Assembly (NCBI RefSeq): GCF_023913515.1
Contig: NZ_CP099391.1
Coordinates: 806,001 to 870,000 of the forward strand
Length of the DNA: 64,000 nucleotides
Origin: Natronococcus sp. CG52
GTDB taxonomy: Archaea; Halobacteriota; Halobacteria; Halobacteriales; Natrialbaceae
Direction of reading: 5' to 3'
A program made the translations under genes and the position numbers. Below the pieces are notes generated by a model. It did no database searches and was not told where the DNA came from. It saw only the letters and a program-made list of their open reading frames with translations. This document shows, piece after piece, positions 1-64,000 of the stretch (position 1 is the first letter of the stretch; each line of letters begins with the position of its first letter).

Positions 1-1
1 C

Positions 2-55
2 GCCGACGCCGAAGCCGTCGACGTCGTTCGACCGAAGGCCGATCTCGCGCTGTGA
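2..55 (+). CDS. C-terminal end of an unidentified protein (partial)
   Basis: An open frame enters from the left edge and reads ADAEAVDVVRPKADLAL before a TGA stop. Only 17 residues are visible, so no family can be assigned. It lies upstream of a GtrA-family gene on the same strand; such genes often follow a glycosyltransferase, but that is only a contextual guess. Confidence 0.35.
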   Translation, partial: ADAEAVDVVRPKADLAL

Positions 56-228
56 GCCGGGGGTGACGAGCAGCACCGATCCACCGACCGTATCCGTCGC
101 CCGTCCCGGCGAGGGGTCTCCCCGATCACGGACGAGGAGACTCCGGGGATCGACCCGTCCAGGCGCGGTTCACCTCTCACTACCGACCGACGGCGACCGA
201 CTCGAGTGCCGTATCTGAACCAGCGACG

Positions 229-675
229 ATGTCACGTTCACCCGTCGACGCCATTCGAATACGATTTCGGGCGTTGCTCTCGACGACGCGATTCACACAG
301 TTCGCCGGCGTCGGCCTCGTGGGGGCGACCGTGGACAACGCCGTCCTCTTCGCACTGGTCGAACTGACGGTTCTGGGACCGGTCGTCGCGAAGACGATCG
401 CCTGGGAGCTCGCCATCGCAGTCATCTTCGCGATCAACGAGCGGTGGACGTTCGCCAGTCACGGAACGATGTCGGCTCGAGCGCTCGGAAAGCGGTTCCT
501 GCGGTCGAATCTGGTCCGGCTCGGGGGCCTGCTTGTGGCGCTTTCGGTTCTCTGGGTACTGTACCATCAGTTCGGGGTCTGGTACGTGACGGCGAACGTG
601 ATCGGAATGGCGATCGGCTTCTTCGTCAACTACACCTGTGAGAGTCTCTACACGTGGAAGGTGCATCGAGAGTAG
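229..675 (+). CDS. GtrA family membrane protein
   Basis: This 148-residue protein has the size and layout of the GtrA family: a short basic N-terminus (about residues 1-22) and four predicted membrane helices. The first helix contains the family pattern FAGVGLVGATVDNAVLFALV, and the stretch VIFAINERWTF matches the conserved FxxNRxWTF-like element between helices 2 and 3. GtrA proteins are thought to help move lipid-linked sugars across the membrane for cell-surface glycosylation. The ATG start is preceded by about 170 nt without a convincing gene. No partner glycosyltransferase is visible inside the window. The family call is strong; the substrate is unknown. Confidence 0.85.
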   Translation: MSRSPVDAIRIRFRALLSTTRFTQFAGVGLVGATVDNAVLFALVELTVLGPVVAKTIAWELAIAVIFAINERWTFASHGTMSARALGKRFLRSNLVRLGGLLVALSVLWVLYHQFGVWYVTANVIGMAIGFFVNYTCESLYTWKVHRE

Positions 676-741
676 CGGTAGAAACCCACATACGGCGGTC
701 GAATCACAACCCTTAACTAGCGCACCGGGTTATGATGTGAT

Positions 742-816
742 AGCGGGATGGGATAGCCAGGAGATTCCGGCGGGCTCATAACCCGCAGATCGGTAGTTCA
801 AATCTACCTCCCGCTA
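742..816 (+). tRNA. Initiator tRNA-Met (CAT)
   Basis: The 75-nt sequence folds as a tRNA. The acceptor stem AGCGGGA pairs with the 3' TCCCGCT, the anticodon stem is GCGGG/CCCGC (770-774 with 782-786), and the anticodon CAT lies at 777-779. The T-arm is GGTAG-TTCAAAT-CTACC. Three G-C pairs next to the anticodon loop and an A-U pair at the top of the acceptor stem are initiator-type features. CCA is not encoded, and no intron is present. A T-run (TGTTTT) follows immediately and may terminate transcription. Confidence 0.95.
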
Positions 817-1125
817 TGTTTTGGCGCGAACAAGTTCGTGAGCGCCATTCATAGCACGGAGTAGTTTGAATCGGACGAGACGCCGCAGCGTAGCGAGGAC
901 GTCTCGGCGTGGTTCAAATCTACTCTCGATACTTCTCGACGCGAACAACAACGAAGAACGGAACCGTTCGAAACGGCTTCGCCGTTTCGTGATGACGAGC
1001 GAAGCTCTCTCGAACCACGATGAGTGTCGCGAGCGTCGAAAGTACGACGAGTAGATTTGAAGGAGACGACGATGGAACGAAGCGGCCGAAATCGGCATCG
1101 CTCAAATTTACTGCCCGCGATACGC
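817..1125. repeat. Degenerate copies of the tRNA 3' end downstream of tRNA-iMet
   Basis: No convincing gene lies in this stretch. It carries several diverged copies of the tRNA T-arm and acceptor end. Direct copies are at 909-931 (GTGGTTCAAATCTACTCTCG then ATA) and 1100-1122 (GCTCAAATTTACTGCCCGCG then ATA). Inverted fragments are at 861-870 (GTAGTTTGAA) and 1051-1061 (GTAGATTTGAA, the exact reverse complement of 913-923). Short local hairpins such as GTTCGAAAC / GTTTCG lie between them. The pattern fits scars of repeated integration at the tRNA 3' end; no integrase is nearby, so this is an inference. Confidence 0.5.
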
Positions 1126-1183
1126 TTGCTGCAACCGCCGGCGAAGAGCAACCGTACGCGGAACCCCGGCCAGCAGAGCCGCC

Positions 1184-1315
1184 TCAGCCGTCAGTAAACT
1201 GGAAATTGCTTTTGTTACAGTTTGGACACACGTCCTGCCGTTTTGGGATCGGGTCTCTCCCATTGGCAGCTAAAAGAACGAAGTCACAATCGATACATTC
1301 GATATAGTCTCCCAC
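1184..1315 (-). CDS. Small zinc-finger protein (43 aa)
   Basis: A short leftward gene encodes VGDYIECIDCDFVLL...VCPNCNKSNFQF, with two CxxC knuckles (C7/C10 and C30/C33) placed to hold one zinc ion. The GTG start is supported by a strong Shine-Dalgarno-like GAGGTGA ending 3 nt before it, and an in-frame stop lies one codon upstream, so no longer N-terminus is possible. A TATA-like run (TATATCTCTATAG on the minus strand) is a little further upstream. Single-domain CPxC zinc proteins of this size are a known haloarchaeal class, usually of unknown function. Confidence 0.7.
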   Translation of the reverse strand: MGDYIECIDCDFVLLAANGRDPIPKRQDVCPNCNKSNFQFTDG

Positions 1316-1510
1316 TGGTCACCTCTATCGATTCTATAGAGATATACCTCATACCTCGTTACTTAGGTCGCGAGTTGTGCCACGGTGTGAGGAGTCAACT
1401 CGAACGTTCGAGACTGAACCGCGACCAGTCCGGTGGCTGTGACGAGCGCCGGGAGCCGACGACGCACTCGAGCCCGCCCGTTTTTGGTCACCCGGTCACA
1501 ACCGGTTGGC

Positions 1511-2401
1511 ATGACAGATTCGGTCCGAGACGTGCTTTCCGAGCTCCAAAATTCGGAGTACACCGGCGAGAACCGGTGTGTACCGTGTACGATCGTCAAC
1601 GTTCTGATCGCCGCCGCCGCGAGTGCCCTCGTCGGGATCGTCTCGCGGAGGGGCGGCGTCCTCACCTTCGCGGGGTCGCTCGCCGCGATCGCCCTTCGCG
1701 GGTATCTCGTTCCCGGAACGCCGACGCTGACGAAGCGGTACTTTCCGGATCGGGTGCTCGCACAGTTCGACAAGCATCCGCTCGAGGAACGCCAGCGAGC
1801 GGAGCGAGAGCAGTCGGCGGAGGGAGAACCGGCGGTCGTCGACGAGTTCGAGCGCCAACAGGAGAGCGCGGTCGATCCCGAACAGTTCCTCCTCGAGGTC
1901 GACGCCGTCGAGCCGTGTGAAACCCAGGACGATCTCTGTTTCACCGACGAACTCGCGGACATGATCGACGACCGAGTGGCGGGCCTTCCCGAGGAACCGC
2001 TCGATCGAGCGCTCGTCGCCGATCTGTACGGTATCGAACCCGAGTCGGTGACCCTCGAGGACCGATCCTATCCCGCCGTCAAGATCGGTCGTCGGATTCA
2101 CAAGTGGCCGTCAGAGGCCGCGCTCGCCGCCGACCTTGCGACCCACCAGGCGCTATCAGAACTGACCGACCGCTGGACGGAGGTTCCGCAGGGCCAGCGC
2201 ATCGAACTGCTCGAGGTGCTGCGATCGTTCCACGGCTCCTGTCCGGCCTGCGGCGGGCGGATCACGATGAGTGAAGACACCATCGAGTCGTGTTGCCGAT
2301 CGTACGAGGTGCTCGCGCTCAACTGCGAGGGGTGTTCGGCGCCGCTGCTCGAGATCGATCCGACCGAGATCGGCGGGACGGACGGCGGAGTCGAGCCCTG
2401 A
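1511..2401 (+). CDS. Haloarchaeal membrane-associated protein with C-terminal zinc ribbon
   Basis: The 296-residue product starts MTDSVRDVLSELQ. It has a CVPC pair near residue 25, then about two membrane helices (roughly 29-65: IVNVLIAAAASALVGIV and LTFAGSLAAIALRGYLV). A long acidic soluble region follows, and the C-terminus is ribbon-like (CPACGG ... CC ... CEGC) at about residues 245-285. An in-frame ATG at 1433 would add 26 basic, low-complexity residues; the start at 1511 gives the more natural acidic N-terminus. I do not recognise a characterised family. The ribbon resembles those of regulatory or nucleic-acid-binding proteins, but no function is claimed. Confidence 0.7.
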   Translation: MTDSVRDVLSELQNSEYTGENRCVPCTIVNVLIAAAASALVGIVSRRGGVLTFAGSLAAIALRGYLVPGTPTLTKRYFPDRVLAQFDKHPLEERQRAEREQSAEGEPAVVDEFERQQESAVDPEQFLLEVDAVEPCETQDDLCFTDELADMIDDRVAGLPEEPLDRALVADLYGIEPESVTLEDRSYPAVKIGRRIHKWPSEAALAADLATHQALSELTDRWTEVPQGQRIELLEVLRSFHGSCPACGGRITMSEDTIESCCRSYEVLALNCEGCSAPLLEIDPTEIGGTDGGVEP

Positions 2402-2435
2402 GAGCGTCGACGGTCGTCACCGTCGACCGCTCGAG

Positions 2436-3419
2436 TCAGCGGGTTCCGGTGTCGACTCGCGGATCGAGGCCGCTGTAGGCGACGTCCTGGACGATGTTCC
2501 CGACGATGCCGACCCCGATGATGACGAGCGTACAGCCCAGCACGACCGGGAGATCCCGCAGGTGGATCGCTTCGAAGAGCAACAGTCCGAAGCCGTCGAT
2601 CTGGAACAACGACTCGATCACGAAGACGGCGAGGACGAGCAGGGCGAGGACCTCCGTAAACAACATCGAGAACAGCGGGATCGCCGCGTTTCGGACGATG
2701 TGTCTCGCGACGCGAATCGGTCCCGCTCCTTTTGCCCGAACGAGGGTCACGAACTCGGCGCTCGAGTACTCGAGGGAGTGTGCGCGCGCGTAGCTTACGT
2801 ACGCACCGAGCAGCGTCGTCGCGGTCAACGCGATCGGTAGCAGGTGTTCGAACGCCAGACTCGAGTGAGGGATCCGACCGCCAGCGGCCAGCGAGAGCGC
2901 CATCCCGCCGATCCAGAAGTTCGGCACCGCAAACAGCAGGTAGGCGGTCCCCGACCCCGATTTTGCGAGTCGACGCTGGGGACGCAACGCGGCGTACAGT
3001 CCGATCAGCGTTCCCAGCAGGACGGCGATCGCAATCGCCGGGAGAACGTAGATCGCCGTTCGAGCGGCGGCCTCCATCACCATGGGGAACACGGGGTCGC
3101 CGGTCTCGAAGAGTGCCGCGTTCGACTGCGGATCGCTGCCGATGAAAAACGAGTCCCCCCAGTCGAGCGTGAGCATGCTTCCCATCCAGTCGACGTACTG
3201 TTCCCACAGCGGACGGTCGAGTCCGTGCGTCGCGAGGTACTCGTTGACGGCGTTTTCGACTTCCCCCTCGCTGGCTCCCTGAAACCGCATCGTTCCCTCG
3301 ATTCCACCTTCGACCCAGTCGCGGCTCACGGTGAACGCGGCGAACACCGCCGTCAGCACCGCCCACGCGGCGACGGCGCCCAGCGCGACTCGCTTCGCGA
3401 CGATCCGCAGCACGCTCAC
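2436..3419 (-). CDS. dppB: Peptide/nickel-type ABC transporter permease, DppB-like
   Basis: This 327-residue integral membrane protein has the DppB/OppB layout: one N-terminal helix, a large external loop (about residues 30-110, with LDRPLWEQYVDWMGSMLTLDW), then five helices. The cytoplasmic EAA-type coupling loop is near FVTLVRAKGAGPIRVARHIVRNA. It ends with the usual YSGLDPRV motif. GTG at 3419 is preferred because GGAGGTG lies six bases upstream; a GTG at 3428 would overlap that ribosome-binding site. The gene diverges from permease C at 3634, across a palindromic promoter. Substrate is likely a peptide or similar small solute; no binding-protein gene is adjacent. Confidence 0.9.
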   Translation of the reverse strand: MSVLRIVAKRVALGAVAAWAVLTAVFAAFTVSRDWVEGGIEGTMRFQGASEGEVENAVNEYLATHGLDRPLWEQYVDWMGSMLTLDWGDSFFIGSDPQSNAALFETGDPVFPMVMEAAARTAIYVLPAIAIAVLLGTLIGLYAALRPQRRLAKSGSGTAYLLFAVPNFWIGGMALSLAAGGRIPHSSLAFEHLLPIALTATTLLGAYVSYARAHSLEYSSAEFVTLVRAKGAGPIRVARHIVRNAAIPLFSMLFTEVLALLVLAVFVIESLFQIDGFGLLLFEAIHLRDLPVVLGCTLVIIGVGIVGNIVQDVAYSGLDPRVDTGTR

Positions 3420-3508
3420 GGCGCCCACCTCCGCCGCGGAACCGGCAGGTCGAGCGACCGGAATCGCAGACGAAATTCGTGCGAGTCGACGGCTGAACGG
3501 GACCGCAT
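3416..3508 (-). CDS. Possible 30-residue leader ORF coupled to permease B
   Basis: An ATG at 3508 opens a short frame (MRSRSAVDSHEFRLRF...RWAP). Its TGA stop overlaps the GTG start of the permease gene as GTGA. It lies inside the roughly 140-nt leader expected from the leftward TATA box at 3584-3590. No domain is seen. Such overlaps can arise by chance in GC-rich DNA, so this is only a candidate. Confidence 0.25.
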   Translation of the reverse strand: MRSRSAVDSHEFRLRFRSLDLPVPRRRWAP

Positions 3509-3577
3509 TGCCCGCTGATACCGAGTGTCAGACGAAAAGCGTATCGGATTTCTGACGCTCTTCGCCCGGCCGATTGT

Positions 3578-3613
3578 GACCGGTATATAACATAGTTTTA
3601 TTATATATCGGTC
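3578..3613. promoter_or_regulatory. Palindromic bidirectional promoter between divergent permease genes
   Basis: Two 13-bp arms, GACCGGTATATAA (3578-3590) and TTATATATCGGTC (3601-3613), form an inverted repeat with one mismatch and a 10-bp spacer. Each arm contains a TATA box. The right box (3601-3608) lies 26-33 nt before the ATG at 3634, as expected for a leaderless rightward transcript. The left box would fire leftward towards permease B. The symmetric GACCG ends could also be an operator for a dimeric regulator. Confidence 0.65.
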
Positions 3614-3633
3614 GCACCTTTCGATTAGCTTTC

Positions 3634-4827
3634 ATGAGTGACGCTGGCGATCCCCACCGCTTCGAGGACGTGGAGTGGGACGACCTCGACGGGTCGCGCC
3701 AGTTCCTCACGCCGACGCGGGCGGCGTTTCTCGTCGGGCTGGTAGTCGTCGGCTGTATCTACGTCCTCGAGATCGCCGGTATCGACGTCACCGGCCGCAC
3801 GTTCGATCGACTCGACTGGGTGATGTTCCTGGGAACGGTCGTTCTCGGCTCGTTCGGACTGGTGCCCGCCGTTCGGAATCGGACGCTACTGGCTCGCTTG
3901 CTGCGTCGTCTCTTCGCTCGACCGGTTCACGCGGCCGGCGCGACGTTTCTGCTGGGCCTCTCGCTCGTCGCCGTTCTCGGCTCGGTCGTCCTCGGATCGC
4001 CGGATCTCGCCTTCCAGCACCGGTTTCACGCCCCGTACGGCTTTACGAGCGTGAACGGCTGGCACGCGGAGTGCCTCGGAGAGATTACGGAGGGAGAGGG
4101 GATCACCCGCTACTGTGACGGGACCGCGGCGTACCCGCTAGGAACGAACCAGCGCGGTCATCCGATGGGGCACCTCCTCGTCGAGGGGGCGCGCGTCACT
4201 CTCACTGTGCTCGTCTTTACCGCCGCGTTCGTCGTTCCGCTCGCGACGGTCGCCGGGGTCGTCGCCGGCTTCCGCGGCGGCCTCGTCGACGATCTGCTGA
4301 TGAGCTACGTCGACGTCCAGCTGTGTATCCCGGCGATCGTGGTCTTCTTCATCGGCTACATGTACTGGAATGTCTCCCTGCTCCTGTTGCTGGTCACGTT
4401 CGGACTGCTCAGCTGGGGTGGTATCGCCCGCCTCGTCAGAAGCGAGACGCTACAGCGCCGGGAGGACGGCTACGTGCTCGTTGCACGCAGTCTCGGCGCC
4501 TCGCGTTCGTACATCGCGAAACGCCACATCGTCCCCAACATCACGAACACGCTCGTGCCCGCGATATTCCACCTGCTCGCGCTGCTGGTGCTCGTCGAAG
4601 CCGGCGTCGCCTTCCTCGGCTTCCACCACATCGAGCTCTACTCCTGGGGATCGACGATGCAGGAGGGGCTCGATCCGCACTTCTCGGGAATCGGCCTCTC
4701 GATGCACCCACACGAGATCTGGTGGGTTTCGACGCTCCCCGCGATGGCCCTCACGCTCACGCTCGCGTCGCTCAAACTCGTCGGCGACGGCGTTCGCGAC
4801 GCGCTCGATCCACGCGACAACCACTGA
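3634..4827 (+). CDS. dppC: Peptide-type ABC transporter permease, DppC-like, with long N-terminal extension
   Basis: The 397-residue protein is longer than usual DppC subunits (about 290-330). Residues 1-90 add two extra predicted helices before the normal N-terminal helix (ATFLLGLSLVAVLGSVVL). A large external loop then carries AYPLGTNQRGHPM, equivalent to the HPLGTDxxGRD motif of the family. Five C-terminal helices contain the coupling loop LVARSLGASRSYIAKRHIVPN, and the protein ends with VGDGVRDALDPR. It is the first gene of a rightward operon with two ATPases; the next gene starts five bases after its stop. Confidence 0.9.
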   Translation: MSDAGDPHRFEDVEWDDLDGSRQFLTPTRAAFLVGLVVVGCIYVLEIAGIDVTGRTFDRLDWVMFLGTVVLGSFGLVPAVRNRTLLARLLRRLFARPVHAAGATFLLGLSLVAVLGSVVLGSPDLAFQHRFHAPYGFTSVNGWHAECLGEITEGEGITRYCDGTAAYPLGTNQRGHPMGHLLVEGARVTLTVLVFTAAFVVPLATVAGVVAGFRGGLVDDLLMSYVDVQLCIPAIVVFFIGYMYWNVSLLLLLVTFGLLSWGGIARLVRSETLQRREDGYVLVARSLGASRSYIAKRHIVPNITNTLVPAIFHLLALLVLVEAGVAFLGFHHIELYSWGSTMQEGLDPHFSGIGLSMHPHEIWWVSTLPAMALTLTLASLKLVGDGVRDALDPRDNH

Positions 4828-4832
4828 GACCG

Positions 4833-5903
4833 ATGTCGACAGAACACCGCCCACCGATGCAACGAGAACAGGCTCGAGAGAACCCGCTGCTGTCGGTCGA
4901 CGGCCTTCGCACGCACATCCGAACCGATCAGGGGACGATCCGGGCCGTCGACGGCGTCAGCTTCGAACTCGGTCGCGGCGAGACGGTCTGTCTCGTCGGG
5001 GAGTCCGGCAGCGGCAAGAGCGTCACCTGCAACTCCCTGACCGGTATCCTCCCCGAGCCGCCGGCGGACGTCGTCGGCGGAAGCGTCGAGTTCGACGGTC
5101 ACTCGCTGCTCGAGGCCGGCGACGAACGACTCCGTCGGATTCGCGGCGACCGGATCGCACACGTCTTCCAGAACCCACAGAGCGCGCTCGACCCGGTCTA
5201 TACGATCGGCGATCAACTCGCCGAAGCGATCACGATCCACGACGACGTTTCCGCGTCGGCCGCGCGCGAGCGCGCGATCGATCTCCTCCGACGGGTCGGC
5301 ATTCCGCGAGCCGACAGCCGGATCGACGACTATCCCCACGAGTTCTCCGGCGGAATGTGCCAACGCGCCGCGATCGCGATCGCCCTGGCATCCGATCCCG
5401 AACTGCTGATCGCCGACGAGCCGACCACGGCCGTCGACGTCACCGTCCAGGCCCGCCTGATCGAACTCCTCAGGGAGCTGACCGACGGCGGAACGTCCGT
5501 GCTGTTGATCACCCACGACCTGCGGGTCGCCGCCGCCCTCGCCGATCGGTTGCTCGTGATGTACGGCGGAACGATCGTCGAACGCGGACCGCTCGAGGAG
5601 CTGTTCGACCGCCCGGCACACCCCTACACGCAGGCGCTCTTCGAGAGCTACACCGGCTGCTCGGCCCAGGGTGACCGAACTGCCCGGGGAGACGTTCCGG
5701 GAGACGGCTGCCGGTTCCGCGCGGAGTGTCCGCACGCGGTCGACGCCTGTACCGGCGGCGAACAGCCCCCGTCGTACGCCGTCGGCGACCGCGAGACGCA
5801 CGGCGTCTCCTGCGTGCACTACGGCCCCGGACGGGACCCGACGCCGGTGCTGGCCGACGCCGCGGCGGCGCGGCCCGCTTCGACGGAGGGTGACGATGAC
5901 TGA
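4833..5903 (+). CDS. dppD: Peptide ABC transporter ATP-binding protein, DppD-like
   Basis: The 356-residue ATPase has Walker A GESGSGKS, a Q-loop (VFQNPQSALDPVYTIG), signature FSGGMCQRAAIAIAL, Walker B LLIADEPTTAVD and the H-loop ITHD. The C-terminal oligopeptide/dipeptide extension includes the cysteine cluster CRFRAECPHAVDAC, which in some homologues holds an iron-sulfur cluster. ATG at 4833 follows the permease stop by five bases, and the 3' end overlaps the next ATPase gene by 8 nt, indicating one transcript. It would power import through the permease B/C pair. Confidence 0.9.
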   Translation: MSTEHRPPMQREQARENPLLSVDGLRTHIRTDQGTIRAVDGVSFELGRGETVCLVGESGSGKSVTCNSLTGILPEPPADVVGGSVEFDGHSLLEAGDERLRRIRGDRIAHVFQNPQSALDPVYTIGDQLAEAITIHDDVSASAARERAIDLLRRVGIPRADSRIDDYPHEFSGGMCQRAAIAIALASDPELLIADEPTTAVDVTVQARLIELLRELTDGGTSVLLITHDLRVAAALADRLLVMYGGTIVERGPLEELFDRPAHPYTQALFESYTGCSAQGDRTARGDVPGDGCRFRAECPHAVDACTGGEQPPSYAVGDRETHGVSCVHYGPGRDPTPVLADAAAARPASTEGDDD

Positions 5904-7209
5904 ACGGACCGCCGGTCACGAGGAGGGCGAGGCGCCGCGCGAGGACGAGTCGGCGCTGCTCGAGGTCGAGGGCCTCGAGACGCACTTTCCGATTACGGAG
6001 GGGTGGCTCCGGCGGGAAACCGGCCGGGTTCGAGCCGTCGACGGCGTGAGCTTCGGGATCCGTCCCGGGGAGGCGTTCGGACTCGTCGGGGAGTCCGGCA
6101 GCGGCAAGACGACGACGGCCCACTCGATCCTTCGACTCGAAGAGGCGACGGGCGGCGAGATCCGCTTCGACGGCGAGCGAGTGACGGAACTCACCGGCGC
6201 CGATCTCCGGCGATTCAGACGACGAGCGCAGTTGGTCGTACAGGATCCGAACGACGCGTTCAACCCGCGGATGACGGTCGGCGAGGCCGTCGCCGAACCG
6301 CTCGCGCTCCACGGAATGGACGACGGCGACCGCCGTCGCGCGATCGTCGCGGACCTCCTCGACCGAGTGGGGCTCGAGGCCGCCGACGCCGATCGGTTCC
6401 CGCACGAGTTCTCCGGCGGACAGAAACAGCGCATCGCGATCGCTCGCGCGCTCGTCCTCAACCCGAATCTGATCGTCGCCGACGAACCGACGAGCGCGCT
6501 GGACGGTCGCGTCAAGTCGGATATCCTCGCGCTGCTCGACGAACTCCGCCGGGAGTTCGACATCGCGGTGCTGTGTATCAGTCACGACATCGACGTCGTC
6601 CGCCGATTCTGCGACCGGGTCGGCGTCATGTATCTCGGCAAACTCGTCGAGAAGGGGGAGACTGTGGAGGTGCTGGAGTCACCCGCACACCCCTACACCC
6701 GGGTCCTGCTCGGCTCGGTTCCGAGCCTCGATCCGAGCGACCGGGAGTTCGTGCGGCCGCTGACCGAGACCGTTCCGGATCCCGCCGATCCACCCTCGGG
6801 CTGCCGGTTTCACACCCGGTGCCCGGAACTGATCCCGCCGAGCGACGTGGCGCTCTCGAGAGAGTGCTGGCGGACGATCGCCCGGTTTCGGTTTGCCGTC
6901 CAGGAGGGGCAACTCCCCGAGACGGTCGCCGTCGAAACGGACGAGCCGTCCGTCGACTCGTCGACGGTCCGAACGACGTTCGACCTGCCGCCCGCCATCC
7001 CGGACGAGGCCGTCGAGCGCGCCGTCGACGACGCGGTTCGATCGCTCGCCAACGGCGACCTCGAGGCCGCCCAGGCGCGACTCGCCGAGGCGATTCCGAC
7101 CGTCTGCGAACGAGCCGAGCCGGAACCAGGCGACGAGCGCGAGCGCACGGTTCGGTGTCACCGCTACGACTCGTCGGTCGAGGCCGCGCCGCTTCCGTGG
7201 ACGCGGTGA
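5896..7209 (+). CDS. dppF: Peptide ABC transporter ATP-binding protein, DppF-like
   Basis: This 437-residue ATPase has Walker A GESGSGKT, Q-loop VVQDPNDAFNPRMTVG, signature FSGGQKQRIAIARAL, Walker B LIVADEPTSALD and H-loop SHD. The oligo-HPY tail contains the HPYTRVLLGS and [10 protein letters not shown] elements. The last roughly 80 residues add a helical segment (DEAVERAVDDAVRSLANGD...) absent from bacterial DppF; the second ATPase of the other system (7852-9249) carries the same addition, so the two are related. The gene overlaps dppD by 8 nt and ends the rightward operon. Confidence 0.9.
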   Translation: MTERTAGHEEGEAPREDESALLEVEGLETHFPITEGWLRRETGRVRAVDGVSFGIRPGEAFGLVGESGSGKTTTAHSILRLEEATGGEIRFDGERVTELTGADLRRFRRRAQLVVQDPNDAFNPRMTVGEAVAEPLALHGMDDGDRRRAIVADLLDRVGLEAADADRFPHEFSGGQKQRIAIARALVLNPNLIVADEPTSALDGRVKSDILALLDELRREFDIAVLCISHDIDVVRRFCDRVGVMYLGKLVEKGETVEVLESPAHPYTRVLLGSVPSLDPSDREFVRPLTETVPDPADPPSGCRFHTRCPELIPPSDVALSRECWRTIARFRFAVQEGQLPETVAVETDEPSVDSSTVRTTFDLPPAIPDEAVERAVDDAVRSLANGDLEAAQARLAEAIPTVCERAEPEPGDERERTVRCHRYDSSVEAAPLPWTR

Positions 7210-7234
7210 GAATAGCAACGGAGGACCCGACGCG

Positions 7235-7783
7235 TTACTCCGAGTCGGGTTCGATGGTGACCGTCGTCTCGTCGTACAACCCCTTTTCGGCGGCGTTCTC
7301 GACGTTGAGTCCGGCGCCGATCGTGTGGGTTCCCGGCTCGGCCGACTCCCACTCGTCGTCGGCCACGCGGAAGCGCTGTTGCCACCGCTTTCTGAACTGT
7401 TTTCGCTCGCCGCGGTCGAACCCGAATCCGCGCCGTTCGTCCGGCGGATCGTGAAGCGGGACGTGCGACGCCTCGGTGACCCCGTCGACCTCCCAGCTCC
7501 ACAGGATCGGCGATTCCGCCGTGATCGTGATCGGAAACGGCATCGCGTTTCTCATCGTGATCTGGAACGGGATGGGGACGTCTGCCGGGTACGTCGACCG
7601 CGGCGTCGAGACGTCGACCGAGATCGCTCGATGGCGGAGCCAGTTCGGAACGACGAGACGGCTCAGCCCGGTGCTGTCGACCGAGCGCATCGCCTGCGGC
7701 GTGACCGACTCCTCTCGCTCCCGAGGCGAGAACGGCTCGTCGTCGTCACGGCGGAGGGCCCCTGACTCGTAGATCCGACGCAT
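7235..7783 (-). CDS. Conserved haloarchaeal protein with beta-sandwich-like domain
   Basis: The 182-residue acidic protein has no signal peptide or membrane helix. From about residue 50 it shows an Ig-like or BsuPI-like beta pattern: alternating hydrophobic strands with ADVPIPFQITMRNAMPFPITITAESPILWSW broken by turns, and a closing strand GLYDETTVTIEP. Genes of this kind may bind or inhibit proteins, but I cannot assign a function. It lies between the two ABC systems and downstream of the ATPase genes that converge on it. Confidence 0.6.
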   Translation of the reverse strand: MRRIYESGALRRDDDEPFSPREREESVTPQAMRSVDSTGLSRLVVPNWLRHRAISVDVSTPRSTYPADVPIPFQITMRNAMPFPITITAESPILWSWEVDGVTEASHVPLHDPPDERRGFGFDRGERKQFRKRWQQRFRVADDEWESAEPGTHTIGAGLNVENAAEKGLYDETTVTIEPDSE

Positions 7784-7851
7784 TGGTGCGTACAGGTGTG
7801 TCGGAGACTAAAACGTTCGGATACGATTCCAGACGGCGAAAACGAGAGCGG

Positions 7852-9249
7852 TCAGTCGTCGGCGACGGCGTCGCCCGTTCCGCCGCCCGACGAGCGGAAC
7901 TCGCCGTCGACGTACCGGTCGTCGTACAGGAGACACGCGATCTCGTGCGTCTCACCCGTCCGGACGTGGTCCGGATTGTGCTCCTCGCACGGGGACGTGA
8001 ACGTCTCGTCGAGCACTCCTCGAGCGGTCTCGAAGTCTTCCGCGTGAAGCGCGTCGACGATCTGCGAGAGGGTTCGTTCGGCCGTGGAGTCGGACACCGT
8101 CTCGGGAATACCGAACTCGTCGCGAACCAGTTCGCCGAACCGGTCGCGAGACACCGCGTTCGGATCGACCCGTTCGTCCTGTGTCCCCTCGATTTCGTCG
8201 ACCGCGGTGATCGACTCGAGTTCGTCGGAGCCCATCACCCGTAACTTGAGGTCGACGATCGACCGCCAGACGTCCTGGGGCAGGTCGATCTCGTCGGGCG
8301 GGATGATGCGGGGACAGCGCGTGTGGAACCGACAGCCCGAGGGCGGGTTCATCGGCGACGGAACCGTTCCGGGCAAAAGGATCTGTTCACCCTCCCAGAG
8401 GGGATCGGGTTCGGGAATCGCCGAGAGCAGCGCCTCCGCGTACGGGTGGTGGGGCGGCGAGAACACCTCTTCGGTCGTCCCGATCTCCGCGAACTCGCCG
8501 AGGTACATCACGGCGACGCGGTCCGAGATGTGTTCGACGACGCTCAGGTCGTGTGCGATGAAGATGTACGAGAGTCCGAACTCCTCCTGGAGGTCCTCGA
8601 GCAGGTTGAGGATCTGCGCCTGCACCGAGACGTCGAGCGCGCTGACCGGTTCGTCACAGACGATGATCTCGGGGTCGACCGCGAGCGCGCGAGCGATGCC
8701 GATGCGCTGGCGCTGTCCGCCGGAGAACTCGTGGGGGTAGCGGTGAGCGTGGCTGGGACTCAGTCCGACGGTCTCGAGGAGTTCGTAGATTCGTTCCGTT
8801 CGTTCCTCCCCCTCGGCGAGGCCGTGAATGTCGAGTGGCTCGCCGATGATGTCGCCGACGGTGAGCCGCGGATTCAGACTCGAGAACGGATCCTGGAAGA
8901 TGTACTGCAGGTCCTTCCGGAGGTCACGGAGCTCCGAACTCGAGAGGTCGGTCACCTCGATCTCCTCCTGGTGAGACGAGTCGCCGGAGTCGACTCGGTT
9001 CTGGTAGTACACCGACCCCTCCGTCGGCTCGATCAGTCGGAGCAACGATCGGCCGAGCGTACTCTTTCCGCAACCCGACTCGCCGACGACGCCGAGGGTC
9101 TCTCCCTCGTACAGTTCGAGATCGATACCGTCGACTGCCTTGACCCACTGCGAGCGTCCGAGCAGATTGTCGATGACGCCCTCACTGGTGTCGTAGTACT
9201 TCTTCAGATTCTCGGCCCGCAGGAGGGGCTCTTCGTTCGGTCTAGTCAT
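7852..9249 (-). CDS. dppF: Peptide ABC transporter ATP-binding protein, DppF-like (second system)
   Basis: The 465-residue ATPase has Walker [11 protein letters not shown]-loop [17 protein letters not shown], signature [15 protein letters not shown], Walker [13 protein letters not shown] and H-loop AHD. The tail has [12 protein letters not shown] and [13 protein letters not shown], then the extra helical C-terminal segment seen in the other DppF. ATG at 9249 begins four residues before [11 protein letters not shown] and overlaps the previous gene's TAG stop by 8 nt (ATGACTAG). A longer frame from 9288 would add 13 unlikely residues. It is the last gene of the leftward operon that starts with the binding protein at 14349. 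Confidence 0.92.
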
Positions 9250-10339
9250 TTCGATCACGCTCCGGATTCGGTGCGGTTGCGCCGGCACCGGCTTCGGCTT
9301 TGGCCGACTCGGAACGAACCTCGACGGAGTAATCGAGGCCGTCCTGCAGGTCGCCGGTGTACTCGAGACACGCGGCCGCGCGCTCGGTCTTGGGACCGGT
9401 AGCTTTCGCGCCGGTTTCCGGGTCGAGCAGCGGCGGCTCCCGTTTCGTACAGACGTCCTCGGCGTACGGACACCGCGGGTGGAAGCTACAGCCCGGCGGC
9501 AGTTCGACGAGGTCCGGCATAGCGCCGGGGATGGTCTGCAGTCGCTCCCGTTTGTTGCCGACTCGTGGAATCGAACTCATCAACCCGACCGTGTAGGGGT
9601 GTTTCGGATCGTAGTAGAGCTCCTCGACGGGAGCCTTCTCGACCGGTTTCCCGGCGTACATGACCATCACTCGGTCACAGACCTCGGCGACGACGCCGAG
9701 GTCGTGCGTGATGAGCTGGATCGCCGTATCGAACTCGTCTGCGAGCGACTCGAGTTCGTCCAGAATCTGGGCCTCGATCGTCACGTCGAGCGCGGTCGTC
9801 GGCTCGTCACAGAGGAGTAGGTCGGGGTCACAGGAGAGCGCCATCGCGATGACCGCACGCTGTTGCATCCCGCCGGAGAACTCGTGCGGGTAGTCGGAGA
9901 ACCGCGCTTCGGCCTCCGGAATCCCGACGGTGTCGAGCAGCTGAATCGTCCGCTCGCGGGCTTCCTCCTCGTCGTAGTCGAGGTGGTGTCTGACCGCCTC
10001 GGAGATCTGCTCGCCGACGGTGTAGACGGGGTTGAGCGCCGTCTGTGCGTCCTGGAAGATCATGGCGATCTCGTTGCCACGAACGTCCCGGATCTCCTCT
10101 TCGGTCATCTCGAGAAGATCCTCCCCTTTGAACAGGATCTCTCCGCTCTCGATCCGACCCGGACTCTCGATGAGTCGCATCAGTGAGAGCGCGGTTACGC
10201 TCTTGCCGGCACCGCTCTCGCCGACGACGCCGAACTTCTCGCCGCGCTCGATACGATACGAGAGGTCGTCGACGGCGGTGACGACTCCTTCTTGCGTGTA
10301 GAACTTTACCGTGAGATCGTTGACCTCGAGTAGTGCCAT
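9242..10339 (-). CDS. dppD: Peptide ABC transporter ATP-binding protein, DppD-like (second system)
   Basis: The 365-residue ATPase has Walker A GESGAGKS, Q-loop MIFQDAQTALNPVYTVG, signature FSGGMQQRAVIAMAL, Walker B LLLCDEPTTALD and H-loop ITHD. The tail carries HPYTVGLMSSIPRV and the cysteine set CSFHPRCPYAEDVC, followed by an acidic, low-complexity end. It starts two bases after the permease C stop and overlaps the DppF gene, so all five genes of the set are tightly packed. Confidence 0.92.
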   Translation of the reverse strand: MALLEVNDLTVKFYTQEGVVTAVDDLSYRIERGEKFGVVGESGAGKSVTALSLMRLIESPGRIESGEILFKGEDLLEMTEEEIRDVRGNEIAMIFQDAQTALNPVYTVGEQISEAVRHHLDYDEEEARERTIQLLDTVGIPEAEARFSDYPHEFSGGMQQRAVIAMALSCDPDLLLCDEPTTALDVTIEAQILDELESLADEFDTAIQLITHDLGVVAEVCDRVMVMYAGKPVEKAPVEELYYDPKHPYTVGLMSSIPRVGNKRERLQTIPGAMPDLVELPPGCSFHPRCPYAEDVCTKREPPLLDPETGAKATGPKTERAAACLEYTGDLQDGLDYSVEVRSESAKAEAGAGATAPNPERDRND

Positions 10340-10341
10340 AG

Positions 10342-11391
10342 TTAGCCACCTCCTTGCTGTTCGATGCCGGTCTCCTGGGCGTCGAACGCGTCGTTGATGC
10401 CGTCACCGATCATGTTCATCGCCATCACGAACAGGAAGATCGCGCCGCCAGGGAAGATCGTCGCCCACCAGGGGATCGCCCCCTCGGGGCCCTGGATCAG
10501 CGTATCGCGGGTCTGATCCAGCATCGTCCCCCACTCGGCGCTGCCGGGCGGCATCCCGAGACCGAGGAATCCGAGCGCAGCGACGCCGATGACGACGGTA
10601 CCGATGTTGAGCGTCGCAACGACGATCATCGGTGGCATCGCGTTCGGGACGATGTGTCTGAAGATGACGGATCGATCACGTGCGCCGAGCGCCTTCGCGG
10701 CCATGACGTACTCGTTCTCTTTGACGGTCAGAACCTCCCCGCGGATGAGACGTGCGTACGTAACCCAGCCAGGGAGGGTGAACGCGGCGACGAGTTGCCA
10801 GTAGCCACCGCCGAGAATCGCGACGATGATCAGCGCCAGGATGAGCGCCGGGAACGCGTAGACGGTGTCGACGATTCGCATCATGATTTCGTCGACCCAG
10901 CCGCCGTAGTAGCCGGAGATGGCACCGTAGACCAGTCCGAAGACGCCGGTGAGCGCGACGACGACGAAGCCGATCGAGATGCTGTATCGGCCGCCGTAGA
11001 GGACGCGCGAGAACAGGTCGCGCCCGGAGCCGTCGGTCCCCATCGGGTGTTCGAGTGTCGGCGAGTCGTAGACTCCCGCAGAGGACTCCGGCGTCATATA
11101 CATGATCGTCGTCGGATCGTACGGCGCCAGCGAGAACGGCTGGACCGTCATCCCCACGACCGTGATCGGACGCGCGAAGAGTGCGCACAGAGAGAGGACG
11201 GCGACGACGAAGAGGCCGATCAGCGCGGACCGGTTGTGCTTGAATCGTTTCCAGGCTCGTCCCAGTCGGCTCTCGGTCTCTCTCCCGCTCTCCTCGGTCC
11301 ATCCGGATAACGGTTCCCGTCGTCGTACTTTCTCTGCGTCGAATCCGGAAACCTGGATCCGTCCACGTTCCGTGTGCTCGTTGCTAGTCAT
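10342..11391 (-). CDS. dppC: Peptide ABC transporter permease, DppC-like (second system)
   Basis: The 349-residue permease has a cytoplasmic N-terminus, a first helix (SALIGLFVVAVLSLCALFA), and an external loop with HPMGTDGSGRDLFSRVLYGG, the signature of DppC. Five further helices and the coupling loop YVMAAKALGARDRSVIFRHI follow; it ends MIGDGINDAFDAQ. Its start overlaps the permease B gene by 8 nt. With DppB it forms the membrane channel fed by the binding protein at 12394-14349. Confidence 0.93.
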   Translation of the reverse strand: MTSNEHTERGRIQVSGFDAEKVRRREPLSGWTEESGRETESRLGRAWKRFKHNRSALIGLFVVAVLSLCALFARPITVVGMTVQPFSLAPYDPTTIMYMTPESSAGVYDSPTLEHPMGTDGSGRDLFSRVLYGGRYSISIGFVVVALTGVFGLVYGAISGYYGGWVDEIMMRIVDTVYAFPALILALIIVAILGGGYWQLVAAFTLPGWVTYARLIRGEVLTVKENEYVMAAKALGARDRSVIFRHIVPNAMPPMIVVATLNIGTVVIGVAALGFLGLGMPPGSAEWGTMLDQTRDTLIQGPEGAIPWWATIFPGGAIFLFVMAMNMIGDGINDAFDAQETGIEQQGGG

Positions 11392-12340
11392 ATCTGATCC
11401 TCGGATCGAGTACCGCGTACAGGATGTCTGCCAGCAGATTCGCGATGATGATGAACACGCCGGTAAACAGCGTGATCGCCATGATGAGATTTATCTCTCG
11501 TTCGTCGATCGCCGTGATGAACTCCCGACCGAGCCCCGGCCAGTTGAACACCACCTCGACGACGACCGAACCGGCGACGATACTCGCGGTCAGCGTCGCG
11601 GCGAGCGTGACGACGGAGATGAGCGAGTTTCGGAGGACGTGCTTGAGGACGACCGTTCGCTCCGGGAGTCCCTTCGCTCGCGCGGCGGTCACGTACTCCT
11701 TGTTCATCTCCTCGGCCATCGACGTGCGCATCACGCGCATGATACTCGCCGCGGCGGCGGTCCCGATCGTGATACCGGGCAGTACCAGGTACCACAGCAT
11801 CTGGGGATGGTACAGCGCGTGTCTCGAGGGCGGCAACACGGGCCACAGTCCGATCCAGAGTGCGCCGATCAGGATCAGCATCAGGCCGAGCCAGAAGTTC
11901 GGGATCGAGATGCCCGAGAGCGCGAGGAACCGGCTGGCGGTGTCGGCGAACTTGTCCTTGTTGATGGCCGCGTAAATCCCGGAGGGGATCGCGATCGCGA
12001 GTCCGAACGCCCAGCCGAAAAGACCGAGGGCGATCGTCTCGGGGAGACGCGTCATCACGACCTCCGAAACGTCGCGGCCGGAGCCGATCACTTGGCCGAA
12101 GTCACCGGTCAACACGTTCCCCATCCAGGTCAGGTACTGCTCCCAGATCGGTCCGTCGAGACCGTACCGGGCGCGTAGTTGGGCCTCTTCGGCCGCCGTT
12201 ACGTTCGGGTTCATTGCAACCATCTGGGCGATCGGATCTCCCGGCGTAAGGTGTACCAGCGAGAACGTAATCACTGAGACACCGAACAGGATCGGGATAA
12301 TCGATAACAGTCGCTTCAGTATGAAACGTCGTAAGCTCAT
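11384..12340 (-). CDS. dppB: Peptide ABC transporter permease, DppB-like (second system)
   Basis: The 318-residue permease starts MSLRRFILKRLLSIIPILFGVS, the typical DppB N-terminal helix, followed by VHLTPGDPIAQM and a loop with LDGPIWEQYLTWMGNVLTGD. The coupling loop is YVTAARAKGLPERTVVLKHVL, and the end LADILYAVLDPRIRYD is characteristic. It is separated by 53 nt from the binding-protein gene and overlaps permease C. Confidence 0.94.
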   Translation of the reverse strand: MSLRRFILKRLLSIIPILFGVSVITFSLVHLTPGDPIAQMVAMNPNVTAAEEAQLRARYGLDGPIWEQYLTWMGNVLTGDFGQVIGSGRDVSEVVMTRLPETIALGLFGWAFGLAIAIPSGIYAAINKDKFADTASRFLALSGISIPNFWLGLMLILIGALWIGLWPVLPPSRHALYHPQMLWYLVLPGITIGTAAAASIMRVMRTSMAEEMNKEYVTAARAKGLPERTVVLKHVLRNSLISVVTLAATLTASIVAGSVVVEVVFNWPGLGREFITAIDEREINLIMAITLFTGVFIIIANLLADILYAVLDPRIRYD

Positions 12341-12393
12341 GGTAAGATCATATATCTTGCACGAAAGACGGGAAAGGACGCGGTACTGCGACC

Positions 12394-14349
12394 TTACTCG
12401 AGATCGTGGTCTGCGATCACTTCTTCGAGCAACTCCGCCGCGGCTTCGGGATCGTACTCGTTGTACGGTCGAATCTCCTCTTCGAGCGCGTCGGCGTCGA
12501 CGGTGCCGGCCTCTTCGGCGAGTTCCGGCAGGTCGGTCCAGGCCGGACGGGCCCAGTCGTTCAGCACGTACTCGACGATCTGTTCGCGGGGGATGAGGTG
12601 GTTGATAGCCTGACGGAATCGCTCGTCGTCCCAGGGCATCTCGTCGTCGGCGGAGTTAACCGGGTACTGGATGTACTCGTACCCGCCCGCTTCGACGGCT
12701 TCGACGACGTAGTCGCCGGAGTCGTCGAACTCGTCGAGGTCGGCCGTCGAGAGACCGTACGTAATGTCGATCTCGTCGTTCTGCAGCGCGGCGGATCGGC
12801 TCGAGTCGTCCGGAGCGATCTCCAGTTCGACCTCGTCGATGACGGGACCGTCCGGGAACTCTTCGGGACCGTCGAACCACTCCTTCTGCTCGAGACCGAT
12901 CTCTTCGAGCCAGTAGTTGTCGTTCTTGGTGTACTCGACGTACTGCTCGTCCGAGAAATCGCTGAACTCGTAGGGACCGGTACCGATCGGTTCGACGCCG
13001 TCGTCTCCCCGTGGATCGAGCTCGCCGCCCTCGAGGTCTGCCTGCTCGAGCGAGTGGATGTACAGACCTGGAAGCTCCCGCTCGGCCTCGGCGTCGGGAA
13101 TCTGCGCGTAGAGGTAAACCGTGTTGTCGCCGTCCGCTTCGGCGTGAAGCAGCGAGTCGAACGTCTGGGCCTCGAGGTCGGAGCCATAGTATCGTTCGAC
13201 GGTCGCGATGACGTGCTCGGACGTGAACTCTTCGCCGTTGTGGAACTCGATGCCCTCGTGGAGGTCGTAGCGGAACCGCATCCCGAAGGTGCCGTCGTCG
13301 ATGGCTTCCTGGGCGTCGCCGGGAAGGAGGACGCGAATTTCGTCGTCCTCGACCGGATCGTCCTCGGGGTGACGGATGATGACCTGCTCGTCGGTATCGA
13401 GGATTCCTTCCTCGTCCGCTCCGACCGTGGACATGTAGTCCTCGTAGTCGAGTCGCTCGACGTCGTTGACCTCCTCGAGTTCGTAGTCCTCGGCGAGCCA
13501 CGGGTAGAGGTTCCCCTCCTTGTCACTTGCGACGAGCTGTTCGAAGACGAACTCCTGTGCGAGCGTCGAGGTCGTGTCGGTGCTGTACGGCGGGTCGAAC
13601 GAGGCAACGTTCGCGGCGATACCACCACGGAGCGTTCCCCCTTCCTGGAGATCCGAAAGGCCGGTCTCCCGCGGATCCGCGTCCTCGTCCATCCAGAGGA
13701 CCTGCTCGTCCTGGGGGGAGTGCAGACTGTGTTCGAAAATGCTCTCACTGAACGGGTACATGCTGAACCCGTGAACGTTGTTGTTCGTCACGCCTGCAAC
13801 GAGATCGAAGTGGGTGATCGAACTGTAGCGGTTCTCGGCGAGATGCGTCCAGACCTCGTCGTAGCGCTCGCGACGGAGGTCCTCGTCTCCCGAGACCTCG
13901 ACGCCGTAGCGGGCGTCGTCGAGCAGGTCGTCGAGTTCAGAGTCGTTGATTCCGACGAGGTTACAGCACTGTCCGTGGTTCGTGCTGTGGTGAAGCGCCT
14001 GACAGAAACTCTCCGGATTGAACGTTCCCGAAAGGCCGATACAGGGAACGTTCCCGCTCTCGGCGTACTCGAGGTCCATCACGCGCTCGATGTAGTTGTT
14101 CCACTCGTAGGTCTCGATCTCCGTGCTGAAGTACCCCGAATCCTCCAGCGACGTGGAGATTAGTTCGACCATCTGCACCCGGTCGTCGTTGTCGGCGTTC
14201 ACTTCGAGCTGAACGTGGAACGTGGGATCGTCGTCCCCGTCCTCGCCACCGAGACATCCAGCAACTGCTGCGATACTCACTCCACCAACCCCTTGAAGTA
14301 GTCGCCGCCGATCGACGGTAAGGGAGGACTGCTTGTTATCCTGCACCAT
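12394..14349 (-). CDS. dppA: Circularly permuted peptide ABC transporter substrate-binding lipoprotein
   Basis: The 651-residue protein has a Tat-type lipoprotein signal: VDRRRLLQG, then a hydrophobic stretch to lipobox AVAGC (Cys32). After it the family-5 binding-protein segments appear in swapped order. Residues about 44-215 (FHVQLEVNADNDDRVQMVEL ... GFSMYPFSESIFEHSLHSPQ) match what is normally the C-terminal part of haloarchaeal family members. Residues about 235-651 (GGTLRGGIAANVASFDPPYS ... WDDERFRQAINHLIPREQIV ... EAAAELLEEVIADHDLE) match the normal N-terminal part. No second C-terminal copy follows the stop, so this is a permutation, not a duplication. Length suits one whole protein. 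It heads the operon with permeases and ATPases and should present peptides or similar ligands outside the membrane. Confidence 0.88.
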   Translation of the reverse strand: MVQDNKQSSLTVDRRRLLQGVGGVSIAAVAGCLGGEDGDDDPTFHVQLEVNADNDDRVQMVELISTSLEDSGYFSTEIETYEWNNYIERVMDLEYAESGNVPCIGLSGTFNPESFCQALHHSTNHGQCCNLVGINDSELDDLLDDARYGVEVSGDEDLRRERYDEVWTHLAENRYSSITHFDLVAGVTNNNVHGFSMYPFSESIFEHSLHSPQDEQVLWMDEDADPRETGLSDLQEGGTLRGGIAANVASFDPPYSTDTTSTLAQEFVFEQLVASDKEGNLYPWLAEDYELEEVNDVERLDYEDYMSTVGADEEGILDTDEQVIIRHPEDDPVEDDEIRVLLPGDAQEAIDDGTFGMRFRYDLHEGIEFHNGEEFTSEHVIATVERYYGSDLEAQTFDSLLHAEADGDNTVYLYAQIPDAEAERELPGLYIHSLEQADLEGGELDPRGDDGVEPIGTGPYEFSDFSDEQYVEYTKNDNYWLEEIGLEQKEWFDGPEEFPDGPVIDEVELEIAPDDSSRSAALQNDEIDITYGLSTADLDEFDDSGDYVVEAVEAGGYEYIQYPVNSADDEMPWDDERFRQAINHLIPREQIVEYVLNDWARPAWTDLPELAEEAGTVDADALEEEIRPYNEYDPEAAAELLEEVIADHDLE

Positions 14350-14370
14350 GAACCTTCGTGTGTAGGGAAA

Positions 14371-14382
14371 GTATATATATGT
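14371..14382 (-). promoter_or_regulatory. TATA box of the ABC operon
   Basis: The strand opposite GTATATATATGT carries a strong TATA element (ATATATATAC) 22-33 nt before the ATG at 14349. This spacing places the transcription start at or very near the start codon, so a leaderless mRNA for the binding-protein operon is likely. Confidence 0.6.
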
Positions 14383-14551
14383 ATTGCTTCATGACAGCGC
14401 AATACTTACCCCGTCTAATTCGATGTTACTGGTCCGGACCAGCGTCCAGAATCTCACCGAATCGAGTACGAGTGTTCGAAATACCTCGTTACTCGTTGAA
14501 GAAACAGAGAACCGATTTAGTAGTTTTGCTTGGAACGGTCGGCGAGCTAAC

Positions 14552-15118
14552 CTAATCGCCCTCTTCGTCGACGATCACGACTTCACCGTCGACGACGTCG
14601 ACGTTGATCAGCGTCTTGACGTCGTAACCGGCGTCGTCGACCTTGTTTTCGCCGCCGACCTTCTTGATGACCGCGACCGTGTCGATGACCTCCGCACCGA
14701 TGCCGTCGAGCGCTTCGAGGACGGACGCGAGCGTCCCGCCCGTCGAGAGCACGTCGTCGAGGACGAGCACGCGCTCGCCCTCGCGCACGTCGTTGATGTA
14801 CATCTCGTTCTCCGAGTAGCCCGTCTTCTGGGAGATCGCGACCTCGTCTTCGAGACCGTACTGGCGCTTCCGGATGACGGTCAGGGGAATGTCCGTCATC
14901 AGGGAGACGGCCGTCGAGATGTGAATCCCCATCGCCGCCGGAGTAACGATCCGGTCGACTTCCTCGAGGTCTGCCTTGCGAATGATGCGAATAACGATCT
15001 CGCGCAGCAGGGTCGGGTCGAGTTTCGGGACCCCGTCGCTGATCGGATGGACGAAGTAATGATACCCGTTTTTCTCGATGATGGGCGCGTCGAGAAGCGA
15101 CTGCTTCAACTGGTCCAT
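14552..15118 (-). CDS. hpt: Hypoxanthine/guanine phosphoribosyltransferase (archaeal type)
   Basis: The 188-residue protein has the type I phosphoribosyltransferase fold. The PRPP-binding motif [17 protein letters not shown] lies near residues 125-141, preceded by [16 protein letters not shown] and the flexible loop [19 protein letters not shown]. It matches the archaeal HGPRTase-like group that transfers ribose-5-phosphate from PRPP to a purine base in salvage. Substrate preference in this group (hypoxanthine, guanine or adenine) varies and cannot be read from the sequence. It is a single gene with its own short upstream region. Confidence 0.85.
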
Positions 15119-15175
15119 GTCGTGGGTGAGTCGGTACCGGAGTAAAAGTTGACGATACGGACCGGAGCTGGCTTG

Positions 15176-15769
15176 TCACTCGTCCACACGATAACTGAGC
15201 TCCGGGGGCTGGTCCCCGTGGCCCAGTCGCATGTGTCGCTCGTGGTAGATGTGGACGGCCGCCGTCACCGTGAATACGAGCGCGATGACCCCCGCCCAGG
15301 CGAGATCCGAGAGGACAGTAAACACCGGGACGTCGAGCCACAGTCCGGCGACGAGTGCACAGCTAATCGCTCCGAGCGAGAGGTACAGTTCGCGCCAGGC
15401 GAACTCCCGGCCGGGAACGATCTCGAGGTAGACGCTGATCTCCCGGGTTCGGTCGGTCGACTCGATCACTCCCTGGTCGGTGTCGAAGGAGAGAATTCCC
15501 GCTTCGTCCATCTTCGGGAGATGTGTCTGCTGGAGCGTCGTATACACTCGCTTGCGTTGTTCGGGCGTGACGCCCTCGAGCGTCGTTTCGTACTCCCAGG
15601 CTGCGATCTGCTGGGCGAGATCTCCGAGTTCGACCGGACGTTCGTCCTGTTTCAGAAAGTGCAAGACGTACCGCCGTCGCTGGTTGCGAAGAACTTCGAA
15701 TATCTCTCCCTTCGAGAGCAGCTCGTCGTCACTATCGTCGGCATCGTCGTTGTGTTGTTGCTGGGCCAC
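15176..15769 (-). CDS. Winged-helix protein with C-terminal membrane anchor
   Basis: The 197-residue protein starts with a glutamine- and aspartate-rich tail, then a winged-helix domain at about 18-100. Typical elements are GEIFEVLRNQRRRYVLHFLK and RVYTTLQQTHLPKMDEAGIL, followed by a wing. Two hydrophobic segments (LYLSLGAISCALVAGLWL and AWAGVIALVFTVTAAVHIY) form a C-terminal membrane anchor. This arrangement is common among haloarchaeal predicted transcriptional regulators (DUF7344-like by resemblance). The regulated genes are unknown. Confidence 0.75.
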   Translation of the reverse strand: MAQQQHNDDADDSDDELLSKGEIFEVLRNQRRRYVLHFLKQDERPVELGDLAQQIAAWEYETTLEGVTPEQRKRVYTTLQQTHLPKMDEAGILSFDTDQGVIESTDRTREISVYLEIVPGREFAWRELYLSLGAISCALVAGLWLDVPVFTVLSDLAWAGVIALVFTVTAAVHIYHERHMRLGHGDQPPELSYRVDE

Positions 15770-15881
15770 CCGAGATCACCTCGTCAGACGAGTCGAATCT
15801 GACCACAAATCCGCTCGAACAGCTACTAATTTGGGGCATGAACCCCACCTATATAATTCTCTTGACGGCCGTCGAACGCCG

Positions 15882-17087
15882 TTAGGTCCCCGGTTCGCCG
15901 TCGCCCAGCACCGCTGCGATCGAGTCGGCGACCTCGAAACTTAGCCCCGACTTGGTCCCTTCGTACCGCGCGGCGTCCGCGTCGTGGACCAGCAACGCAC
16001 GCGTCCGATCCGACCCCATGACGCTCGCGTCGTTGGCGACGACGAACGCGAGGTCGGTCCGCTCGAGCCTCTCCCTCGCCCGCTCGATCATCGCCTCGTC
16101 GTCGCCCGACGTCTCGGTTTTGAACCCGACGATGGGCAGATCGGGGTGGTCCGCGCGAACCTCGTCGATCAGCTTCGGCGTCGGCTCGAGGTCCAGCGTG
16201 AGTTCCTGGCCGGACCGGATCTTCTCGGCGCTCGGATCGACGGTGTAGTCGCCGATCGCGGCGACCGACACCAGCGCGTCGGCCTCGGTGCAGGCCTCGG
16301 CGGTCTCTTCGAGCATCTCTTCGGCGCTCTCGACCTGGCGCAACTCGGCGTACGGGGCGTCCGTCGAGGTGCCCTGCTCGAGCGGTCGCGGGCCGACGAC
16401 GCCGTGAACCAGCGTCACGTCGGCGCCGCGAACGGAACAGGCCCTGGCGACCGCCCGGCCCATCTTCCCCGACGAGCGGTTCGTCAGGACGCGGACTGGA
16501 TCGATCTCCTCGCTCGTCGCGCCGCTGGTAACGACGACGTGGCGACCCTCGAGCGGTCGGTCGCCGGCCGACCGGGCGACGGCGGTGACGATCGCTTCCT
16601 CGCTCGCGATCTTCGCCTTCCCCTCTTCGATCCGCGGGTCGACGAAGTCGACGCCCCAGTCCTCGACGGTCTCGATGGCCTCGAGCACGCCGGGGTGGTC
16701 GTACATCGGTTCGTGCATCGCCGGCGCGATCACGACCGGGGTGTCGGCGCCGAGCGCGGTCGTCGCACACGTCGTGACGGGCGTGTCGTCGACCGCGCCG
16801 GCGATCTTGCCGACCGTGTTGGCGGTCGCCGGCGCGATCAGGAAGACGTCGACCCAGCCGTCGTAGCCGCAGAGGGCGACGTGCTCGACGCTTCCCGTGA
16901 TCTCCGTGACGACGTCGTCGTCCGTGGCGAACTCGACGGCCCAGGGGTGGACGATCCCCTGCGCGCTGTCGGTCATCACGCCTCGGACCGCGGCACCGTG
17001 TCGCCGCAACTCGTGGGCTAGCTCGACCGTCTTCACGGCCGCGATCGATCCCGTCACCCCGAGCGCGACGTTGACTCCCTCGAGCAT
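15882..17087 (-). CDS. coaBC: Bifunctional phosphopantothenoylcysteine decarboxylase / phosphopantothenate-cysteine ligase
   Basis: The 401-residue fusion carries out two steps of coenzyme A synthesis. The N-terminal CoaC flavoprotein domain (about 1-185) has GVTGSIAAVKTVELAHEL, the catalytic region EHVALCGYDGWVDVFLIAPA, TANTVGKIAGAVDDTPVTT and the substrate-clamping IAPAMHEPMYDHP. The C-terminal CoaB domain (about 190-400) starts GRHVVVTSGATSEEIDPVRV and continues with NRSSGKMGRAVA and VVANDASVMGSD. It appears to be a single-gene unit; the short gap to the upstream siderophore synthetase gene (61 nt, same strand) could allow read-through. Confidence 0.95.
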   Translation of the reverse strand: MLEGVNVALGVTGSIAAVKTVELAHELRRHGAAVRGVMTDSAQGIVHPWAVEFATDDDVVTEITGSVEHVALCGYDGWVDVFLIAPATANTVGKIAGAVDDTPVTTCATTALGADTPVVIAPAMHEPMYDHPGVLEAIETVEDWGVDFVDPRIEEGKAKIASEEAIVTAVARSAGDRPLEGRHVVVTSGATSEEIDPVRVLTNRSSGKMGRAVARACSVRGADVTLVHGVVGPRPLEQGTSTDAPYAELRQVESAEEMLEETAEACTEADALVSVAAIGDYTVDPSAEKIRSGQELTLDLEPTPKLIDEVRADHPDLPIVGFKTETSGDDEAMIERARERLERTDLAFVVANDASVMGSDRTRALLVHDADAARYEGTKSGLSFEVADSIAAVLGDGEPGT

Positions 17088-17148
17088 TCGTCTGGTACTC
17101 TCTTTCGGGGTGTGTTAAGCGTAGCGAGCCGTCGCCGTCTCGAGCGGG

Positions 17149-19281
17149 TTACGGATCGATCCGCCGCCGTCCGGCCGCGGAGAGCGGGTTCGACACCTCG
17201 CTCGTCACGTACTCGTGGCGCTTGCCGCGAAGACGCATCGCGGTCAGCGCCTTGTGCGTCGTCGGCTCCGCGAACAGTGCGCGCTCGTCGCGCCGGATCC
17301 GATCGTCGGGAGCCGCCGCGTCGGCTCGGAGCGTCTCGAAGGCTCGTTCGCACCGGGCCTGGATCCGTTCCCAGCAGGCTCGCTCGTCGACGGGGAGTTC
17401 GTCGGCGATCGTCGCGACGAGTTCCGCGAGGTGGTTCTGGAAGAGCGCGTAGTACAACTTCCGGTAGAGGTCTCCCTCGCCGTCGGCGTCGACGTCCGAG
17501 TCCGGATACGGCTCGAGCGAGAGTCCGTGTTCGGCGAGCCGTTCCCGGTGCACTCGAATCCCGCCGAGATCGCGGACGAGGGTCGCGACCGGGCGCGCGT
17601 CCTCGACGTCGAAGACGATCAGGCTGTTCTGGAGGTGGCTCTCGACGGCGATGCCGTACACGCACAGCAGTCGGAGCTGCTCGGGGACGACGACGCGGGC
17701 GTACCGGTCGACGAACGCGAGCGCCGCGTCGGCGGTGTCGGCGGCGTCCGTCGTCTCTCCGTGCTGTTCGATCAGCTCGCGGACGAGGGGGCGGCCGGTG
17801 GTTGGCGCGTCGGCGACGAGACTCGAAGCGACGACCGGCGCCGATCCCTCGTCTACGAGCGGGTGAGTGGACGGATTCGTTCGGGCCAGCCCCGAGAGGT
17901 GTCGGGCGTCGTCGAACTCGTCGCCGCTCGGATGGGGTCCATCCGGCGGGTAGTAGCAGGTCGCCGCCGGCTCGGAGAGCAAGCCGAGCGTCTCGAGTGA
18001 CTCCCGTTCCTCGAGCGCTCGGACGACGTCGGTCACCTGCGGCCCGTTCGTCACGGCGTGGGGCGACAGCGTCCGGACGACGTTCGTCGTCTGGACGGGG
18101 ATCGCGAGCTTGAGGTGAGGAAGCGGTTTCCCTCCGGTGCGTTCGGTTTCGTGGGGAACTACCGTCCGGAGGTTGAGCTGCGGCGTCGCCGGCTGAGCGT
18201 AGTCCGGAATCGGGACGACCCGTCCGTCGGCCCGCTGACGAGCGTAGCGTTCTGGGATCGTCCGGTGGTACTGCAGCGGATGGACGGGGATGACAGCGTA
18301 TTCTTCGCGCGCGCGACCCGCTGGAATCGCGCGCTCGAGGGCGTCCTCGAGTCCCGCGAACGTCGCGTACAGTCGGTCGGTCAGCCGATCGGCGCCGTCC
18401 GCACGCGTCTCCAGGGCGTACTCCCTGTCGACGGCGACGAACCGAAGGTCGATTCGGTCGGTGAACTCCGGCGCGTAGGCGAGCCCGTCGGCGGCGTTCA
18501 TCCCCCGCCGGATCTTCCCGGCGGGATGGAACGGGTGACCGTCGGTGACGATCCGCTCGAATGCGGTGGCGGGATCGGCGGCCGAGACGCCGGTCTGAAT
18601 CGTCTCGAAGACCGAGTCGGTCGCTCCGGCGGTTCCGTCCCGAACGACCCGCGAGTGGACGCGGCCGGCCAGCCGCGCCAGCGCGAGGTTGGCGACGCTC
18701 TCGGCGACCTCCTCGCGGATCCGGGTGGCCTGGTCGGCGTCGCTGAACGCGCCTTCGCGCTCGAGGAGCGGGACGAGATCGACCGGGTGCGTGATCCGTT
18801 CGGCTCCGGTGGGAGTCGTCCTTGCCGACACTGTATCCGGCGACCACTGCTGGACCGGACCGATAAGCCGGAACCGGTCGTAGCCGCGTCTCGCCGCGAC
18901 CGGGATCACCAGAAGCGTCTCGGAGGCGGGAAACGAGAGGAGCGCGAGTCGACGACATCGGTCCGGTAGGGGTTCCGCGAGCGAGCGCAGTCGATCCGCG
19001 TCGAGGCCGTCGAACGGCGGCAGCTCCGCCGGAAGCTCGGAGAGAGCGGGTTCGACGAGGCGAGGCGTGGGGAGGCCCGCTGGTTTTCCTCGGAGGATGC
19101 CGTGGACGAATCGACGAAGGATGTCGCGTCGAGCGTCTTCGAGCGCCTCGAGATACGGAGCCTCCGCCGGCGTCTCGAGGTCGTGGGCTCGCGCGTAGTG
19201 GGTGGCCGCGCCGAACGCCTCCCGCTCCGCGCTCGTTCGGAGGCGTGCCGAACCCCGGTCTCGTCGGGTCGTTCTGTTCAT
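17149..19281 (-). CDS. IucA/IucC family NRPS-independent siderophore synthetase
   Basis: The 710-residue protein shows the NIS synthetase core: DGHPFHPAGKIRRGM (ATP and substrate region, about residue 250), YAVIPVHPLQYHRTIPERYA, KLAIPVQTTNVVRTLSPHAV, and a C-terminal palm with CVYGIAVESHLQNSLIVFD and FQNHLAELV. These enzymes adenylate a carboxylate (often citrate) and join it to an amine or alcohol to make a siderophore. A complete haloarchaeal pathway normally includes a decarboxylase, an aminotransferase, a hydroxylase and an acyltransferase; none is nearby. The upstream neighbour is a flavoprotein oxidoreductase. The family is clear; the product is not. Confidence 0.88.
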   Translation of the reverse strand: MNRTTRRDRGSARLRTSAEREAFGAATHYARAHDLETPAEAPYLEALEDARRDILRRFVHGILRGKPAGLPTPRLVEPALSELPAELPPFDGLDADRLRSLAEPLPDRCRRLALLSFPASETLLVIPVAARRGYDRFRLIGPVQQWSPDTVSARTTPTGAERITHPVDLVPLLEREGAFSDADQATRIREEVAESVANLALARLAGRVHSRVVRDGTAGATDSVFETIQTGVSAADPATAFERIVTDGHPFHPAGKIRRGMNAADGLAYAPEFTDRIDLRFVAVDREYALETRADGADRLTDRLYATFAGLEDALERAIPAGRAREEYAVIPVHPLQYHRTIPERYARQRADGRVVPIPDYAQPATPQLNLRTVVPHETERTGGKPLPHLKLAIPVQTTNVVRTLSPHAVTNGPQVTDVVRALEERESLETLGLLSEPAATCYYPPDGPHPSGDEFDDARHLSGLARTNPSTHPLVDEGSAPVVASSLVADAPTTGRPLVRELIEQHGETTDAADTADAALAFVDRYARVVVPEQLRLLCVYGIAVESHLQNSLIVFDVEDARPVATLVRDLGGIRVHRERLAEHGLSLEPYPDSDVDADGEGDLYRKLYYALFQNHLAELVATIADELPVDERACWERIQARCERAFETLRADAAAPDDRIRRDERALFAEPTTHKALTAMRLRGKRHEYVTSEVSNPLSAAGRRRIDP

Positions 19282-19371
19282 GGTCTCGTCGGTGATAGTG
19301 GACTCTCCATCGCGGTTCGTGATAACTCCCCGGGCCGGCGTGCCGGCGCAGGACGGCGGTTTGGACCGCGA

Positions 19372-20154
19372 TCAGTCCCGATCGACGCTCGGGTGCGTCG
19401 TCGGTCGTTCGTCCAGCGGCTCCGAAAGCGCCTCGAGCATCGTCTCTCGCGCCTTCTCGTCTCGAGCGCGCCGTTCGTCGTCGTCGATCTCCTCGCAGCC
19501 CGGGGGTACCTCGCGGCCGCGGCCGGTGAAGTACCCCTCCGGGACGACCCAGTCGTGGTAGAAGTTCGCGTCGGAGTCGTGAATCACCGCGAAGCCCACT
19601 TTCGCGCCGTGTCCGGCCGCGATGATCGCCTGGTGGGGCTCGTCCGCGATTCGGCCCGCGGCGTAGACGCCGTCGACCGCCGTCCGGCCGCCCTCGTCGA
19701 CGCTGACGAAGTGTTTGTTCCCGCGCTGTTTCCGGCCGACGTCGAGTGATTCGAGGAAGTCGCTGTTCGGCCAGGAGGCGGCGATCACCCGGCGGGCCTC
19801 GAGCGGATCGCCGCCCTCGGTTTCGAGGACGAATCCCTTCTCGAGGTCGGTGTCGTCGATCGGGTCGACGCTGGTCACCCGTCCGAGTTCCAACGCGGCA
19901 CCGGCGTTCCTGGCCTGCTCCCGAGTGAGCTGGAGGTAGTGTCGGGCGTCGATACCGTCCGGAAATCCGGGGTAGTTTTCGAGGCTGGCGTTGCGCTTGA
20001 GGATGGACCCGCCGGCGTCGCCGGACTGCGTCCGGCTGCTCGGGGGATTTCGTCCCCCGCTGTCGACGACCAGCGTCTCGAGCCCGGCGCGCGAAGTGAA
20101 AATCGAGGCGGCGAGGCCGGCCACGCCCCCACCGACGATACAGACGTCTCGCAT
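19372..20154 (-). CDS. Thioredoxin-reductase-like FAD-dependent oxidoreductase (short form)
   Basis: The 260-residue protein has the FAD-binding Rossmann motif VGGGVAGLAASIFTSRAGLE at its N-terminus and a second FAD contact GVYAAGRIADEPHQAIIAAG. It lacks the central NADPH domain and the CxxC redox pair of true thioredoxin reductase (normally about 310 residues). An acidic, charged tail follows residue 200. It starts 90 nt upstream of the siderophore synthetase on the same strand, so a role in iron or siderophore handling, such as ferric reduction, is a reasonable guess. Confidence 0.75.
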   Translation of the reverse strand: MRDVCIVGGGVAGLAASIFTSRAGLETLVVDSGGRNPPSSRTQSGDAGGSILKRNASLENYPGFPDGIDARHYLQLTREQARNAGAALELGRVTSVDPIDDTDLEKGFVLETEGGDPLEARRVIAASWPNSDFLESLDVGRKQRGNKHFVSVDEGGRTAVDGVYAAGRIADEPHQAIIAAGHGAKVGFAVIHDSDANFYHDWVVPEGYFTGRGREVPPGCEEIDDDERRARDEKARETMLEALSEPLDERPTTHPSVDRD

Positions 20155-20293
20155 ACGCGGTCGTTACCGCCGAGTCGTATAGAAGGTTGTCAACGCCGGG
20201 TGCCATTTCGCGTCGAGCCTCGACTTCCGTCCCGTCGGTGATCGTGAGTCTCCGGATGGTAATCCTTACTACCGGAGCCGGCGTACGTCGTCC

Positions 20294-20815
20294 GTGGACA
20301 GGATTCTGCTCAGTACGGTCGCTCACCGCCCTCCCGAGGAGGTGTTCCCGTACGTTCGATCGTTCGCCGACTACCCTCGATACTCGGAGCACCTGAAGGA
20401 CGTTCGCGTCCACGGCGACGGCGACGTCGGCTCCGTCTACGATCTGCGGCTCAGCTGGTGGAAACTCAACTACACCGCTCGTTCGAAGGTGACCGAGATC
20501 GACGCTCCGGCGTCGCTCGAGTGGCGACTGCTCAACAACGTCGACGCCCGAGGGGAGTGGCGCGTCGAGCCCGAACCCGAATCGGCGCCCGACGGCGTCG
20601 AGACGGCGAGTCGGATCTACTTCGAGGCGGTGTACGATCCGTACTCGGCGGACGAGAGCGCGCTCTCGCTGCCGCGGTTCGTCTCGCTGGACTGGGTCGT
20701 CGGGAAGGTCGAACCCCGAATCATCGACGAGGCCGAGACGGTGGTCCAGCGGCTGGTCGCGGATATCGAGGGCGAGCCCCGCGACGTGGAGTTGACGGTT
20801 CACGAGATGCCGTAA
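20294..20815 (+). CDS. SRPBCC (START/COQ10-like) family protein
   Basis: The 173-residue protein starts at GTG (MDRILLSTVAHRPPEEVFPY) and shows the helix-grip pattern of the SRPBCC superfamily. It has the typical FPYVRSFADYPRYSEHLKDV opening, a central strand set with GSVYDLRLSWWKLNYTARSK and WRLLNNVDARGEWRVEPEPE, and a long C-terminal helix (EAETVVQRLVADIEGE). Members bind hydrophobic ligands such as quinones or lipids. It diverges from the flavoprotein at 20154, and trkA follows about 100 nt later on the same strand. Confidence 0.8.
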   Translation: MDRILLSTVAHRPPEEVFPYVRSFADYPRYSEHLKDVRVHGDGDVGSVYDLRLSWWKLNYTARSKVTEIDAPASLEWRLLNNVDARGEWRVEPEPESAPDGVETASRIYFEAVYDPYSADESALSLPRFVSLDWVVGKVEPRIIDEAETVVQRLVADIEGEPRDVELTVHEMP

Positions 20816-20918
20816 GCGGTTCGACCGTTCCTCACGAGGCGAATGCACTTTTCCCTCGGTACCGTACTACGGGTGTGACGCAACTCGATGCACAGCTACG
20901 ACTGCGGGTGACACGCTC

Positions 20919-22256
20919 GTGTACGTAATCGTCGTCGGTGCGGGTGAGGTCGGGTCGAACATCGCCGAGAGCCTCGACGACGATCACGAGGTCGTCGTGA
21001 TCGACACGGACGAGGATCGTATCGAGGAGATCACCTACTCTCACGACGTGCTGGCGGTCGAGGGCGACGGGACTTCGATCGAGACGCTCGAGGAGGCGGG
21101 GATCGAGGACGCGGATATGGTCATCGCGAGCACCGACGTCGACGAGACGAACATCGTTATCTGCGGGGCCGCGAAGGCGATCGACGACCCGTTCACCATC
21201 GCTCGGATCAAGAAGACCAAGCTGTTGCGGACCTGGGAACGGTCGGAGAGGGCCTTCGGCGTCGACTTCATGGTCTGTACCGACCTCCATACGGCAGAGA
21301 CGATCGTCCGGATCGCCGGGCTACCGAACGCACACGACGTCGAAACCTTCGCGAACGGAGTCGTTCACATGGCGGAGTTTACCGTCGGATCCGAGAGCCC
21401 GGTCACCGGCCAGACCGTCTCGGAGGCCGACCAGTTCGAGTCGCTCACCTTCGCGGCGCTGTTTCGCGGCGACGAGGTCGTCGTTCCGAGAGGCGAGACG
21501 CGCCTCCGGGAGGGCGATCGGGTCGTCGTCATCGGTTCCCGGCGGAGTGTCCGCGGGTTCGCCAACGTGTTGACGCCCGAACCGGTACTCGAGGACGCTG
21601 ACGACATCGTCATCGTCGGCGGGAGCGAGATCGGTTATCAGACGGCCCGGCTATTCGAGGCCGAGGGGATCGAACCGCGGCTGATCGAACACGACCCCGA
21701 TCGGGCGCGGGAACTGGCCGAGGAACTCCCGGAAACGCTCGTCTTCGAGAGCGACGCCACCGACGTCGACTTCCTCGTTCGCGAACACGTCGACGAGTCG
21801 GACATCGTCGTCGCCGCCCTGAACAGCGACGAGCGCAACCTCCTCGTGGCGCTGCTCGCGAAACGGATCGGGGCCAAGCGGACGATCGGCGTCGTCGAGT
21901 CCGCCAGACACGTCGATCTCTTCGAGACGGTCGGGATCGACGTCGCGGTCAACCCGCGGCTCGTGACGGCCGAGGAGATCACTCGCTTCACCCGCGAGTA
22001 CCGAACGGAGAACGTCGCCATGCTCGAGCACGACCGCGCGGAGGTCCTCGAGATCGAGATCGGCGTGGAGAGCATGCTCGCTGGAAACCGCATCCGTGAC
22101 GTGATAGCGAACCTTCCGGACGGCGTCGTCGTCGGCGCGATCACTCGCGACGGGGAGTTGATCACGCCGCGCGGCGAGACGGTCGTCGAACGCGGCGATC
22201 ACGTAATCGTCTTCGTCGAGACCGCGGCGCTCGACGAGGTTACGGCGGCCCTGTAG
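20919..22256 (+). CDS. trkA: Trk potassium transport regulatory NAD-binding protein TrkA
   Basis: The 445-residue peripheral membrane protein has two TrkA-N (RCK) nucleotide-binding domains, starting VIVVGAGEVGSNIAESL (residue 3) and IVIVGGSEIGYQTARLF (about residue 230). Each is followed by a TrkA-C domain ending in ..GDRVVVIG and ..GDHVIVFVE. It gates TrkH-type potassium channels in response to nucleotides, important for salt-in osmotic balance in haloarchaea. The GTG start gives the exact expected N-terminus. No trkH is visible in the window. Confidence 0.95.
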   Translation: MYVIVVGAGEVGSNIAESLDDDHEVVVIDTDEDRIEEITYSHDVLAVEGDGTSIETLEEAGIEDADMVIASTDVDETNIVICGAAKAIDDPFTIARIKKTKLLRTWERSERAFGVDFMVCTDLHTAETIVRIAGLPNAHDVETFANGVVHMAEFTVGSESPVTGQTVSEADQFESLTFAALFRGDEVVVPRGETRLREGDRVVVIGSRRSVRGFANVLTPEPVLEDADDIVIVGGSEIGYQTARLFEAEGIEPRLIEHDPDRARELAEELPETLVFESDATDVDFLVREHVDESDIVVAALNSDERNLLVALLAKRIGAKRTIGVVESARHVDLFETVGIDVAVNPRLVTAEEITRFTREYRTENVAMLEHDRAEVLEIEIGVESMLAGNRIRDVIANLPDGVVVGAITRDGELITPRGETVVERGDHVIVFVETAALDEVTAAL

Positions 22257-22299
22257 CCCAGCCGCCTCCTCTGGAGAGCGCGTCATACTCTCGGGGAAC

Positions 22300-22309
22300 T
22301 ATATAAAAA
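22300..22309 (+). promoter_or_regulatory. TATA box upstream of the response-regulator unit
   Basis: TATATAAAAA is a strong archaeal TATA element. It predicts transcription starting near 22330, about 30 nt before the ATG of the small ORF at 22362. It lies after the trkA stop, so the response regulator probably has its own promoter. Confidence 0.55.
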
Positions 22310-22361
22310 CGTTACATAGGTAGTCACCATCCTCACTTACCCCAGTCTCGTCCGAACTGGT

Positions 22362-22478
22362 ATGGAACACCCGAGCCAGCCACAGCCGACGATTCACGAG
22401 CAAGGCTACGACGATCCCGCCGTTAGGGGTCCGCGTACGGCACTCGTCGACCGGCAGGCCACGCACGCGAGGCGATGA
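22362..22478 (+). CDS. Possible 38-residue leader ORF coupled to the response regulator
   Basis: A short frame (MEHPSQPQPTIHEQGYDD...ATHARR) lies between the TATA box at 22300 and the response regulator. Its TGA overlaps the next ATG as ATGA, the arrangement used for translational coupling. No domain is recognisable. Position relative to the promoter favours translation, but the peptide may be a chance frame. Confidence 0.35.
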   Translation: MEHPSQPQPTIHEQGYDDPAVRGPRTALVDRQATHARR

Positions 22479-22954
22479 ACGATCGCGACGCGTCGGCTCG
22501 CGAACCCGATTCGTCGGACGGGGAGCGAACCGACGACGCCGACATCCTCCTCGTCGAAGACAATCCCGGCGATATCAGGTTACTCCGGGAGGCCCTCGAC
22601 GTTACCGAGATCCCACACCGACTCCACGTCGTCACCGACGGGAACGACGCGCTCGACTTCATCTACCGGCGAGACGGGTTCGAGGACGCCTCGCAACCGG
22701 ATCTGATCCTCCTCGATCTGAACCTTCCCCAGACCGACGGTCACGAGGTCCTGAACGAACTGAAATCTGATCCGGAACACGGTCGGATCCCGGTTATCGT
22801 TCTCTCGAGTTCGAGCGAGGAAGGGGATATTCGACGAGCCTACGCGGCGGGAGCGAACGCTTACCTGACGAAACCCGTCGATCCGAACGAACTCGTCGAT
22901 CGGGTCGAACTGATCGAGACGTTCTGGTTCTCGGTCGCTCGCCTGCCGGATTAG
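22475..22954 (+). CDS. Single-domain response regulator (CheY/Rcp1-like)
   Basis: The 159-residue protein is a receiver domain with a 25-residue acidic N-terminal tail. It shows ILLVEDNPGDIRLLREAL (acidic pocket), the phospho-acceptor aspartate in LILLDLNLPQTDGHEVL, the threonine/serine position in VIVLSSSSEEGD, and the conserved lysine in AYLTKPVDPNELVDRV. The longer loop FIYRRDGFEDASQPD marks the Rcp1-like group that pairs with phytochrome- or PAS-type histidine kinases. No output domain is present. The large kinase at 46546-49614 is a possible but distant partner. Confidence 0.93.
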   Translation: MNDRDASAREPDSSDGERTDDADILLVEDNPGDIRLLREALDVTEIPHRLHVVTDGNDALDFIYRRDGFEDASQPDLILLDLNLPQTDGHEVLNELKSDPEHGRIPVIVLSSSSEEGDIRRAYAAGANAYLTKPVDPNELVDRVELIETFWFSVARLPD

Positions 22955-22984
22955 TCGGATTCCGTTCTCGAGTCCACTGCGAGA

Positions 22985-24052
22985 TTACAGCGTGTACTCG
23001 TGGTCACCGTCCTCGGTCGCGAGGAACGCCTCGAGGAGGTCGATCGTGGCTGCGACGTCGTCGACGTGAGCGGTCTCGGTCACGGTGTGGAGATACCGGG
23101 TCGGAACCGAAATCGCCCCCACGGGCTTCGCTCCGGCGGTGTTCTGGAAGCCGGCGGTGTCGGTGCCGCCGGCCGGCATGATCTCGAGCTGGTAGTCGAT
23201 CTCTTCGCTCTCGGCGACGGCCTTCAGCCGCCGGTGGACCTTCGGGTTCGTGATGACGCTCGAGTCCTTGAGTTTGATCGCGGTGCCCTCGCCGAGGTCG
23301 GTCACGTGTTCGCCGTCGTCGAAACCGGGAACGTCGTTGGCGATGGTGACGTCGAGCGCGATCGCGAGGTCGGGGTCGACGTCGACGCCGAGCGCGTTCG
23401 CGCCGCGCAGGCCGACCTCCTCCTGGACCGTCGCGCAGAAGTGGATCGTGACGTCGGGATCCTCGAGCCGGCGGGCGGCCTCGAGCATCGCGAACAGGCA
23501 GACGCGGTCGTCGAGCGCCTTTCCGGTGATCGTCTCGCCGACGCGTTCGGTCGTCTGGTCCATCGTGACGAGGTCCCCGCGGGAGATCCGCACGGTCGCC
23601 TCCTCGTAGGGGAGGCCGACGTCGACGGCGACGTCCTCCACCTCGGGCGTCTTCTCTCGCTCCTCGTCGTCTAACGTGTGTGGCGGCGGCGAGCCGATTA
23701 CGCCGGGAATGTCGCCGTCTTCGGTGTGGATCGACACGCGCTGGGCCTTGAGGACGCGGGCGTCCCAGCCGCCGAGGGCGTCGAGTTCGACGAAACCGAA
23801 GCCGTCGTCGCTGCCCCGGACGTGACGAACCATGAAACCGATCTCGTCCATGTGGGCGGCGACGGCGACCGAGTAGTCGGAATCGCCCTCGAGCGTCCCC
23901 ACTACGTTCCCCATCGCGTCGGTGCGAACGCGGTCGACGTTCTCTTCGAACTCCCGGACGACGAGTTCGCGGATGCGGTCCTCGTAGCCGGGAACGCCGC
24001 TCGTCTCGGTAAGTTCCTCGAGAAGATCGGTATCGAACGAAACGGGTGTCAT
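22985..24052 (-). CDS. M42 family metallopeptidase (TET-like aminopeptidase)
   Basis: The 355-residue enzyme has the M42 dinuclear metal-site pattern: VAVAAHMDEIGFMVRHV (metal His), GKALDDRVCLFAMLEA (bridging Asp), CATVQEEVGLRGANAL (catalytic Glu-Glu), ALDVTIANDVP (metal Asp) and SVPTRYLHTVTETAHVDDV (metal His). Family members form large tetrahedral particles that trim peptides released by the proteasome. ATG at 24052 gives the usual MTPVSFDTDLLEELTETSGV start; an extension to 24118 would add 22 atypical residues. Confidence 0.92.
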   Translation of the reverse strand: MTPVSFDTDLLEELTETSGVPGYEDRIRELVVREFEENVDRVRTDAMGNVVGTLEGDSDYSVAVAAHMDEIGFMVRHVRGSDDGFGFVELDALGGWDARVLKAQRVSIHTEDGDIPGVIGSPPPHTLDDEEREKTPEVEDVAVDVGLPYEEATVRISRGDLVTMDQTTERVGETITGKALDDRVCLFAMLEAARRLEDPDVTIHFCATVQEEVGLRGANALGVDVDPDLAIALDVTIANDVPGFDDGEHVTDLGEGTAIKLKDSSVITNPKVHRRLKAVAESEEIDYQLEIMPAGGTDTAGFQNTAGAKPVGAISVPTRYLHTVTETAHVDDVAATIDLLEAFLATEDGDHEYTL

Positions 24053-24215
24053 GGTCTCACGTGCGATCGAGAGTGTCATAAACGCGTGGAAACTCGTCGG
24101 GGACTTCCGAGAATACACTCGGCACGGAGTAAATTCACGGGTTCTGGCGTCTGTCGCGGCCGGCGTTGAGATATTAACCGCGGGGTATTAACGGATCCAC
24201 CTGCAAGGAGTGTGT

Positions 24216-25385
24216 ATGCATGACGTACGTGTCGCAGGCGCCGGACTGACCGCGTTCGGGCACAGTCCCGAGCGGACGAGCCGGGACCTATTCTCGGAGG
24301 CGACTATCGCCGCCTTCGATGACGGCGGTGTTTCCAGGGAGGACGTCGACGCGCTTCTCTACGGCAACTTCATGGGAGAGCTGTCGGAACACCAGGGCCA
24401 CCACGGCCCGCTGATGGCGGAGGCTGCGGGCGTCCAGGCGCCGGCGACCCGCTACGAGTCGGCCTGCGCCTCGAGCGGTACCGCCGTTCGCGACGCCGTA
24501 ATGCGGATCCGCAACGGCGAGGACGACGTCGTCCTCGTCGGCGGCGCCGAACGGATGACCAACCTCGGAACGGCGGGCGCGACCGAGGCGCTCGCGATCG
24601 CCGCCGACGACCTCTGGGAGGTCCGCGCCGGGATGACGTTCCCCGGCGCCTACGCGCTGATGGCCCAGGCGTACTTCGACGAGTACGGCGGCGAGCACGA
24701 GGATCTGGCCCACATCGCCGTCAAGAACCACGAGAACGCCCTCACCAACGAGAAGGCCCAGTACCAGAGCGCGATCGAGGTAGCGGACGTGCTCGAGGCG
24801 CCGCCGGTCTCGGAGCCGCTCGGTCTCTACGACTCCTGTCCGATCTCGGACGGCGCCGCCGCGGTCGTTCTCGTCAGCGACGAGTACGCGGCGGAACACG
24901 GTCTCGACGCACCGGTTTCGATCTCGGGGACGGGCCAGGGCGGCGACCGGATGGCGCTACACGACCGCGAGTTCCTCGCTCGCTCCCCTGCCGCCCGCGA
25001 CGCCGGCGAGGAGGCGTACGCTGACGCCGGAATCGACGCCGGCGACGTCGACGTCGCCGAGGTCCACGACTGCTTTACCATCGCCGAGGTGCTCGCGATC
25101 GAGGCGCTCGACCTCGAGTCCGTCGGCGAGGGAATCTCGGCGGCCCGCGACGGACGGACGACCGCAGACGGCGAGACGCCGGTCAACCTCTCGGGCGGCC
25201 TCAAGGCGAAGGGACACCCCGTCGGCGCGACCGGCGCCTCCCAGATCGCCGAACTCGCCGCGCTCCTGTCGGGCGACCACCCCAACAGCGAGTTCGTCCC
25301 GGACGCGACGACCGGCGTCGCCCACAACGCGGGTGGCACCGTCGCGAGTGCGACGGTTCACGTCCTGGAGGTGAGCGATCAATGA
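24216..25385 (+). CDS. Thiolase-domain protein (acetyl-CoA acetyltransferase-like)
   Basis: The 389-residue protein has thiolase motifs: active-site Cys84 in RYESACASSGTAVRDAV, an HDCFTIAE loop, GGLKAKGHPVGATGASQI and the final AHNAGGTVAS. The archaeal SCP-x-like form usually works in complex with a DUF35 partner, which is encoded immediately downstream with an ATGA overlap. In archaea such pairs supply acetoacetyl-CoA for the mevalonate pathway or act in fatty-acid metabolism; no HMG-CoA synthase lies beside it here. AAGGAG lies about 5 nt before ATG 24216 and supports this start. Confidence 0.9.
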   Translation: MHDVRVAGAGLTAFGHSPERTSRDLFSEATIAAFDDGGVSREDVDALLYGNFMGELSEHQGHHGPLMAEAAGVQAPATRYESACASSGTAVRDAVMRIRNGEDDVVLVGGAERMTNLGTAGATEALAIAADDLWEVRAGMTFPGAYALMAQAYFDEYGGEHEDLAHIAVKNHENALTNEKAQYQSAIEVADVLEAPPVSEPLGLYDSCPISDGAAAVVLVSDEYAAEHGLDAPVSISGTGQGGDRMALHDREFLARSPAARDAGEEAYADAGIDAGDVDVAEVHDCFTIAEVLAIEALDLESVGEGISAARDGRTTADGETPVNLSGGLKAKGHPVGATGASQIAELAALLSGDHPNSEFVPDATTGVAHNAGGTVASATVHVLEVSDQ

Positions 25386-25777
25386 GCGACGACGAGTCCG
25401 AAGTTCAGGACGCCGGCTTCGACGAGTGGCTCGACGCCGCCGAAGCGGACGAGGCGTACGCCCTCGAGTGTCCGAACGATCACGGCTCGCTCCCGCCGCG
25501 TCGCGTCTGTCCCGAGTGCGGCGCGACGGAGCTCGAGGAGGTTCCGCTGCCCGGCACCGGCGAGATCGAGACGTTCACCGTCACGCACGTCCCGACGCCG
25601 GCGTTCGAGGAAGACGCACCGTACGCGACGGCTGTCGCACGCTTCGGTCCCGTCCGGGTGACCGGACAGGTCGTCGGCGTCAACCTCGAGACGGTCGAGA
25701 ACGGGCTCGAAGTCGAACTCGAGATCACGGTTTCGGAGACGACCGGCGAGCGCGTTCTCGGATTCAGCCCGATCTGA
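25382..25777 (+). CDS. DUF35 zinc-ribbon/OB-fold acyl-CoA-binding partner of the thiolase
   Basis: The 131-residue protein has an N-terminal rubredoxin-like ribbon (ECPNDHGSLPPRRVCPECGA, about residues 29-48) and a C-terminal OB-fold (EIETFTVTHVPTPAFEEDAP ... VRVTGQVVGVNLETVENGLE). In the first knuckle the second cysteine is replaced by CPNDH, so zinc binding may be altered. DUF35 proteins bridge thiolase and HMG-CoA synthase in archaeal complexes. Its ATG overlaps the thiolase stop. Confidence 0.88.
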   Translation: MSDDESEVQDAGFDEWLDAAEADEAYALECPNDHGSLPPRRVCPECGATELEEVPLPGTGEIETFTVTHVPTPAFEEDAPYATAVARFGPVRVTGQVVGVNLETVENGLEVELEITVSETTGERVLGFSPI

Positions 25778-25939
25778 AGTCACGTCCGCCCGCGTTCTCG
25801 ACCGGCAGCGAGACGGTGTACGACCGCCGTCCAAACGTTCCACTAGTCTCAGGACCCAGGAGATCGATAGCGAAGCCGCAATCGTCACGTCGGTCGGCGG
25901 GCGTCTCCGTGTACTCTCGGAAGAACGGGTCTCTTAGAA

Positions 25940-26858
25940 CTGAAAGTCGCTACCGACCGTCGCACGGACGTGATCGACGCCTGTGACTCGCTCGAGCTCG
26001 AGCGTTTCGTCGTCGACAGCGCGGGACGAAGCCCGGCGACGACGCGACGGGCGGGGATCACTCGATCGCGTACATCCTCGTCCCGACCGGCGCGGTCGAC
26101 GGCGTGTTACAGGAACTGCGCGGGGAGGGAGTCGAACGGGATCAGTACGTCGGTATCATCGACGTGGAGGCGGCGATCGGCGTCGAAACCGACGAGGTTT
26201 CGGGCCGGTTCGGCGAGGGGCCGCGCAACCAGCGCGGAATCACTCGCCGCGAACTGCGCGCGAAGGTGCAGGATCTGCAGCCCGGTCGGGTCTCCCACGC
26301 GGTGTTCGCGGCGCTCGCCGGCGCGGTCGCGACGGCGGGACTGCCGTTCGACTCGGCGATCGTCATCGTCGGCGCGATGGTGACCGCCTCCCTCGCGTTT
26401 TACGCGGTCGGCTACCGGACGGCGCTGCTCGATTCCGTCCGGGAGGATCTCTCGCTGTCCGTCCAGGCCGAGTCTACGCGTTCGTCGACGCGCTCACCGT
26501 GTTCGCGACGGTTCAGCACCTCGCCTTCGAGAACACCGCTCAGCCCGAGATCGAGGGCGCCCTCGAGGAACCCCGCCACGACGAACTGAAACCGGTCTCC
26601 GTCTCCGCGGAGTACACGAGTCGGGGCGTCTTCGACGAACGGCAGACCGTCACCGTCCACGTCGCAAAACCGACCGACAGCGAGTATCCGGGACTCGAGA
26701 ACGAGTTGTGCGACCGTAGCGCCGCCGAAACCGGCGAGGCGGTGGTCGTCGAGGTGCAGTTCGTCGACTACCAGCAGTCCGCCGGCGAACAGCCCGACGG
26801 CGACGAAATAACGGGCCGGACCGGTACCGAAATCGTACGGTTCAGACCCGCTCGATGA
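25940..26858 (+). pseudogene. Broken DUF389 (TIGR00341) membrane protein gene
   Basis: Three pieces in different frames together resemble a haloarchaeal DUF389 protein. Piece one (about 25940-26040) reads LELKVATDRRTDVIDACDSL without a start codon. Piece two (about 26040-26465) reads DHSIAYILVPTGAVDGVLQE and continues through VGIIDVEAAIGVETDEVSGR and one or two membrane helices. Piece three (about 26470-26858) is the C-terminal domain (TVHVAKPTDSEYPGLENELC ... VVVEVQFVDYQQSA). Most of the six or more expected helices are missing. Frameshifts plus an internal deletion make it non-functional unless it is expressed as fragments. Confidence 0.7.
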
Positions 26859-26910
26859 GATAGAAAGCCTGTCCCTTTTCTGCGAACCAGTCAGTTATAC
26901 GGGCGTTCAC

Positions 26911-27765
26911 ATGGCGAATCTCTACGAGCAGACCCAGGACGAGATCGAACCGGTCGACCTCCGATTTGCGGAAGACGAGATCGAAGCACAGGTCGACCAC
27001 CTTACCGATTTTATTCAGAAACGGGTCGACTCGATGGGCGCCGACGGCGCCGAAATCGCGCTCTCCGGTGGGATCGACAGTACGGCAACCGCTCACCTCG
27101 CAGTCGAGGCGCTCGGCGCCGACAACGTCCACGGCGTCCTCCTCCCCAAGGAGGTAAACGAGGAGGAGAACATGAGCGACGCGGAACGCGTCGCGGAGGA
27201 CCTCGGGATCGATTACGACGTGATCGGCATCGATTCGATCATGGAGGAGGTCCTGGAGCAGGGCGACGCCGAGACCGACAACCCCTCGGAGGATCACTGG
27301 GAGGGTCGGTACGTCGGCAACACCAGCGCCCGCGTGCGGATGACGCTAATCTACCTCATCGCCAACCGCGAGAATCGACTCGTGCTCGGCACCGGGAACC
27401 GCGCGGAGCTCGCGACGGGCTACGTCACCAAGTACGGCGACGGCGGCGTCGACTGTAACCCGCTGGGTAACCTGTACAAACAGCAGGTCCGACAGGTCGC
27501 CGCTCACTTCGGCGTTCCCGAGTCGATCGTCCGGAAGACGCCGACCGGCGGCATGGTCGACTACGAGACCGACGAGGAGGAACTCGGTCTCGGCTACGAC
27601 ACGCTCGACGCCGTACTCGCCTTCTACATCGACGGCAACCTTCCGGCGTCGGTCGTCTCGCGGCTGACCGAAACGCCCGTCGACGGCGTCAAGCACGTCG
27701 AACAGCTCCACGAGGAGAGCGCTCACAAACGGACACCGCCGGCGGTTCCGGAACCGCTGTTCTGA
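26911..27765 (+). CDS. nadE: NH3-dependent NAD+ synthetase
   Basis: The 284-residue enzyme has the ATP-pyrophosphatase P-loop IALSGGIDSTATAHLAVEAL (about residues 49-68), then GTGNRAELATGYVTKYGDGG and NPLGNLYKQQVRQVAAHFGV, all typical of the ammonia-using NadE. It amidates nicotinic acid adenine dinucleotide to NAD+. No glutaminase domain is fused. The loop LPKEVNEEENMSDAERVA is the usual acidic haloarchaeal form. It is a single gene following the DUF389 remnant. Confidence 0.96.
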   Translation: MANLYEQTQDEIEPVDLRFAEDEIEAQVDHLTDFIQKRVDSMGADGAEIALSGGIDSTATAHLAVEALGADNVHGVLLPKEVNEEENMSDAERVAEDLGIDYDVIGIDSIMEEVLEQGDAETDNPSEDHWEGRYVGNTSARVRMTLIYLIANRENRLVLGTGNRAELATGYVTKYGDGGVDCNPLGNLYKQQVRQVAAHFGVPESIVRKTPTGGMVDYETDEEELGLGYDTLDAVLAFYIDGNLPASVVSRLTETPVDGVKHVEQLHEESAHKRTPPAVPEPLF

Positions 27766-28243
27766 TCGACACGTAATCGATCCGGACCGGATATTCGGCA
27801 TTCGAGCGCGAGTTCGACAGTGATGAGAGATGGACGACGGGGCCCGATAAGACCAACACGAGTGCGAACGCCACAGCTTCAAGTGCGTCTGTCGGTACTA
27901 TCGGGGTACTATCGAGCCGCAGATCCGTTTGCTCGAGGCGTACGGCGTATCAGCAGTCTCGGTCGCCACGTCCGCGATCGGGCGGCGACGGGGAGGGTGT
28001 CCTCCTCGAGTACCACCGTGAAAAACGAGCTATTCGACGGTATCACGCAACTGGGAACCACGACGCGAACCGGCACGGACGTCGATGAACAGCGAGCAAG
28101 ACGCCGCAGGAACGGAGATTCGCGCCGTACGATGAGATCGCGATCACGACTGGACTCGCGTATACCGTTCCACCGGTCACCGAAGCGAGACGAACCCCTA
28201 CACACATGATCCACGATTCGTGGCGTTCAGCGGTGATGTACGA
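27766..28243. other. Intergenic stretch without a recognised gene
   Basis: These 478 bases separate nadE from the BCCT gene. Open frames exist on both strands but give basic, arginine/serine-rich products typical of shadow frames. I see no tRNA, strong TATA box close to the BCCT start, or clear repeat. Regulation of the osmolyte transporter may reside here. Confidence 0.4.
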
Positions 28244-29860
28244 ATGAGCGGTATCCGAAACGCCTGGCAGCGGTTTACCGACGAACTCGATTACACCGTC
28301 TTCGGCGCCGGTTTCGCCGTGACGCTGCTCGCGGTACTCGCGTTCGCGTTCAGAGACGAGGCCGCTGCCAGCCAGATGGAGAGAGCGAACGAATTCCTCC
28401 AGGCGAGTTTCGGCTGGGCGTACCTGCTGGTCATGTTCGTCCTGGTCGTCTTCGTCGGCTTCCTGATATTCAGCCCGTGGGGCAACATCACGCTCGGGAA
28501 GGACGGCGAGGAGCCGGCGTTCAGCTTTCCCGCGTACTTCGCGATGCTGTACTCGGCGGGAATCGCGGCGGGAGTCGTCTTCTGGGGCCCCGCCGAGGCG
28601 ATCTTCCACTACGACGCCGTCTCGCCGTTCGTCGGCGCCGAGTCGCACACCCCCGAGGCTGCCGTCGGCGCCATCCAGTATACGTTCTTTCACTGGGGAA
28701 TCTCCGCGTGGACCGCCTACGTCGTACTCGGAATTCCGATCGCGTACTACGGCTACCGGTACGACGCGCCGATGCGTATCTCGACGATCCTCGTTCCCTG
28801 GCTCGGACAGGACAACCTCGACAGGCCGATCGCAAAGGCCGTCGACATTCTCGCGGTGTTCGCGACGATCGGCGGCGTCGCGGCCACCCTCGGCTTCGTC
28901 GGCGACCAGTTTCTCACGGGCATCGAGTGGACGACCGGCACCGCGGTCGGAGATGCTGGGACCGTACTCGTCATCACCGGGCTGACGGTCGCGTTCACCG
29001 TCTCGGTGGCCCTCGGCGTTCGGAAGGGGATCCGGCGGATCGCTTACTTCAACCTCGCACTGTTCGGCCTGTTGCTGATCCTGACCTTCCTGCTCGGGCC
29101 GACGCGGTACATCATGGCGCTGGGAACGGAGGCGCTCGGCGGCTACATCGACGACTTCATCACGATGAGCTTCTACACCGGCGCGGACGCTAGCGAGAGC
29201 TCGAGCGTCGCCGGCTGGGTCGGCGGCTGGACGATCTTTTACTGGGCGTGGTGGTTCTCGTGGGCCCCCTTCGTCGGGCTGTTCATCGCGCGAATCTCGC
29301 GGGGCCGGACCGTTCGACAGGTCGCCGTCACCGGCGTCCTCGCCTCGACCAGCATCACGATCCCGTGGTTCGCGACGATGGGCGGCTCGGCGATCTTCTT
29401 CCAGCAGACCGGCCAGGCCGACATCCTCGGCGCGATCGCCGTCCACGACGAGGCCGGCGCGGGCTACCCCTTATTCGAGGCGCTCCCGCTCGGCGGCGTG
29501 CTGACCGTACTGTTCCTCCTGCTGGTGACGACGTTTTTCATCACCTCGGCGGACTCCTCGACGCTCGCGCTCGGCATGCTGACCGCGGGCGGCGAGGAGG
29601 AACCCTCGACGATCAACCGAATAATCTGGGGCTTTCTGATCGGAGCGCTCGCGTCGCTGCTGATGGTCGTCGGCGGCGTCGACGCGCTGCAGGCGGCCGC
29701 GATCATCACCGGCGGACCGTTCGCGATCATCACGCTGGTCGCCGCCGCGTCGATGGTGCTCGCGTTCGGAAACCGGGAGTCGATCTTCCTCCGCGAGGAG
29801 GACGACGTCTCCGTTCCCGGCTCCGAGAACGTCATCGATCAGGATCCGGCGGACGACTGA
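28244..29860 (+). CDS. BCCT family betaine/carnitine/choline transporter
   Basis: The 538-residue protein has about twelve membrane helices and the BCCT signature. FGWAYLLVMFVLVVFVGFLI precedes the glycine-rich AMLYSAGIAAGVVFWGPAEA. The conserved tryptophan box WTIFYWAWWFSWAPFVGLFI is followed by ARISRGRTVRQ. These sodium- or proton-coupled carriers bring in compatible solutes such as glycine betaine. The short cytoplasmic ends lack the long C-terminal osmosensor of BetP. ATG 28244 is used; 28220 would add eight residues. Confidence 0.94.
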   Translation: MSGIRNAWQRFTDELDYTVFGAGFAVTLLAVLAFAFRDEAAASQMERANEFLQASFGWAYLLVMFVLVVFVGFLIFSPWGNITLGKDGEEPAFSFPAYFAMLYSAGIAAGVVFWGPAEAIFHYDAVSPFVGAESHTPEAAVGAIQYTFFHWGISAWTAYVVLGIPIAYYGYRYDAPMRISTILVPWLGQDNLDRPIAKAVDILAVFATIGGVAATLGFVGDQFLTGIEWTTGTAVGDAGTVLVITGLTVAFTVSVALGVRKGIRRIAYFNLALFGLLLILTFLLGPTRYIMALGTEALGGYIDDFITMSFYTGADASESSSVAGWVGGWTIFYWAWWFSWAPFVGLFIARISRGRTVRQVAVTGVLASTSITIPWFATMGGSAIFFQQTGQADILGAIAVHDEAGAGYPLFEALPLGGVLTVLFLLLVTTFFITSADSSTLALGMLTAGGEEEPSTINRIIWGFLIGALASLLMVVGGVDALQAAAIITGGPFAIITLVAAASMVLAFGNRESIFLREEDDVSVPGSENVIDQDPADD

Positions 29861-29935
29861 TCGGTCCCGGGTCTCGCCGTCTCAGTTTGAGCCGACGACC
29901 GAGATCGGAAGGAGGTGAACTGCGAGCGGACGATC

Positions 29936-30910
29936 CTACGCGTTGCCGTCGGAGCCGGTATCGACGTCGATGTCGGCGCCGAGGTCGGTATCGAACAGCT
30001 CCACCAGCAGGTACTCGACGAACTTCTCCGGGTGCTCGGCGTGGGGAAGCTGGGTGGCGTAGTCGATGACGACCAGATCGAGGTCGGCGGCGTCGGCCAG
30101 ATCCCGGCCCTCGCTGAGCGGGACGAGTTCGGCGTCTCGGCCCCAGACGAGCGTGGTCGGCGTCTCGAGGGCCGCCAATTCGGTCTGGAGGTCGAAGTCG
30201 GGGTCGAGGGTGCCCGACGCGAACGAGGCGGGTGCGTACCGCGCGCCGGGCTGGTGGGCGCTCTTCCAGGCGTACTCGACCTCGTCCTCGTCGATCCGGT
30301 CCGAATCGTAGTAGCCGTCGCGGTCGTAGAAGTACCGCAGCGAGGGTTTGCTCGCGAGGGCGTTAAACAGCGTCGTGCCGACGATCGGCGATCGAATGAG
30401 CGTCCGCAGCCGCGGTCGGCTCTCGCCCGTATCCGCGGTCGGACAGATCAGGACGAGCTGGTCGAACTCGGTGTCGCCGGCCGCGTCGACCGCGAAGGCG
30501 CCGGTCAGCGAGGAGGCGATGACGATCGGCTCGTCGGTGATCTCCTCGGCGAAGTCGCGGATGAACTCGGCGTAGAGGGTCGCGGAGTAGACCAGCGGCG
30601 GCCGCTCCGACCGGCCGAATCCGGGGAGGTCGACGGCGACGACGTGGTAGTCCTCGGCCAACCGCTCGACGATCGGCTCGAACTCGTAGTTGCTCGCGCC
30701 GGCGTGAACGCCGTGGAGGAGGAGGACGTCCTCGTCGTTCGGGTCGCCGGCGACGGTGTACGACGTCTCGACCCCGCGCCAGCGGTACGTCCGCTCGAGG
30801 CCCGGAAGCTGGTGCTCGAACTCTCGAGCGCGGGCGCTGAGCAGCCGGTTGCCGAGGACGGCCGCGCCGACGGTTCCGACGATGCCACCGAGGGCAGTTC
30901 GGGCTCGCAT
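29936..30910 (-). CDS. Membrane-anchored alpha/beta hydrolase
   Basis: The 324-residue protein begins with a hydrophobic anchor (ALGGIVGTVGAAVLGNRLL). The hydrolase fold follows: oxyanion loop LLLHGVHAGASNYEFEPI, strand VVAVDLPGFGRSERPPL, nucleophile elbow VIASSLTGAFAVDAA (A-S-S-L-T instead of G-x-S-x-G), acid LVWGRDAELVP and histidine QLPHAEHPEKFVEYL. Substrate is unknown; the nearest groups include esterases and haloperoxidase-like hydrolases. Confidence 0.85.
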   Translation of the reverse strand: MRARTALGGIVGTVGAAVLGNRLLSARAREFEHQLPGLERTYRWRGVETSYTVAGDPNDEDVLLLHGVHAGASNYEFEPIVERLAEDYHVVAVDLPGFGRSERPPLVYSATLYAEFIRDFAEEITDEPIVIASSLTGAFAVDAAGDTEFDQLVLICPTADTGESRPRLRTLIRSPIVGTTLFNALASKPSLRYFYDRDGYYDSDRIDEDEVEYAWKSAHQPGARYAPASFASGTLDPDFDLQTELAALETPTTLVWGRDAELVPLSEGRDLADAADLDLVVIDYATQLPHAEHPEKFVEYLLVELFDTDLGADIDVDTGSDGNA

Positions 30911-31044
30911 ACGGAACGATACCCCGGCGAGTGCCTTAGACCTGCGGTTGGCATTCGGCGGCCGGGAGCAGACCGCGCCGTTCTCGCGGGCGGTCGCGGT
31001 CGAGAACCGGCCGCGCCGATCCCGCAGCTACCGTCTCCGCCGAG

Positions 31045-32127
31045 TCACTCGTCGCGGTCGGTCTCGAGTTCGCCGAGACACGAGCGGACCGGCTCGAGGA
31101 CGTCGCCGGCGATCGTGTAGGGGTCCGTCTCGCCGCGATGGACGGCGTCGGCGAGGTCGTCGATACCGCCGGCGCGCTCGAGTTCCGACTCGAGCATGGC
31201 GTGAACGTCCTCGCGGAGCAACGTCCGGATCTCCTCGGCGTAGCGCTGGCGGGCCTTCTCGGCGTGAGTACCGGAGTCGACGAGGTGGCTCTGGTGGGCG
31301 GCGAGTTCGTCGATGAACGTCTCGACGCCGGTTCCGTCGGTGGCGACGGTCTCGACGATGGGCGTCGTCCAGCGGTCGGACGGCTCGTCTTCGGTGGCTT
31401 CCCGGGTCGATACGGCGGTGCCGCTCTGATCGCTCGTCGCGTCGGCACCGTGGTGTCCGCCCCCGCCGAAGCCGCCGCCGGAGTCGAGTTCGATCATCTC
31501 TCGCAGCTCTTGCACCGTTCGATCGGCTCCCGGACGGTCCGCCTTGTTGACGACGAAGACGTCTGCGATCTCGAGGATACCGGCCTTCAGCGTCTGGACG
31601 TCGTCGCCCGATCCCGGCGGGACGAGCACCGCGACCGTGTCCGCGGTGCGAACGATGTCGATCTCGTTCTGGCCGGCGCCGACCGTCTCGATGATGATCC
31701 GGTCCTTCCCGAAGGCGTCCATCGCCTTGACGGCGTCCGCCGTCGCGGTCGAGAGTCCGCCGAGCGTCCCGCGCGCGCTCATCGAGCGAACGAAGACGTC
31801 CATGTCTCCCACCGTCGAGGCCATCCGAATGCGGTCGCCCAGCACCGCACCCCCCGTGAAGGGCGAGGAGGGATCGATCGCGATGATGCCGACCGTCTCG
31901 CCGCGGTCCCGGTACTCCTCCGCGAGTTTGTCGACGAGCGTCGACTTTCCCGCGCCGGGACTCCCCGTGATCCCGACGACGCTGGCGTCGCCCGTGTGAG
32001 CGTAGAGCGCGGACACCAGGTCCCGGTAGCCCGGCGCGCGGTTCTCGATCTTCGAGATGACCCGGGCCAGCGCGCGGTGCTCGCCGGCGAGCAGGTCCTC
32101 GAGCAGCGCTTCGTTGTCCGCGTTCAT
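31045..32127 (-). CDS. meaB: Methylmalonyl-CoA mutase-associated GTPase MeaB
   Basis: The 360-residue G3E GTPase has P-loop GSPGAGKSTLVDKLAEEY, Mg-binding IAIDPSSPFTGGAVLGDRIR, switch VETVGAGQNEIDI and base motif VVNKADRPGAD. It protects methylmalonyl-CoA mutase during cobalamin loading. A glycine/histidine-rich insertion (SGGGFGGGGHHGADATSDQS, about residues 216-235) is unusual for the family and lies after the base-recognition motif. Its ATG overlaps the stop of the B12-binding subunit gene, so the two are co-translated. Confidence 0.94.
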   Translation of the reverse strand: MNADNEALLEDLLAGEHRALARVISKIENRAPGYRDLVSALYAHTGDASVVGITGSPGAGKSTLVDKLAEEYRDRGETVGIIAIDPSSPFTGGAVLGDRIRMASTVGDMDVFVRSMSARGTLGGLSTATADAVKAMDAFGKDRIIIETVGAGQNEIDIVRTADTVAVLVPPGSGDDVQTLKAGILEIADVFVVNKADRPGADRTVQELREMIELDSGGGFGGGGHHGADATSDQSGTAVSTREATEDEPSDRWTTPIVETVATDGTGVETFIDELAAHQSHLVDSGTHAEKARQRYAEEIRTLLREDVHAMLESELERAGGIDDLADAVHRGETDPYTIAGDVLEPVRSCLGELETDRDE

Positions 32128-32540
32128 CGATCGGGCGCGTTCTCGCGGACGAACTCGATCGTCTCCTCGATCGACGTGCCGGGGCCGAAGATGGCCGAGA
32201 CGCCCGCTTCCTCGAGTTCCGGACGGTCCTCGTCGGGGATGACGCCGCCGACGAGCACGAGCGTATCGTCCTTGGCGCCGTACTCCTCGAGGCCGTCCAT
32301 GATCTTCGGGACGAGCGTGTCGTGAGCACCCGAGAGGATCGAGATTCCGAGCACGTCGACGTCCTCCTGGACCGCGGCCTGGACGATCTCCTCGGGCGCC
32401 TTGTGCAGACCGGAGTAGATGACCTCGAACCCGGCGTCACGGAACGCGCGGGCGATGACGTGCGCCCCGCGGTCGTGACCGTCGAGACCGACTTTGGCGA
32501 CGAGACACCGAATCGACTCCTGTTCCTGTTCGCTGCTCAT
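32124..32540 (-). CDS. Methylmalonyl-CoA mutase B12-binding subunit
   Basis: The 138-residue protein is a free-standing cobalamin-binding domain: CLVAKVGLDGHDRGAHVIAR has the DxHxxG-type motif (DGHDRG) holding the cobalt ligand histidine. ISILSGAHDTLVPKIMDGL and LVLVGGVIPDEDRPELEEAG complete the B12 pocket. In archaea this small chain pairs with a separate catalytic mutase subunit to interconvert succinyl-CoA and methylmalonyl-CoA. The large subunit is not in the window; meaB follows directly. Confidence 0.94.
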   Translation of the reverse strand: MSSEQEQESIRCLVAKVGLDGHDRGAHVIARAFRDAGFEVIYSGLHKAPEEIVQAAVQEDVDVLGISILSGAHDTLVPKIMDGLEEYGAKDDTLVLVGGVIPDEDRPELEEAGVSAIFGPGTSIEETIEFVRENAPDR

Positions 32541-32781
32541 ACTACCCCCTTCCCCAGCCGCCTGTTTGACTTTAACGGAAGTTCCGGCACGTTTTCATCG
32601 ATGCCGTCCGCCGTACTGGACCGCGATCGATTTGCCAGTATCCGGAACGGTTTCGAACCGAATCGGTTCGTCACCCGGTCACCAACTGCTAACAAATCGC
32701 ATTCCGAACCAAAGGCCTAAGAGCGAAACGACCTTACATTCGGCCAATGACTATCGTTCATCTATTGCGGAGGGATCTCTC

Positions 32782-33456
32782 ATGGGCGTCGAAATAAAAG
32801 AAACCAGAGTAACTGACGCCGAGTTCGAAGAGATGAAGGAGTTCGTCTTCGAGTATCTCGCAGCAAGCGTCGAGAAAGAAGAGGAAGGGGGACGAATGCG
32901 CTGGTACCCCTGGCACTCCGCGGAGTACCGACACAATCACATTCTGAACGTCGTCTCGCTGGCCGAAGAGATCGCCCACGAGGAGGGAGCGGACGTCGAC
33001 GTCACCCGCGTCGCCGCGCTCTTTCACGACGTCGCGAAACTCGAGACGGATCAGGAACTCCACGCCGAGGCCGGCGCTCGCGTCGCCCACGAGTACCTGG
33101 AATCGCGAGCGGGCTACCCGGAGTCGTTCATCAAGCAGGTGTGTCGAGCCATCGAACAGCACTCCTACCAGGGCGACCTGAACGACGTGGCGCTCGAGAC
33201 CCAGTGTCTCATCGAGGCCGACCTGCTCGACAAGATCGGCGCCAACGGGACCGCCCTGATGCTGTTGCGGATGGGCTACGAGGCTCGGACCCACATGGAG
33301 ACCGACGAGATGGTCGAGCGCGTTCTCGAGCGCGGCTACGACGCCGCCTCGCGGGTCCAGAGCGACACCGGCGAGGGAATCGCTCACCGGCGGCTCAAGC
33401 GGGTCAAGTGGTTCCGCGAGTGGCTCGAGGACGAGATCGCCGGTATGGGCGAGTAG
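32782..33456 (+). CDS. HD-domain metal-dependent phosphohydrolase
   Basis: The 224-residue protein shows the HD superfamily metal ligands in order: HNHILNVVSLAEEI (His), ALFHDVAKLETD (His-Asp), AIEQHSYQGD (His) and IEADLLDKIGANG (Asp). A GGAGGG ribosome-binding site ends about seven bases before the ATG at 32782. HD proteins hydrolyse nucleotides or cyclic (di)nucleotides, but the substrate here is unknown. It diverges from the mutase subunit gene across 240 nt with no other feature seen. Confidence 0.88.
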   Translation: MGVEIKETRVTDAEFEEMKEFVFEYLAASVEKEEEGGRMRWYPWHSAEYRHNHILNVVSLAEEIAHEEGADVDVTRVAALFHDVAKLETDQELHAEAGARVAHEYLESRAGYPESFIKQVCRAIEQHSYQGDLNDVALETQCLIEADLLDKIGANGTALMLLRMGYEARTHMETDEMVERVLERGYDAASRVQSDTGEGIAHRRLKRVKWFREWLEDEIAGMGE

Positions 33457-33549
33457 ACCCGTAACGCTGCCATCGCCACACTGTTCTGCTGGCGCCTCAT
33501 CGCGACCGGCCATCGCTGAGTGGTTCGTGCGGGGATCACTGACGGGCGT

Positions 33550-34224
33550 TCAGAGTACTCGGAGCACGCCGACGGCGAGAAAGACGAGCCCGGAGCCGGC
33601 CAAGACGACGGCGCTGAGCGCGGCGACGGCGGGTGCGACGGCGTCGACGCGCCGACCGGCCGACACCAGCGCCGCGGGGTAGACGACGATCCAGACCGCG
33701 ATTCCGCCGAAGAAGCCGGCGAGCAGTGCGAGTGAGCCTGTCTCCACGACCAGAAACCCCTCGAGCGCGGCACCCACGCCCGGAACGTGAGCGAAGATAT
33801 CGAGCGTTCCCGACTGGATCAGGCCGACGCCGACGGTGAGCCAGAAGCCGATCTGGTAGGGGTTGGTCAGCGAGAGCGCGAAGGTCTTGCGAAAGCCCTT
33901 CGAGGACGCGTGGCTGCCGTCGGTAAAGGACGTCGCGGCTCGAGCCTCGCGGATCGCACCGACGGCGAAGTAACACATGAGCAGTCCGCCGGCGAGGTAG
34001 AGCACGGGCCGGACGACGGGGTAGCGATCGATCACCGCGACGACGCCGGCCAGCGCGAGGCCGAAGAAGAGCACGTCCGCCAGCATCGCGCCGAGACCGG
34101 CACGAAAGCCCGCGTTCCAGCCGCGGACGACGCTCTCTTCGGCGATGATGGCGTTCATCGGTCCCGGCGGTGCGGCGAGCGCGATGCCGAAGACGACGCC
34201 GGCCAGCGCGGTGACGAGGGGCAC
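33550..34224 (-). CDS. LysE family exporter (RhtB-type)
   Basis: The 224-residue membrane protein has six predicted helices and the family start: VTALAGVVFGIALAAPPGPM, with the conserved PPGP followed by NAIIAEESVVRGWNAGF. The central loop contains SLTNPYQIGFWLTVG, which matches the conserved NP motif. Such proteins export amino acids or related solutes. An acidic loop lies at about residues 105-125. The substrate cannot be deduced. Confidence 0.9.
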   Translation of the reverse strand: MPLVTALAGVVFGIALAAPPGPMNAIIAEESVVRGWNAGFRAGLGAMLADVLFFGLALAGVVAVIDRYPVVRPVLYLAGGLLMCYFAVGAIREARAATSFTDGSHASSKGFRKTFALSLTNPYQIGFWLTVGVGLIQSGTLDIFAHVPGVGAALEGFLVVETGSLALLAGFFGGIAVWIVVYPAALVSAGRRVDAVAPAVAALSAVVLAGSGLVFLAVGVLRVL

Positions 34225-34281
34225 GGGATTCGCTCTCGAATCGGTCGGCGACGGTAAAAAGAATCGCGTCTTCGTTCGGCG

Positions 34282-34437
34282 CTATTCGAGCGACTCCGGG
34301 ACGAACTGACAGCCGCAGGGCGAGGCGACGCCGTCCGTCGGGCCGGTCATCGTCACCATCGCGATCGGGGAACCGCAGGTCGGACAGTTGGGAAGCGACG
34401 TCGACTCGGAGTCCGATTCGACCACGTCGCGGCTCAT
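34282..34437 (-). CDS. Small zinc-ribbon protein (51 aa)
   Basis: A 51-residue protein begins MSRDVVESDSESTS and carries CPTCGSPIAM, then CGCQFVPESLE, giving two cysteine pairs (NCPTC and CGC) suited to one zinc ion. The acidic N-terminal tail and size match the haloarchaeal small zinc-finger class. It lies 57 nt upstream of the exporter gene on the same strand and may be co-transcribed with it. Confidence 0.7.
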   Translation of the reverse strand: MSRDVVESDSESTSLPNCPTCGSPIAMVTMTGPTDGVASPCGCQFVPESLE

Positions 34438-34790
34438 CGCCACCCCTCGTCGCTGCGTACGGGTACTGGCGCTCGTGGGGATTGTTGTGAACGAGGCGTC
34501 GGGTGCGTGAGTGCGTCTGTTGATCGGTCTGCAATCATATCGTTGGAATCCGGTCGTCTCTGGGTAGTCGTCTGCGTGGCATCCGAACAGGCGGGGGCAC
34601 TCGAGGCCGTTACCCGATCGGCTTTCGATCTAGTTGTTGACTTGTGGGAGCTTATATCTACTGGTGATAGTCGTGGTTCGCAGCGACCGCCTCGGCTGCG
34701 CGGAGCACCAGTCGGCCGGCAGCGTCGGCGACTACTGCTCGCAGAAGATCCGATCGTCGATTCTTTGCTGATGGATGTCGTAGGGGGAGT
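34438..34790. other. Intergenic stretch, no clear gene
   Basis: This region has locally lower GC (TTGACTTGTGGGAGCTTATA around 34630-34655) and one open frame at 34507-34815 whose product lacks any recognisable domain. A TATA-like TTATAT near 34651 could start a transcript for the small ORF and thioredoxin-like gene that follow, but the spacing (about 140 nt) is long. Confidence 0.3.
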
Positions 34791-34889
34791 ATGGACAGCA
34801 GTCAGGACAGCGTAGCGACGGTGACTCGGATCAGACCCGTCCTCGAGACGGTGACGGCCGCGGAAGACGCTGACTCGAGTGGACGATGA
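34791..34889 (+). CDS. Possible 32-residue leader ORF before the first TlpA-like gene
   Basis: A short frame (MDSSQDSVATVTRIRPVLET...SGR) begins directly after GGGGGAGT and ends with TGA overlapping the next ATG as ATGA. The local start context (GGGGGAGTATGGA) resembles that of the short ORF before the second TlpA-like gene (GGGAGAGTATGGA at 35631). Function unknown. Confidence 0.3.
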   Translation: MDSSQDSVATVTRIRPVLETVTAAEDADSSGR

Positions 34890-35509
34890 GGCGGCGCGCC
34901 GTTCTCTCCCTCGCGGGACTGGTGGCGATCGGCGGCTGTCTCGACGGCTCGAGCGACAGTGAGGACGACGACAGTGAGGCCGACGATACCGAAGCCGACG
35001 GAGACGAGAGCGAGGCGGCGTCTCCCCCGTTCGATGTCGCGACGGTCGACGCGCCGGGTAGCGAAGCCGGGTCGATGCCCGTTCCGCAGGAGGGGCAGGT
35101 CACGTTCGTCAACTTCACGCGACTGCTCTGTCCCACGAGCGAGGGGTTGATCGAGACCATCGGCGACGTCAGATCGGAACTCGAATCCCGATACGAGGTC
35201 GGCTCGGACGGCGACGTGCGGCTCGTCTCGGTTATCGATCCGCGGTCCGGACCGGATCCCTCGGACGACGAACTGGCCGAGTGGTGGGAGGAACACGACG
35301 GCCGGTGGCCGATCGGAGTCGACGAGGACGGCTCGCTCAACGATTACTACGACGTCGAGGGGTTTCCGACGGTGGTCGTCGTCGACGGTGACGGCGAGGT
35401 CCACTGGCGCGACACCGGCGGAACGTCGTCGCGTAACATGGTCTCCGGCGTCGAGCGCGCGCTGGAGGCCGAACCCGAGGTCGCGGATCCGGATTCCGAC
35501 TCCGAGTAG
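34886..35509 (+). CDS. TlpA-like thioredoxin-fold lipoprotein with single cysteine
   Basis: The 207-residue protein has an export signal with arginines (MRRRAVLSLAGLVAIGGC), a lipobox ending IGGC, and a serine/aspartate-rich linker to about residue 45. The thioredoxin fold follows with VTFVNFTRLLCPTSEGLIET, a WW element at AEWWEEHDGRWPIG, and cis-Pro VEGFPTVVVVDGDGEVHWRD. The usual CPxC site is CPTS, so the resolving cysteine is missing and normal disulfide exchange is unlikely. It may act as a chaperone or use another partner. A paralogue with intact CxxC follows at 35776. Confidence 0.82.
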   Translation: MRRRAVLSLAGLVAIGGCLDGSSDSEDDDSEADDTEADGDESEAASPPFDVATVDAPGSEAGSMPVPQEGQVTFVNFTRLLCPTSEGLIETIGDVRSELESRYEVGSDGDVRLVSVIDPRSGPDPSDDELAEWWEEHDGRWPIGVDEDGSLNDYYDVEGFPTVVVVDGDGEVHWRDTGGTSSRNMVSGVERALEAEPEVADPDSDSE

Positions 35510-35638
35510 GGACCGACGATTCCGGGAACTGACGAATACCTTCGGCCACCGTTCGTCCGCGTTCGCTCGCCGCCGGTCGCTCGCCGAATCGGTAGTCGAA
35601 CCGGTGAACCCTTTTTCGTTCGGCGTGTACGGGAGAGT

Positions 35639-35779
35639 ATGGAACAGCCGCCGGGACGCCGGCCGACCGGCCGCATCGAACGTCGTCCCCCGCGGACCGA
35701 TCGCTCGCTCGAGCGTCGACGCGTCGCGCCCTTCGACGACGCCTCCTCGAGCGTTCGTCCGGAGGTGAGCGGACGGTGA
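35639..35779 (+). CDS. Possible 46-residue leader ORF before the second TlpA-like gene
   Basis: A short frame (MEQPPGRRPTGRIERRPPRT...VSGR) begins after GGGAGAGT and its TGA overlaps the following GTG as GTGA. The product is arginine-rich and unlike the usual acidic proteome, which argues for a chance frame. The matching arrangement before the preceding paralogue is the main reason to note it. Confidence 0.25.
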   Translation: MEQPPGRRPTGRIERRPPRTDRSLERRRVAPFDDASSSVRPEVSGR

Positions 35780-36546
35780 GACGGCGCGAACTCGTGGCAG
35801 GCGTCGGGAGCGTGGGCGTTCTCGCCGGCGCCGGCGCGCTCCTGCGACACGGACCGCCGACGTTCGAGGACGACGAGGACGGCGAGTCGACGGCGGACGA
35901 CGGCGACGACTCGGACGGCGGTCCGATCGAAGTCGAGACGATCGACGCCCGCGGCAGCGACGCCGGAACGCTGACCGTTCCGTCGGACGACGTTACGGTT
36001 CTCATGTTCTTCGTGAACGCCTGCGGGAACTGCCAGGCGCAGGTATCGCGTCTCACCGAGGCTCGAGCGCAACTGCAGGAGGACCATCCGGACGACGTGA
36101 CGTTCCTGTCGGTCACCTACGACTCGCGAGAACAGATCCCTACCGACGACCTCCGCGACTGGTGGACGACACACGGCGGCGACGGCTTCGTCAGCTACGA
36201 CGCCTCGGATCTCATGCAACGGTACAGCGCCGTCGGCTACCCCGTAACGATCGTCGTCGGCGCCGAGGGCGAGGCGCACTGGCGCGAAACTGGCACCACC
36301 GCCGCGAGTTCGCTCGTCAGCGCCGTCGAATCCGTTCTCGAGGCCGAGGCGGACGACGAGGGCGGGGACGATACGGATACCGAGGAAGTCGATGCGGATA
36401 GCGACGAGGGCGGGAGCGAAGGTGACGACCCGTCAGAAGACGGGGAGTCTACCGACGAGCAGGAGGCAGGGACCGGAAACGAGACCGACGCCGGAACCGG
36501 AACCGAACGCGAGAACGAGACGGACGCCGGAGACGGGAGCGACTAA
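35776..36546 (+). CDS. TlpA-like thioredoxin-fold exported protein with acidic tail
   Basis: The 256-residue protein starts at GTG with MRRRELVAGVGSVGVLAGAG, a likely Tat signal without a lipobox cysteine. The thioredoxin domain (about 50-190) has active site FFVNACGNCQAQVSRL, so CGNC is intact, and cis-Pro VGYPVTIVVGAEGEAHWRET. Residues after about 190 form a long Asp/Glu/Gly/Thr-rich tail. It probably acts outside the membrane in disulfide or cytochrome-related redox chemistry. The domain is clearly related to the protein encoded at 34886. Confidence 0.83.
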   Translation: MRRRELVAGVGSVGVLAGAGALLRHGPPTFEDDEDGESTADDGDDSDGGPIEVETIDARGSDAGTLTVPSDDVTVLMFFVNACGNCQAQVSRLTEARAQLQEDHPDDVTFLSVTYDSREQIPTDDLRDWWTTHGGDGFVSYDASDLMQRYSAVGYPVTIVVGAEGEAHWRETGTTAASSLVSAVESVLEAEADDEGGDDTDTEEVDADSDEGGSEGDDPSEDGESTDEQEAGTGNETDAGTGTERENETDAGDGSD

Positions 36547-36572
36547 GCGAGGAACCGAGGCCGCTCGGCGCG

Positions 36573-39080
36573 CTAGGCCTTCGCCTGCCAGTTTCGAACG
36601 CGGTCGGCGCTGATACCGTCCACGTCGTCGGCGACGGAATCGGGGTCCGCGTCGGTCAGGTCGTCGAGACTCTCGATACCCGCATCGGCGAGCTTTTCGA
36701 CGGTCTTGGCGCCGACCCCCTCGAGCGTCTCGAGATCGGAACCGCTCTCGCTCTCTCGAGCCTGGAACTCCTGGTAGTTACAGATGGGACAGCCCAGCTC
36801 CCAGGGTTCGTCGCCGCTGTGGATGATGAGTTCGGGTAGTTCGTGCTCCTCGCAGTGCTCGTCGGTGACCTCGATCTCGCCGCGGCGCGGAAGCGGGAGC
36901 GAGTACTCGCAGTCGGGATAACGCGTACAGCCCACCAGCCGCGAACCGCTCTGGAGTGTCTTGATCGCGAGCTCTCCGTCGTGGTCTTCTCCGCACTCCG
37001 GACACGCACCCAGCACCGGTCCTTCGCCGGCGTCCTCGGACTTGCAGAGCGGACAGCCGTGGACGAACGTCTGCCGGCCGGCCAGCATCTTCACCTCGTT
37101 GAGCCCGTGGTCCTCGCACTCGCGTTCGAGGATCAGCGGCTTGCCCGTCGAGGGCAGCGGCAGCGTGTTCTCGCAGTCGGGGTAGCCGTCACAGCCGATG
37201 AAGTACGACCCGTGGCGGCTCTGGCGGACGAGGAGGTCCTCGCCGCACTCCGGGCAGGGGCCGAGGCGCTTGTCGTCCTTCAGCGACTTGCGCAGGTGGT
37301 CGCCGATCTCCTCGCGGGAGTCGGCGAGGTTCGCGAAGATCTCCTCGAGCATCTCCCTGGACTCGCCGGTGACGTCGTCGAGCGTCGCCTCGCCGTTCGC
37401 GATGGCGTCCATGTCCTCCTCGAGCTGGGCGGTCATCTCCTCGCTGACGACGCGATCGGCGTAGCTCTCGGCCGCGTCGACGACGGCCATGGCGAGTTTC
37501 GTCGGTCGCGGCGGATCGCTCTCGATGTAGCCGCGGTCGTACAGTTTCTCGAGGGTGTTGTGTCTGGTCGACTTTGTCCCGATCCCGAGGTCCTCCATGG
37601 TCTCGATGAGCCGCGACTGGCCGTACCGGCGGGGTGGCTGGGTCTCCTTCTCCTCGAGTTCCACGTCGCTGAGCGCGAGCGCCTCGCCCGTCTCGACGTC
37701 GGGAACGTAGTTCTCGCTCGTATTGAAGTACGGGTAGACGTCGTGGTAGCCGGCTTCGACGAGGCGCTTTCCGTTGGCCTTCAGCCGACAGTCCTCGACC
37801 TCGGCGACGACCTTGAGGTGTTCCCATATCGCGGCGTCGGCGACGGTCGCGTAGAATCGCCGGACGACGAGTTCGAAGATCTCCCACTCGTCGTCGCTCA
37901 CGTCGCCGCGGTTCGGAATCTCACCCGTGGGATGGATCGGCGGGTGGTCGGTCGTCTCTTCGTCACCCTCCGTCGGTTCGATCTCGTCGGCCTCGAGCAG
38001 CGACTCGGCCGAGTCGCCGAACGTCGAGTGCCCGACGAACTCCTTCAGGAGTTCCTCCGGGTCCAGATCGTCGGGGTAGACGGTGTTGTCCGTCCGCGGG
38101 TACGTCATGTAGCCGGCGGTGTAGAGATCCTCCGCGATCGACATCGCTCGCTTCGCCGAGTAGCCGATCGCGCTCGCCGCGCGGATGAACTGCGTCGTGT
38201 TGAACGGCGTCGGCGGCGAGTCGGTCCTGGTCCGCCGGTTGACGTCGACGACGGTCGCCGTGTCGCGACTCGAGAGCGTCTCGTAGACCTCGTCGGCGAC
38301 GGCCTCCTCCCAGACGCGCTCGGCCTCGTTGTCGTCCTCGTCGCGGTAGAAGTACTGGGCCTCGAAGGTCGTTTCCTCGGACGGTTCGGCGCCGTCCCCC
38401 TCGCTCTTCGTGAGGTCACCGAACAGTTCCCAGTAGGTCTCGGCGTCGAACGCCTCGATCTCGCGCTCGCGGTCGACGATCAGCTTCAGCGTCGGCGACT
38501 GGACCCGGCCGACGGAGATGAAATCGTTTCCGAGTTGGCCGGCGGAGAGCGACAGGAACCGAGTGAGCGCCGCCCCCCAGATGAGGTCGATGATCTGGCG
38601 CGCCTCGCCCGCGGCGGCGAGATCGAAGTCGAGGTCGTCGGGTTCGTCGAAGGCGCTCTGGACCTCGTTCTCGGTGATCGAGGAGAACCGCACCCGACGG
38701 ATCGGGACGTCCTCGTCGACCTCGCGAACGATGTCGTACGCCTCCTTGCCGATGAGTTCCCCCTCGCGGTCGTAGTCGGTCGCGATCGCCACGCGCTCGG
38801 CCCGTCGAGAGAGAATCCGCAGCGTGGCGACGATGTTCTCCTTCGTCGCGGTCTTCTCGATGTCCGCGTCGATGAGTTCGACCGGTTCGACGTCTCGCCA
38901 GTCGGAGTACTCCGACGGGAAGTCGACGCCGACCACGTGTCCCGACAGTCCCACGCAGCGCTTTCCACCCCACTCGTAGACGTTCACGCCGTTCTCGCGG
39001 CTCGAGTCGTACGTGCCGCCGGAAAGAATGTCGGCGATCCGTCGCGCAGCGTTGTCCTTCTCCGTGATGATCAGTTCCAC
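36573..39080 (-). CDS. topA: DNA topoisomerase I (type IA)
   Basis: The 835-residue enzyme starts with a Toprim domain (LIITEKDNAARRIADIL; acidic triad ATDYDREGELIG at 100-111). The catalytic tyrosine is Tyr327 in YMTYPRTDNTVYP. Core domains continue to about residue 600. Several C-terminal zinc elements follow: CPECGEDLLVRQSRHGSYF...CDGYPDC, CPLC, CPECGEDHDG...CTRYPDC and CPIC. A helix-hairpin-helix tail (LEGVGAKTVEKLADAGIESL) closes the protein. It relaxes negatively supercoiled DNA. It converges with the TlpA-like gene, 26 nt apart. Confidence 0.96.
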   Translation of the reverse strand: MELIITEKDNAARRIADILSGGTYDSSRENGVNVYEWGGKRCVGLSGHVVGVDFPSEYSDWRDVEPVELIDADIEKTATKENIVATLRILSRRAERVAIATDYDREGELIGKEAYDIVREVDEDVPIRRVRFSSITENEVQSAFDEPDDLDFDLAAAGEARQIIDLIWGAALTRFLSLSAGQLGNDFISVGRVQSPTLKLIVDREREIEAFDAETYWELFGDLTKSEGDGAEPSEETTFEAQYFYRDEDDNEAERVWEEAVADEVYETLSSRDTATVVDVNRRTRTDSPPTPFNTTQFIRAASAIGYSAKRAMSIAEDLYTAGYMTYPRTDNTVYPDDLDPEELLKEFVGHSTFGDSAESLLEADEIEPTEGDEETTDHPPIHPTGEIPNRGDVSDDEWEIFELVVRRFYATVADAAIWEHLKVVAEVEDCRLKANGKRLVEAGYHDVYPYFNTSENYVPDVETGEALALSDVELEEKETQPPRRYGQSRLIETMEDLGIGTKSTRHNTLEKLYDRGYIESDPPRPTKLAMAVVDAAESYADRVVSEEMTAQLEEDMDAIANGEATLDDVTGESREMLEEIFANLADSREEIGDHLRKSLKDDKRLGPCPECGEDLLVRQSRHGSYFIGCDGYPDCENTLPLPSTGKPLILERECEDHGLNEVKMLAGRQTFVHGCPLCKSEDAGEGPVLGACPECGEDHDGELAIKTLQSGSRLVGCTRYPDCEYSLPLPRRGEIEVTDEHCEEHELPELIIHSGDEPWELGCPICNYQEFQARESESGSDLETLEGVGAKTVEKLADAGIESLDDLTDADPDSVADDVDGISADRVRNWQAKA

Positions 39081-39253
39081 TGTCGATCACCTCCCGGTCT
39101 CGGCGTCAGCGGGCGAGTGTCGTCCATCGTCGCTCGTTACGACTGAGGATCTGATAACGCTTTCGACGAAACCGGCAGACAGCGCGGGTGTGCGTGCGTT
39201 CGCGGGCGATTGCGCTCGCGTGTGCGCGAGGACCTACGAGAGGGGGACCGGCG

Positions 39254-39745
39254 CTAGCGCTTGCGCAATCGCCAGCGATCGACGTACGGGCTCAGATCGT
39301 CACTGTCGCGCTCGAACCGGACCGGCTGGCGCTCACCTGCGGCCGTCAGCGTGTAGAACCCGCCTCGCGGTCGTCCGGTATCACCGGCGTCTACGTCCCG
39401 TCCTCGATCGGGCCGCCGACTCGCAGGCGGAGCGTTCCACCTCGATCTCCATCTCGACCCGCTTGATTCCGCGGTAGGTTTCGTACTCACCGGCCAGTTC
39501 CTCGAGCCGATCCTTCCGAGCGAAAAACGGGAGTTCGTCGGGATTCTCGCCGATCAGCGCGGCGAAGACGCCCTTTCCGGGTTCCGCGAGCCCGCATCCG
39601 GGCGAGGCGTTGGCCAGCGGCGCGATCCCGAGATCTTCCGCCGGCGAGAAGCCGACGCACGCGGTCGAGACGGCGATCGATCCGCCGTGGCCGAGCAGCT
39701 CCCGACCGCAGAGCTCCCGGTTCCGGACGGCGTGACTCCGAGAGG
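39254..39745 (-). pseudogene. C-terminal remnant of a serine beta-lactamase-like hydrolase
   Basis: Two leftward frames together give the end of a haloarchaeal serine hydrolase. The first reads RELCGRELLGHGGSIAVSTA, then SPAEDLGIAPLANASPGCGL and FFARKDRLEELAGEYETYRG (about 39716-39440). The second, one frame over, reads GGFYTLTAAGERQPVRFERD and DDLSPYVDRWRLRKR (39370-39254). HGG is the third active-site motif of the family. The SxxK and YxN motifs and the whole catalytic N-terminus are gone, replaced by the divergent MATE gene region. This is a truncated and frameshifted pseudogene. Confidence 0.7.
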
Positions 39746-39810
39746 CGGCAACGGAGCACGGGAGCCGAGCGTTTTTCAGCCGTCCGGGCGAGGAACGGGA
39801 CGAGAGCGCC

Positions 39811-41304
39811 GTGGCAGACACAGAGCGAAAGCGGGTCGACATGACGACGGGGGCGATCCCCACGAAACTGCTCCACCTGGCCTGGCCACTCGTCCTCGGG
39901 AACCTGCTCCAGACGTTTTACAACCTCGCGGACATGTTCTGGGTCGGTCGCGTGAGCAGCGAGGCCGTCGCCGCCGTCTCGCTGATGTTTCCCCTCTCGT
40001 GGATGTTTGTCTCGACCGCGATGGGAATCACCGCGGCGACCATCGCGCTGGTCTCCCAGTACGTCGGCGCCGACGACGACCGGATGGCCGATCGGGTCGT
40101 CGCCCAGACGGTCCTGCTCACGCTCACCGTCTCGAGCGTGCTCGCTGCGGTCGGCCTCTACTTCCGGCGGCCGCTCCTGTGGCTGATCGGCGCCCGCGAT
40201 GCGGTGTTCGTCGAGGCGCTCGCCTACATCGAAGTGATCTTCCTCGCCCTGCCGCTGACGTTCCTCTTCTTCGCGTTTCGGTCGTCGCTGCAGGGCGCCG
40301 GCGACACGAAGACGGCGATGTGGCTCGTGTTCGTCTCGGCGGGACTCAACGTCGTCCTCGATCCGTTCTTCATCCTCGGCTGGGGGCCGTTCCCCGAGAT
40401 GGGGACTCGCGGCGCGGCGGTCGCGACGTTCATCGCCCGCGCGTTCGCGACGGTCGCCGGCATCTACATCCTGCTCGACGGCCGGTTCGGCGTTCGGCTC
40501 CGGCTCGAGGACCTGACACCCGACCTCTCGATCCAGAAACGGCTGGTCGACATCGGCTACCCGGCGACGATCGACGGCTGGGCGCGCAGCTTCGCGGCGG
40601 TCGCGATGGCCGGCTTCGTCGCCCGGTTCGGCGCCGCACCGACCGCAGCCTACGGGATCGGCGTCCGACTGATGTCGGTGACGTGGGCGGTTTCGGGTGC
40701 CGTCGGCAACGCGACGGCGACCGGCGTCGGCCAGAACCTCGGCGCGAAGACGCCCGGCAGGGCCGCGGCGGTCGCGCGAACGGCAACTGCGGGGACGATG
40801 CTCCTCATCTTCGCAATCGCCGCGGTCCTCGTGGCGTTTCCCGCGCAGGCCGTGCGGATCTTCGTCGCCGATCCCGCGGTGATCGCCGAGGGGGTCGTCT
40901 TCCTGCGGATCATGGCACCGTTCTGGGCGCTGTTCGCCGGCGTGATGGTCATCCAGGGAGCGTTCCGCGGCGCCGGCAACACGAAGGAGGCGATGGTTCT
41001 CTCTTTTCTCTCGCGGTGGATCTTCCGCGTCCCCGTCGCGCTGGTGCTCGCGTTCTCCTGGACCCTGACGCTGCCGGGCGGGCTGACGGTCGCCGCCCTG
41101 GGCTGGGGCGTCGAGGGAATCTGGTGGGCGTTCGCCATCGGGATGGTCGCCTCCTTCGTCATCGCCGTGGGCTGGTTCCGACTCGGCACGTGGCGGACGG
41201 GCGTGATCGACGAGTCGGACGACGACGGTCCTCGAGACGGTGCGGCGGATGTCAGCGACGCGGCGACTGGTGAGGGGAGCGACACCGATCCCGTCGACGA
41301 CTGA
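39811..41304 (+). CDS. MATE family efflux transporter
   Basis: The 497-residue protein has twelve predicted helices in two related halves. Typical elements are LLHLAWPLVLGNLLQTFYNL with ADMFWVGRVSSEAVAAVS, SSLQGAGDTKTAMWLVF and its second-half counterpart GAFRGAGNTKEAMVLSF. MATE proteins expel organic cations or drugs using sodium or proton gradients. The start is GTG at 39811; ATG 39841 would remove ten residues. An acidic cytoplasmic tail ends the protein. Its gene converges with the flippase at 41314, leaving nine bases between them. Confidence 0.93.
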   Translation: MADTERKRVDMTTGAIPTKLLHLAWPLVLGNLLQTFYNLADMFWVGRVSSEAVAAVSLMFPLSWMFVSTAMGITAATIALVSQYVGADDDRMADRVVAQTVLLTLTVSSVLAAVGLYFRRPLLWLIGARDAVFVEALAYIEVIFLALPLTFLFFAFRSSLQGAGDTKTAMWLVFVSAGLNVVLDPFFILGWGPFPEMGTRGAAVATFIARAFATVAGIYILLDGRFGVRLRLEDLTPDLSIQKRLVDIGYPATIDGWARSFAAVAMAGFVARFGAAPTAAYGIGVRLMSVTWAVSGAVGNATATGVGQNLGAKTPGRAAAVARTATAGTMLLIFAIAAVLVAFPAQAVRIFVADPAVIAEGVVFLRIMAPFWALFAGVMVIQGAFRGAGNTKEAMVLSFLSRWIFRVPVALVLAFSWTLTLPGGLTVAALGWGVEGIWWAFAIGMVASFVIAVGWFRLGTWRTGVIDESDDDGPRDGAADVSDAATGEGSDTDPVDD

Positions 41305-41313
41305 TCGCGACGG

Positions 41314-42834
41314 TCACTGGCCGGAGCCACCGATCGGCAGCCACTTCCGCAGGGTCGGGCTGAACTCGCCGGCCATCCGGGCGTCGTCGTCGGTGAAGGC
41401 GTCGCTCGCGATCAGCGACCCGAGGTAGGTCGTCACGACGACGATCGGAAGCGCGGCGACGATCAGCGGGTCGGAGTCGAGGAAGTAGACGACCGGTGCG
41501 CCGGCGATGATCGCCGGAACGCCGGCGACGACGACCTTGGCGAAGTCCCTGGTAAAGGGGTGGATGCCGTCGAGGTAGTAGACTTCGACGAGCGTCAGAC
41601 CGCCGACGAGAAAGAGGGCCGTCGCCGAACCGATCGCGGCGCCCTCGATTCCGACGATCGGCACGAGCGCCGCCGAGATGAAGAAGTTCGCTCCGAAGAG
41701 GACCAGCGTGTTGGCGAAGACAATCCGGGAATAGCCCATCCCCTGGAGCAGGGAGCCGTCGGGGCCGCCGAAGGTGACGTTGAACAGAAACGCGCCGCAG
41801 AGGAGGACGACGACGAGGTTCGCCTCGGCGTACTGGGGCGTGTACAGCACGGCGAGGTACGAACTCGCGCCCAGCGAGAGCGTGATCGCGATCGGCATGG
41901 TGAGTCCGGCGATCCAGCGTGCGGCGAGGCGAAACCGCTGTTCGACCAGGTCGATGTCGTCGCGGCTTTCGGCGATCAGCGGCTTGAACACCGGCGACAG
42001 CGAGTTGAACATGATCATCAGCCCGGAGCCGAGCATGTAGCCGACGCGGTAGATCCCCACGTCGTCGGACGAGAGGAAGAATCCGAGCACGAAGTAGTCG
42101 ACGTGACCCATGAGCACGAAGACGACGCTCGTCATCGCCAGCGGAACCGAGTACTTCACGATCGGCCACGGGGCGACGAGTTCGAGTTCCGCCGTCAGGA
42201 GGTCCCACGCCTTGTAGGTGAAGACGGCCACCCCGACCGTGATCGCGACGAACAGCCCGACGACGTAGCCGGCGACGAGTCCGAGCAGCCCCCAGCCGGC
42301 GAGCAGGAGCGCCGCGGTGATCGAGAACCGGACGACCGGGCGCACGAGGTCGCGCATGACGACCCGGTACTGGAGCTTCTTGATGCTGTAGTAGGAGGTG
42401 AGCAGGACGTTGTAGATCGCCAGCATCGGAATCGTAATCGAAAGCAGGAGCAGACCGACCCGCATCGCGGGCTCCTGGAAGACGTCGGCGATGTACGCGG
42501 CGCTGAGTGCGAGTCCGAGCGCAACCAGCGACGACGTCACGAGGACGGTCGCGGTCACCTGGACGATCACGCCCTTCGCCTTCCCGCGTTCGTCCTCGTC
42601 TAAGTACTGGGGGACGAAGTAGTCGATCGCCATCGGCAGGCCGAGGCTCGCGAACACCTGCGTGAAGAGGATCACCGACGTCGACAGCACCCACAGCCCG
42701 TAGACCGACGGGGCGACGAACCGCGTCATCAACATGACGATGGCGAAGCCGAACACGCCGTTGACGACGTTCCCGACGAACGTGATACTCCCCTGCTTGG
42801 CGAGCGTGGTGACACCTTCGTCGTGGTCGGTCAT
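41314..42834 (-). CDS. Polysaccharide-type flippase (Wzx/MVF-like)
   Basis: The 506-residue protein has about 14 helices and a flippase-type opening: LAKQGSITFVGNVVNGVFGF and VAPSVYGLWVLSTSVILF. Conserved charged residues within helices (VPQYLDEDERGKAKGVI; PLIAESRDDIDLVEQRFRLA) support the call. Such proteins flip lipid-linked sugars for surface glycan or S-layer glycosylation. No glycosyltransferases adjoin it, although a GtrA protein lies at the far left of the window. Confidence 0.9.
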   Translation of the reverse strand: MTDHDEGVTTLAKQGSITFVGNVVNGVFGFAIVMLMTRFVAPSVYGLWVLSTSVILFTQVFASLGLPMAIDYFVPQYLDEDERGKAKGVIVQVTATVLVTSSLVALGLALSAAYIADVFQEPAMRVGLLLLSITIPMLAIYNVLLTSYYSIKKLQYRVVMRDLVRPVVRFSITAALLLAGWGLLGLVAGYVVGLFVAITVGVAVFTYKAWDLLTAELELVAPWPIVKYSVPLAMTSVVFVLMGHVDYFVLGFFLSSDDVGIYRVGYMLGSGLMIMFNSLSPVFKPLIAESRDDIDLVEQRFRLAARWIAGLTMPIAITLSLGASSYLAVLYTPQYAEANLVVVLLCGAFLFNVTFGGPDGSLLQGMGYSRIVFANTLVLFGANFFISAALVPIVGIEGAAIGSATALFLVGGLTLVEVYYLDGIHPFTRDFAKVVVAGVPAIIAGAPVVYFLDSDPLIVAALPIVVVTTYLGSLIASDAFTDDDARMAGEFSPTLRKWLPIGGSGQ

Positions 42835-42931
42835 GGCAGCGTGGGTGCGATCGTGTTCGGTCGGCAGTTGCCTTCTCGCAAGCGAGCGGTGTGCATCTGT
42901 CGGTTCGGATCTACCCGGGAGGTCTCAGAGA

Positions 42932-43321
42932 TCAGAGACCGGTCGCCGGCTCGAGTTCGTAGCTCTCGACCTCGGCCGCCCGTTCACCGAAGTGCGGGAA
43001 CTCGACGTCGAACGGCCACTCCTCCCCGGAACTGACGTCCTCCTCGACGTTCTCGATGACGCTCTCGAGTTCCTCGCCCTCCTCGTCGAAGAAGGTCGCG
43101 CGGATCTCGATGTAGGAGAGGGTCCGATTGCCCGCGTTTCTGACGACGCCCCAGACGTAGACGCGTTCGTCCTCGGTTCCCGGATCGTCGCGCACGAGGT
43201 CGTCCCAGACGATCTCGACGTCGGCGGGCTCGGTGATCTCCTCGCTGTTGTCCGTAAAGTACTCGAGACAGCCGGAGATCGGCAGCAGGGCGGTGACTGC
43301 CAAAAATGCGCGACGGTGCAT
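42932..43321 (-). CDS. Small exported lipoprotein with FxLYD-like beta domain
   Basis: The 129-residue protein has signal [18 protein letters not shown] with lipid-attachment Cys18. The mature part resembles an FxLYD beta-sandwich: [40 protein letters not shown] and a final [20 protein letters not shown]. Such domains are common in haloarchaeal surface proteins of unknown role. ATG at 43321 is the only start giving a signal peptide at the N-terminus. Divergent from thi4. Confidence 0.78.
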
Positions 43322-43461
43322 CTGTCCCGCTATTTGCGGGGGTGAGCCTTGAGCGTTCGGGAACGACCGCTGGCGGTTCGACATCGATCCGTCGAAAACG
43401 GTGTCACTCCGGTCGCTCATCACGACACACTTTTCACTACCGACTGTTACCACCTAGTTGT

Positions 43462-44391
43462 ATGAGCGAATTCGAACAGTTCAGCGACGTCGGTGAAGCG
43501 GACGTAACGCGTGCGATCGGACAGGAGTGGACCGAGGAGTTCATGGACTTCTCGGACTCGGACGTCATCATCGTCGGCGGCGGCCCCTCGGGACTGACGG
43601 CCGCGAAAGAGCTCTCCGAGCGCGGCGTGAAGACGATGGTCGTCGAGAAGAACAACTACCTCGGCGGCGGCTTCTGGCTCGGCGGCTTCCTGATGAACAA
43701 GGTCACCGTTCGAGACCCGGCCCAGAAGGTGCTCGACGAACTCGACGTCTCCTACAAGGAATCACAGGACAGCGAGGATCTGTACGTCGCCAACGGTCCC
43801 GAGGCCTGTTCCGGGCTGATCAAGGCCGCCTGCGACGCCGGCGCGAAGATGCAGAACATGACCGAGTTCACCGACATCGTCATCCGCGAAAACCATCGTG
43901 TCGGCGGCATCGTCATGAACTGGACGCCGGTCCACGCCCTGCCGCGCGAAATTACGTGTGTGGACCCGATCGCCGTCGAGGCCGACCTGGTCATCGACGC
44001 GACGGGCCACGACGCGATGGCGGTCAAGAAACTCGACGAGCGCGGCGTGCTCGACGCGCCGGGCATCGGCGACGCCGAGGCCAACGCGACGGGAATGGAC
44101 CGGACCGGCGACGACAGCTACGGCGCTCCCGGCCACGACTCGCCCGGTCACGACTCGATGTGGGTCGGCAAGTCCGAGGACGCCGTCGTCGAACACACCG
44201 GCCTCGTCCACGAGGGCCTGATCGCCACCGGGATGGCGACCGCGACGACCTACGGCCTGCCGCGCATGGGTCCGACCTTCGGCGCCATGCTCGTCTCCGG
44301 CAAGCGCGCCGCCCAGGAAGCGCTCGACGAACTCGAGGTCGACGCCGACCCCGTCGAGCTGACCTCGCGGGCCGCGCCGGCCGACGACTAA
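43462..44391 (+). CDS. thi4: Thiazole synthase Thi4 (cysteine-type)
   Basis: The 309-residue enzyme makes the thiazole part of thiamine from NAD and glycine. It has the dinucleotide motif [20 protein letters not shown], the [19 protein letters not shown] stretch and [21 protein letters not shown]. Cys166 (TCVDP) occupies the position of the sulfur-donating cysteine of yeast THI4 and the haloarchaeal enzyme; methanogen forms have histidine and use free sulfide. Thus this copy may be a single-turnover suicide enzyme or may use external sulfide. The transcriptional regulator ThiR is encoded 6.5 kb downstream. Confidence 0.94.
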
Positions 44392-44437
44392 CCGCGAAAT
44401 CCACACTATTTTCGCCGCCGACCGGGACGACTCGAGT

Positions 44438-45328
44438 ATGAACCTCGTCGTTACCGGTGCGACCGGCGGGATCGGGAGCTGGATCGTCGATCACTTCGCG
44501 AACGATGGCCACGACGTCCTCGGCGTCGACCTCGAGCGCCCGCCCGGCGAGTGCGAGAACGCCACCTTTCTCGCGGCGGACCTCACCGATCAGGGGCGGG
44601 CCTGGGAGGTAATTCAGCGCGCCGGCCCCGACGCCGTCGTCCACTGCGCGGGGATTCCCGCGATGGGAATCCGCTCGGGCGGCGAGACGTTCGAGACGAA
44701 CGCGCTGAGCACGTACCACGTCCTCGAGGCCGCCGGCCGAGCGGGAGCCGACGTCATCTGGACCTCGAGCGAGAGCACCTACGGGATGCCCTTCGCGGCG
44801 GAGCCGTTCCTTCCCGACTACCTGCCGATCGACGAGGCCCATCCGAAGCGGCCGGAGGATCCGTACGGGACCTCGAAGCTCGTCGGCGAGGTGATCGCCG
44901 AGCGAACCGTCCGCGCGTTCGACGTCTCGGTGACGTCGATCCGTCCGTCCTGGGTGAGCTACCCCGGCAGTCAGCAGCTCGCTCGCGTCCGCGAGACGTT
45001 CGACCCCGAAACGGCGGAGCCGAGCGGGAACTTCTGGTCGTACGTCGACGTCAGGGACGTCGTCTCGCTCGTTGAGGCCGCGCTCGAGGCCGACACCGCG
45101 GGCCACGAGGCGTACCTCGCCGTCGCCGCGGAGAACTACCTCGGTCGACCCACGGCGGAGACGATCGAAGCGGTCTTCGGCGACCTGCCCGGGGACTGCG
45201 ACCTCGAGGGCGAGGAGTCGGCGTTTTCGACCGCGAAGGCTCGCGAGGAACTGGGCTGGGAGCCCGCCCACTCCTGGCGAGAGGCGGAGGACGAAGCTAT
45301 CGCGGGGCCGGCGTTTCTGGACGACTGA
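44438..45328 (+). CDS. NAD-dependent epimerase/dehydratase family protein
   Basis: The 296-residue extended short-chain dehydrogenase starts MNLVVTGATGGIGSWIVDHF, with the GxxGxxG NAD-binding motif. Catalytic residues are in WTSSESTYGMPF and the YGTSKLVGEVIAE motif (Tyr-x-x-x-Lys). It probably acts on a nucleotide sugar or related substrate, or as a uronate dehydrogenase-like enzyme; the sequence does not settle this. It follows thi4 by 46 nt on the same strand. Confidence 0.88.
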   Translation: MNLVVTGATGGIGSWIVDHFANDGHDVLGVDLERPPGECENATFLAADLTDQGRAWEVIQRAGPDAVVHCAGIPAMGIRSGGETFETNALSTYHVLEAAGRAGADVIWTSSESTYGMPFAAEPFLPDYLPIDEAHPKRPEDPYGTSKLVGEVIAERTVRAFDVSVTSIRPSWVSYPGSQQLARVRETFDPETAEPSGNFWSYVDVRDVVSLVEAALEADTAGHEAYLAVAAENYLGRPTAETIEAVFGDLPGDCDLEGEESAFSTAKAREELGWEPAHSWREAEDEAIAGPAFLDD

Positions 45329-45367
45329 GTGTGACGGCGTTTCGTCCGCGGGCGAACTCGAGACCGG

Positions 45368-45682
45368 CTACCGCGGGCTGAACCGACCGGTTCGACGGTC
45401 GTCGTCGCCGTCACCGGATCCGTCGGTATCGCCCCCCGTAGGCTCCGATCCGAGTTCGTCCGATTCGTCGTCGTAAACGTCGACGTGGTGGACCGCACTG
45501 GGCGAGAGGAGCCGGTTCCCCTCGAGTTCGAGCCACCCGTTCGCGTGAACGACGACCGGCCCCTCGTAGAGCGCGTCGTCCGCGTCGGCGTCGCCGTAGA
45601 TGACGACGTCGTGGTACGCCTGCGTAAGGGGATTCACGTCGTCCGAGAGGATCGATTCGCTCGAGAACGGTGGCGGGAACAT
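45368..45682 (-). CDS. Conserved small haloarchaeal protein of unknown function
   Basis: The 104-residue protein has a compact central part (AYHDVVIYGDADADDALYEG, PVVVHANGWLELEGNRLLSP, SAVHHVDVYDDE) that looks like a small beta barrel. The tail is glycine-, aspartate- and arginine-rich and likely disordered. Codon use fits the neighbours. It converges with the epimerase gene. I do not recognise a characterised family. Confidence 0.6.
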   Translation of the reverse strand: MFPPPFSSESILSDDVNPLTQAYHDVVIYGDADADDALYEGPVVVHANGWLELEGNRLLSPSAVHHVDVYDDESDELGSEPTGGDTDGSGDGDDDRRTGRFSPR

Positions 45683-45773
45683 GTTTCCCGGAGAGGAGGA
45701 TGTTCGAGTTCATAAATCGGTCGTCGCCCACCGGACCGTAACGAATTCACTCCGTGGTACGACTAGGTAGTAC

Positions 45774-46541
45774 ATGGTCGATCAGATTGCGCTCTATCGG
45801 GTACCGACGACGGTCGCTGACGCGGAGGAGGTCGCTAATTGGCACGAGGCGCGCGTCGACGCGGCGATCACAGTTCGCGACCGGTTTCTCGAGATGCACC
45901 GGTCCGACGAGCTCGCCGAACGGTTCGCCGAGGCGCGGGTTTCCTCGCCGTACGACCGCGACACCGGCAACACCATGCTGGGGACCATCCGGTACGAGGA
46001 ACGCGCTCTCGAGAACCCCGAACGAGAGGGCGGAGTACTCTACGACGGCGGGCAGGTACAGCGGGCGCTTAACGGCGCGCTTCCGGCCGAGGAACGCGGA
46101 CTCGAGACCCTCCACGTGGCGATGCTGGACCGGGCGATCGGCACCTGGGGCGAGCACGACGGCCGCTGGCACAAGCGAGTAAGCGTCCTCGGGCAGCCGG
46201 CGCTGCTCTCGGTGCCGGGGCTCTACGAGGCGCCCGCCAAACCCGAGGAGTACTACGAGGAGAAACAGCGCCACTCGCTGCTCTCGGGCGACGCGCCGCC
46301 GCGGGAGGTGCTCGAGAATCGCGTCGAGGGCGAGTTCCTCGTCGAGAACGACCCGCGGACGACCGACGCCCTGAAGGGGTACGTCCTGCAGGCGTACGAC
46401 TTCCTCGAGACGGGCGAGAGCTTCTGCGATCGAGAGGGGTGTCGGCTCTTCAACGCTCACTACCACGAGGACCTGATCGCGGCACAGCTTCGCGAGCCGG
46501 AGTTCTGTGCCGAACACGCACGACGATACGTCAGGTCGTAA
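45774..46541 (+). CDS. Conserved haloarchaeal protein, DUF6775-like (putative metallopeptidase)
   Basis: The 255-residue acidic protein opens MVDQIALYRVPTTVADAEEV and contains SSPYDRDTGNTMLGTIRYEE, GTWGEHDGRWHKRVSVLGQP and a C-terminal cysteine-bearing stretch ETGESFCDREGCRLFNAHYH ... FCAEHARRY. The Cys/His arrangement (CDREGC and CxxH) could bind a metal. It resembles the DUF6775 group annotated as putative metallopeptidase from memory; no HExxH motif is present, so enzymatic activity is uncertain. Confidence 0.65.
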   Translation: MVDQIALYRVPTTVADAEEVANWHEARVDAAITVRDRFLEMHRSDELAERFAEARVSSPYDRDTGNTMLGTIRYEERALENPEREGGVLYDGGQVQRALNGALPAEERGLETLHVAMLDRAIGTWGEHDGRWHKRVSVLGQPALLSVPGLYEAPAKPEEYYEEKQRHSLLSGDAPPREVLENRVEGEFLVENDPRTTDALKGYVLQAYDFLETGESFCDREGCRLFNAHYHEDLIAAQLREPEFCAEHARRYVRS

Positions 46542-46545
46542 TCTA

Positions 46546-49500
46546 CTACTTCTCGGTCGCCTCGGGCAGCGTAAACGAGAACGTCGCCCCCTCGCCGGGC
46601 TCGGACTCGACCCGGATCTCGCCGTCGTGACGCTCGACGATCCGCTGGCAGAGTGCGAGGCCGATCCCCGTTCCGCTCCCCTCGTCCTGACCGTGGAGCC
46701 GCTGGAACACCTCGAAGACGCGCCCCTGATCGTCGGTGTCGATACCGATACCCTCGTCGCGGACCGACACCCGCCACCCCGAGCCGAGACGTTCGGTCTC
46801 GACGCGGATTCGAGGCGGCTCGTCGCCGCTGTACTCGATCGCGTTGTCGAGCAGGTTCTGGAACACCTGCCGCAACTGTTCGGCGTCGCCCTCGACGTGC
46901 GGAAGCGGGTCGGTCGCGATCTCGGCGTCGCTTTCGTCGATTCGAAGCTGCAGGTCCACGAGCACGTCGTCGAGCACGGCGTCCAGGTCCACGGTGTCGA
47001 ACGGATCGCCCTGCGCTTCGACGCGGGAGTACTCGAGCAGGCCGTCGATCATCTCGCTCATCCGTTCGGCGCCGTCGACGGCGAACTCGATGAACTCCTC
47101 GCCGTCCTCGTCGAGGTCGTCGGCGTACCGGCGCTCGATCAACTGGAGGTAGCTCGAGACCATCCGGAGCGGCTCCTGGAGATCGTGAGAGGCGGCGTAG
47201 GCGAACTGCTCGAGGCGCTCGTTCGACTCCTTGAGCTTTCGCTGGTACTCCTTGCGCTCGGTGATGTCGGTGAGCGTCACGACGGCGCGGCTCACCTCAC
47301 CGCGTGCGTCTCTGACCGGCATTCCGTGCTCCATGATGATCCGTCGCTCGTCGTCGAACGTGGTGATCTCGTACACGTTGGGGTCAGTGACCGCCTCGCC
47401 TCGAATCACCTGGGACATCGTCCACTCTTCGGGTTCGACCGGCTCGCCCGAGTCCGCCCACACCGCGGAATACTTTTCGTACTCCTCGACGGACTCCGCG
47501 TCGAAGACGTTCCCGCCCCAGATCTCCTTCGCGGTGTCGTTCGCCCTGCGCAGCGATCCGTCCGCGTTCGCGACGACGACGCCCACGGGCAGCACCTGAA
47601 CCAGCGTCTCGAGTTGCTTCGTCTGCTTCTCCGCTTCGATCTCGGCTCGTTTGCGCTCCGTAATGTCGGTGAGTGCACCGGGGAACGTGTCGGGATTCCC
47701 GTCTTCGTCGCACTCGACGTGGCCGCGGGCGGCCACCCACTCGAGTTCGTCGTCGGCGTTCCAGACGCGATACTCGGACTCGTACTCGCCGCAGGTTTCG
47801 ACGGCCTCCTCGATCCTCGCCTTCACGCGGTCCCGATCGACCGCGTGGATCGACGAGAGCAGCCGTTCGATCGGAACGCCCTCCCGTGCGTCCTCCGGAT
47901 CGACACCGAAGGTCCGGGCGAAGGAGGCCCCGGTGACGAACCGGTCCTCGGGAATCTGCCACTCCCAGGTCCCGACCGCACCGGCCTCGGTTGCGGCCTC
48001 GAGCTGGGATTTGGCGTCGCGCAGGTACCGCTCGCGTTCCTTCTGCTCGGTGACGTCCTGGGCCATCGTCATCCCGGCGAACACGTCGCCGCGCTCGTCG
48101 GTGATCGGCAGCGCGTGGACGATCCACTCCGAGTCGGCGTATTCGAGTTCGACCGACTGTACCTCGCCGTTCAGTGCGGCCTCGAACGCGGGCTCGAGTG
48201 CCTCGGCGATCTCGTCCGGCCAGGCATCCTGTAGCTGATTCCCCTCGAGATCGTCCGGGTCGACCGGCAGTTCCTCGAACGCCTGGCCCGCTGCCAGCGT
48301 GTACTCGAGATCGTGATCGAACAGGGTGACGATCCCGTTCGGGAAGTGCTCGACGAGGGTGCGGTAGCGCTGCTCGGACTCCTCGAGCCTGCGCTGGGCC
48401 TCGACTCGCTCGGTGATGTCCTGGGACATGCCCATGGCGGCGAAGATATCGCCGCCGTCGTCGCGAACTGGGACGAAGTGGAACTGGTAGACCCTGTCGT
48501 CGATCGTGCGCTCGAACGTGGCGGTTTCGCCGTCGAGAGCGGCCTCGTAGTGCGGGGCGACGACGGCCTCGACCTCCGGCGGCAGCGCCTCGCGAAGAGG
48601 TTCACCCTCGAGATCAGCTCTCGTTACGTCCGCGTCTCCCTCCGGCGTGCCGCCGAAGGTGACGTAGCGGAGGTCCTCGTCGACGAGGGCGACGGCACCG
48701 TTGGGGAAGTACTCGACGAACGTCCGGTACCGACGTCGAGCCTTCTCGAGTTCTCGCTCGCGCTCCTTGCGCTCGGTGACGTCCCGGAAGTAGACGGAGA
48801 GACCGGTCTCGGAGGGGTAGGCGCGCACTTCGAACCAGCTGTCGAGCGGCTCCGGATAGTACTCCTCGAACGAGACGGTCTCCTGGTCCTCCATCGCGTG
48901 CTCGTAGGTCGGTTTAAACTCCCGATCGACCGCCTTCGAAAAGGCGTTCCAGACGTTCGTGCCGACCAGCTTTCGGTTCTCCGGGTTGATCAACTCGTGA
49001 GCGCGGTCGTTGAGGTAGACGAACTCCCAGTTCTCGTTGAGCGCGAAGAACGCGTCCGAGATGCGCCCGTGCACCGCCTCGAGTTCGTACCGCTCCCGTC
49101 GGTTTTCGATCGCCGTCGCGAGAACGTCGGCGACGCACCTGACGAAGTCGGCGTCCTGTTGTGTGAACTCGCGGTTCGTCGTCGTGTGCGCTCCCAGTAC
49201 GCCCCACGCGTTATCGGACGGGCCGACGGCGGCGCTGATTCCGCTGTCGATATCGCGATCGGTGAGCGCCTCGAGCCCGGAAGACCGGCCCGCCGCTCGG
49301 AGTCCGCTGTCGACGATCGGATCGTCGGAGCACAGCGTCGCTCCGATCTGCGAGTCCGGATCGACCGGCACCGTCGCCGATCCGACGAGCCCGTCGCGCC
49401 ATCCGACGCCGTATCTGAGGCGGAGGTCGTCGCCATCGAACTCGAGAAGCTCCGCGCGTTCGGTGTCGAGCGTCGCGGCGACGGCGGTCACGGCGTCGTG

Positions 49501-49614
49501 TAGCAACTGATCGAGATCGTCCGCCTCGAGTGCTTGCTGACTGAGTTCGGCGACGACTTCCTGCTGACGTACCCGTCGCTGGAGCGTCGCATCCGCGTCG
49601 GAAGTCGAATTCAT
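46546..49614 (-). CDS. Multi-PAS sensor histidine kinase with N-terminal GAF domain
   Basis: The 1022-residue soluble kinase has no membrane helix. Domains run: a GAF-like sensor (about 15-175), five PAS units (about 180-305, 310-425, 430-545, 550-680, 685-795) each ending in a DxTERK/DITER-type linker, HisKA with phospho-acceptor His810 in YAASHDLQEPLRMVSSYLQL, and HATPase (about 905-1018) with NLLDNAIEYSGDEPPRIRV, RDEGIGID and GSGTGIGLALCQRIVERHDG. PAS3 and PAS2 look recently related (YRTFVEYFPNGAVAL / YRTLVEHFPNGIVTL). Signal unknown; no response regulator adjoins it. It likely senses cytoplasmic redox, gas or light cues. Confidence 0.94.
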   Translation of the reverse strand: MNSTSDADATLQRRVRQQEVVAELSQQALEADDLDQLLHDAVTAVAATLDTERAELLEFDGDDLRLRYGVGWRDGLVGSATVPVDPDSQIGATLCSDDPIVDSGLRAAGRSSGLEALTDRDIDSGISAAVGPSDNAWGVLGAHTTTNREFTQQDADFVRCVADVLATAIENRRERYELEAVHGRISDAFFALNENWEFVYLNDRAHELINPENRKLVGTNVWNAFSKAVDREFKPTYEHAMEDQETVSFEEYYPEPLDSWFEVRAYPSETGLSVYFRDVTERKERERELEKARRRYRTFVEYFPNGAVALVDEDLRYVTFGGTPEGDADVTRADLEGEPLREALPPEVEAVVAPHYEAALDGETATFERTIDDRVYQFHFVPVRDDGGDIFAAMGMSQDITERVEAQRRLEESEQRYRTLVEHFPNGIVTLFDHDLEYTLAAGQAFEELPVDPDDLEGNQLQDAWPDEIAEALEPAFEAALNGEVQSVELEYADSEWIVHALPITDERGDVFAGMTMAQDVTEQKERERYLRDAKSQLEAATEAGAVGTWEWQIPEDRFVTGASFARTFGVDPEDAREGVPIERLLSSIHAVDRDRVKARIEEAVETCGEYESEYRVWNADDELEWVAARGHVECDEDGNPDTFPGALTDITERKRAEIEAEKQTKQLETLVQVLPVGVVVANADGSLRRANDTAKEIWGGNVFDAESVEEYEKYSAVWADSGEPVEPEEWTMSQVIRGEAVTDPNVYEITTFDDERRIIMEHGMPVRDARGEVSRAVVTLTDITERKEYQRKLKESNERLEQFAYAASHDLQEPLRMVSSYLQLIERRYADDLDEDGEEFIEFAVDGAERMSEMIDGLLEYSRVEAQGDPFDTVDLDAVLDDVLVDLQLRIDESDAEIATDPLPHVEGDAEQLRQVFQNLLDNAIEYSGDEPPRIRVETERLGSGWRVSVRDEGIGIDTDDQGRVFEVFQRLHGQDEGSGTGIGLALCQRIVERHDGEIRVESEPGEGATFSFTLPEATEK

Positions 49615-49781
49615 TACGTTCAGTACTCACGGGCGGTCTGTAAGGGCTTCTATTTGTTTCTCGAGCTACGTCTTCGTTCGCCAATACGGATCACTGATTT
49701 CTAGACGGAGCCGGTCGACCAATCACAGAATCCCGCCGGAAACCGGTGTGTACTTCAACGAGACTCGGTTCGAGAAGAGAT

Positions 49782-50192
49782 ATGAGCGACGCATTCACCG
49801 TCGAGGTCCCCGTTCGCTATCGCGACCTCGATCCGATGGGACACGTTAACAACGGCGTTTACGCGAGCTACCTCGAGAGAGTCCGGATCGCCTACATCGA
49901 GTCCGTCCTCGAGAGCGGTGACGAGGAGTTCACGTCCGTCATCGCGAACCTCGAAATCACTTACCTGCAGTCGATCGAGTTCGGTGACGACCCGACCGTC
50001 TCGCTCACGGTCACCGAGCTCGGGAGGTCGAGTTGTACCACGGCTCACGAGTTCCGGGTCGACGGCGCGGTCGTCGCCACGGCGGAGACGACGATCGTCC
50101 ACGTCGATCCCGAGAAGCAGGATCCGACGCCGATCCCGGAGCCGATTCGAGAGCGCATCCGCGAGTACGAGGGACTCGAAGCGTCGGCGTAG
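49782..50192 (+). CDS. Acyl-CoA thioesterase of the 4HBT/YbgC type
   Basis: The 136-residue hotdog-fold protein has the family signature VPVRYRDLDPMGHVNNGVYA; the aspartate and HVNN elements form the active site. LEITYLQSIEFGDDPTVSLT follows as the central strand set. These enzymes hydrolyse acyl- or aryl-CoA. ATG 49782 gives MSDAFTVEVPVRYRD, the expected start. It diverges from the histidine kinase gene. Confidence 0.9.
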   Translation: MSDAFTVEVPVRYRDLDPMGHVNNGVYASYLERVRIAYIESVLESGDEEFTSVIANLEITYLQSIEFGDDPTVSLTVTELGRSSCTTAHEFRVDGAVVATAETTIVHVDPEKQDPTPIPEPIRERIREYEGLEASA

Positions 50193-50218
50193 TCGCAGCT
50201 GACAGCGACCGCTTCTCC

Positions 50219-50884
50219 CTACGCGATCCGGCCACCCGTCAGTCTAACGACGCCGAAGACGTGCGTCTCGTCTGCGATCGCCGCCGACCGCTCTCGGAGG
50301 CGGGTGTGTGCGGTATCGATCTTCCGATCGAGCCGGAGATGCGGCTCGTCCGCGTACCGGAGTTTCGTCGTCGGCGGCGTCGAGAGGACGACGATCGCCC
50401 GGAAGACGGCGTTGACCGGCGGGGCGTACCACGCGTCGCTCCGGGCTGCGTTCGCGAGGACGACGTGACCGCCGGAGCCGACGAGGTCGCACCAGTCGTC
50501 GACCGCACCCGCGGGATCCTCGAGCATCCCGACGACGAACGTCGCGAGGATCGCGTCGACGTCTTCGTCGACGGGTGGCCGGGTCGCATCACCCCGCACG
50601 ACGTGGACGTTGTCGTACTCGGCCGTTAGCTCGCGGGCGCGATCGAGCACCGGCCCGGTGAAATCGATCCCGACAACGGTCCCGTCGGGACCGACTCGCT
50701 CGCGGAGGAAGGGAAGATTCGCGCCCGTCCCACAGCCCATCTCGACGACGGTGTCGCCGCGCTCGAGTCGGCAGGCGGCGGCCGCCCGACGGCGAAGCGA
50801 CGGGATGCCGGGCGTTCGGCGGGCGATCAGGTCGTAGAGGCGCGCCCAGCGGCCGTAGAACTCCTGGGCCGTTTCGTCGGTCAT
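50219..50884 (-). CDS. Class I SAM-dependent methyltransferase
   Basis: The 221-residue protein has SAM motif I VVEMGCGTGANLPFLRERVG, motif II VVGIDFTGPVLDRAREL, acidic VRGDATRPP and motif IV DAILATFVVGMLEDPAGAVD. It resembles the UbiE/Methyltransf-11 group acting on small molecules such as quinones or phospholipids. ATG 50884 follows three optional residues. It lies 12 nt downstream of thiR on the same strand and could be co-transcribed with it. Confidence 0.87.
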   Translation of the reverse strand: MTDETAQEFYGRWARLYDLIARRTPGIPSLRRRAAAACRLERGDTVVEMGCGTGANLPFLRERVGPDGTVVGIDFTGPVLDRARELTAEYDNVHVVRGDATRPPVDEDVDAILATFVVGMLEDPAGAVDDWCDLVGSGGHVVLANAARSDAWYAPPVNAVFRAIVVLSTPPTTKLRYADEPHLRLDRKIDTAHTRLRERSAAIADETHVFGVVRLTGGRIA

Positions 50885-50896
50885 AGATACCACGTC

Positions 50897-51796
50897 TCAG
50901 AGTAGCGCTCGAATCGTATCCGCGACCGCCTCCGCGTCAGGTCCCAGCACGTAGATCAGAGGTTCGATCCCCACCCCGCCGGTCTGGTAGAGCACGGTCG
51001 CGTCGGGCTGTTCGTCGATCGCCGCGCCGACGCTCGAGGCGACGTCGTCGGACTCGTCGAACTCGGCCGTGACGTGTCCCTGCTCGGCCAGCTCCCCCAG
51101 CAGTTCGGGATCGTACCTGACGTTGATCGCCGCCGACGCGTCCGCGCCGTGACGGCGCGCCGAGAGCAACACCGTGGCGACGTGTTCGGAGACGCCGAAC
51201 TCGGGGGTGCTCGGAACGGTCGTCTTCCCCTTGACGTCGAAGATCCGGCCGGGAACGCCGGCGACGTCGTCGACGTCCGCCGCGTCGGGCGTGCAGGCGA
51301 CCAGGTTCGATCCGACCGCCGGAATCAGCGTGGCGAAGCCGCTCGCGTTCTCGAGCAGGCGAAGGCCGTGCCGGAGCGACGAGAGCACGCGCTCGCTGGT
51401 CCGGAGTTCGCCCTCCGGATCGTGGACGCGAAAGCTCGAGCCGTGGTCGGCGAGTTCCGGAACTGCTTCCTCGTGGAGCCGGGCGAGCAGGTCGCCGCCG
51501 GTCTCGAGCTCTCGGATCAACACTTCGATCTCGATCAGAGCTTGGACGGGCGTCATGTCGCCGCTCGCGAGGCCGTCGCCGAGTTCGTCGACGAGGGCGG
51601 TAACGCGCTCCTCCTCGGCGACGCGGTCGTTGATCGTCACGTCACCGTGGGCGTACTTCGAGACGGCGCTCTGACTGATTCCAAGCACCGTGGCAACTTC
51701 GCTCTGCGTGAGACCCCGTTCGCGGAGTTCGCCGGCGAGCAACGAACGGAGCGTCGGCAGGAACTCATCGACCACGATCTCTTCGACGAATTTCAT
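50897..51796 (-). CDS. thiR: ThiR-type transcriptional regulator (HTH-ThiN)
   Basis: The 299-residue protein has an N-terminal XRE-like helix-turn-helix (GELRERGLTQSEVATVLGIS with QSAVSKYAHGDV, about 20-52). The C-terminal ThiN domain (about 130-299: SERVLSSLRHGLRLLENASG, ATLIPAVGSNLVACTP, GRIFDVKGKTTVPSTPEFGV) is the thiamine-phosphate synthase fold used here as a ligand sensor. In haloarchaea, ThiR represses thiamine-synthesis genes such as thi4 and thiC when thiamine phosphate is available. Thi4 is 6.5 kb upstream, which supports this role. It could also retain ThiN enzyme activity, although no ThiD is fused. Confidence 0.87.
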   Translation of the reverse strand: MKFVEEIVVDEFLPTLRSLLAGELRERGLTQSEVATVLGISQSAVSKYAHGDVTINDRVAEEERVTALVDELGDGLASGDMTPVQALIEIEVLIRELETGGDLLARLHEEAVPELADHGSSFRVHDPEGELRTSERVLSSLRHGLRLLENASGFATLIPAVGSNLVACTPDAADVDDVAGVPGRIFDVKGKTTVPSTPEFGVSEHVATVLLSARRHGADASAAINVRYDPELLGELAEQGHVTAEFDESDDVASSVGAAIDEQPDATVLYQTGGVGIEPLIYVLGPDAEAVADTIRALL

Positions 51797-51926
51797 CTCT
51801 CGAGTGGGGGTACGAACGCTGAGGGAATAACTTGTGGGTCCTGCGATGGCGCGCTCACCGCGGACCGGCGGCCGAATCGGTGCCCTCGGTTATCGCGCGG
51901 CCGAAACCGGATCGCGATCGATGAGC

Positions 51927-52352
51927 TCACCGAACGATCGTCACCGGAACGGGTGACCGTCGGGCGACGGTCTCGGCAATACTCCCGAGGAGGACCCGAC
52001 TCACGCCGCTTCGGCCGTGGCTTCCGACCACGACGTGGTCGACCTCGTGTGTCTTCGCGTACTCGTTGATCGTTCGTGCGGGAGCTCCCATCTTCAGTTC
52101 CGTCAGGACGTCGCGTCCGTACTCGGCTGCCGTCTCTCGAGCGCTCTCGAGAAGCTCTCTCCCTCGCCTTCTGGACCACACGTCGATTTCGTCCGCGTAG
52201 ATGTAGCCGTCCGTATTTCCGTACCAGTAGCTGGAGGGGTCGATCACGTGCAGAACGGTGACCTCCGCGTCCGGGAAGGACTCCAGTGCGTACTCGAGCG
52301 CACGATCCGACTGGGGGGAGTGGTCGAACGGGACGAGGACTCGCGAATTCAT
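51927..52352 (-). CDS. Universal stress protein (UspA family)
   Basis: The 141-residue protein has the UspA fold: NSRVLVPFDHSPQSDRALEY at the N-terminus, VTVLHVIDPSSYW, and the ATP-binding motif VVGSHGRSGVSRVLLGSIAE followed by TVARRSPVPVTIV (G-2x-G-9x-G-S pattern). ATP-binding Usp proteins are induced by stress and commonly occur in many copies in haloarchaea. ATG 52352 removes 17 residues of atypical sequence from the longest frame. Confidence 0.93.
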   Translation of the reverse strand: MNSRVLVPFDHSPQSDRALEYALESFPDAEVTVLHVIDPSSYWYGNTDGYIYADEIDVWSRRRGRELLESARETAAEYGRDVLTELKMGAPARTINEYAKTHEVDHVVVGSHGRSGVSRVLLGSIAETVARRSPVPVTIVR

Positions 52353-52494
52353 GCTATAAGTTAGCACTCGAGCGCACAAATCGGCGCCGGTTCGAAGGCA
52401 CACGAATCGGCCGCGGTGACTGCCCTAGTGCGATGGTTAGGCGTACTCGGCTCGCAGGTTTCTCGAGCGCTCGGGCCGACGACACGACACACGA

Positions 52495-52500
52495 TTTATA
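52495..52500 (+). promoter_or_regulatory. TATA-like box of the small membrane protein gene
   Basis: TTTATA lies 30-35 nt before ATG 52530 and would give a transcript starting close to that codon. This supports 52530 rather than the upstream start at 52416. Confidence 0.45.
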
Positions 52501-52529
52501 CGCGTGTCGGCGAAAGGTACGCGAAACTG

Positions 52530-52883
52530 ATGACCGATCGATTTATCGGACTCGTACTCGGCTCCGGCGTCGCGACGTTTCTCATCGTCGGCATCGCCGT
52601 CGCCGAACTCGCTCATTACGTGATCGGCGTCTCACTGCTCGTCGGTCTCCCCGTCGGTGCGCTGGCCGGAGCGATCGCAGTAGCCAGCGTCGCCACCGGG
52701 CTCTCCGAGGAGGCCCCGCCCCGTCACCGGCGTCTGACCGGCGGGTTCGCCGGCTTCAGCATCGGCTTCGCGATCGGCGCCGCCGTCACAACCGTGCTCC
52801 TGGAGTTCGATCTGAGTTCCGCGGTCGCGATGGGCGCGGCGGTCGGGTTGCTCTTCGGTATCTGGATCTCGAGTCGCGTGTAA
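52530..52883 (+). CDS. Small glycine/alanine-rich membrane protein
   Basis: The 117-residue protein starts MTDRFIGLVLGSGVATFLIV and has four hydrophobic segments: 4-25, about 28-52, 70-88 and 95-112. A charged loop (TGLSEEAPPRHRRLTGGF) divides it into two halves, giving an internal duplication-like layout. No family is recognised. The TATA-like box at 52495 fixes the start. Confidence 0.65.
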   Translation: MTDRFIGLVLGSGVATFLIVGIAVAELAHYVIGVSLLVGLPVGALAGAIAVASVATGLSEEAPPRHRRLTGGFAGFSIGFAIGAAVTTVLLEFDLSSAVAMGAAVGLLFGIWISSRV

Positions 52884-52934
52884 CGAGACGTTTCGGAACA
52901 CGGCCCGTCTATCCCGTTCCGGCCGGTTCCGCTG

Positions 52935-53537
52935 TCAGTCCTCGCGCGAGAGCTGATCGCCGCCGAACTCGTCGTCGCTCTGGATCCGCGACGCCTGCGG
53001 GCCGTCCTGGTCCTGGTACTTCGAGCCGCGGTCGTTGCCGTAGGGGCGCTCGGCTTCGGTCTTGAGCTCCGTGAAGGTGAGCTGCGAGATGCGCATCCCG
53101 GGCGTCAGTGCGACGGGTGCCGACCCCAGGTTCGAGAGTTCGAGCGTGATCTGGCCGCGATAGCCCGGATCGCACAGGCCCGCCGTGGCGTGGACGACGA
53201 CGGCGAGGCGGCCCAGCGAGGAGCGGCCCTCGACGTGGGCGATCAGGTCCGCGGGGATCTCGACGCGCTCGTAGGTCGTCCCGAGCACGAAATCGCCGGG
53301 ATGGAGGATGAAGTCGTCTCCCTCCTCGACGATCGTTTCGCTGACGTACTCGTCGACCTCGTTCTCGGAGTTCGGGTGGATGCAAGGGATGTTCGTCCGC
53401 TGGAACTCGAGGAACTCACGTCCCAGTCGGAGATCGACGCTGGCTGGCTGGATCTGCAGTTCCGGATCGTCGAGCGGATCGACGACGAGGTCGCCGTCCT
53501 CGAGTCGCTCGAGGATGTCCGCGTCGGAGAGGATCAT
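52935..53537 (-). CDS. dcd: dCTP deaminase
   Basis: The 200-residue enzyme has the trimeric dUTPase/dCTP deaminase pattern: [58 protein letters not shown] (substrate serine and arginine), [16 protein letters not shown] and the C-terminal [20 protein letters not shown] closing lid. It deaminates dCTP to dUTP for thymidylate synthesis and keeps dUTP low. ATG 53537 ([20 protein letters not shown]) is standard; longer frames are not. Confidence 0.96.
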
Positions 53538-53631
53538 TACGCGGCCAGTTGCGTCGACCGTTCGTAAAAGTTCGTAAAACCGCTCGAACCGGATCACCGA
53601 GATTATAGACGCGCACCACGTCGGTGTCGCC

Positions 53632-53970
53632 ATGAAACAGGCCATCGTCGCCCGCACCGACGTCGGCATGGGACAGGGAAAGCTCGCCGCACAGGTCGCA
53701 CACGCCTCGCTGTCAGCGTACGAAAAGGCCGACAGTCAGTTACGGAGCCAGTGGAAGCAGGGTGGCCAGAAGAAGGTCGTGCTCAAGGGCGAGAGCGAAC
53801 GCCAGCTCCACGAACTCTCGGCGATCGCCGACAGCGAGGGGATCCCGAACGCTGTGGTTCGCGACGCCGGCCACACCCAACTCGAGCCCGGTACCGTCAC
53901 CGCGCTGGCAGTCGGGCCGGCCGCGGACGACCGCGTCGATCGGGTCACCGGCGATCTCTCGCTATTCTGA
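53632..53970 (+). CDS. pth2: Peptidyl-tRNA hydrolase Pth2
   Basis: The 112-residue archaeal/eukaryotic-type hydrolase starts [20 protein letters not shown] with [13 protein letters not shown], the conserved catalytic helix, and ends with [20 protein letters not shown] followed by [17 protein letters not shown], all typical. It frees tRNA from prematurely released peptidyl-tRNA. It diverges from dcd; about 95 nt separate the two starts. Confidence 0.97.
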
Positions 53971-54089
53971 CCGCCGAAATACCACTTCGTGACCCCTCGT
54001 GCTCCCGCTTTTCGTCACAAAAAAGTGGGACCGCCGCCTTCCTCGCCGGCTCACCAACGTCTTTTCCGCTGGAGCGCGTTCGCCACGGT

Positions 54090-54740
54090 ATGACCGACGA
54101 TCCGCACGCGAACCAGTCGATCGAACGCGCCGGAGCCGGCCTCGAGGACGCCTCCGCGGCGATGATTCTCGTCCACGGCCGCGGGGCGAGAGCGCGCGAA
54201 ATGCTCGGACTCGCGAACGAGGTCGGACGCGAGGACGTCGCGTACGTCGCGCCCCAGGCCCAGCGCGGAACCTGGTACCCGAACTCGTTTCTGGCAGATC
54301 TCGAGGCGAACCAGCCCCATCTCGGGTCGGCGCTCTCGCTCGTCGGCGACGTCGTCGAGAGCGTCACGTCGGGAGACGGCGGAAGCGTGCCCCTCGAGCG
54401 GACGATTCTGCTCGGCTTCTCGCAGGGCGGCTGTCTCGCGACCGAGTACGCCGCCCGGAACGCCGACCGGTACGGCGGCGTCGTCGCGCTGAGCGGCGGC
54501 CTGATCGGTCCCGAGGGGACGCCCCGAGAGTACGACGGCTCGATGGAGGGCACCCCAGTGTTCGTCGGCTGCGGCGATCAGGACCAGCACATCCCGGTCG
54601 GTCGCGTCGAAGAAACCGCTCGCGTGTTCACGGATCTCGAGGCCGACGTGGAGAAGCGGATCTACGAGGGCGTCGGCCACACGGTACTCGAAGACGAACT
54701 CGAGTACGTGCGGGAACTGGTTGCGGACGTCGCGGAGTGA
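54090..54740 (+). CDS. Phospholipase/carboxylesterase family hydrolase
   Basis: The 216-residue protein is an alpha/beta hydrolase of the short carboxylesterase group: MILVHGRGARAREMLGLANE (oxyanion), YVAPQAQRGTWYPNSFLADL, nucleophile in ERTILLGFSQGGCLATEYAA, acid in VFVGCGDQDQHIPVGRVEET and histidine in YEGVGHTVLEDELEYV. It probably cleaves short acyl esters. It follows pth2 by 119 nt and may have its own promoter. Confidence 0.9.
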   Translation: MTDDPHANQSIERAGAGLEDASAAMILVHGRGARAREMLGLANEVGREDVAYVAPQAQRGTWYPNSFLADLEANQPHLGSALSLVGDVVESVTSGDGGSVPLERTILLGFSQGGCLATEYAARNADRYGGVVALSGGLIGPEGTPREYDGSMEGTPVFVGCGDQDQHIPVGRVEETARVFTDLEADVEKRIYEGVGHTVLEDELEYVRELVADVAE

Positions 54741-54855
54741 CGCAGCGAACCCGTTCGGAAGTATTTCAGTGTCAGTACTTCTATCAATCACATCAGTGGC
54801 CCAAAATAATGGGGGGACGATTTGATTTCCAGCGAGTGAGTATCCGGAACCGGTA

Positions 54856-54984
54856 ATGAACGCTCGATGTCCGGAATGCGACGATGGGTTCGGCGAACTA
54901 CTCCAAAAGAACAGCGGCGACGGCGTCGTGACGGCGGATTTCGAGTGCGGTGATTGCGGACACGAGTGGTCGGCTCCGGTCTGA
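54856..54984 (+). CDS. Small zinc-finger protein (42 aa)
   Basis: A 42-residue gene encodes MNARCPECDDGFGELLQKNS, continuing to FECGDCGHEWSAPV. Two CxxC pairs (C5/C8 and C31/C34) form a CPxC-type ribbon. The frame is short but compact, acidic, and ends in HEWSAPV, a common end for rubredoxin-like ribbons. It belongs to the haloarchaeal small zinc-protein class, function unknown. Confidence 0.72.
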   Translation: MNARCPECDDGFGELLQKNSGDGVVTADFECGDCGHEWSAPV

Positions 54985-55085
54985 CTGTTCGTCGTCCAGC
55001 TTCGGCCGGCGATCGATCCGAACGGAGGGTTCGGCGCCGAGAACGAACCGATTTACCGCCGGCGATCTAACGGTCGGCAACGAGC

Positions 55086-56447
55086 ATGCGTCCAGCCCAT
55101 CCAACGGAGCGGGCCGTCGGTATCGAACAGTACGTGAGCGACACCGACGGCGTCGGCGGTCGGTTGCGAGCGGAGGACGACCACTTTCGGGTGCGCGAAC
55201 TCGAGCGTTTCGCGACGGAGCCCGTCGACGCGCCGACGGACGCCTATCCTCACCTCGTCTTCCGGGCGACTCTGCGCGGATGGGATACGAACGATTTCGC
55301 CTCCCGGCTGTCGGACGCGCTGGGCCTCTCGCGAGAGCGCGTCAACTGGGCCGGGACGAAGGATAAGTACGCCGTGACGACGCAGTTGTTCTCGGTCTAC
55401 GGCGCGGATCCCGAGGACCTGCCCGACGTCGACGGTGCCGATCTCGAGGTCCTGGGTCGGGCCGGGCGCAACCTCGAGTTCGGCGATCTCGCGGGCAACG
55501 CGTTCGAACTCGCGGTCGGCGACGCCGAGCGGCCGGAGAACGCCGCGGCGATCACCGACGAACTCGCGCAGTTCGGCGGCCTCGAGCGGCGAGGCGACGC
55601 GAACGGCGACGAAGTGACGTCCGTCGGCGTTCCCAACTTCTTCGGCCAGCAGCGCTTCGGCAGCCGACGCCCGGTCACGCACAAGGTGGGCATCGAGATC
55701 GCTCGCGGCGACTGGGAGGGTGCGGTGATAGCCTACCTGGGGAATCCGACGGATGCGGAACCGGAGGGGACGCCGGCGGCCCGCGAGTTCGTCGAAGAGA
55801 CCCGCGACTGGCAGGAGGCCCTCGAGCGGTTCCCGAACCGCCTGCGCTACGAGCGATCGATGTGTCACGCGCTGGCAGAGCGCGAGGGCGAACCCGGACC
55901 GGCGGACTTCCGCGCCGCGCTCGAGCGCGTCCCCTCGAATCTGCAGCGACTGTTCGTCCACGCCGCCCAGTCGTACGCGTTCAACCGGATGCTGAGCGAA
56001 CGCCTCGAGCGCGGCCTGCCGTTCGACCGTCCGGTCGCCGGCGACGTCGTCTGCTTTTCGGATGCCGACGCTCCGGAGGGACTCGAGTTGCCCGATACGG
56101 ATCGACTCCAGCGCGTCGACGAGCGCCGAGTCGACTCGGTGACGCGCCACTGCGAGCGCGGACGGGCGTTCGTGACCGCGCCGCTGGTCGGCACCGACAC
56201 GGAACTGGCTGACGGCGAGCAGGGTAAGATCGAACGCGCCGTGCTCGAGGACCTCGATCTCGCGCCGACTGATTTCGACCTCCCCGGGGAGTTCCACTCG
56301 ACTGGAACCCGGCGGGCGATTCTCGTTCGAACCGATCTGGAACTCGAGGACGAGCCGTTGACCCTGTCGTTCGCCCTGCCGAAGGGATCGTACGCGACGG
56401 TCGTGGCGCGGGAGTACCTCAAGGTCGATCCGGTGGATCTCGGCTAG
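55086..56447 (+). CDS. truD: tRNA pseudouridine synthase TruD
   Basis: The 453-residue enzyme modifies U13 of tRNA-Glu and related sites. The catalytic aspartate is in the diagnostic [20 protein letters not shown] (about residue 97), followed by [17 protein letters not shown], the TruD-specific insert, and [40 protein letters not shown] also matches the family. It starts at ATG 55086. Confidence 0.96.
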
Positions 56448-57010
56448 TCCCGACGGTCGAGACTACGGGTTTCGAGCGGCACGCTCTCGGGCCGCCGATG
56501 CTGTCCGCGTAGAAGGCAGGATGCGTTGGCAGGGACGACCACTGTGTATGGCGCAGTTCTTAGTGCGGGTTGCGCCCTGCGCACTCCTCGCTAACGGTCG
56601 GACGAGAATACGTCTACTCCCAAACTGTGTTGGAGTCGACGAGCAGCGCTCCGGATCCGCTATCCGAACGGCGTCGACACTCGCGTGCAAACGTTCGGAT
56701 GTGGCGGTTCGAGAACGTCGGAGTCAGAGGAATCGAAGACGACTCAGTCGAGCAGTGGTGTGTCAATAGGTTGCTCCCTCACCGACCTGCCTACCCCCTC
56801 TGATGTCCGACAGTTGCAAAGAATTATTCGCGCGATATAAGTGAATTGTTTTGTCGAGTAACCGAATCATTCAACACGGATAATCAGCGATTTCCGTAGC
56901 TTCGGCTCGTACACACTCGAGGCCGTCCGTCCGAGGTGTTCGCTGCTCCCGCACTGTTGGATCCGCCAGCCGCTGACAGCTTTTTCTCCGTTCGGGCACT
57001 TCACTCGAGT
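56448..57010. other. Intergenic stretch, no recognised gene
   Basis: About 560 bases lie between truD and the zinc-ribbon gene. Composition shifts to lower GC around 56800-56870 (GCAAAGAATTATTCGCGCGA near 56815, then a run with TTGTTTTGTCG). Short frames lack coherent domains; arginine/serine-rich readings suggest shadow frames or very old gene debris. A TATA-like GATATAAG at about 56836 exists but no gene starts at the right distance. Confidence 0.35.
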
Positions 57011-57442
57011 ATGCGAAGCAAACGTCTGCAACGCGAGATCGACGATCTCGTCGAACGGGGCTGGAAGATCGAAGACGAGGGCCGAAATCGCGTCGTGATG
57101 ATCGATCGGGAGTTCGGCTCGGTCGCCTCGCACATCCTCGTCGCGGTCCTGACGATCTGGTGGACGATGGGGATCGGAAACGTCCTCTGGGGGGCGTACA
57201 ATTACGTTTCGAACTCGCGCCGACAGGTGCTCTGGGAGCGGACGACGGGCTGTCCGAACTGCGGGGCCGACGTCGCCGAGGACGCCGCGTACTGTCCGTC
57301 CTGTGGCGCCGACGTCGAAACCGAGATCGCCGACGAGACCGCGGTCGCCTGCCCGAACTGCGAGGCGGTCGTCTCGGCGGGCGCCCGGTACTGTCAGGCC
57401 TGCGGAACGAAACTCGCGGACGCGACGGGAACGTCGAGCTAG
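57011..57442 (+). CDS. Zinc-ribbon protein with membrane segment
   Basis: The 143-residue protein begins MRSKRLQREIDDLVERGWKI (amphipathic helix), then a hydrophobic stretch HILVAVLTIWWTMGIGNVLW with GAYNYV (about residues 42-67). Two zinc ribbons follow: CPNCGADVAEDAAYCPSCGA and CPNCEAVVSAGARYCQACGT. ATG 57011 is preferred over the upstream frame start at 56936, which would add 25 poor residues. It likely anchors at the membrane with cytoplasmic ribbons; function unknown. Confidence 0.78.
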   Translation: MRSKRLQREIDDLVERGWKIEDEGRNRVVMIDREFGSVASHILVAVLTIWWTMGIGNVLWGAYNYVSNSRRQVLWERTTGCPNCGADVAEDAAYCPSCGADVETEIADETAVACPNCEAVVSAGARYCQACGTKLADATGTSS

Positions 57443-57538
57443 CCGCACCGGACGTGAACCCCCTCGGCTCGTTCCGCTTGTAGATCCGGCCGGTCGAAAA
57501 GCACGTCCGTTTTACACCCGTGTGCCGAATCGCTGACT

Positions 57539-58267
57539 ATGGAGTGTCGCCACTGCGCCTCGCCGCTCGAGAAACCCGGCGACTTCTGTCTGGTCTGCCG
57601 GGAAGAAAACACGGAGGCGATCGTGTTAGCGGCGGGACGCGACCGGGCGACGATCACGATGCTCGCCGGCGACGACGTCGACGATCCGGTCATCGGCGAG
57701 ACGACGATCACCACGACTCCCGAGGACGGCGAGAACGAGGTCGTGGAACTGCGGAACTTCGCGGGCCTGCTCGGCGACGAGATTCGCCGAAAGCGTCCGG
57801 AGGAGGTCTACGCCAGCGGCGAGCGGGCGGTGATTCGCGCGGTCAGATCCGACGTCCACTACCCCTTCTACCGCGTCGACGACGAGGATCCCGTCGAGAC
57901 GGTGCTCGAGCGCCGGGGCAACCGCGCGCTCGAGGTGGTCGAGACCCCGCCGGCGGAGAAGATCGGCGGCAGCCACACGACGCTCATCGGCGGGCGAACC
58001 GGCATGCGAGCGATCCACACCGTCGCCGATCACCCCCACGTCAAGAAGGTCATTCCCGGGCCGATCGACGCGGGCGGAAAGGGATCCCAGTCCGGACTCC
58101 GCGCGAAGGTGACTCGAGCGGACGACGGCGGGAACGTTCGGATGCTCATCCGGGACGGCTCGAGCGTCCAGGAGAATCGGGTCGTCACCACGGCGCCGAA
58201 CCGGGAGCTGGGCGAGCGCATTCGCGAGGATCTGAACGACGTGCTCTCCGAGTCGGAGTTCCAGTAG
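57539..58267 (+). CDS. DUF2103 metal-binding family protein
   Basis: The 242-residue protein has an N-terminal zinc ribbon (MECRHCASPLEKPGDFCLVC) and a core with VETPPAEKIGGSHTTLIGGR and HPHVKKVIPGPIDAGGKGSQ, which match the archaeal DUF2103 family of predicted metal-binding proteins. A further LRAKVTRADDGGNVRMLIRD completes the domain. The HVKKVIPG element suggests a nucleic-acid or translation link seen in related proteins, but the role is not established. Confidence 0.82.
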   Translation: MECRHCASPLEKPGDFCLVCREENTEAIVLAAGRDRATITMLAGDDVDDPVIGETTITTTPEDGENEVVELRNFAGLLGDEIRRKRPEEVYASGERAVIRAVRSDVHYPFYRVDDEDPVETVLERRGNRALEVVETPPAEKIGGSHTTLIGGRTGMRAIHTVADHPHVKKVIPGPIDAGGKGSQSGLRAKVTRADDGGNVRMLIRDGSSVQENRVVTTAPNRELGERIREDLNDVLSESEFQ

Positions 58268-58339
58268 GCCGGAAATCGTTTCGCGGAACGGAAGGCGTCG
58301 GCGAATCCGAAACTCGCTCGGCTTCGTCGAGATCGAAAA

Positions 58340-61300
58340 TTACGGCGACGACGACTCTTCTTGCGGCTCTTCGGGTGGATCTTCCGACGTGTCCTCCGGT
58401 TGTTCTTCCGGCGACTCCTCCGGTTGGCCCTCCGGAGGATCTTCCGGCGTATCCTCGGGAAATTCTTCCGGTGGATCTTCGTCAGAATCCTCCTCGGGTG
58501 GATCGGCTGGTGGTTCCTCACCCGGCTCTTCGGACGGCCCCTCTTCTGGAGGCTCTTCCGGCGGTTCGTCTTCGAGGGGCTCGTCGGCCGGTTCCTCCTC
58601 CGAACCGGGATCGAGTACCGCGACCTGGACCGACGCGTCGTCGTCCTCGCTGCGCACGGTCACGTCGAGTTCGCCGACGTCTCCGGACCGGGTCTGATAC
58701 GCTAGCGTCACGGTTTCGCCGTCCCCGTCCGCGAGTTCGACCTGTTCTGCGTCGACGGCCTGGTTCGGACCGACGTCGAGTGTGATCTCCTGGGACGCCG
58801 CGGCGTCGCCGACGTTTTCAGCCTCGACCGTCACCTCGAGGGCGTCGCCAGCGGTGACGGGGTCGGTCGCCTCGAGGATATCGACCGAAAGTTCCGGTTC
58901 CGGGTCACGGTATTCGCCGGCGGAGTCCGTTTCGGCCCGGAGCGTGTCGTCGTAGAGATACCGCTCGAGGTCGACTACCCAGACGAGACGCTCGTCGTCG
59001 GTCTCGGGCGTCCACCCGACGGTGAACGAGTGGGTCCCGGGCTCGAGTGCAGGCGGTTCGTCCGCCGTCGTTCCCGCGACGAACTCGCCGCCCAGCATCT
59101 CGAGGGCGTTCGGATTCTCGTACTCGAACGTGACCTCAAAGTCGTCGCTGGTGGTATCTGTTACGTCTTCCAGGGTAATCGTCGGTCGGTCGGGGCGACG
59201 TTCGTCCACGCAGTCCTGTGGATTGCTTTCGCGGAGTTCGTCCGGTTCGTACAGGTTGACGATGACCGACCCGATGGTCGACCCGAACCCTTCGTCCGCC
59301 AGCTCGACGGCGACTTCGTCGTCGGTTCGATCGGCAATCCGGTTCTCCCCGCCGATCTCGAAGCGAACTGTCCCGGAAAACGGTGCGTCGATTCCGTCGC
59401 CGACCGTGAGCCCCGGGTGTGCGTTGCCGACGCCTGCCGAGTCGACGAAGAGCGTTTCGACGGAGATGCCGTCGCCCTCCTCGAACGCGCCGGCGACTGC
59501 AGCCCGCGTGCAGTCGGTGAAGTCGAACTCGAGTTCCTCGTCGGTAGTTCCGCGGACCAACACCGTTCGGTCGTCCCCGGCGACGGCGCTCTCGACCCGC
59601 ACCGGAAACTCCTGGTCGTTCTCGACGAACGCCGTCTCGAAACTCATCTCGACGGTTTCGACCTCCCCGGGCTCGAGCCGTACTGAATCGGTATCTTCGA
59701 CCGTCGGATCGTGACCGACGACGAACTCGAGGTCCTGCGTGACTGCGACCGCACCGGCGTTCTCGACTTCAGCCGTTGCCTCGAGGACCGCCCCTGCGGC
59801 GACGGGATCGTTCGTCTCGGTGATCGTCACGTTCACGTCCGCGCCGTCCGTTCCGATCACCTCGACGTCGCGGACGGCCGCGTCGTCGTCACCCCCGACG
59901 CGAACGGGGAACTCCTGGGTTCGCCGGACGACCGCCGTTTCGAACTCGAGACCGACAGTTTCGGCCTCGCCGCCGTCGACCGTCACCGACCGGGAATCGA
60001 CGAGCTGAGGGTCGTGGCCGACGACGAGTTCGATCTCCTGCGTCGTCGCCGAATCCGCGTCGTTCTCGAGCTCCGCGGTCACCTCGAGGAGATCCCCCGT
60101 AGTGACCGGGTCGTTCGTCTCCAAAATCGTCACCAACAACGGCGGCCCGTCGACGTAGACGAAGACGGGAACTTCGTCCGCGTCGCCCTCGAGTTCGACC
60201 CGCGCCGGGAACTCCTGATCCGTCCCAACGAGCGCCGTCTCGTACCCCATCGTGACCGTCTCGGTTGCGGCCGGTTCGATCGAGACGACCGCCGTATCGA
60301 CCACGTCCGGATCGTGACCGACGACGAGTTGCGCCTCGCGACGGAGTTCCGAGTCGCGGCCGTTCTCGAGTTCGGCGGTGACCTCGAGGAACTCGCCCGT
60401 CCGGACCGGCGCGTTGGTCTCGACGATCGTCACGTCCAGCGCGACGTCCTCAATTCCGATCACTTCGACCGTCCGTTCGTCGGCGCCGCCTTCGGTTTCG
60501 ACTCGCGCGGGGAACGTCTGGGTTCGCCTGACGTCCGCGGTGGTGAACTCCAGTTCGACCATCTCGGTGTCGCCGCCGTCGACAGTTATCGACCGACTGT
60601 CGACCAGTTCCGGGTCGTGACCGACGATCAGGTCCACGTCCCCCGTTCGCTCGGAGTCGGTCGCGTTTTCGACCGTCGCGGTCACCTCGAGGACCTCGCC
60701 GGCGTCGACCGGATCGTTCGTCTCGGTGATCGTCACGTCCAGGACGTCGTCGGGCTCGTCGCGAACCTCGTCGATCACCCACGGATTCTCGGACGCGACG
60801 ACTCCGTCCTCTCCGATCACCCAGACGACGATCGGACAGGTGTGACAGCCTCCCTCGAGTTCGATCGCCGCCGTGTCTTCGGTTCCCCCGACGTCGGTCG
60901 TCTCCAGTACGGTGTCCGAGTGACCGAGCCACCAGACGACGCGCTCGAGCGCGCCGTCGGGATGGCTCACGTCCAGTTCGAGTTCGGTCGGTTCGCCGCG
61001 GACCACCTCGAGCGAGTCGTCGGCCGGACGGTGCGCGTCGAGGGACGGGGCTGCGACGCCGGTTTCCGTCACGTCGATCGTCCACGCCGTCCGGAGCGTT
61101 TCGTCGTCGGCGTCGACGGCCGCGGCGATCTCGCGAGTTCCCGGCGACTCGAACGTCTGTTGCCAGTAATCGGCACCCCGGTGGCCGTAGTACGCGCTGT
61201 ACCAGGGCCCCATCGACCAACCGACGTACTCGCCGTCGACGAACCACTGCGTTCGGCCGCCGTACTCGCCGAGCGCGTCGGACTCGACCTCGAAGAGAAC

Positions 61301-61774
61301 CGACGTCCCCGGTTGAACCGCGATCTCCCGGTCCGGCGTCGTCTGCGCGGGATCGAGACCGTCGACGGCGAGTACGTCGACCGTCCGCTCGTCCGCGTCG
61401 TCGTCGGTTTCGACCCGTACCGTTACCCGATCGTCTCGTTCGACCGGATACGTCCGATAGCCGCCGAGGTCGAACGTCTCGGTTTCGCCGGCGTCAACGG
61501 TCGTTCTGCGACCGCCGCGTCGATCCCCGTCGACGAAACTCTCGACCGTCGGTCGTGCCGACGTCGTGCCGGTGTTTTCGAGTTCGACGGTCACCTCGAG
61601 CAGCGCGCCGCCCTCGACCGGGGCGTTCGTCTCGAGGATCCGAACTTCGATCCTCTCCTCGTTTTCGAGAACGTCTCTCACCCGGTTCGCGAGACCCCGT
61701 TTGATCGCTTCCACACTCCCCGTAAGCGTCGCGGCCAGGCTTCCCCCGGCAGCGAGATACTTCCGTCGCCGCAT
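58340..61774 (-). CDS. Large exported repeat protein with six CARDB-like modules and Pro/Glu-rich tail
   Basis: The 1144-residue protein starts with a Tat-type signal (MRRRKYLAAGGSLAATLTGS). Six beta-rich modules of about 95 residues resemble CARDB-like extracellular adhesion domains. Their starts are RILETNAPVEGG, VTITETNDPVDAG, VTIVETNAPVRTG, VTILETNDPVTTG, VTITETNDPVAAG and VDILEATDPVTAG. Between modules 1 and 2 lies a different region (GRTQWFVDGEYVGWSMGPWY) and a CHTC motif; between modules 5 and 6 is another unrelated domain. The last roughly 70 residues are repeated P/E/D units (PPEEPPEE, PEDPPEG). No C-terminal anchor is present. It is probably a secreted or surface protein. ATG 61774 fits a TATA-like element at 61801. 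Confidence 0.85.
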   Translation of the reverse strand: MRRRKYLAAGGSLAATLTGSVEAIKRGLANRVRDVLENEERIEVRILETNAPVEGGALLEVTVELENTGTTSARPTVESFVDGDRRGGRRTTVDAGETETFDLGGYRTYPVERDDRVTVRVETDDDADERTVDVLAVDGLDPAQTTPDREIAVQPGTSVLFEVESDALGEYGGRTQWFVDGEYVGWSMGPWYSAYYGHRGADYWQQTFESPGTREIAAAVDADDETLRTAWTIDVTETGVAAPSLDAHRPADDSLEVVRGEPTELELDVSHPDGALERVVWWLGHSDTVLETTDVGGTEDTAAIELEGGCHTCPIVVWVIGEDGVVASENPWVIDEVRDEPDDVLDVTITETNDPVDAGEVLEVTATVENATDSERTGDVDLIVGHDPELVDSRSITVDGGDTEMVELEFTTADVRRTQTFPARVETEGGADERTVEVIGIEDVALDVTIVETNAPVRTGEFLEVTAELENGRDSELRREAQLVVGHDPDVVDTAVVSIEPAATETVTMGYETALVGTDQEFPARVELEGDADEVPVFVYVDGPPLLVTILETNDPVTTGDLLEVTAELENDADSATTQEIELVVGHDPQLVDSRSVTVDGGEAETVGLEFETAVVRRTQEFPVRVGGDDDAAVRDVEVIGTDGADVNVTITETNDPVAAGAVLEATAEVENAGAVAVTQDLEFVVGHDPTVEDTDSVRLEPGEVETVEMSFETAFVENDQEFPVRVESAVAGDDRTVLVRGTTDEELEFDFTDCTRAAVAGAFEEGDGISVETLFVDSAGVGNAHPGLTVGDGIDAPFSGTVRFEIGGENRIADRTDDEVAVELADEGFGSTIGSVIVNLYEPDELRESNPQDCVDERRPDRPTITLEDVTDTTSDDFEVTFEYENPNALEMLGGEFVAGTTADEPPALEPGTHSFTVGWTPETDDERLVWVVDLERYLYDDTLRAETDSAGEYRDPEPELSVDILEATDPVTAGDALEVTVEAENVGDAAASQEITLDVGPNQAVDAEQVELADGDGETVTLAYQTRSGDVGELDVTVRSEDDDASVQVAVLDPGSEEEPADEPLEDEPPEEPPEEGPSEEPGEEPPADPPEEDSDEDPPEEFPEDTPEDPPEGQPEESPEEQPEDTSEDPPEEPQEESSSP
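58343..58600 (-). repeat. Low-complexity Pro/Glu/Asp coding repeat
   Basis: Within the 3' end of the large exported gene, short units such as TCCTCCGGTTGTTCTTCCGG on the plus strand repeat many times, coding PEEx, PPEE and EDPP elements. The unit length varies between 9 and 15 bases, which fits slippage or unequal crossover. The peptide has no positive residues. Confidence 0.75.
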
Positions 61775-61800
61775 ATTCGAACGAACGCCAGCCAAAACCG

Positions 61801-61807
61801 TAATACA
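61801..61807 (-). promoter_or_regulatory. TATA-like element of the large exported protein gene
   Basis: On the minus strand TGTATTA lies 27-33 nt before the ATG at 61774 and would give a near-leaderless transcript. It would be too close to the alternative TTG at 61795, so it helps choose the start. Confidence 0.4.
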
Positions 61808-61962
61808 TTGTCACGACCGCGCCTAGTGTCATTACTTACTACTACGATGGAGTGAAAATATGATTCCTCATGTATTCGTCTCGAAATTCTCTCTTGGGGT
61901 ACAACGGACGGAAATCGGGTGCCATCCGGTAGTTCGATCGAAAAATGAACGGTCGGTCACAG

Positions 61963-62046
61963 GTATACCGCCGGCTGGAAGTCAGTGTAGTGGCATCCGC
62001 CGCGACCGTCAGGCGAATCCTACAACAGTTACAGCCGGCGGTATAC
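61963..62046. repeat. 15-bp perfect inverted repeat with 54-nt centre
   Basis: GTATACCGCCGGCTG (61963-61977) and CAGCCGGCGGTATAC (62032-62046) are exact reverse complements. They flank 54 nt that hold no gene. The element lies in the 352-nt gap between the large exported gene and the small membrane gene at 62127; the rest of that gap holds nothing else I recognise. It may be a small mobile element, a pair of regulator sites, or a long-stem RNA structure. Confidence 0.6.
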
Positions 62047-62126
62047 TCTCACGATCCGATGGAAGCGACAGTCTCTGCTGGTTCTCAGCCCCTTATCCGG
62101 ACGGCTGTAATTAGATATAATTAGCT

Positions 62127-62339
62127 ATGCTCGAGCGCGCCGACGCGGTCCTGGCTGCGATTCCGCTGCTCGCGGTGAGCGGACTCGCGCTTCGATCGCT
62201 GATCGCGGTAACTGGCGTCGGGACGGGACTGCTCACCGCACCGCTCACTGCCTTCGGTCCGTTCGTCGCACTCGCGCTCGTCTTTCGCGAACTCCTCGTC
62301 GGTCCGGTCGCCGAACGGTCGGAAGACGACCCGCCGTGA
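62127..62339 (+). CDS. Small membrane protein (70 aa)
   Basis: The 70-residue protein has two predicted helices: VLAAIPLLAVSGLALRSLIA and LTAPLTAFGPFVALALVFRE, separated by a short TGVGTG turn, with an acidic tail ERSEDDPP. It lies just upstream of the L37Ae gene, 42 nt apart on the same strand. Directly before its ATG are two TAATTAG repeats spaced 10 bp apart (62108-62114, 62118-62124). No known function. Confidence 0.65.
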   Translation: MLERADAVLAAIPLLAVSGLALRSLIAVTGVGTGLLTAPLTAFGPFVALALVFRELLVGPVAERSEDDPP

Positions 62340-62348
62340 CTCAACAGG

Positions 62349-62354
62349 TTTAAG
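62349..62354 (+). promoter_or_regulatory. TATA-like box of the L37Ae-rpoP-pcc1 cluster
   Basis: TTTAAG lies 28-33 nt before ATG 62382, consistent with a leaderless transcript. It begins 10 nt after the stop of the small membrane gene and likely drives the information-processing cluster. Confidence 0.45.
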
Positions 62355-62381
62355 AATCAGGTGGCGATAGATAGCGGTACT

Positions 62382-62639
62382 ATGGCCAATCAAGGAATCG
62401 GCAGCGCGGGCCGCTTTGGCGCACGCTACGGTCGCGTCGCTCGACGCCGTGTCAGTGAGATCGAAGACGACATGGAGAACGCCGAGGTCGACGGTGACGA
62501 CGTCACCCGCATCGGTACCGGCATCTGGAAGAACGAGGAGACCGGAGAGGTCTTCACGGGCGGTGCCTACCGTCCGGAGACCCCCGCCGGCCGAACCGTC
62601 CAGCGCTCGATCCGCGCCGCGCTGGCCGAAGACGAATAA
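62382..62639 (+). CDS. rpl37ae: 50S ribosomal protein L37Ae, cysteine-free form
   Basis: The 85-residue protein matches archaeal L37Ae over its whole length: [60 protein letters not shown] and [20 protein letters not shown]. In most archaea and eukaryotes the centre holds a C-x2-C ... C-x2-C zinc finger around TGIW. Here all four cysteines are absent (KNEETGEVF replaces the xCxxCxxxF element). The protein should fold without zinc on 23S rRNA. It heads the cluster with rpoP and pcc1. Confidence 0.93.
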
Positions 62640-62662
62640 CGACGTCTCTCACTCTCTCACGC

Positions 62663-62797
62663 ATGAGCTACAAGTGCTCCCGCTGTAAACGCGACGTCCA
62701 GATCGACGAGTACGGCGGTGTCCGCTGTCCCTACTGCGGTCATCGCGTGCTCCTGAAAGAACGCAGCCGCGACGTCAAGGAAGTCGACGTCAACTAA
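62663..62797 (+). CDS. rpoP: DNA-directed RNA polymerase subunit P (Rpb12-like)
   Basis: The 44-residue subunit reads [20 protein letters not shown] then [20 protein letters not shown]. It has two CxxC knuckles (C5/C8, C22/C25) that bind zinc, and the closing GHRVLLK motif is typical of archaeal RpoP. It stabilises the Rpo3/Rpo10 assembly platform of RNA polymerase. It starts 23 nt after L37Ae and ends four bases before pcc1. Confidence 0.97.
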
Positions 62798-62801
62798 CGC
62801 C

Positions 62802-63068
62802 GTGGATTCTCACGACGCGACGCTCGAGTTCGAGTACGAGACGCCGTCTCGCGCCCGACTCGTGGCCGAGAGCGTCGCCCGTGAGATCGGTGAGATCGAC
62901 GACGAGCGCTCGCGAACGAATATCGACCGCGACGGCTCGGTCGTCCGACTCGAGATCGACGCTGCCGACGTGGTCGCGCTGCGCGCGGCGTTGAACACCT
63001 GGTTCTCGCTGATCGACGTCGCCGAACGAACGGCCGATATCGGCGACGCCGTGCGGTCGAAGACGTAG
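62802..63068 (+). CDS. pcc1: KEOPS complex subunit Pcc1
   Basis: The 88-residue protein is a small KH-like alpha/beta dimer: ATLEFEYETPSRARLVAESV, RTNIDRDGSVVRLEIDAADV and VALRAALNTWFSLIDVAERT with the conserved NTW/LN helix typical of Pcc1. KEOPS makes t6A at tRNA position 37; Pcc1 dimerises the complex. It starts with GTG four bases after rpoP, in one transcript with L37Ae. Confidence 0.93.
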   Translation: MDSHDATLEFEYETPSRARLVAESVAREIGEIDDERSRTNIDRDGSVVRLEIDAADVVALRAALNTWFSLIDVAERTADIGDAVRSKT

Positions 63069-63115
63069 CAGTCGTCGGCCGATCGTTTTTCCTCGCGGCC
63101 GTCGAGAGTGACAGT

Positions 63116-63604
63116 ATGACGACGGACGCCGGAACGCGACGCCGTCGACGGCTCCTGATCGCCGGCGGAACGGTCGGATTCGGATTCGGAGCTATCATTG
63201 ACGTCGTGATCTTTCACCTCACGATACAGAGCCACCACCTGTTGTCGGGGTTCTACGATCCGTACAGTCTCGACGGCCTGCGGACGAACGTCATGTTCGA
63301 CGGGCTCTTCTTGCTGCTCATGCTCGCCGTCGTGGGGATCGGTCTCGGACTCACCTGGCGGCTCGTCAACGGAACCGACGCGCGATTCTCGACGCGCTAT
63401 CTCGTCGGTTCGGTCGTCCTCGGTGCGGGTGCGTTCAACGTCTTCGACGGTGTCGTCAGCCACTACGTGCTCGACCTCCACAACGTCGTCCACGGCACCG
63501 AAGCCTGGAACCCTCCCTGGCTCGTCGTGAGCGTCGTCATGCTCGCGCTCGGAGTGCTCCTGCTTCGTAGCGCCGACGGCGCCATCGTTTCCCAACGGAC
63601 CTGA
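63116..63604 (+). CDS. DUF2243 family membrane protein
   Basis: The 162-residue protein has four predicted membrane helices. It matches DUF2243: GGTVGFGFGAIIDVVIFHLT with IQSHHLLSGFYDPYS, a central NVMFDGLFLLLMLAVVGIGL, then GAGAFNVFDGVVSHYVLDLH and HNVVHGTEAWNPPW. The many histidines in or near the membrane (HHLLS, SHYVLDLHNVVHG) suggest metal binding. Function is not established. Confidence 0.85.
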   Translation: MTTDAGTRRRRRLLIAGGTVGFGFGAIIDVVIFHLTIQSHHLLSGFYDPYSLDGLRTNVMFDGLFLLLMLAVVGIGLGLTWRLVNGTDARFSTRYLVGSVVLGAGAFNVFDGVVSHYVLDLHNVVHGTEAWNPPWLVVSVVMLALGVLLLRSADGAIVSQRT

Positions 63605-63609
63605 GGAGG

Positions 63610-64000
63610 CTACTCGAGGTCGACGCCGACCGTCACCGAATCGACGTCGAGAAACGCCGTCTCGTATCCCTCGTGACGTGATACCTGCGGCGGCGCGTCG
63701 ACGGAAACGGTGATCTCGTCGGCCCGCTCGAGCACCTCTCGCTCGATAGCGGCCCCGTAGTGATGTCCCAACGCGGCGTCGAGCCGTTCCCGGAGCGAAC
63801 CGCTGCGTACGGATGTTTCGTCTCGGTCGACCGTGATCGAGAGCGACGCGAACGGAAGCGGATACCGGTTGTACCGCGTCCGCGGGGCCACCGCGAGGAC
63901 GTCGTTGTCATCGTCGGTTCCGGAGGCATCGATAACGCCGCAGGCGAACTCGACGTCGCCGCCGGTCGCGGAACCGATCCACGCGTCGGCGACGGTCTCG
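63610..64000 (-). CDS. Unidentified haloarchaeal protein (N-terminus beyond window)
   Basis: The frame is open from the right edge to a stop at 63610, giving at least 129 residues. Readable parts include AWIGSATGGDVEFACGVIDA, APRTRYNRYPLPFASLSITV and VSVDAPPQVSRHEGYETAFL, ending LDVDSVTVGVDLE. Internal ATGs exist (for example 63891 region) but the upstream sequence reads as coding, so the gene probably continues past 64000. No family is recognised. Confidence 0.6.
   Translation of the reverse strand, partial: ETVADAWIGSATGGDVEFACGVIDASGTDDDNDVLAVAPRTRYNRYPLPFASLSITVDRDETSVRSGSLRERLDAALGHHYGAAIEREVLERADEITVSVDAPPQVSRHEGYETAFLDVDSVTVGVDLE

Follow-up and report, generated by a model that had tools for sequence, protein, structure and literature searches.

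A naturally circularly permuted Opp/Dpp-type importer lipoprotein, very likely produced by tandem duplication

The window, a stretch of 64,000 nucleotides of Natronococcus sp. CG52, encodes a substrate-binding protein (SBP) of family 5 (SBP_bac_5) in which the part that normally ends these proteins comes first and their normal beginning and middle come last (Table 1). This locus raises the question of whether the chain is a true circular permutation of the family and, if so, how it arose and what became of its lipid anchor and its transporter. The initial annotation, which had only the DNA to go on, proposed a permuted order with limits at residues 44–215 and about 235–651. These limits proved right within a few residues. 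Its claims that the protein contains one copy of each part, keeps its full length and remains linked to a transporter all held.

Table 1. Coordinates of the permuted binding-protein gene, its parts, its neighbors and further genes discussed in the text. Positions without a locus handle are those of the window.
Feature	Position	Strand	Details
SBP_bac_5-type binding lipoprotein ORF	12394-14349	minus	stop 12394-12396; 651 amino acids, uninterrupted
Signal region, residues 1-32	14254..14349	minus	by sequence: Tat-type twin-arginine motif (DRRRLLQG), lipobox AGC with Cys32
Residues 44-215, normally C-terminal in family-5 proteins, here first	13705..14220	minus	aligns to end of normal orthologues L064-L081
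Linker residues 216-236, old C-terminus to old N-terminus	13642..13704	minus	about QDEQVLWMDEDADPRETGLSDLQEGG
Residues 237-651, usual start and middle of the chain, now last	12397..13641	minus	Pfam PF00496, E 7.2e-51
OppB-like permease	11384..12340	minus	PF00528 and PF19300; adjoins SBP in all loci of the window's family
OppC-like permease	10342..11391	minus	PF00528 and PF12911
OppD-like ATPase	9242..10339	minus	PF00005 and PF08352
OppF-like ATPase	7852..9288	minus	PF00005 and PF08352
Purine-type phosphoribosyltransferase-like gene (name by eye)	14552..15118	minus	upstream marker in permuted and normal loci
CoaBC-like gene (name by eye)	15882..17087	minus	syntenic marker
ORF resembling IucA/IucC-type siderophore synthetase (by eye)	17149-19281	minus	
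PAP2-linked permuted SBP	L096:1989-3746	minus	own genome C1:1081000
PAP2-linked permuted SBP	L096:4676-6646	minus	own genome C1:1083705
PAP2-linked permuted SBP	L097:3006-4748	plus	own genome C1:1578505
L006 permuted SBP	L098:8905-10746	minus	own genome C1:2379404-2381245; last ~75 residues moved to front
Window orthologue cut elsewhere (G074)	L062:2909-4810	minus	
Permuted SBP without lipobox	L269:2740-4479	minus	
Tandem duplicate ORF (G063)	L333:4114-7989	minus	1292 amino acids

Chain order and predicted fold of the window protein

The window protein is a circularly permuted homologue of family-5 binding proteins and does not follow their canonical collinear order. Membership in the family (cluster C), judged by the PF00496 cut-off of 32.4 bits, is met with a score of 173.9 bits. 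The Pfam SBP_bac_5 profile aligns residues 356–643 to profile positions 16–275 of 368, and the chain ends 8 residues further on. Searched alone, the sequence from residue 44 onward matches profile positions 291–339 weakly (E 0.067), chain residues 352–498 of HbpA (3m8u), which are its C-terminal part (E 2.6e-4), and residues 362–502 of DppA (1dpp), again weakly (E 0.9). The last aligned residue of the body, 643, corresponds to DppA 337, which therefore places the cut at about DppA 338–349. Each part of the protein is present once, and the linker that joins them retains both the old C-tail and the old acidic linker that follows the lipobox.

An independent measure of chain order came from a rotation test, in which the best score against an HMM of 65 family-5 proteins, all of them bacterial, was compared before and after doubling of the mature sequence. 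Joining the ends raised the score of the window protein by 48 bits and those of 33 permuted proteins by 18–81 bits; the gain of every normal-order protein was 0.3 bits or less. The test misses six proteins (L058, L059, L082, L084, L088 and L092) because HMMER splits their domain. L062 and L006 are also invisible to it, and the permuted order of all these proteins was assigned from separate alignments. Standard resources do not reveal the rearrangement: Pfam and NCBIfam models match chiefly the larger part of permuted proteins, the moved part goes undetected, and no NCBIfam model covering the permuted order was found. Sequence comparison of the permuted forms tested with PDB chains found none in collinear order, and a search by sequence found no solved structure of a permuted family-5 protein.

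AlphaFold2, supplied with the permuted alignment, predicts one complete fold for the window protein (pLDDT 87.8, pTM 0.85); the corresponding values for the normal orthologue L064 are 85.5 and 0.83. Helices and strands follow one another in rotated order between the two models. The fold predicted for the window protein is the two-lobed fold of cluster C, and its best fold matches are AppA, NikA and DppA. Foldseek aligned the normal form with AppA over 618 columns (TM 0.81, E 2.5e-35) and the permuted window form over 436 columns (TM 0.48, E 6e-13). The shorter alignment is as a permutation predicts, because Foldseek follows chain order; when structures are compared in an order-bound way, permuted forms appear only about half as similar.

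The ligand is less readily assigned. DppA clamps its dipeptide with R383 and D436 (PMC12136057). In the alignment with DppA, read by eye, the R383 position in the window protein is occupied by Asn and the D436 position falls in a Ser/Gly/Thr stretch. Judged by these clamp residues, which are not retained at the aligned positions, the window protein does not appear to be a DppA-type dipeptide binder. The motifs GLSGTFNP and QCCN are common to permuted and normal forms and have no assigned role.

Orthologues, operon and spread of the permuted order

We searched 100 haloarchaeal genomes for orthologues of the window protein. Nineteen genomes, that of the window among them, gave full-length matches in its permuted order (identity to the others 52–92%), and many of the remaining genomes contained two-piece matches in normal order. 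Reading of the ORFs yielded 19 permuted, 21 normal-order and 1 differently permuted orthologue encoded by single ORFs. The permuted orthologues span many genera, in genomes some of which are assembled in one to three contigs, and they keep the signal region and lipobox. The differently permuted orthologue (L062) carries its first ~85 body residues at the very C-terminus. Normal-order orthologues are up to 64% identical to the window protein and are located in the same type of operon.

The window locus, whose operon encodes a pair of permeases and a pair of ATPases, satisfies the definition of an Opp/Dpp-type importer, and most permuted orthologues likewise lie in an SBP-OppB-C-D-F operon. Both forms share the syntenic order CoaBC - DUF - phosphoribosyltransferase - SBP - OppB - OppC - OppD - OppF; the SBP at that place is permuted in the window, L044, L051, L052 and L054, for example, and in normal order in L068 and L071. 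A second permuted group (L082–L094) occupies the same place. Its proteins start ~20 residues earlier than the window protein, and their cut precedes a helix that the window protein retains at its end. In two loci (L060 in G041 and L061 in G059), two convergent transporter sets are neighbors; the SBP is permuted in one set and in normal order in the other, and a single ATPase gene pair lies between both sets.

Analysis of substitution rates revealed that both parts of the window gene and its linker are under purifying selection. Against two orthologues, dN/dS was 0.15 and 0.23 overall, with both parts constrained, and 0.13–0.14 in the linker. The order of the permuted gene, its inheritance and its linkage to the operon are established along with this selection. 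The history within the window's family is less clear. In the SBP tree, permuted forms are nested among normal-order ones, and the best ML tree places the normal forms L064–L066 inside the permuted group. If this topology is correct, a second permutation, a reversal or a gene replacement is therefore needed. A single origin is not rejected by the AU test (p 0.22), and the permease tree decides neither for single nor for multiple origin.

The initial annotation treated one gene; the phenomenon turned out to be recurrent and widespread. Five of the 11 family-5 proteins in the window's genome are permuted, namely the window protein, three proteins encoded beside PAP2-type membrane phosphatases, and L006. 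Most of the 61 haloarchaeal genomes searched contain the PAP2-linked SBP at full length and in permuted order, in one to three copies. Each of these lipoprotein genes is directly followed by a PAP2-type phosphatase gene (PF14378) and has no permease; this pairing of a binding protein with a lipid phosphatase is unexplained. The L006-type permutation was found in four genomes, including G008, G066 and G034, and its relatives are in normal order. The Pfam table shows the permuted signature in seven of eight further genomes, drawn from eight families.

Outside Halobacteria, permuted SBPs (L269–L272) are carried by four genomes of one family, which we take to be Archaeoglobus-like. The L269 protein lacks a lipobox and ends, by eye, in a PGF-CTERM-like C-terminal anchor, so it would be anchored at its new C-terminus. 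The permuted form is rare among 50 bacterial genomes sampled, where a spirochaete MAG carries it. Among 249 Bacillota genomes sampled, two groups were cut at different places, L311–L316 near profile position 358–380 and L321–L328 (seven genomes) near 217, and L330 was cut near 346. In L225 (G084), the cut lies near profile position 450. Altogether we found about 100 permuted genes in Halobacteria, the Archaeoglobus-like family, a spirochaete and Bacillota. This total includes only single ORFs; rows with an internal stop were excluded as possible tandem neighbors or broken genes. A tree of 254 proteins resolves five breakpoint classes (about 90, 217, 330–380, 430 and 450) and 13 parsimony changes. 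Given weakly supported nodes in this tree, the number of events is put at about 8–13. We conclude that permutation in family 5 has recurred in several independent events across archaea and bacteria.

Origin of the rotated chain and position of the lipid anchor

The junctions of the window protein are informative about its origin. At the fused ends the window reads ...HSPQDEQVLWMDEDADPRETGLSDLQEGGTLRGG, with nothing lost. This stretch begins with the normal C-tail, as in ...YSPTEEQVIYLERDE of L067, and then continues as the normal segment from the lipobox to the first strand, as in ...SDREEVDFADLQEGGTLRGA of L064. At the new ends, the protein stops at LLEEVIADHDLE and starts at PTFHVQLEVNADND, which together make up the uninterrupted LLEEVVDDLGLDTPIEIQLEVNADND of normal L067. 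Intact sequence at both the fused and the new ends is what would remain if a gene had been duplicated in tandem and in frame and then trimmed of its outer parts.

A tandem duplicate of this kind exists in the L006 subfamily. The ORF of L333 encodes two in-frame tandem copies, 69% identical over 543 amino acids, behind one signal peptide, and the L006 permuted protein is collinear across the copy junction (residues 3–609 to 559–1175). No tandem duplicate was found in the window's own family. The initial annotation had proposed duplication and trimming, and this claim is supported by the near-perfect preservation of the ends together with the tandem duplicate in a related subfamily. We consider the duplication route likely, with the in-frame intermediate drawn from another subfamily.

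These considerations suggest a model in which the gene for an ordinary family-5 binding protein would have been duplicated in tandem and in frame, so that copy 1 would run at its end straight into the beginning of copy 2. Copy 1 would then lose its first part behind the signal, and copy 2 its last part. The resulting permuted protein would fold into the unchanged two-lobed trap and serve the same OppBCDF transporter. We propose that trap and transporter could be retained because the old ends are close together and the new ends lie in a surface loop. Binding and transport may proceed just as they do with the normal order, and the lipid anchor would no longer hold the N-lobe but the C-lobe, by a shorter tether. 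No experiment has been performed; even so, the window protein is very likely a naturally circularly permuted Opp/Dpp-type importer lipoprotein generated by tandem duplication.

That Cys32 carries the lipid is inferred from the lipobox motif alone. In the permuted lipoproteins that we read, signal and lipobox remain at the front, and the anchor point therefore changes with each cut. Homology mapping suggests that it moves from the start of the N-lobe in the normal form to a strand of the C-lobe in the permuted form. Lobe assignment uses the DppA mapping and established domain limits. The median tether is 13 residues in permuted orthologues versus 32 in normal ones. The earlier claim that the moved anchor alters docking on the permease thus held in part: the anchor shift and the shorter tether are supported, and an effect on docking remains an inference with no functional effect shown.

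The explanation that fares worst, misassembly or fusion of two neighboring genes, found no support beyond the caution that tandem neighbors mimic the pattern when searches read through stops, and it is virtually ruled out by uninterrupted single ORFs in 19 independent assemblies and by dN/dS values that stay far under 1 over the junction. Of the checks proposed at the outset, collinearity with homologues was not observed, the survey of related genomes recovered the same order in 19 haloarchaeal genomes, and the separateness of these assemblies disposes of misassembly.

A second possibility is that the front part derives from another paralogue, in which case the protein would be a chimera and not a permutation. 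Recombination between paralogues is conceivable in a genome with 11 family copies. However, both parts best match the same normal-order genes, in G073 (L064) and G009 (L067), with identities to the window protein of 63–64% in the body and 55–62% in the moved part. We regard a chimera as very unlikely.

A third reading holds that the permutation was adaptive, in that moving the anchor to the C-lobe and shortening the tether changed how the SBP meets its permease. The difference in median tether length and the shift of the anchor point with each cut are in its favor, and an adaptation of anchoring was raised by the authors who described TpMglB-2 (PMC4990184). Against it, equally similar permeases pair with normal and permuted forms: OppB is 86% identical to the window's in both L051 (permuted operon) and L064 (normal operon). 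Moreover, the persistence of several breakpoints suits tolerance as well as selection. An adaptive permutation remains possible. It is tempting to go further and to view family-5 proteins as topologically fluid, such that permutation relocates the anchor, leaves trap and transporter unchanged, and allows evolution to tune the anchor position. We hold this bolder reading only tentatively and would not favor it at present.

Among these alternatives, the one that survives best is neutral drift, according to which any order is tolerated and duplications were fixed by chance, with Tat export helping in haloarchaea. Tat moves folded proteins and on this reading sets no demand on chain order. Recurrent events with unrelated breakpoints and the Tat-type signal on the window protein support this view. 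On the other hand, permuted forms in Bacillota and in the Archaeoglobus-like family carry signals that look Sec-type by eye, so Tat export is not required. On balance, we lean slightly toward drift as the account of why permuted forms persist.

Comparison with known systems

Circular permutations that arose in nature are uncommon and mostly of great age, which makes the states before and after hard to compare. Here related haloarchaea carry both orders in one and the same operon, in orthologues that share up to 64% identity, and a tandem duplicate has been caught midway. The paired orders, the independent events and the tandem duplicate therefore allow two questions to be tested directly. One is whether the order of the chain influences how a secreted protein folds, is exported and docks; the other is whether it matters where on a binding protein the lipid anchor sits. 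The natural cut sites also provide ready positions for permuted biosensors made from peptide-binding proteins.

The general model of permutation by duplication expects an intermediate such as L333, with its in-frame tandem copy and single signal; in the present case, intermediate and product come from related subfamilies and not from one lineage. With the family-5/cluster C proteins DppA, AppA, OppA and NikA (PF00496), the window protein shares homology, the predicted two-lobed fold, its nature as a lipoprotein and an Opp/Dpp-type operon. It differs from them in its rotated chain, with a new N-terminus at about DppA 338–349, and in its moved lipid anchor. Our search of the open-access literature turned up no account of permuted proteins in family 5 (cluster C). 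The kind of event is known; what is new, as far as we have seen, is its occurrence in family 5, the number of breakpoints and the presence of both orders in one operon.

The closest precedent is TpMglB-2 (Tp0684) of Treponema pallidum. This ABC-importer lipoprotein is likewise a natural circular permutation, and it binds glucose and closes (PMC4990184). Its authors proposed the designation 'Type Ic / Cluster Bc' and noted tethering as a possible cause (PMC4990184). TpMglB-2 has the type I/cluster B sugar-binding fold, which the window protein does not share, since its fold and sequence matches all belong to family 5/cluster C. In TpMglB-2, the permutation involves one breakpoint in one family, and the permuted part is poorly similar. 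The permuted family-5 proteins, unlike TpMglB-2, belong to cluster C, were cut at several breakpoints and have close normal-order relatives in the same operon.
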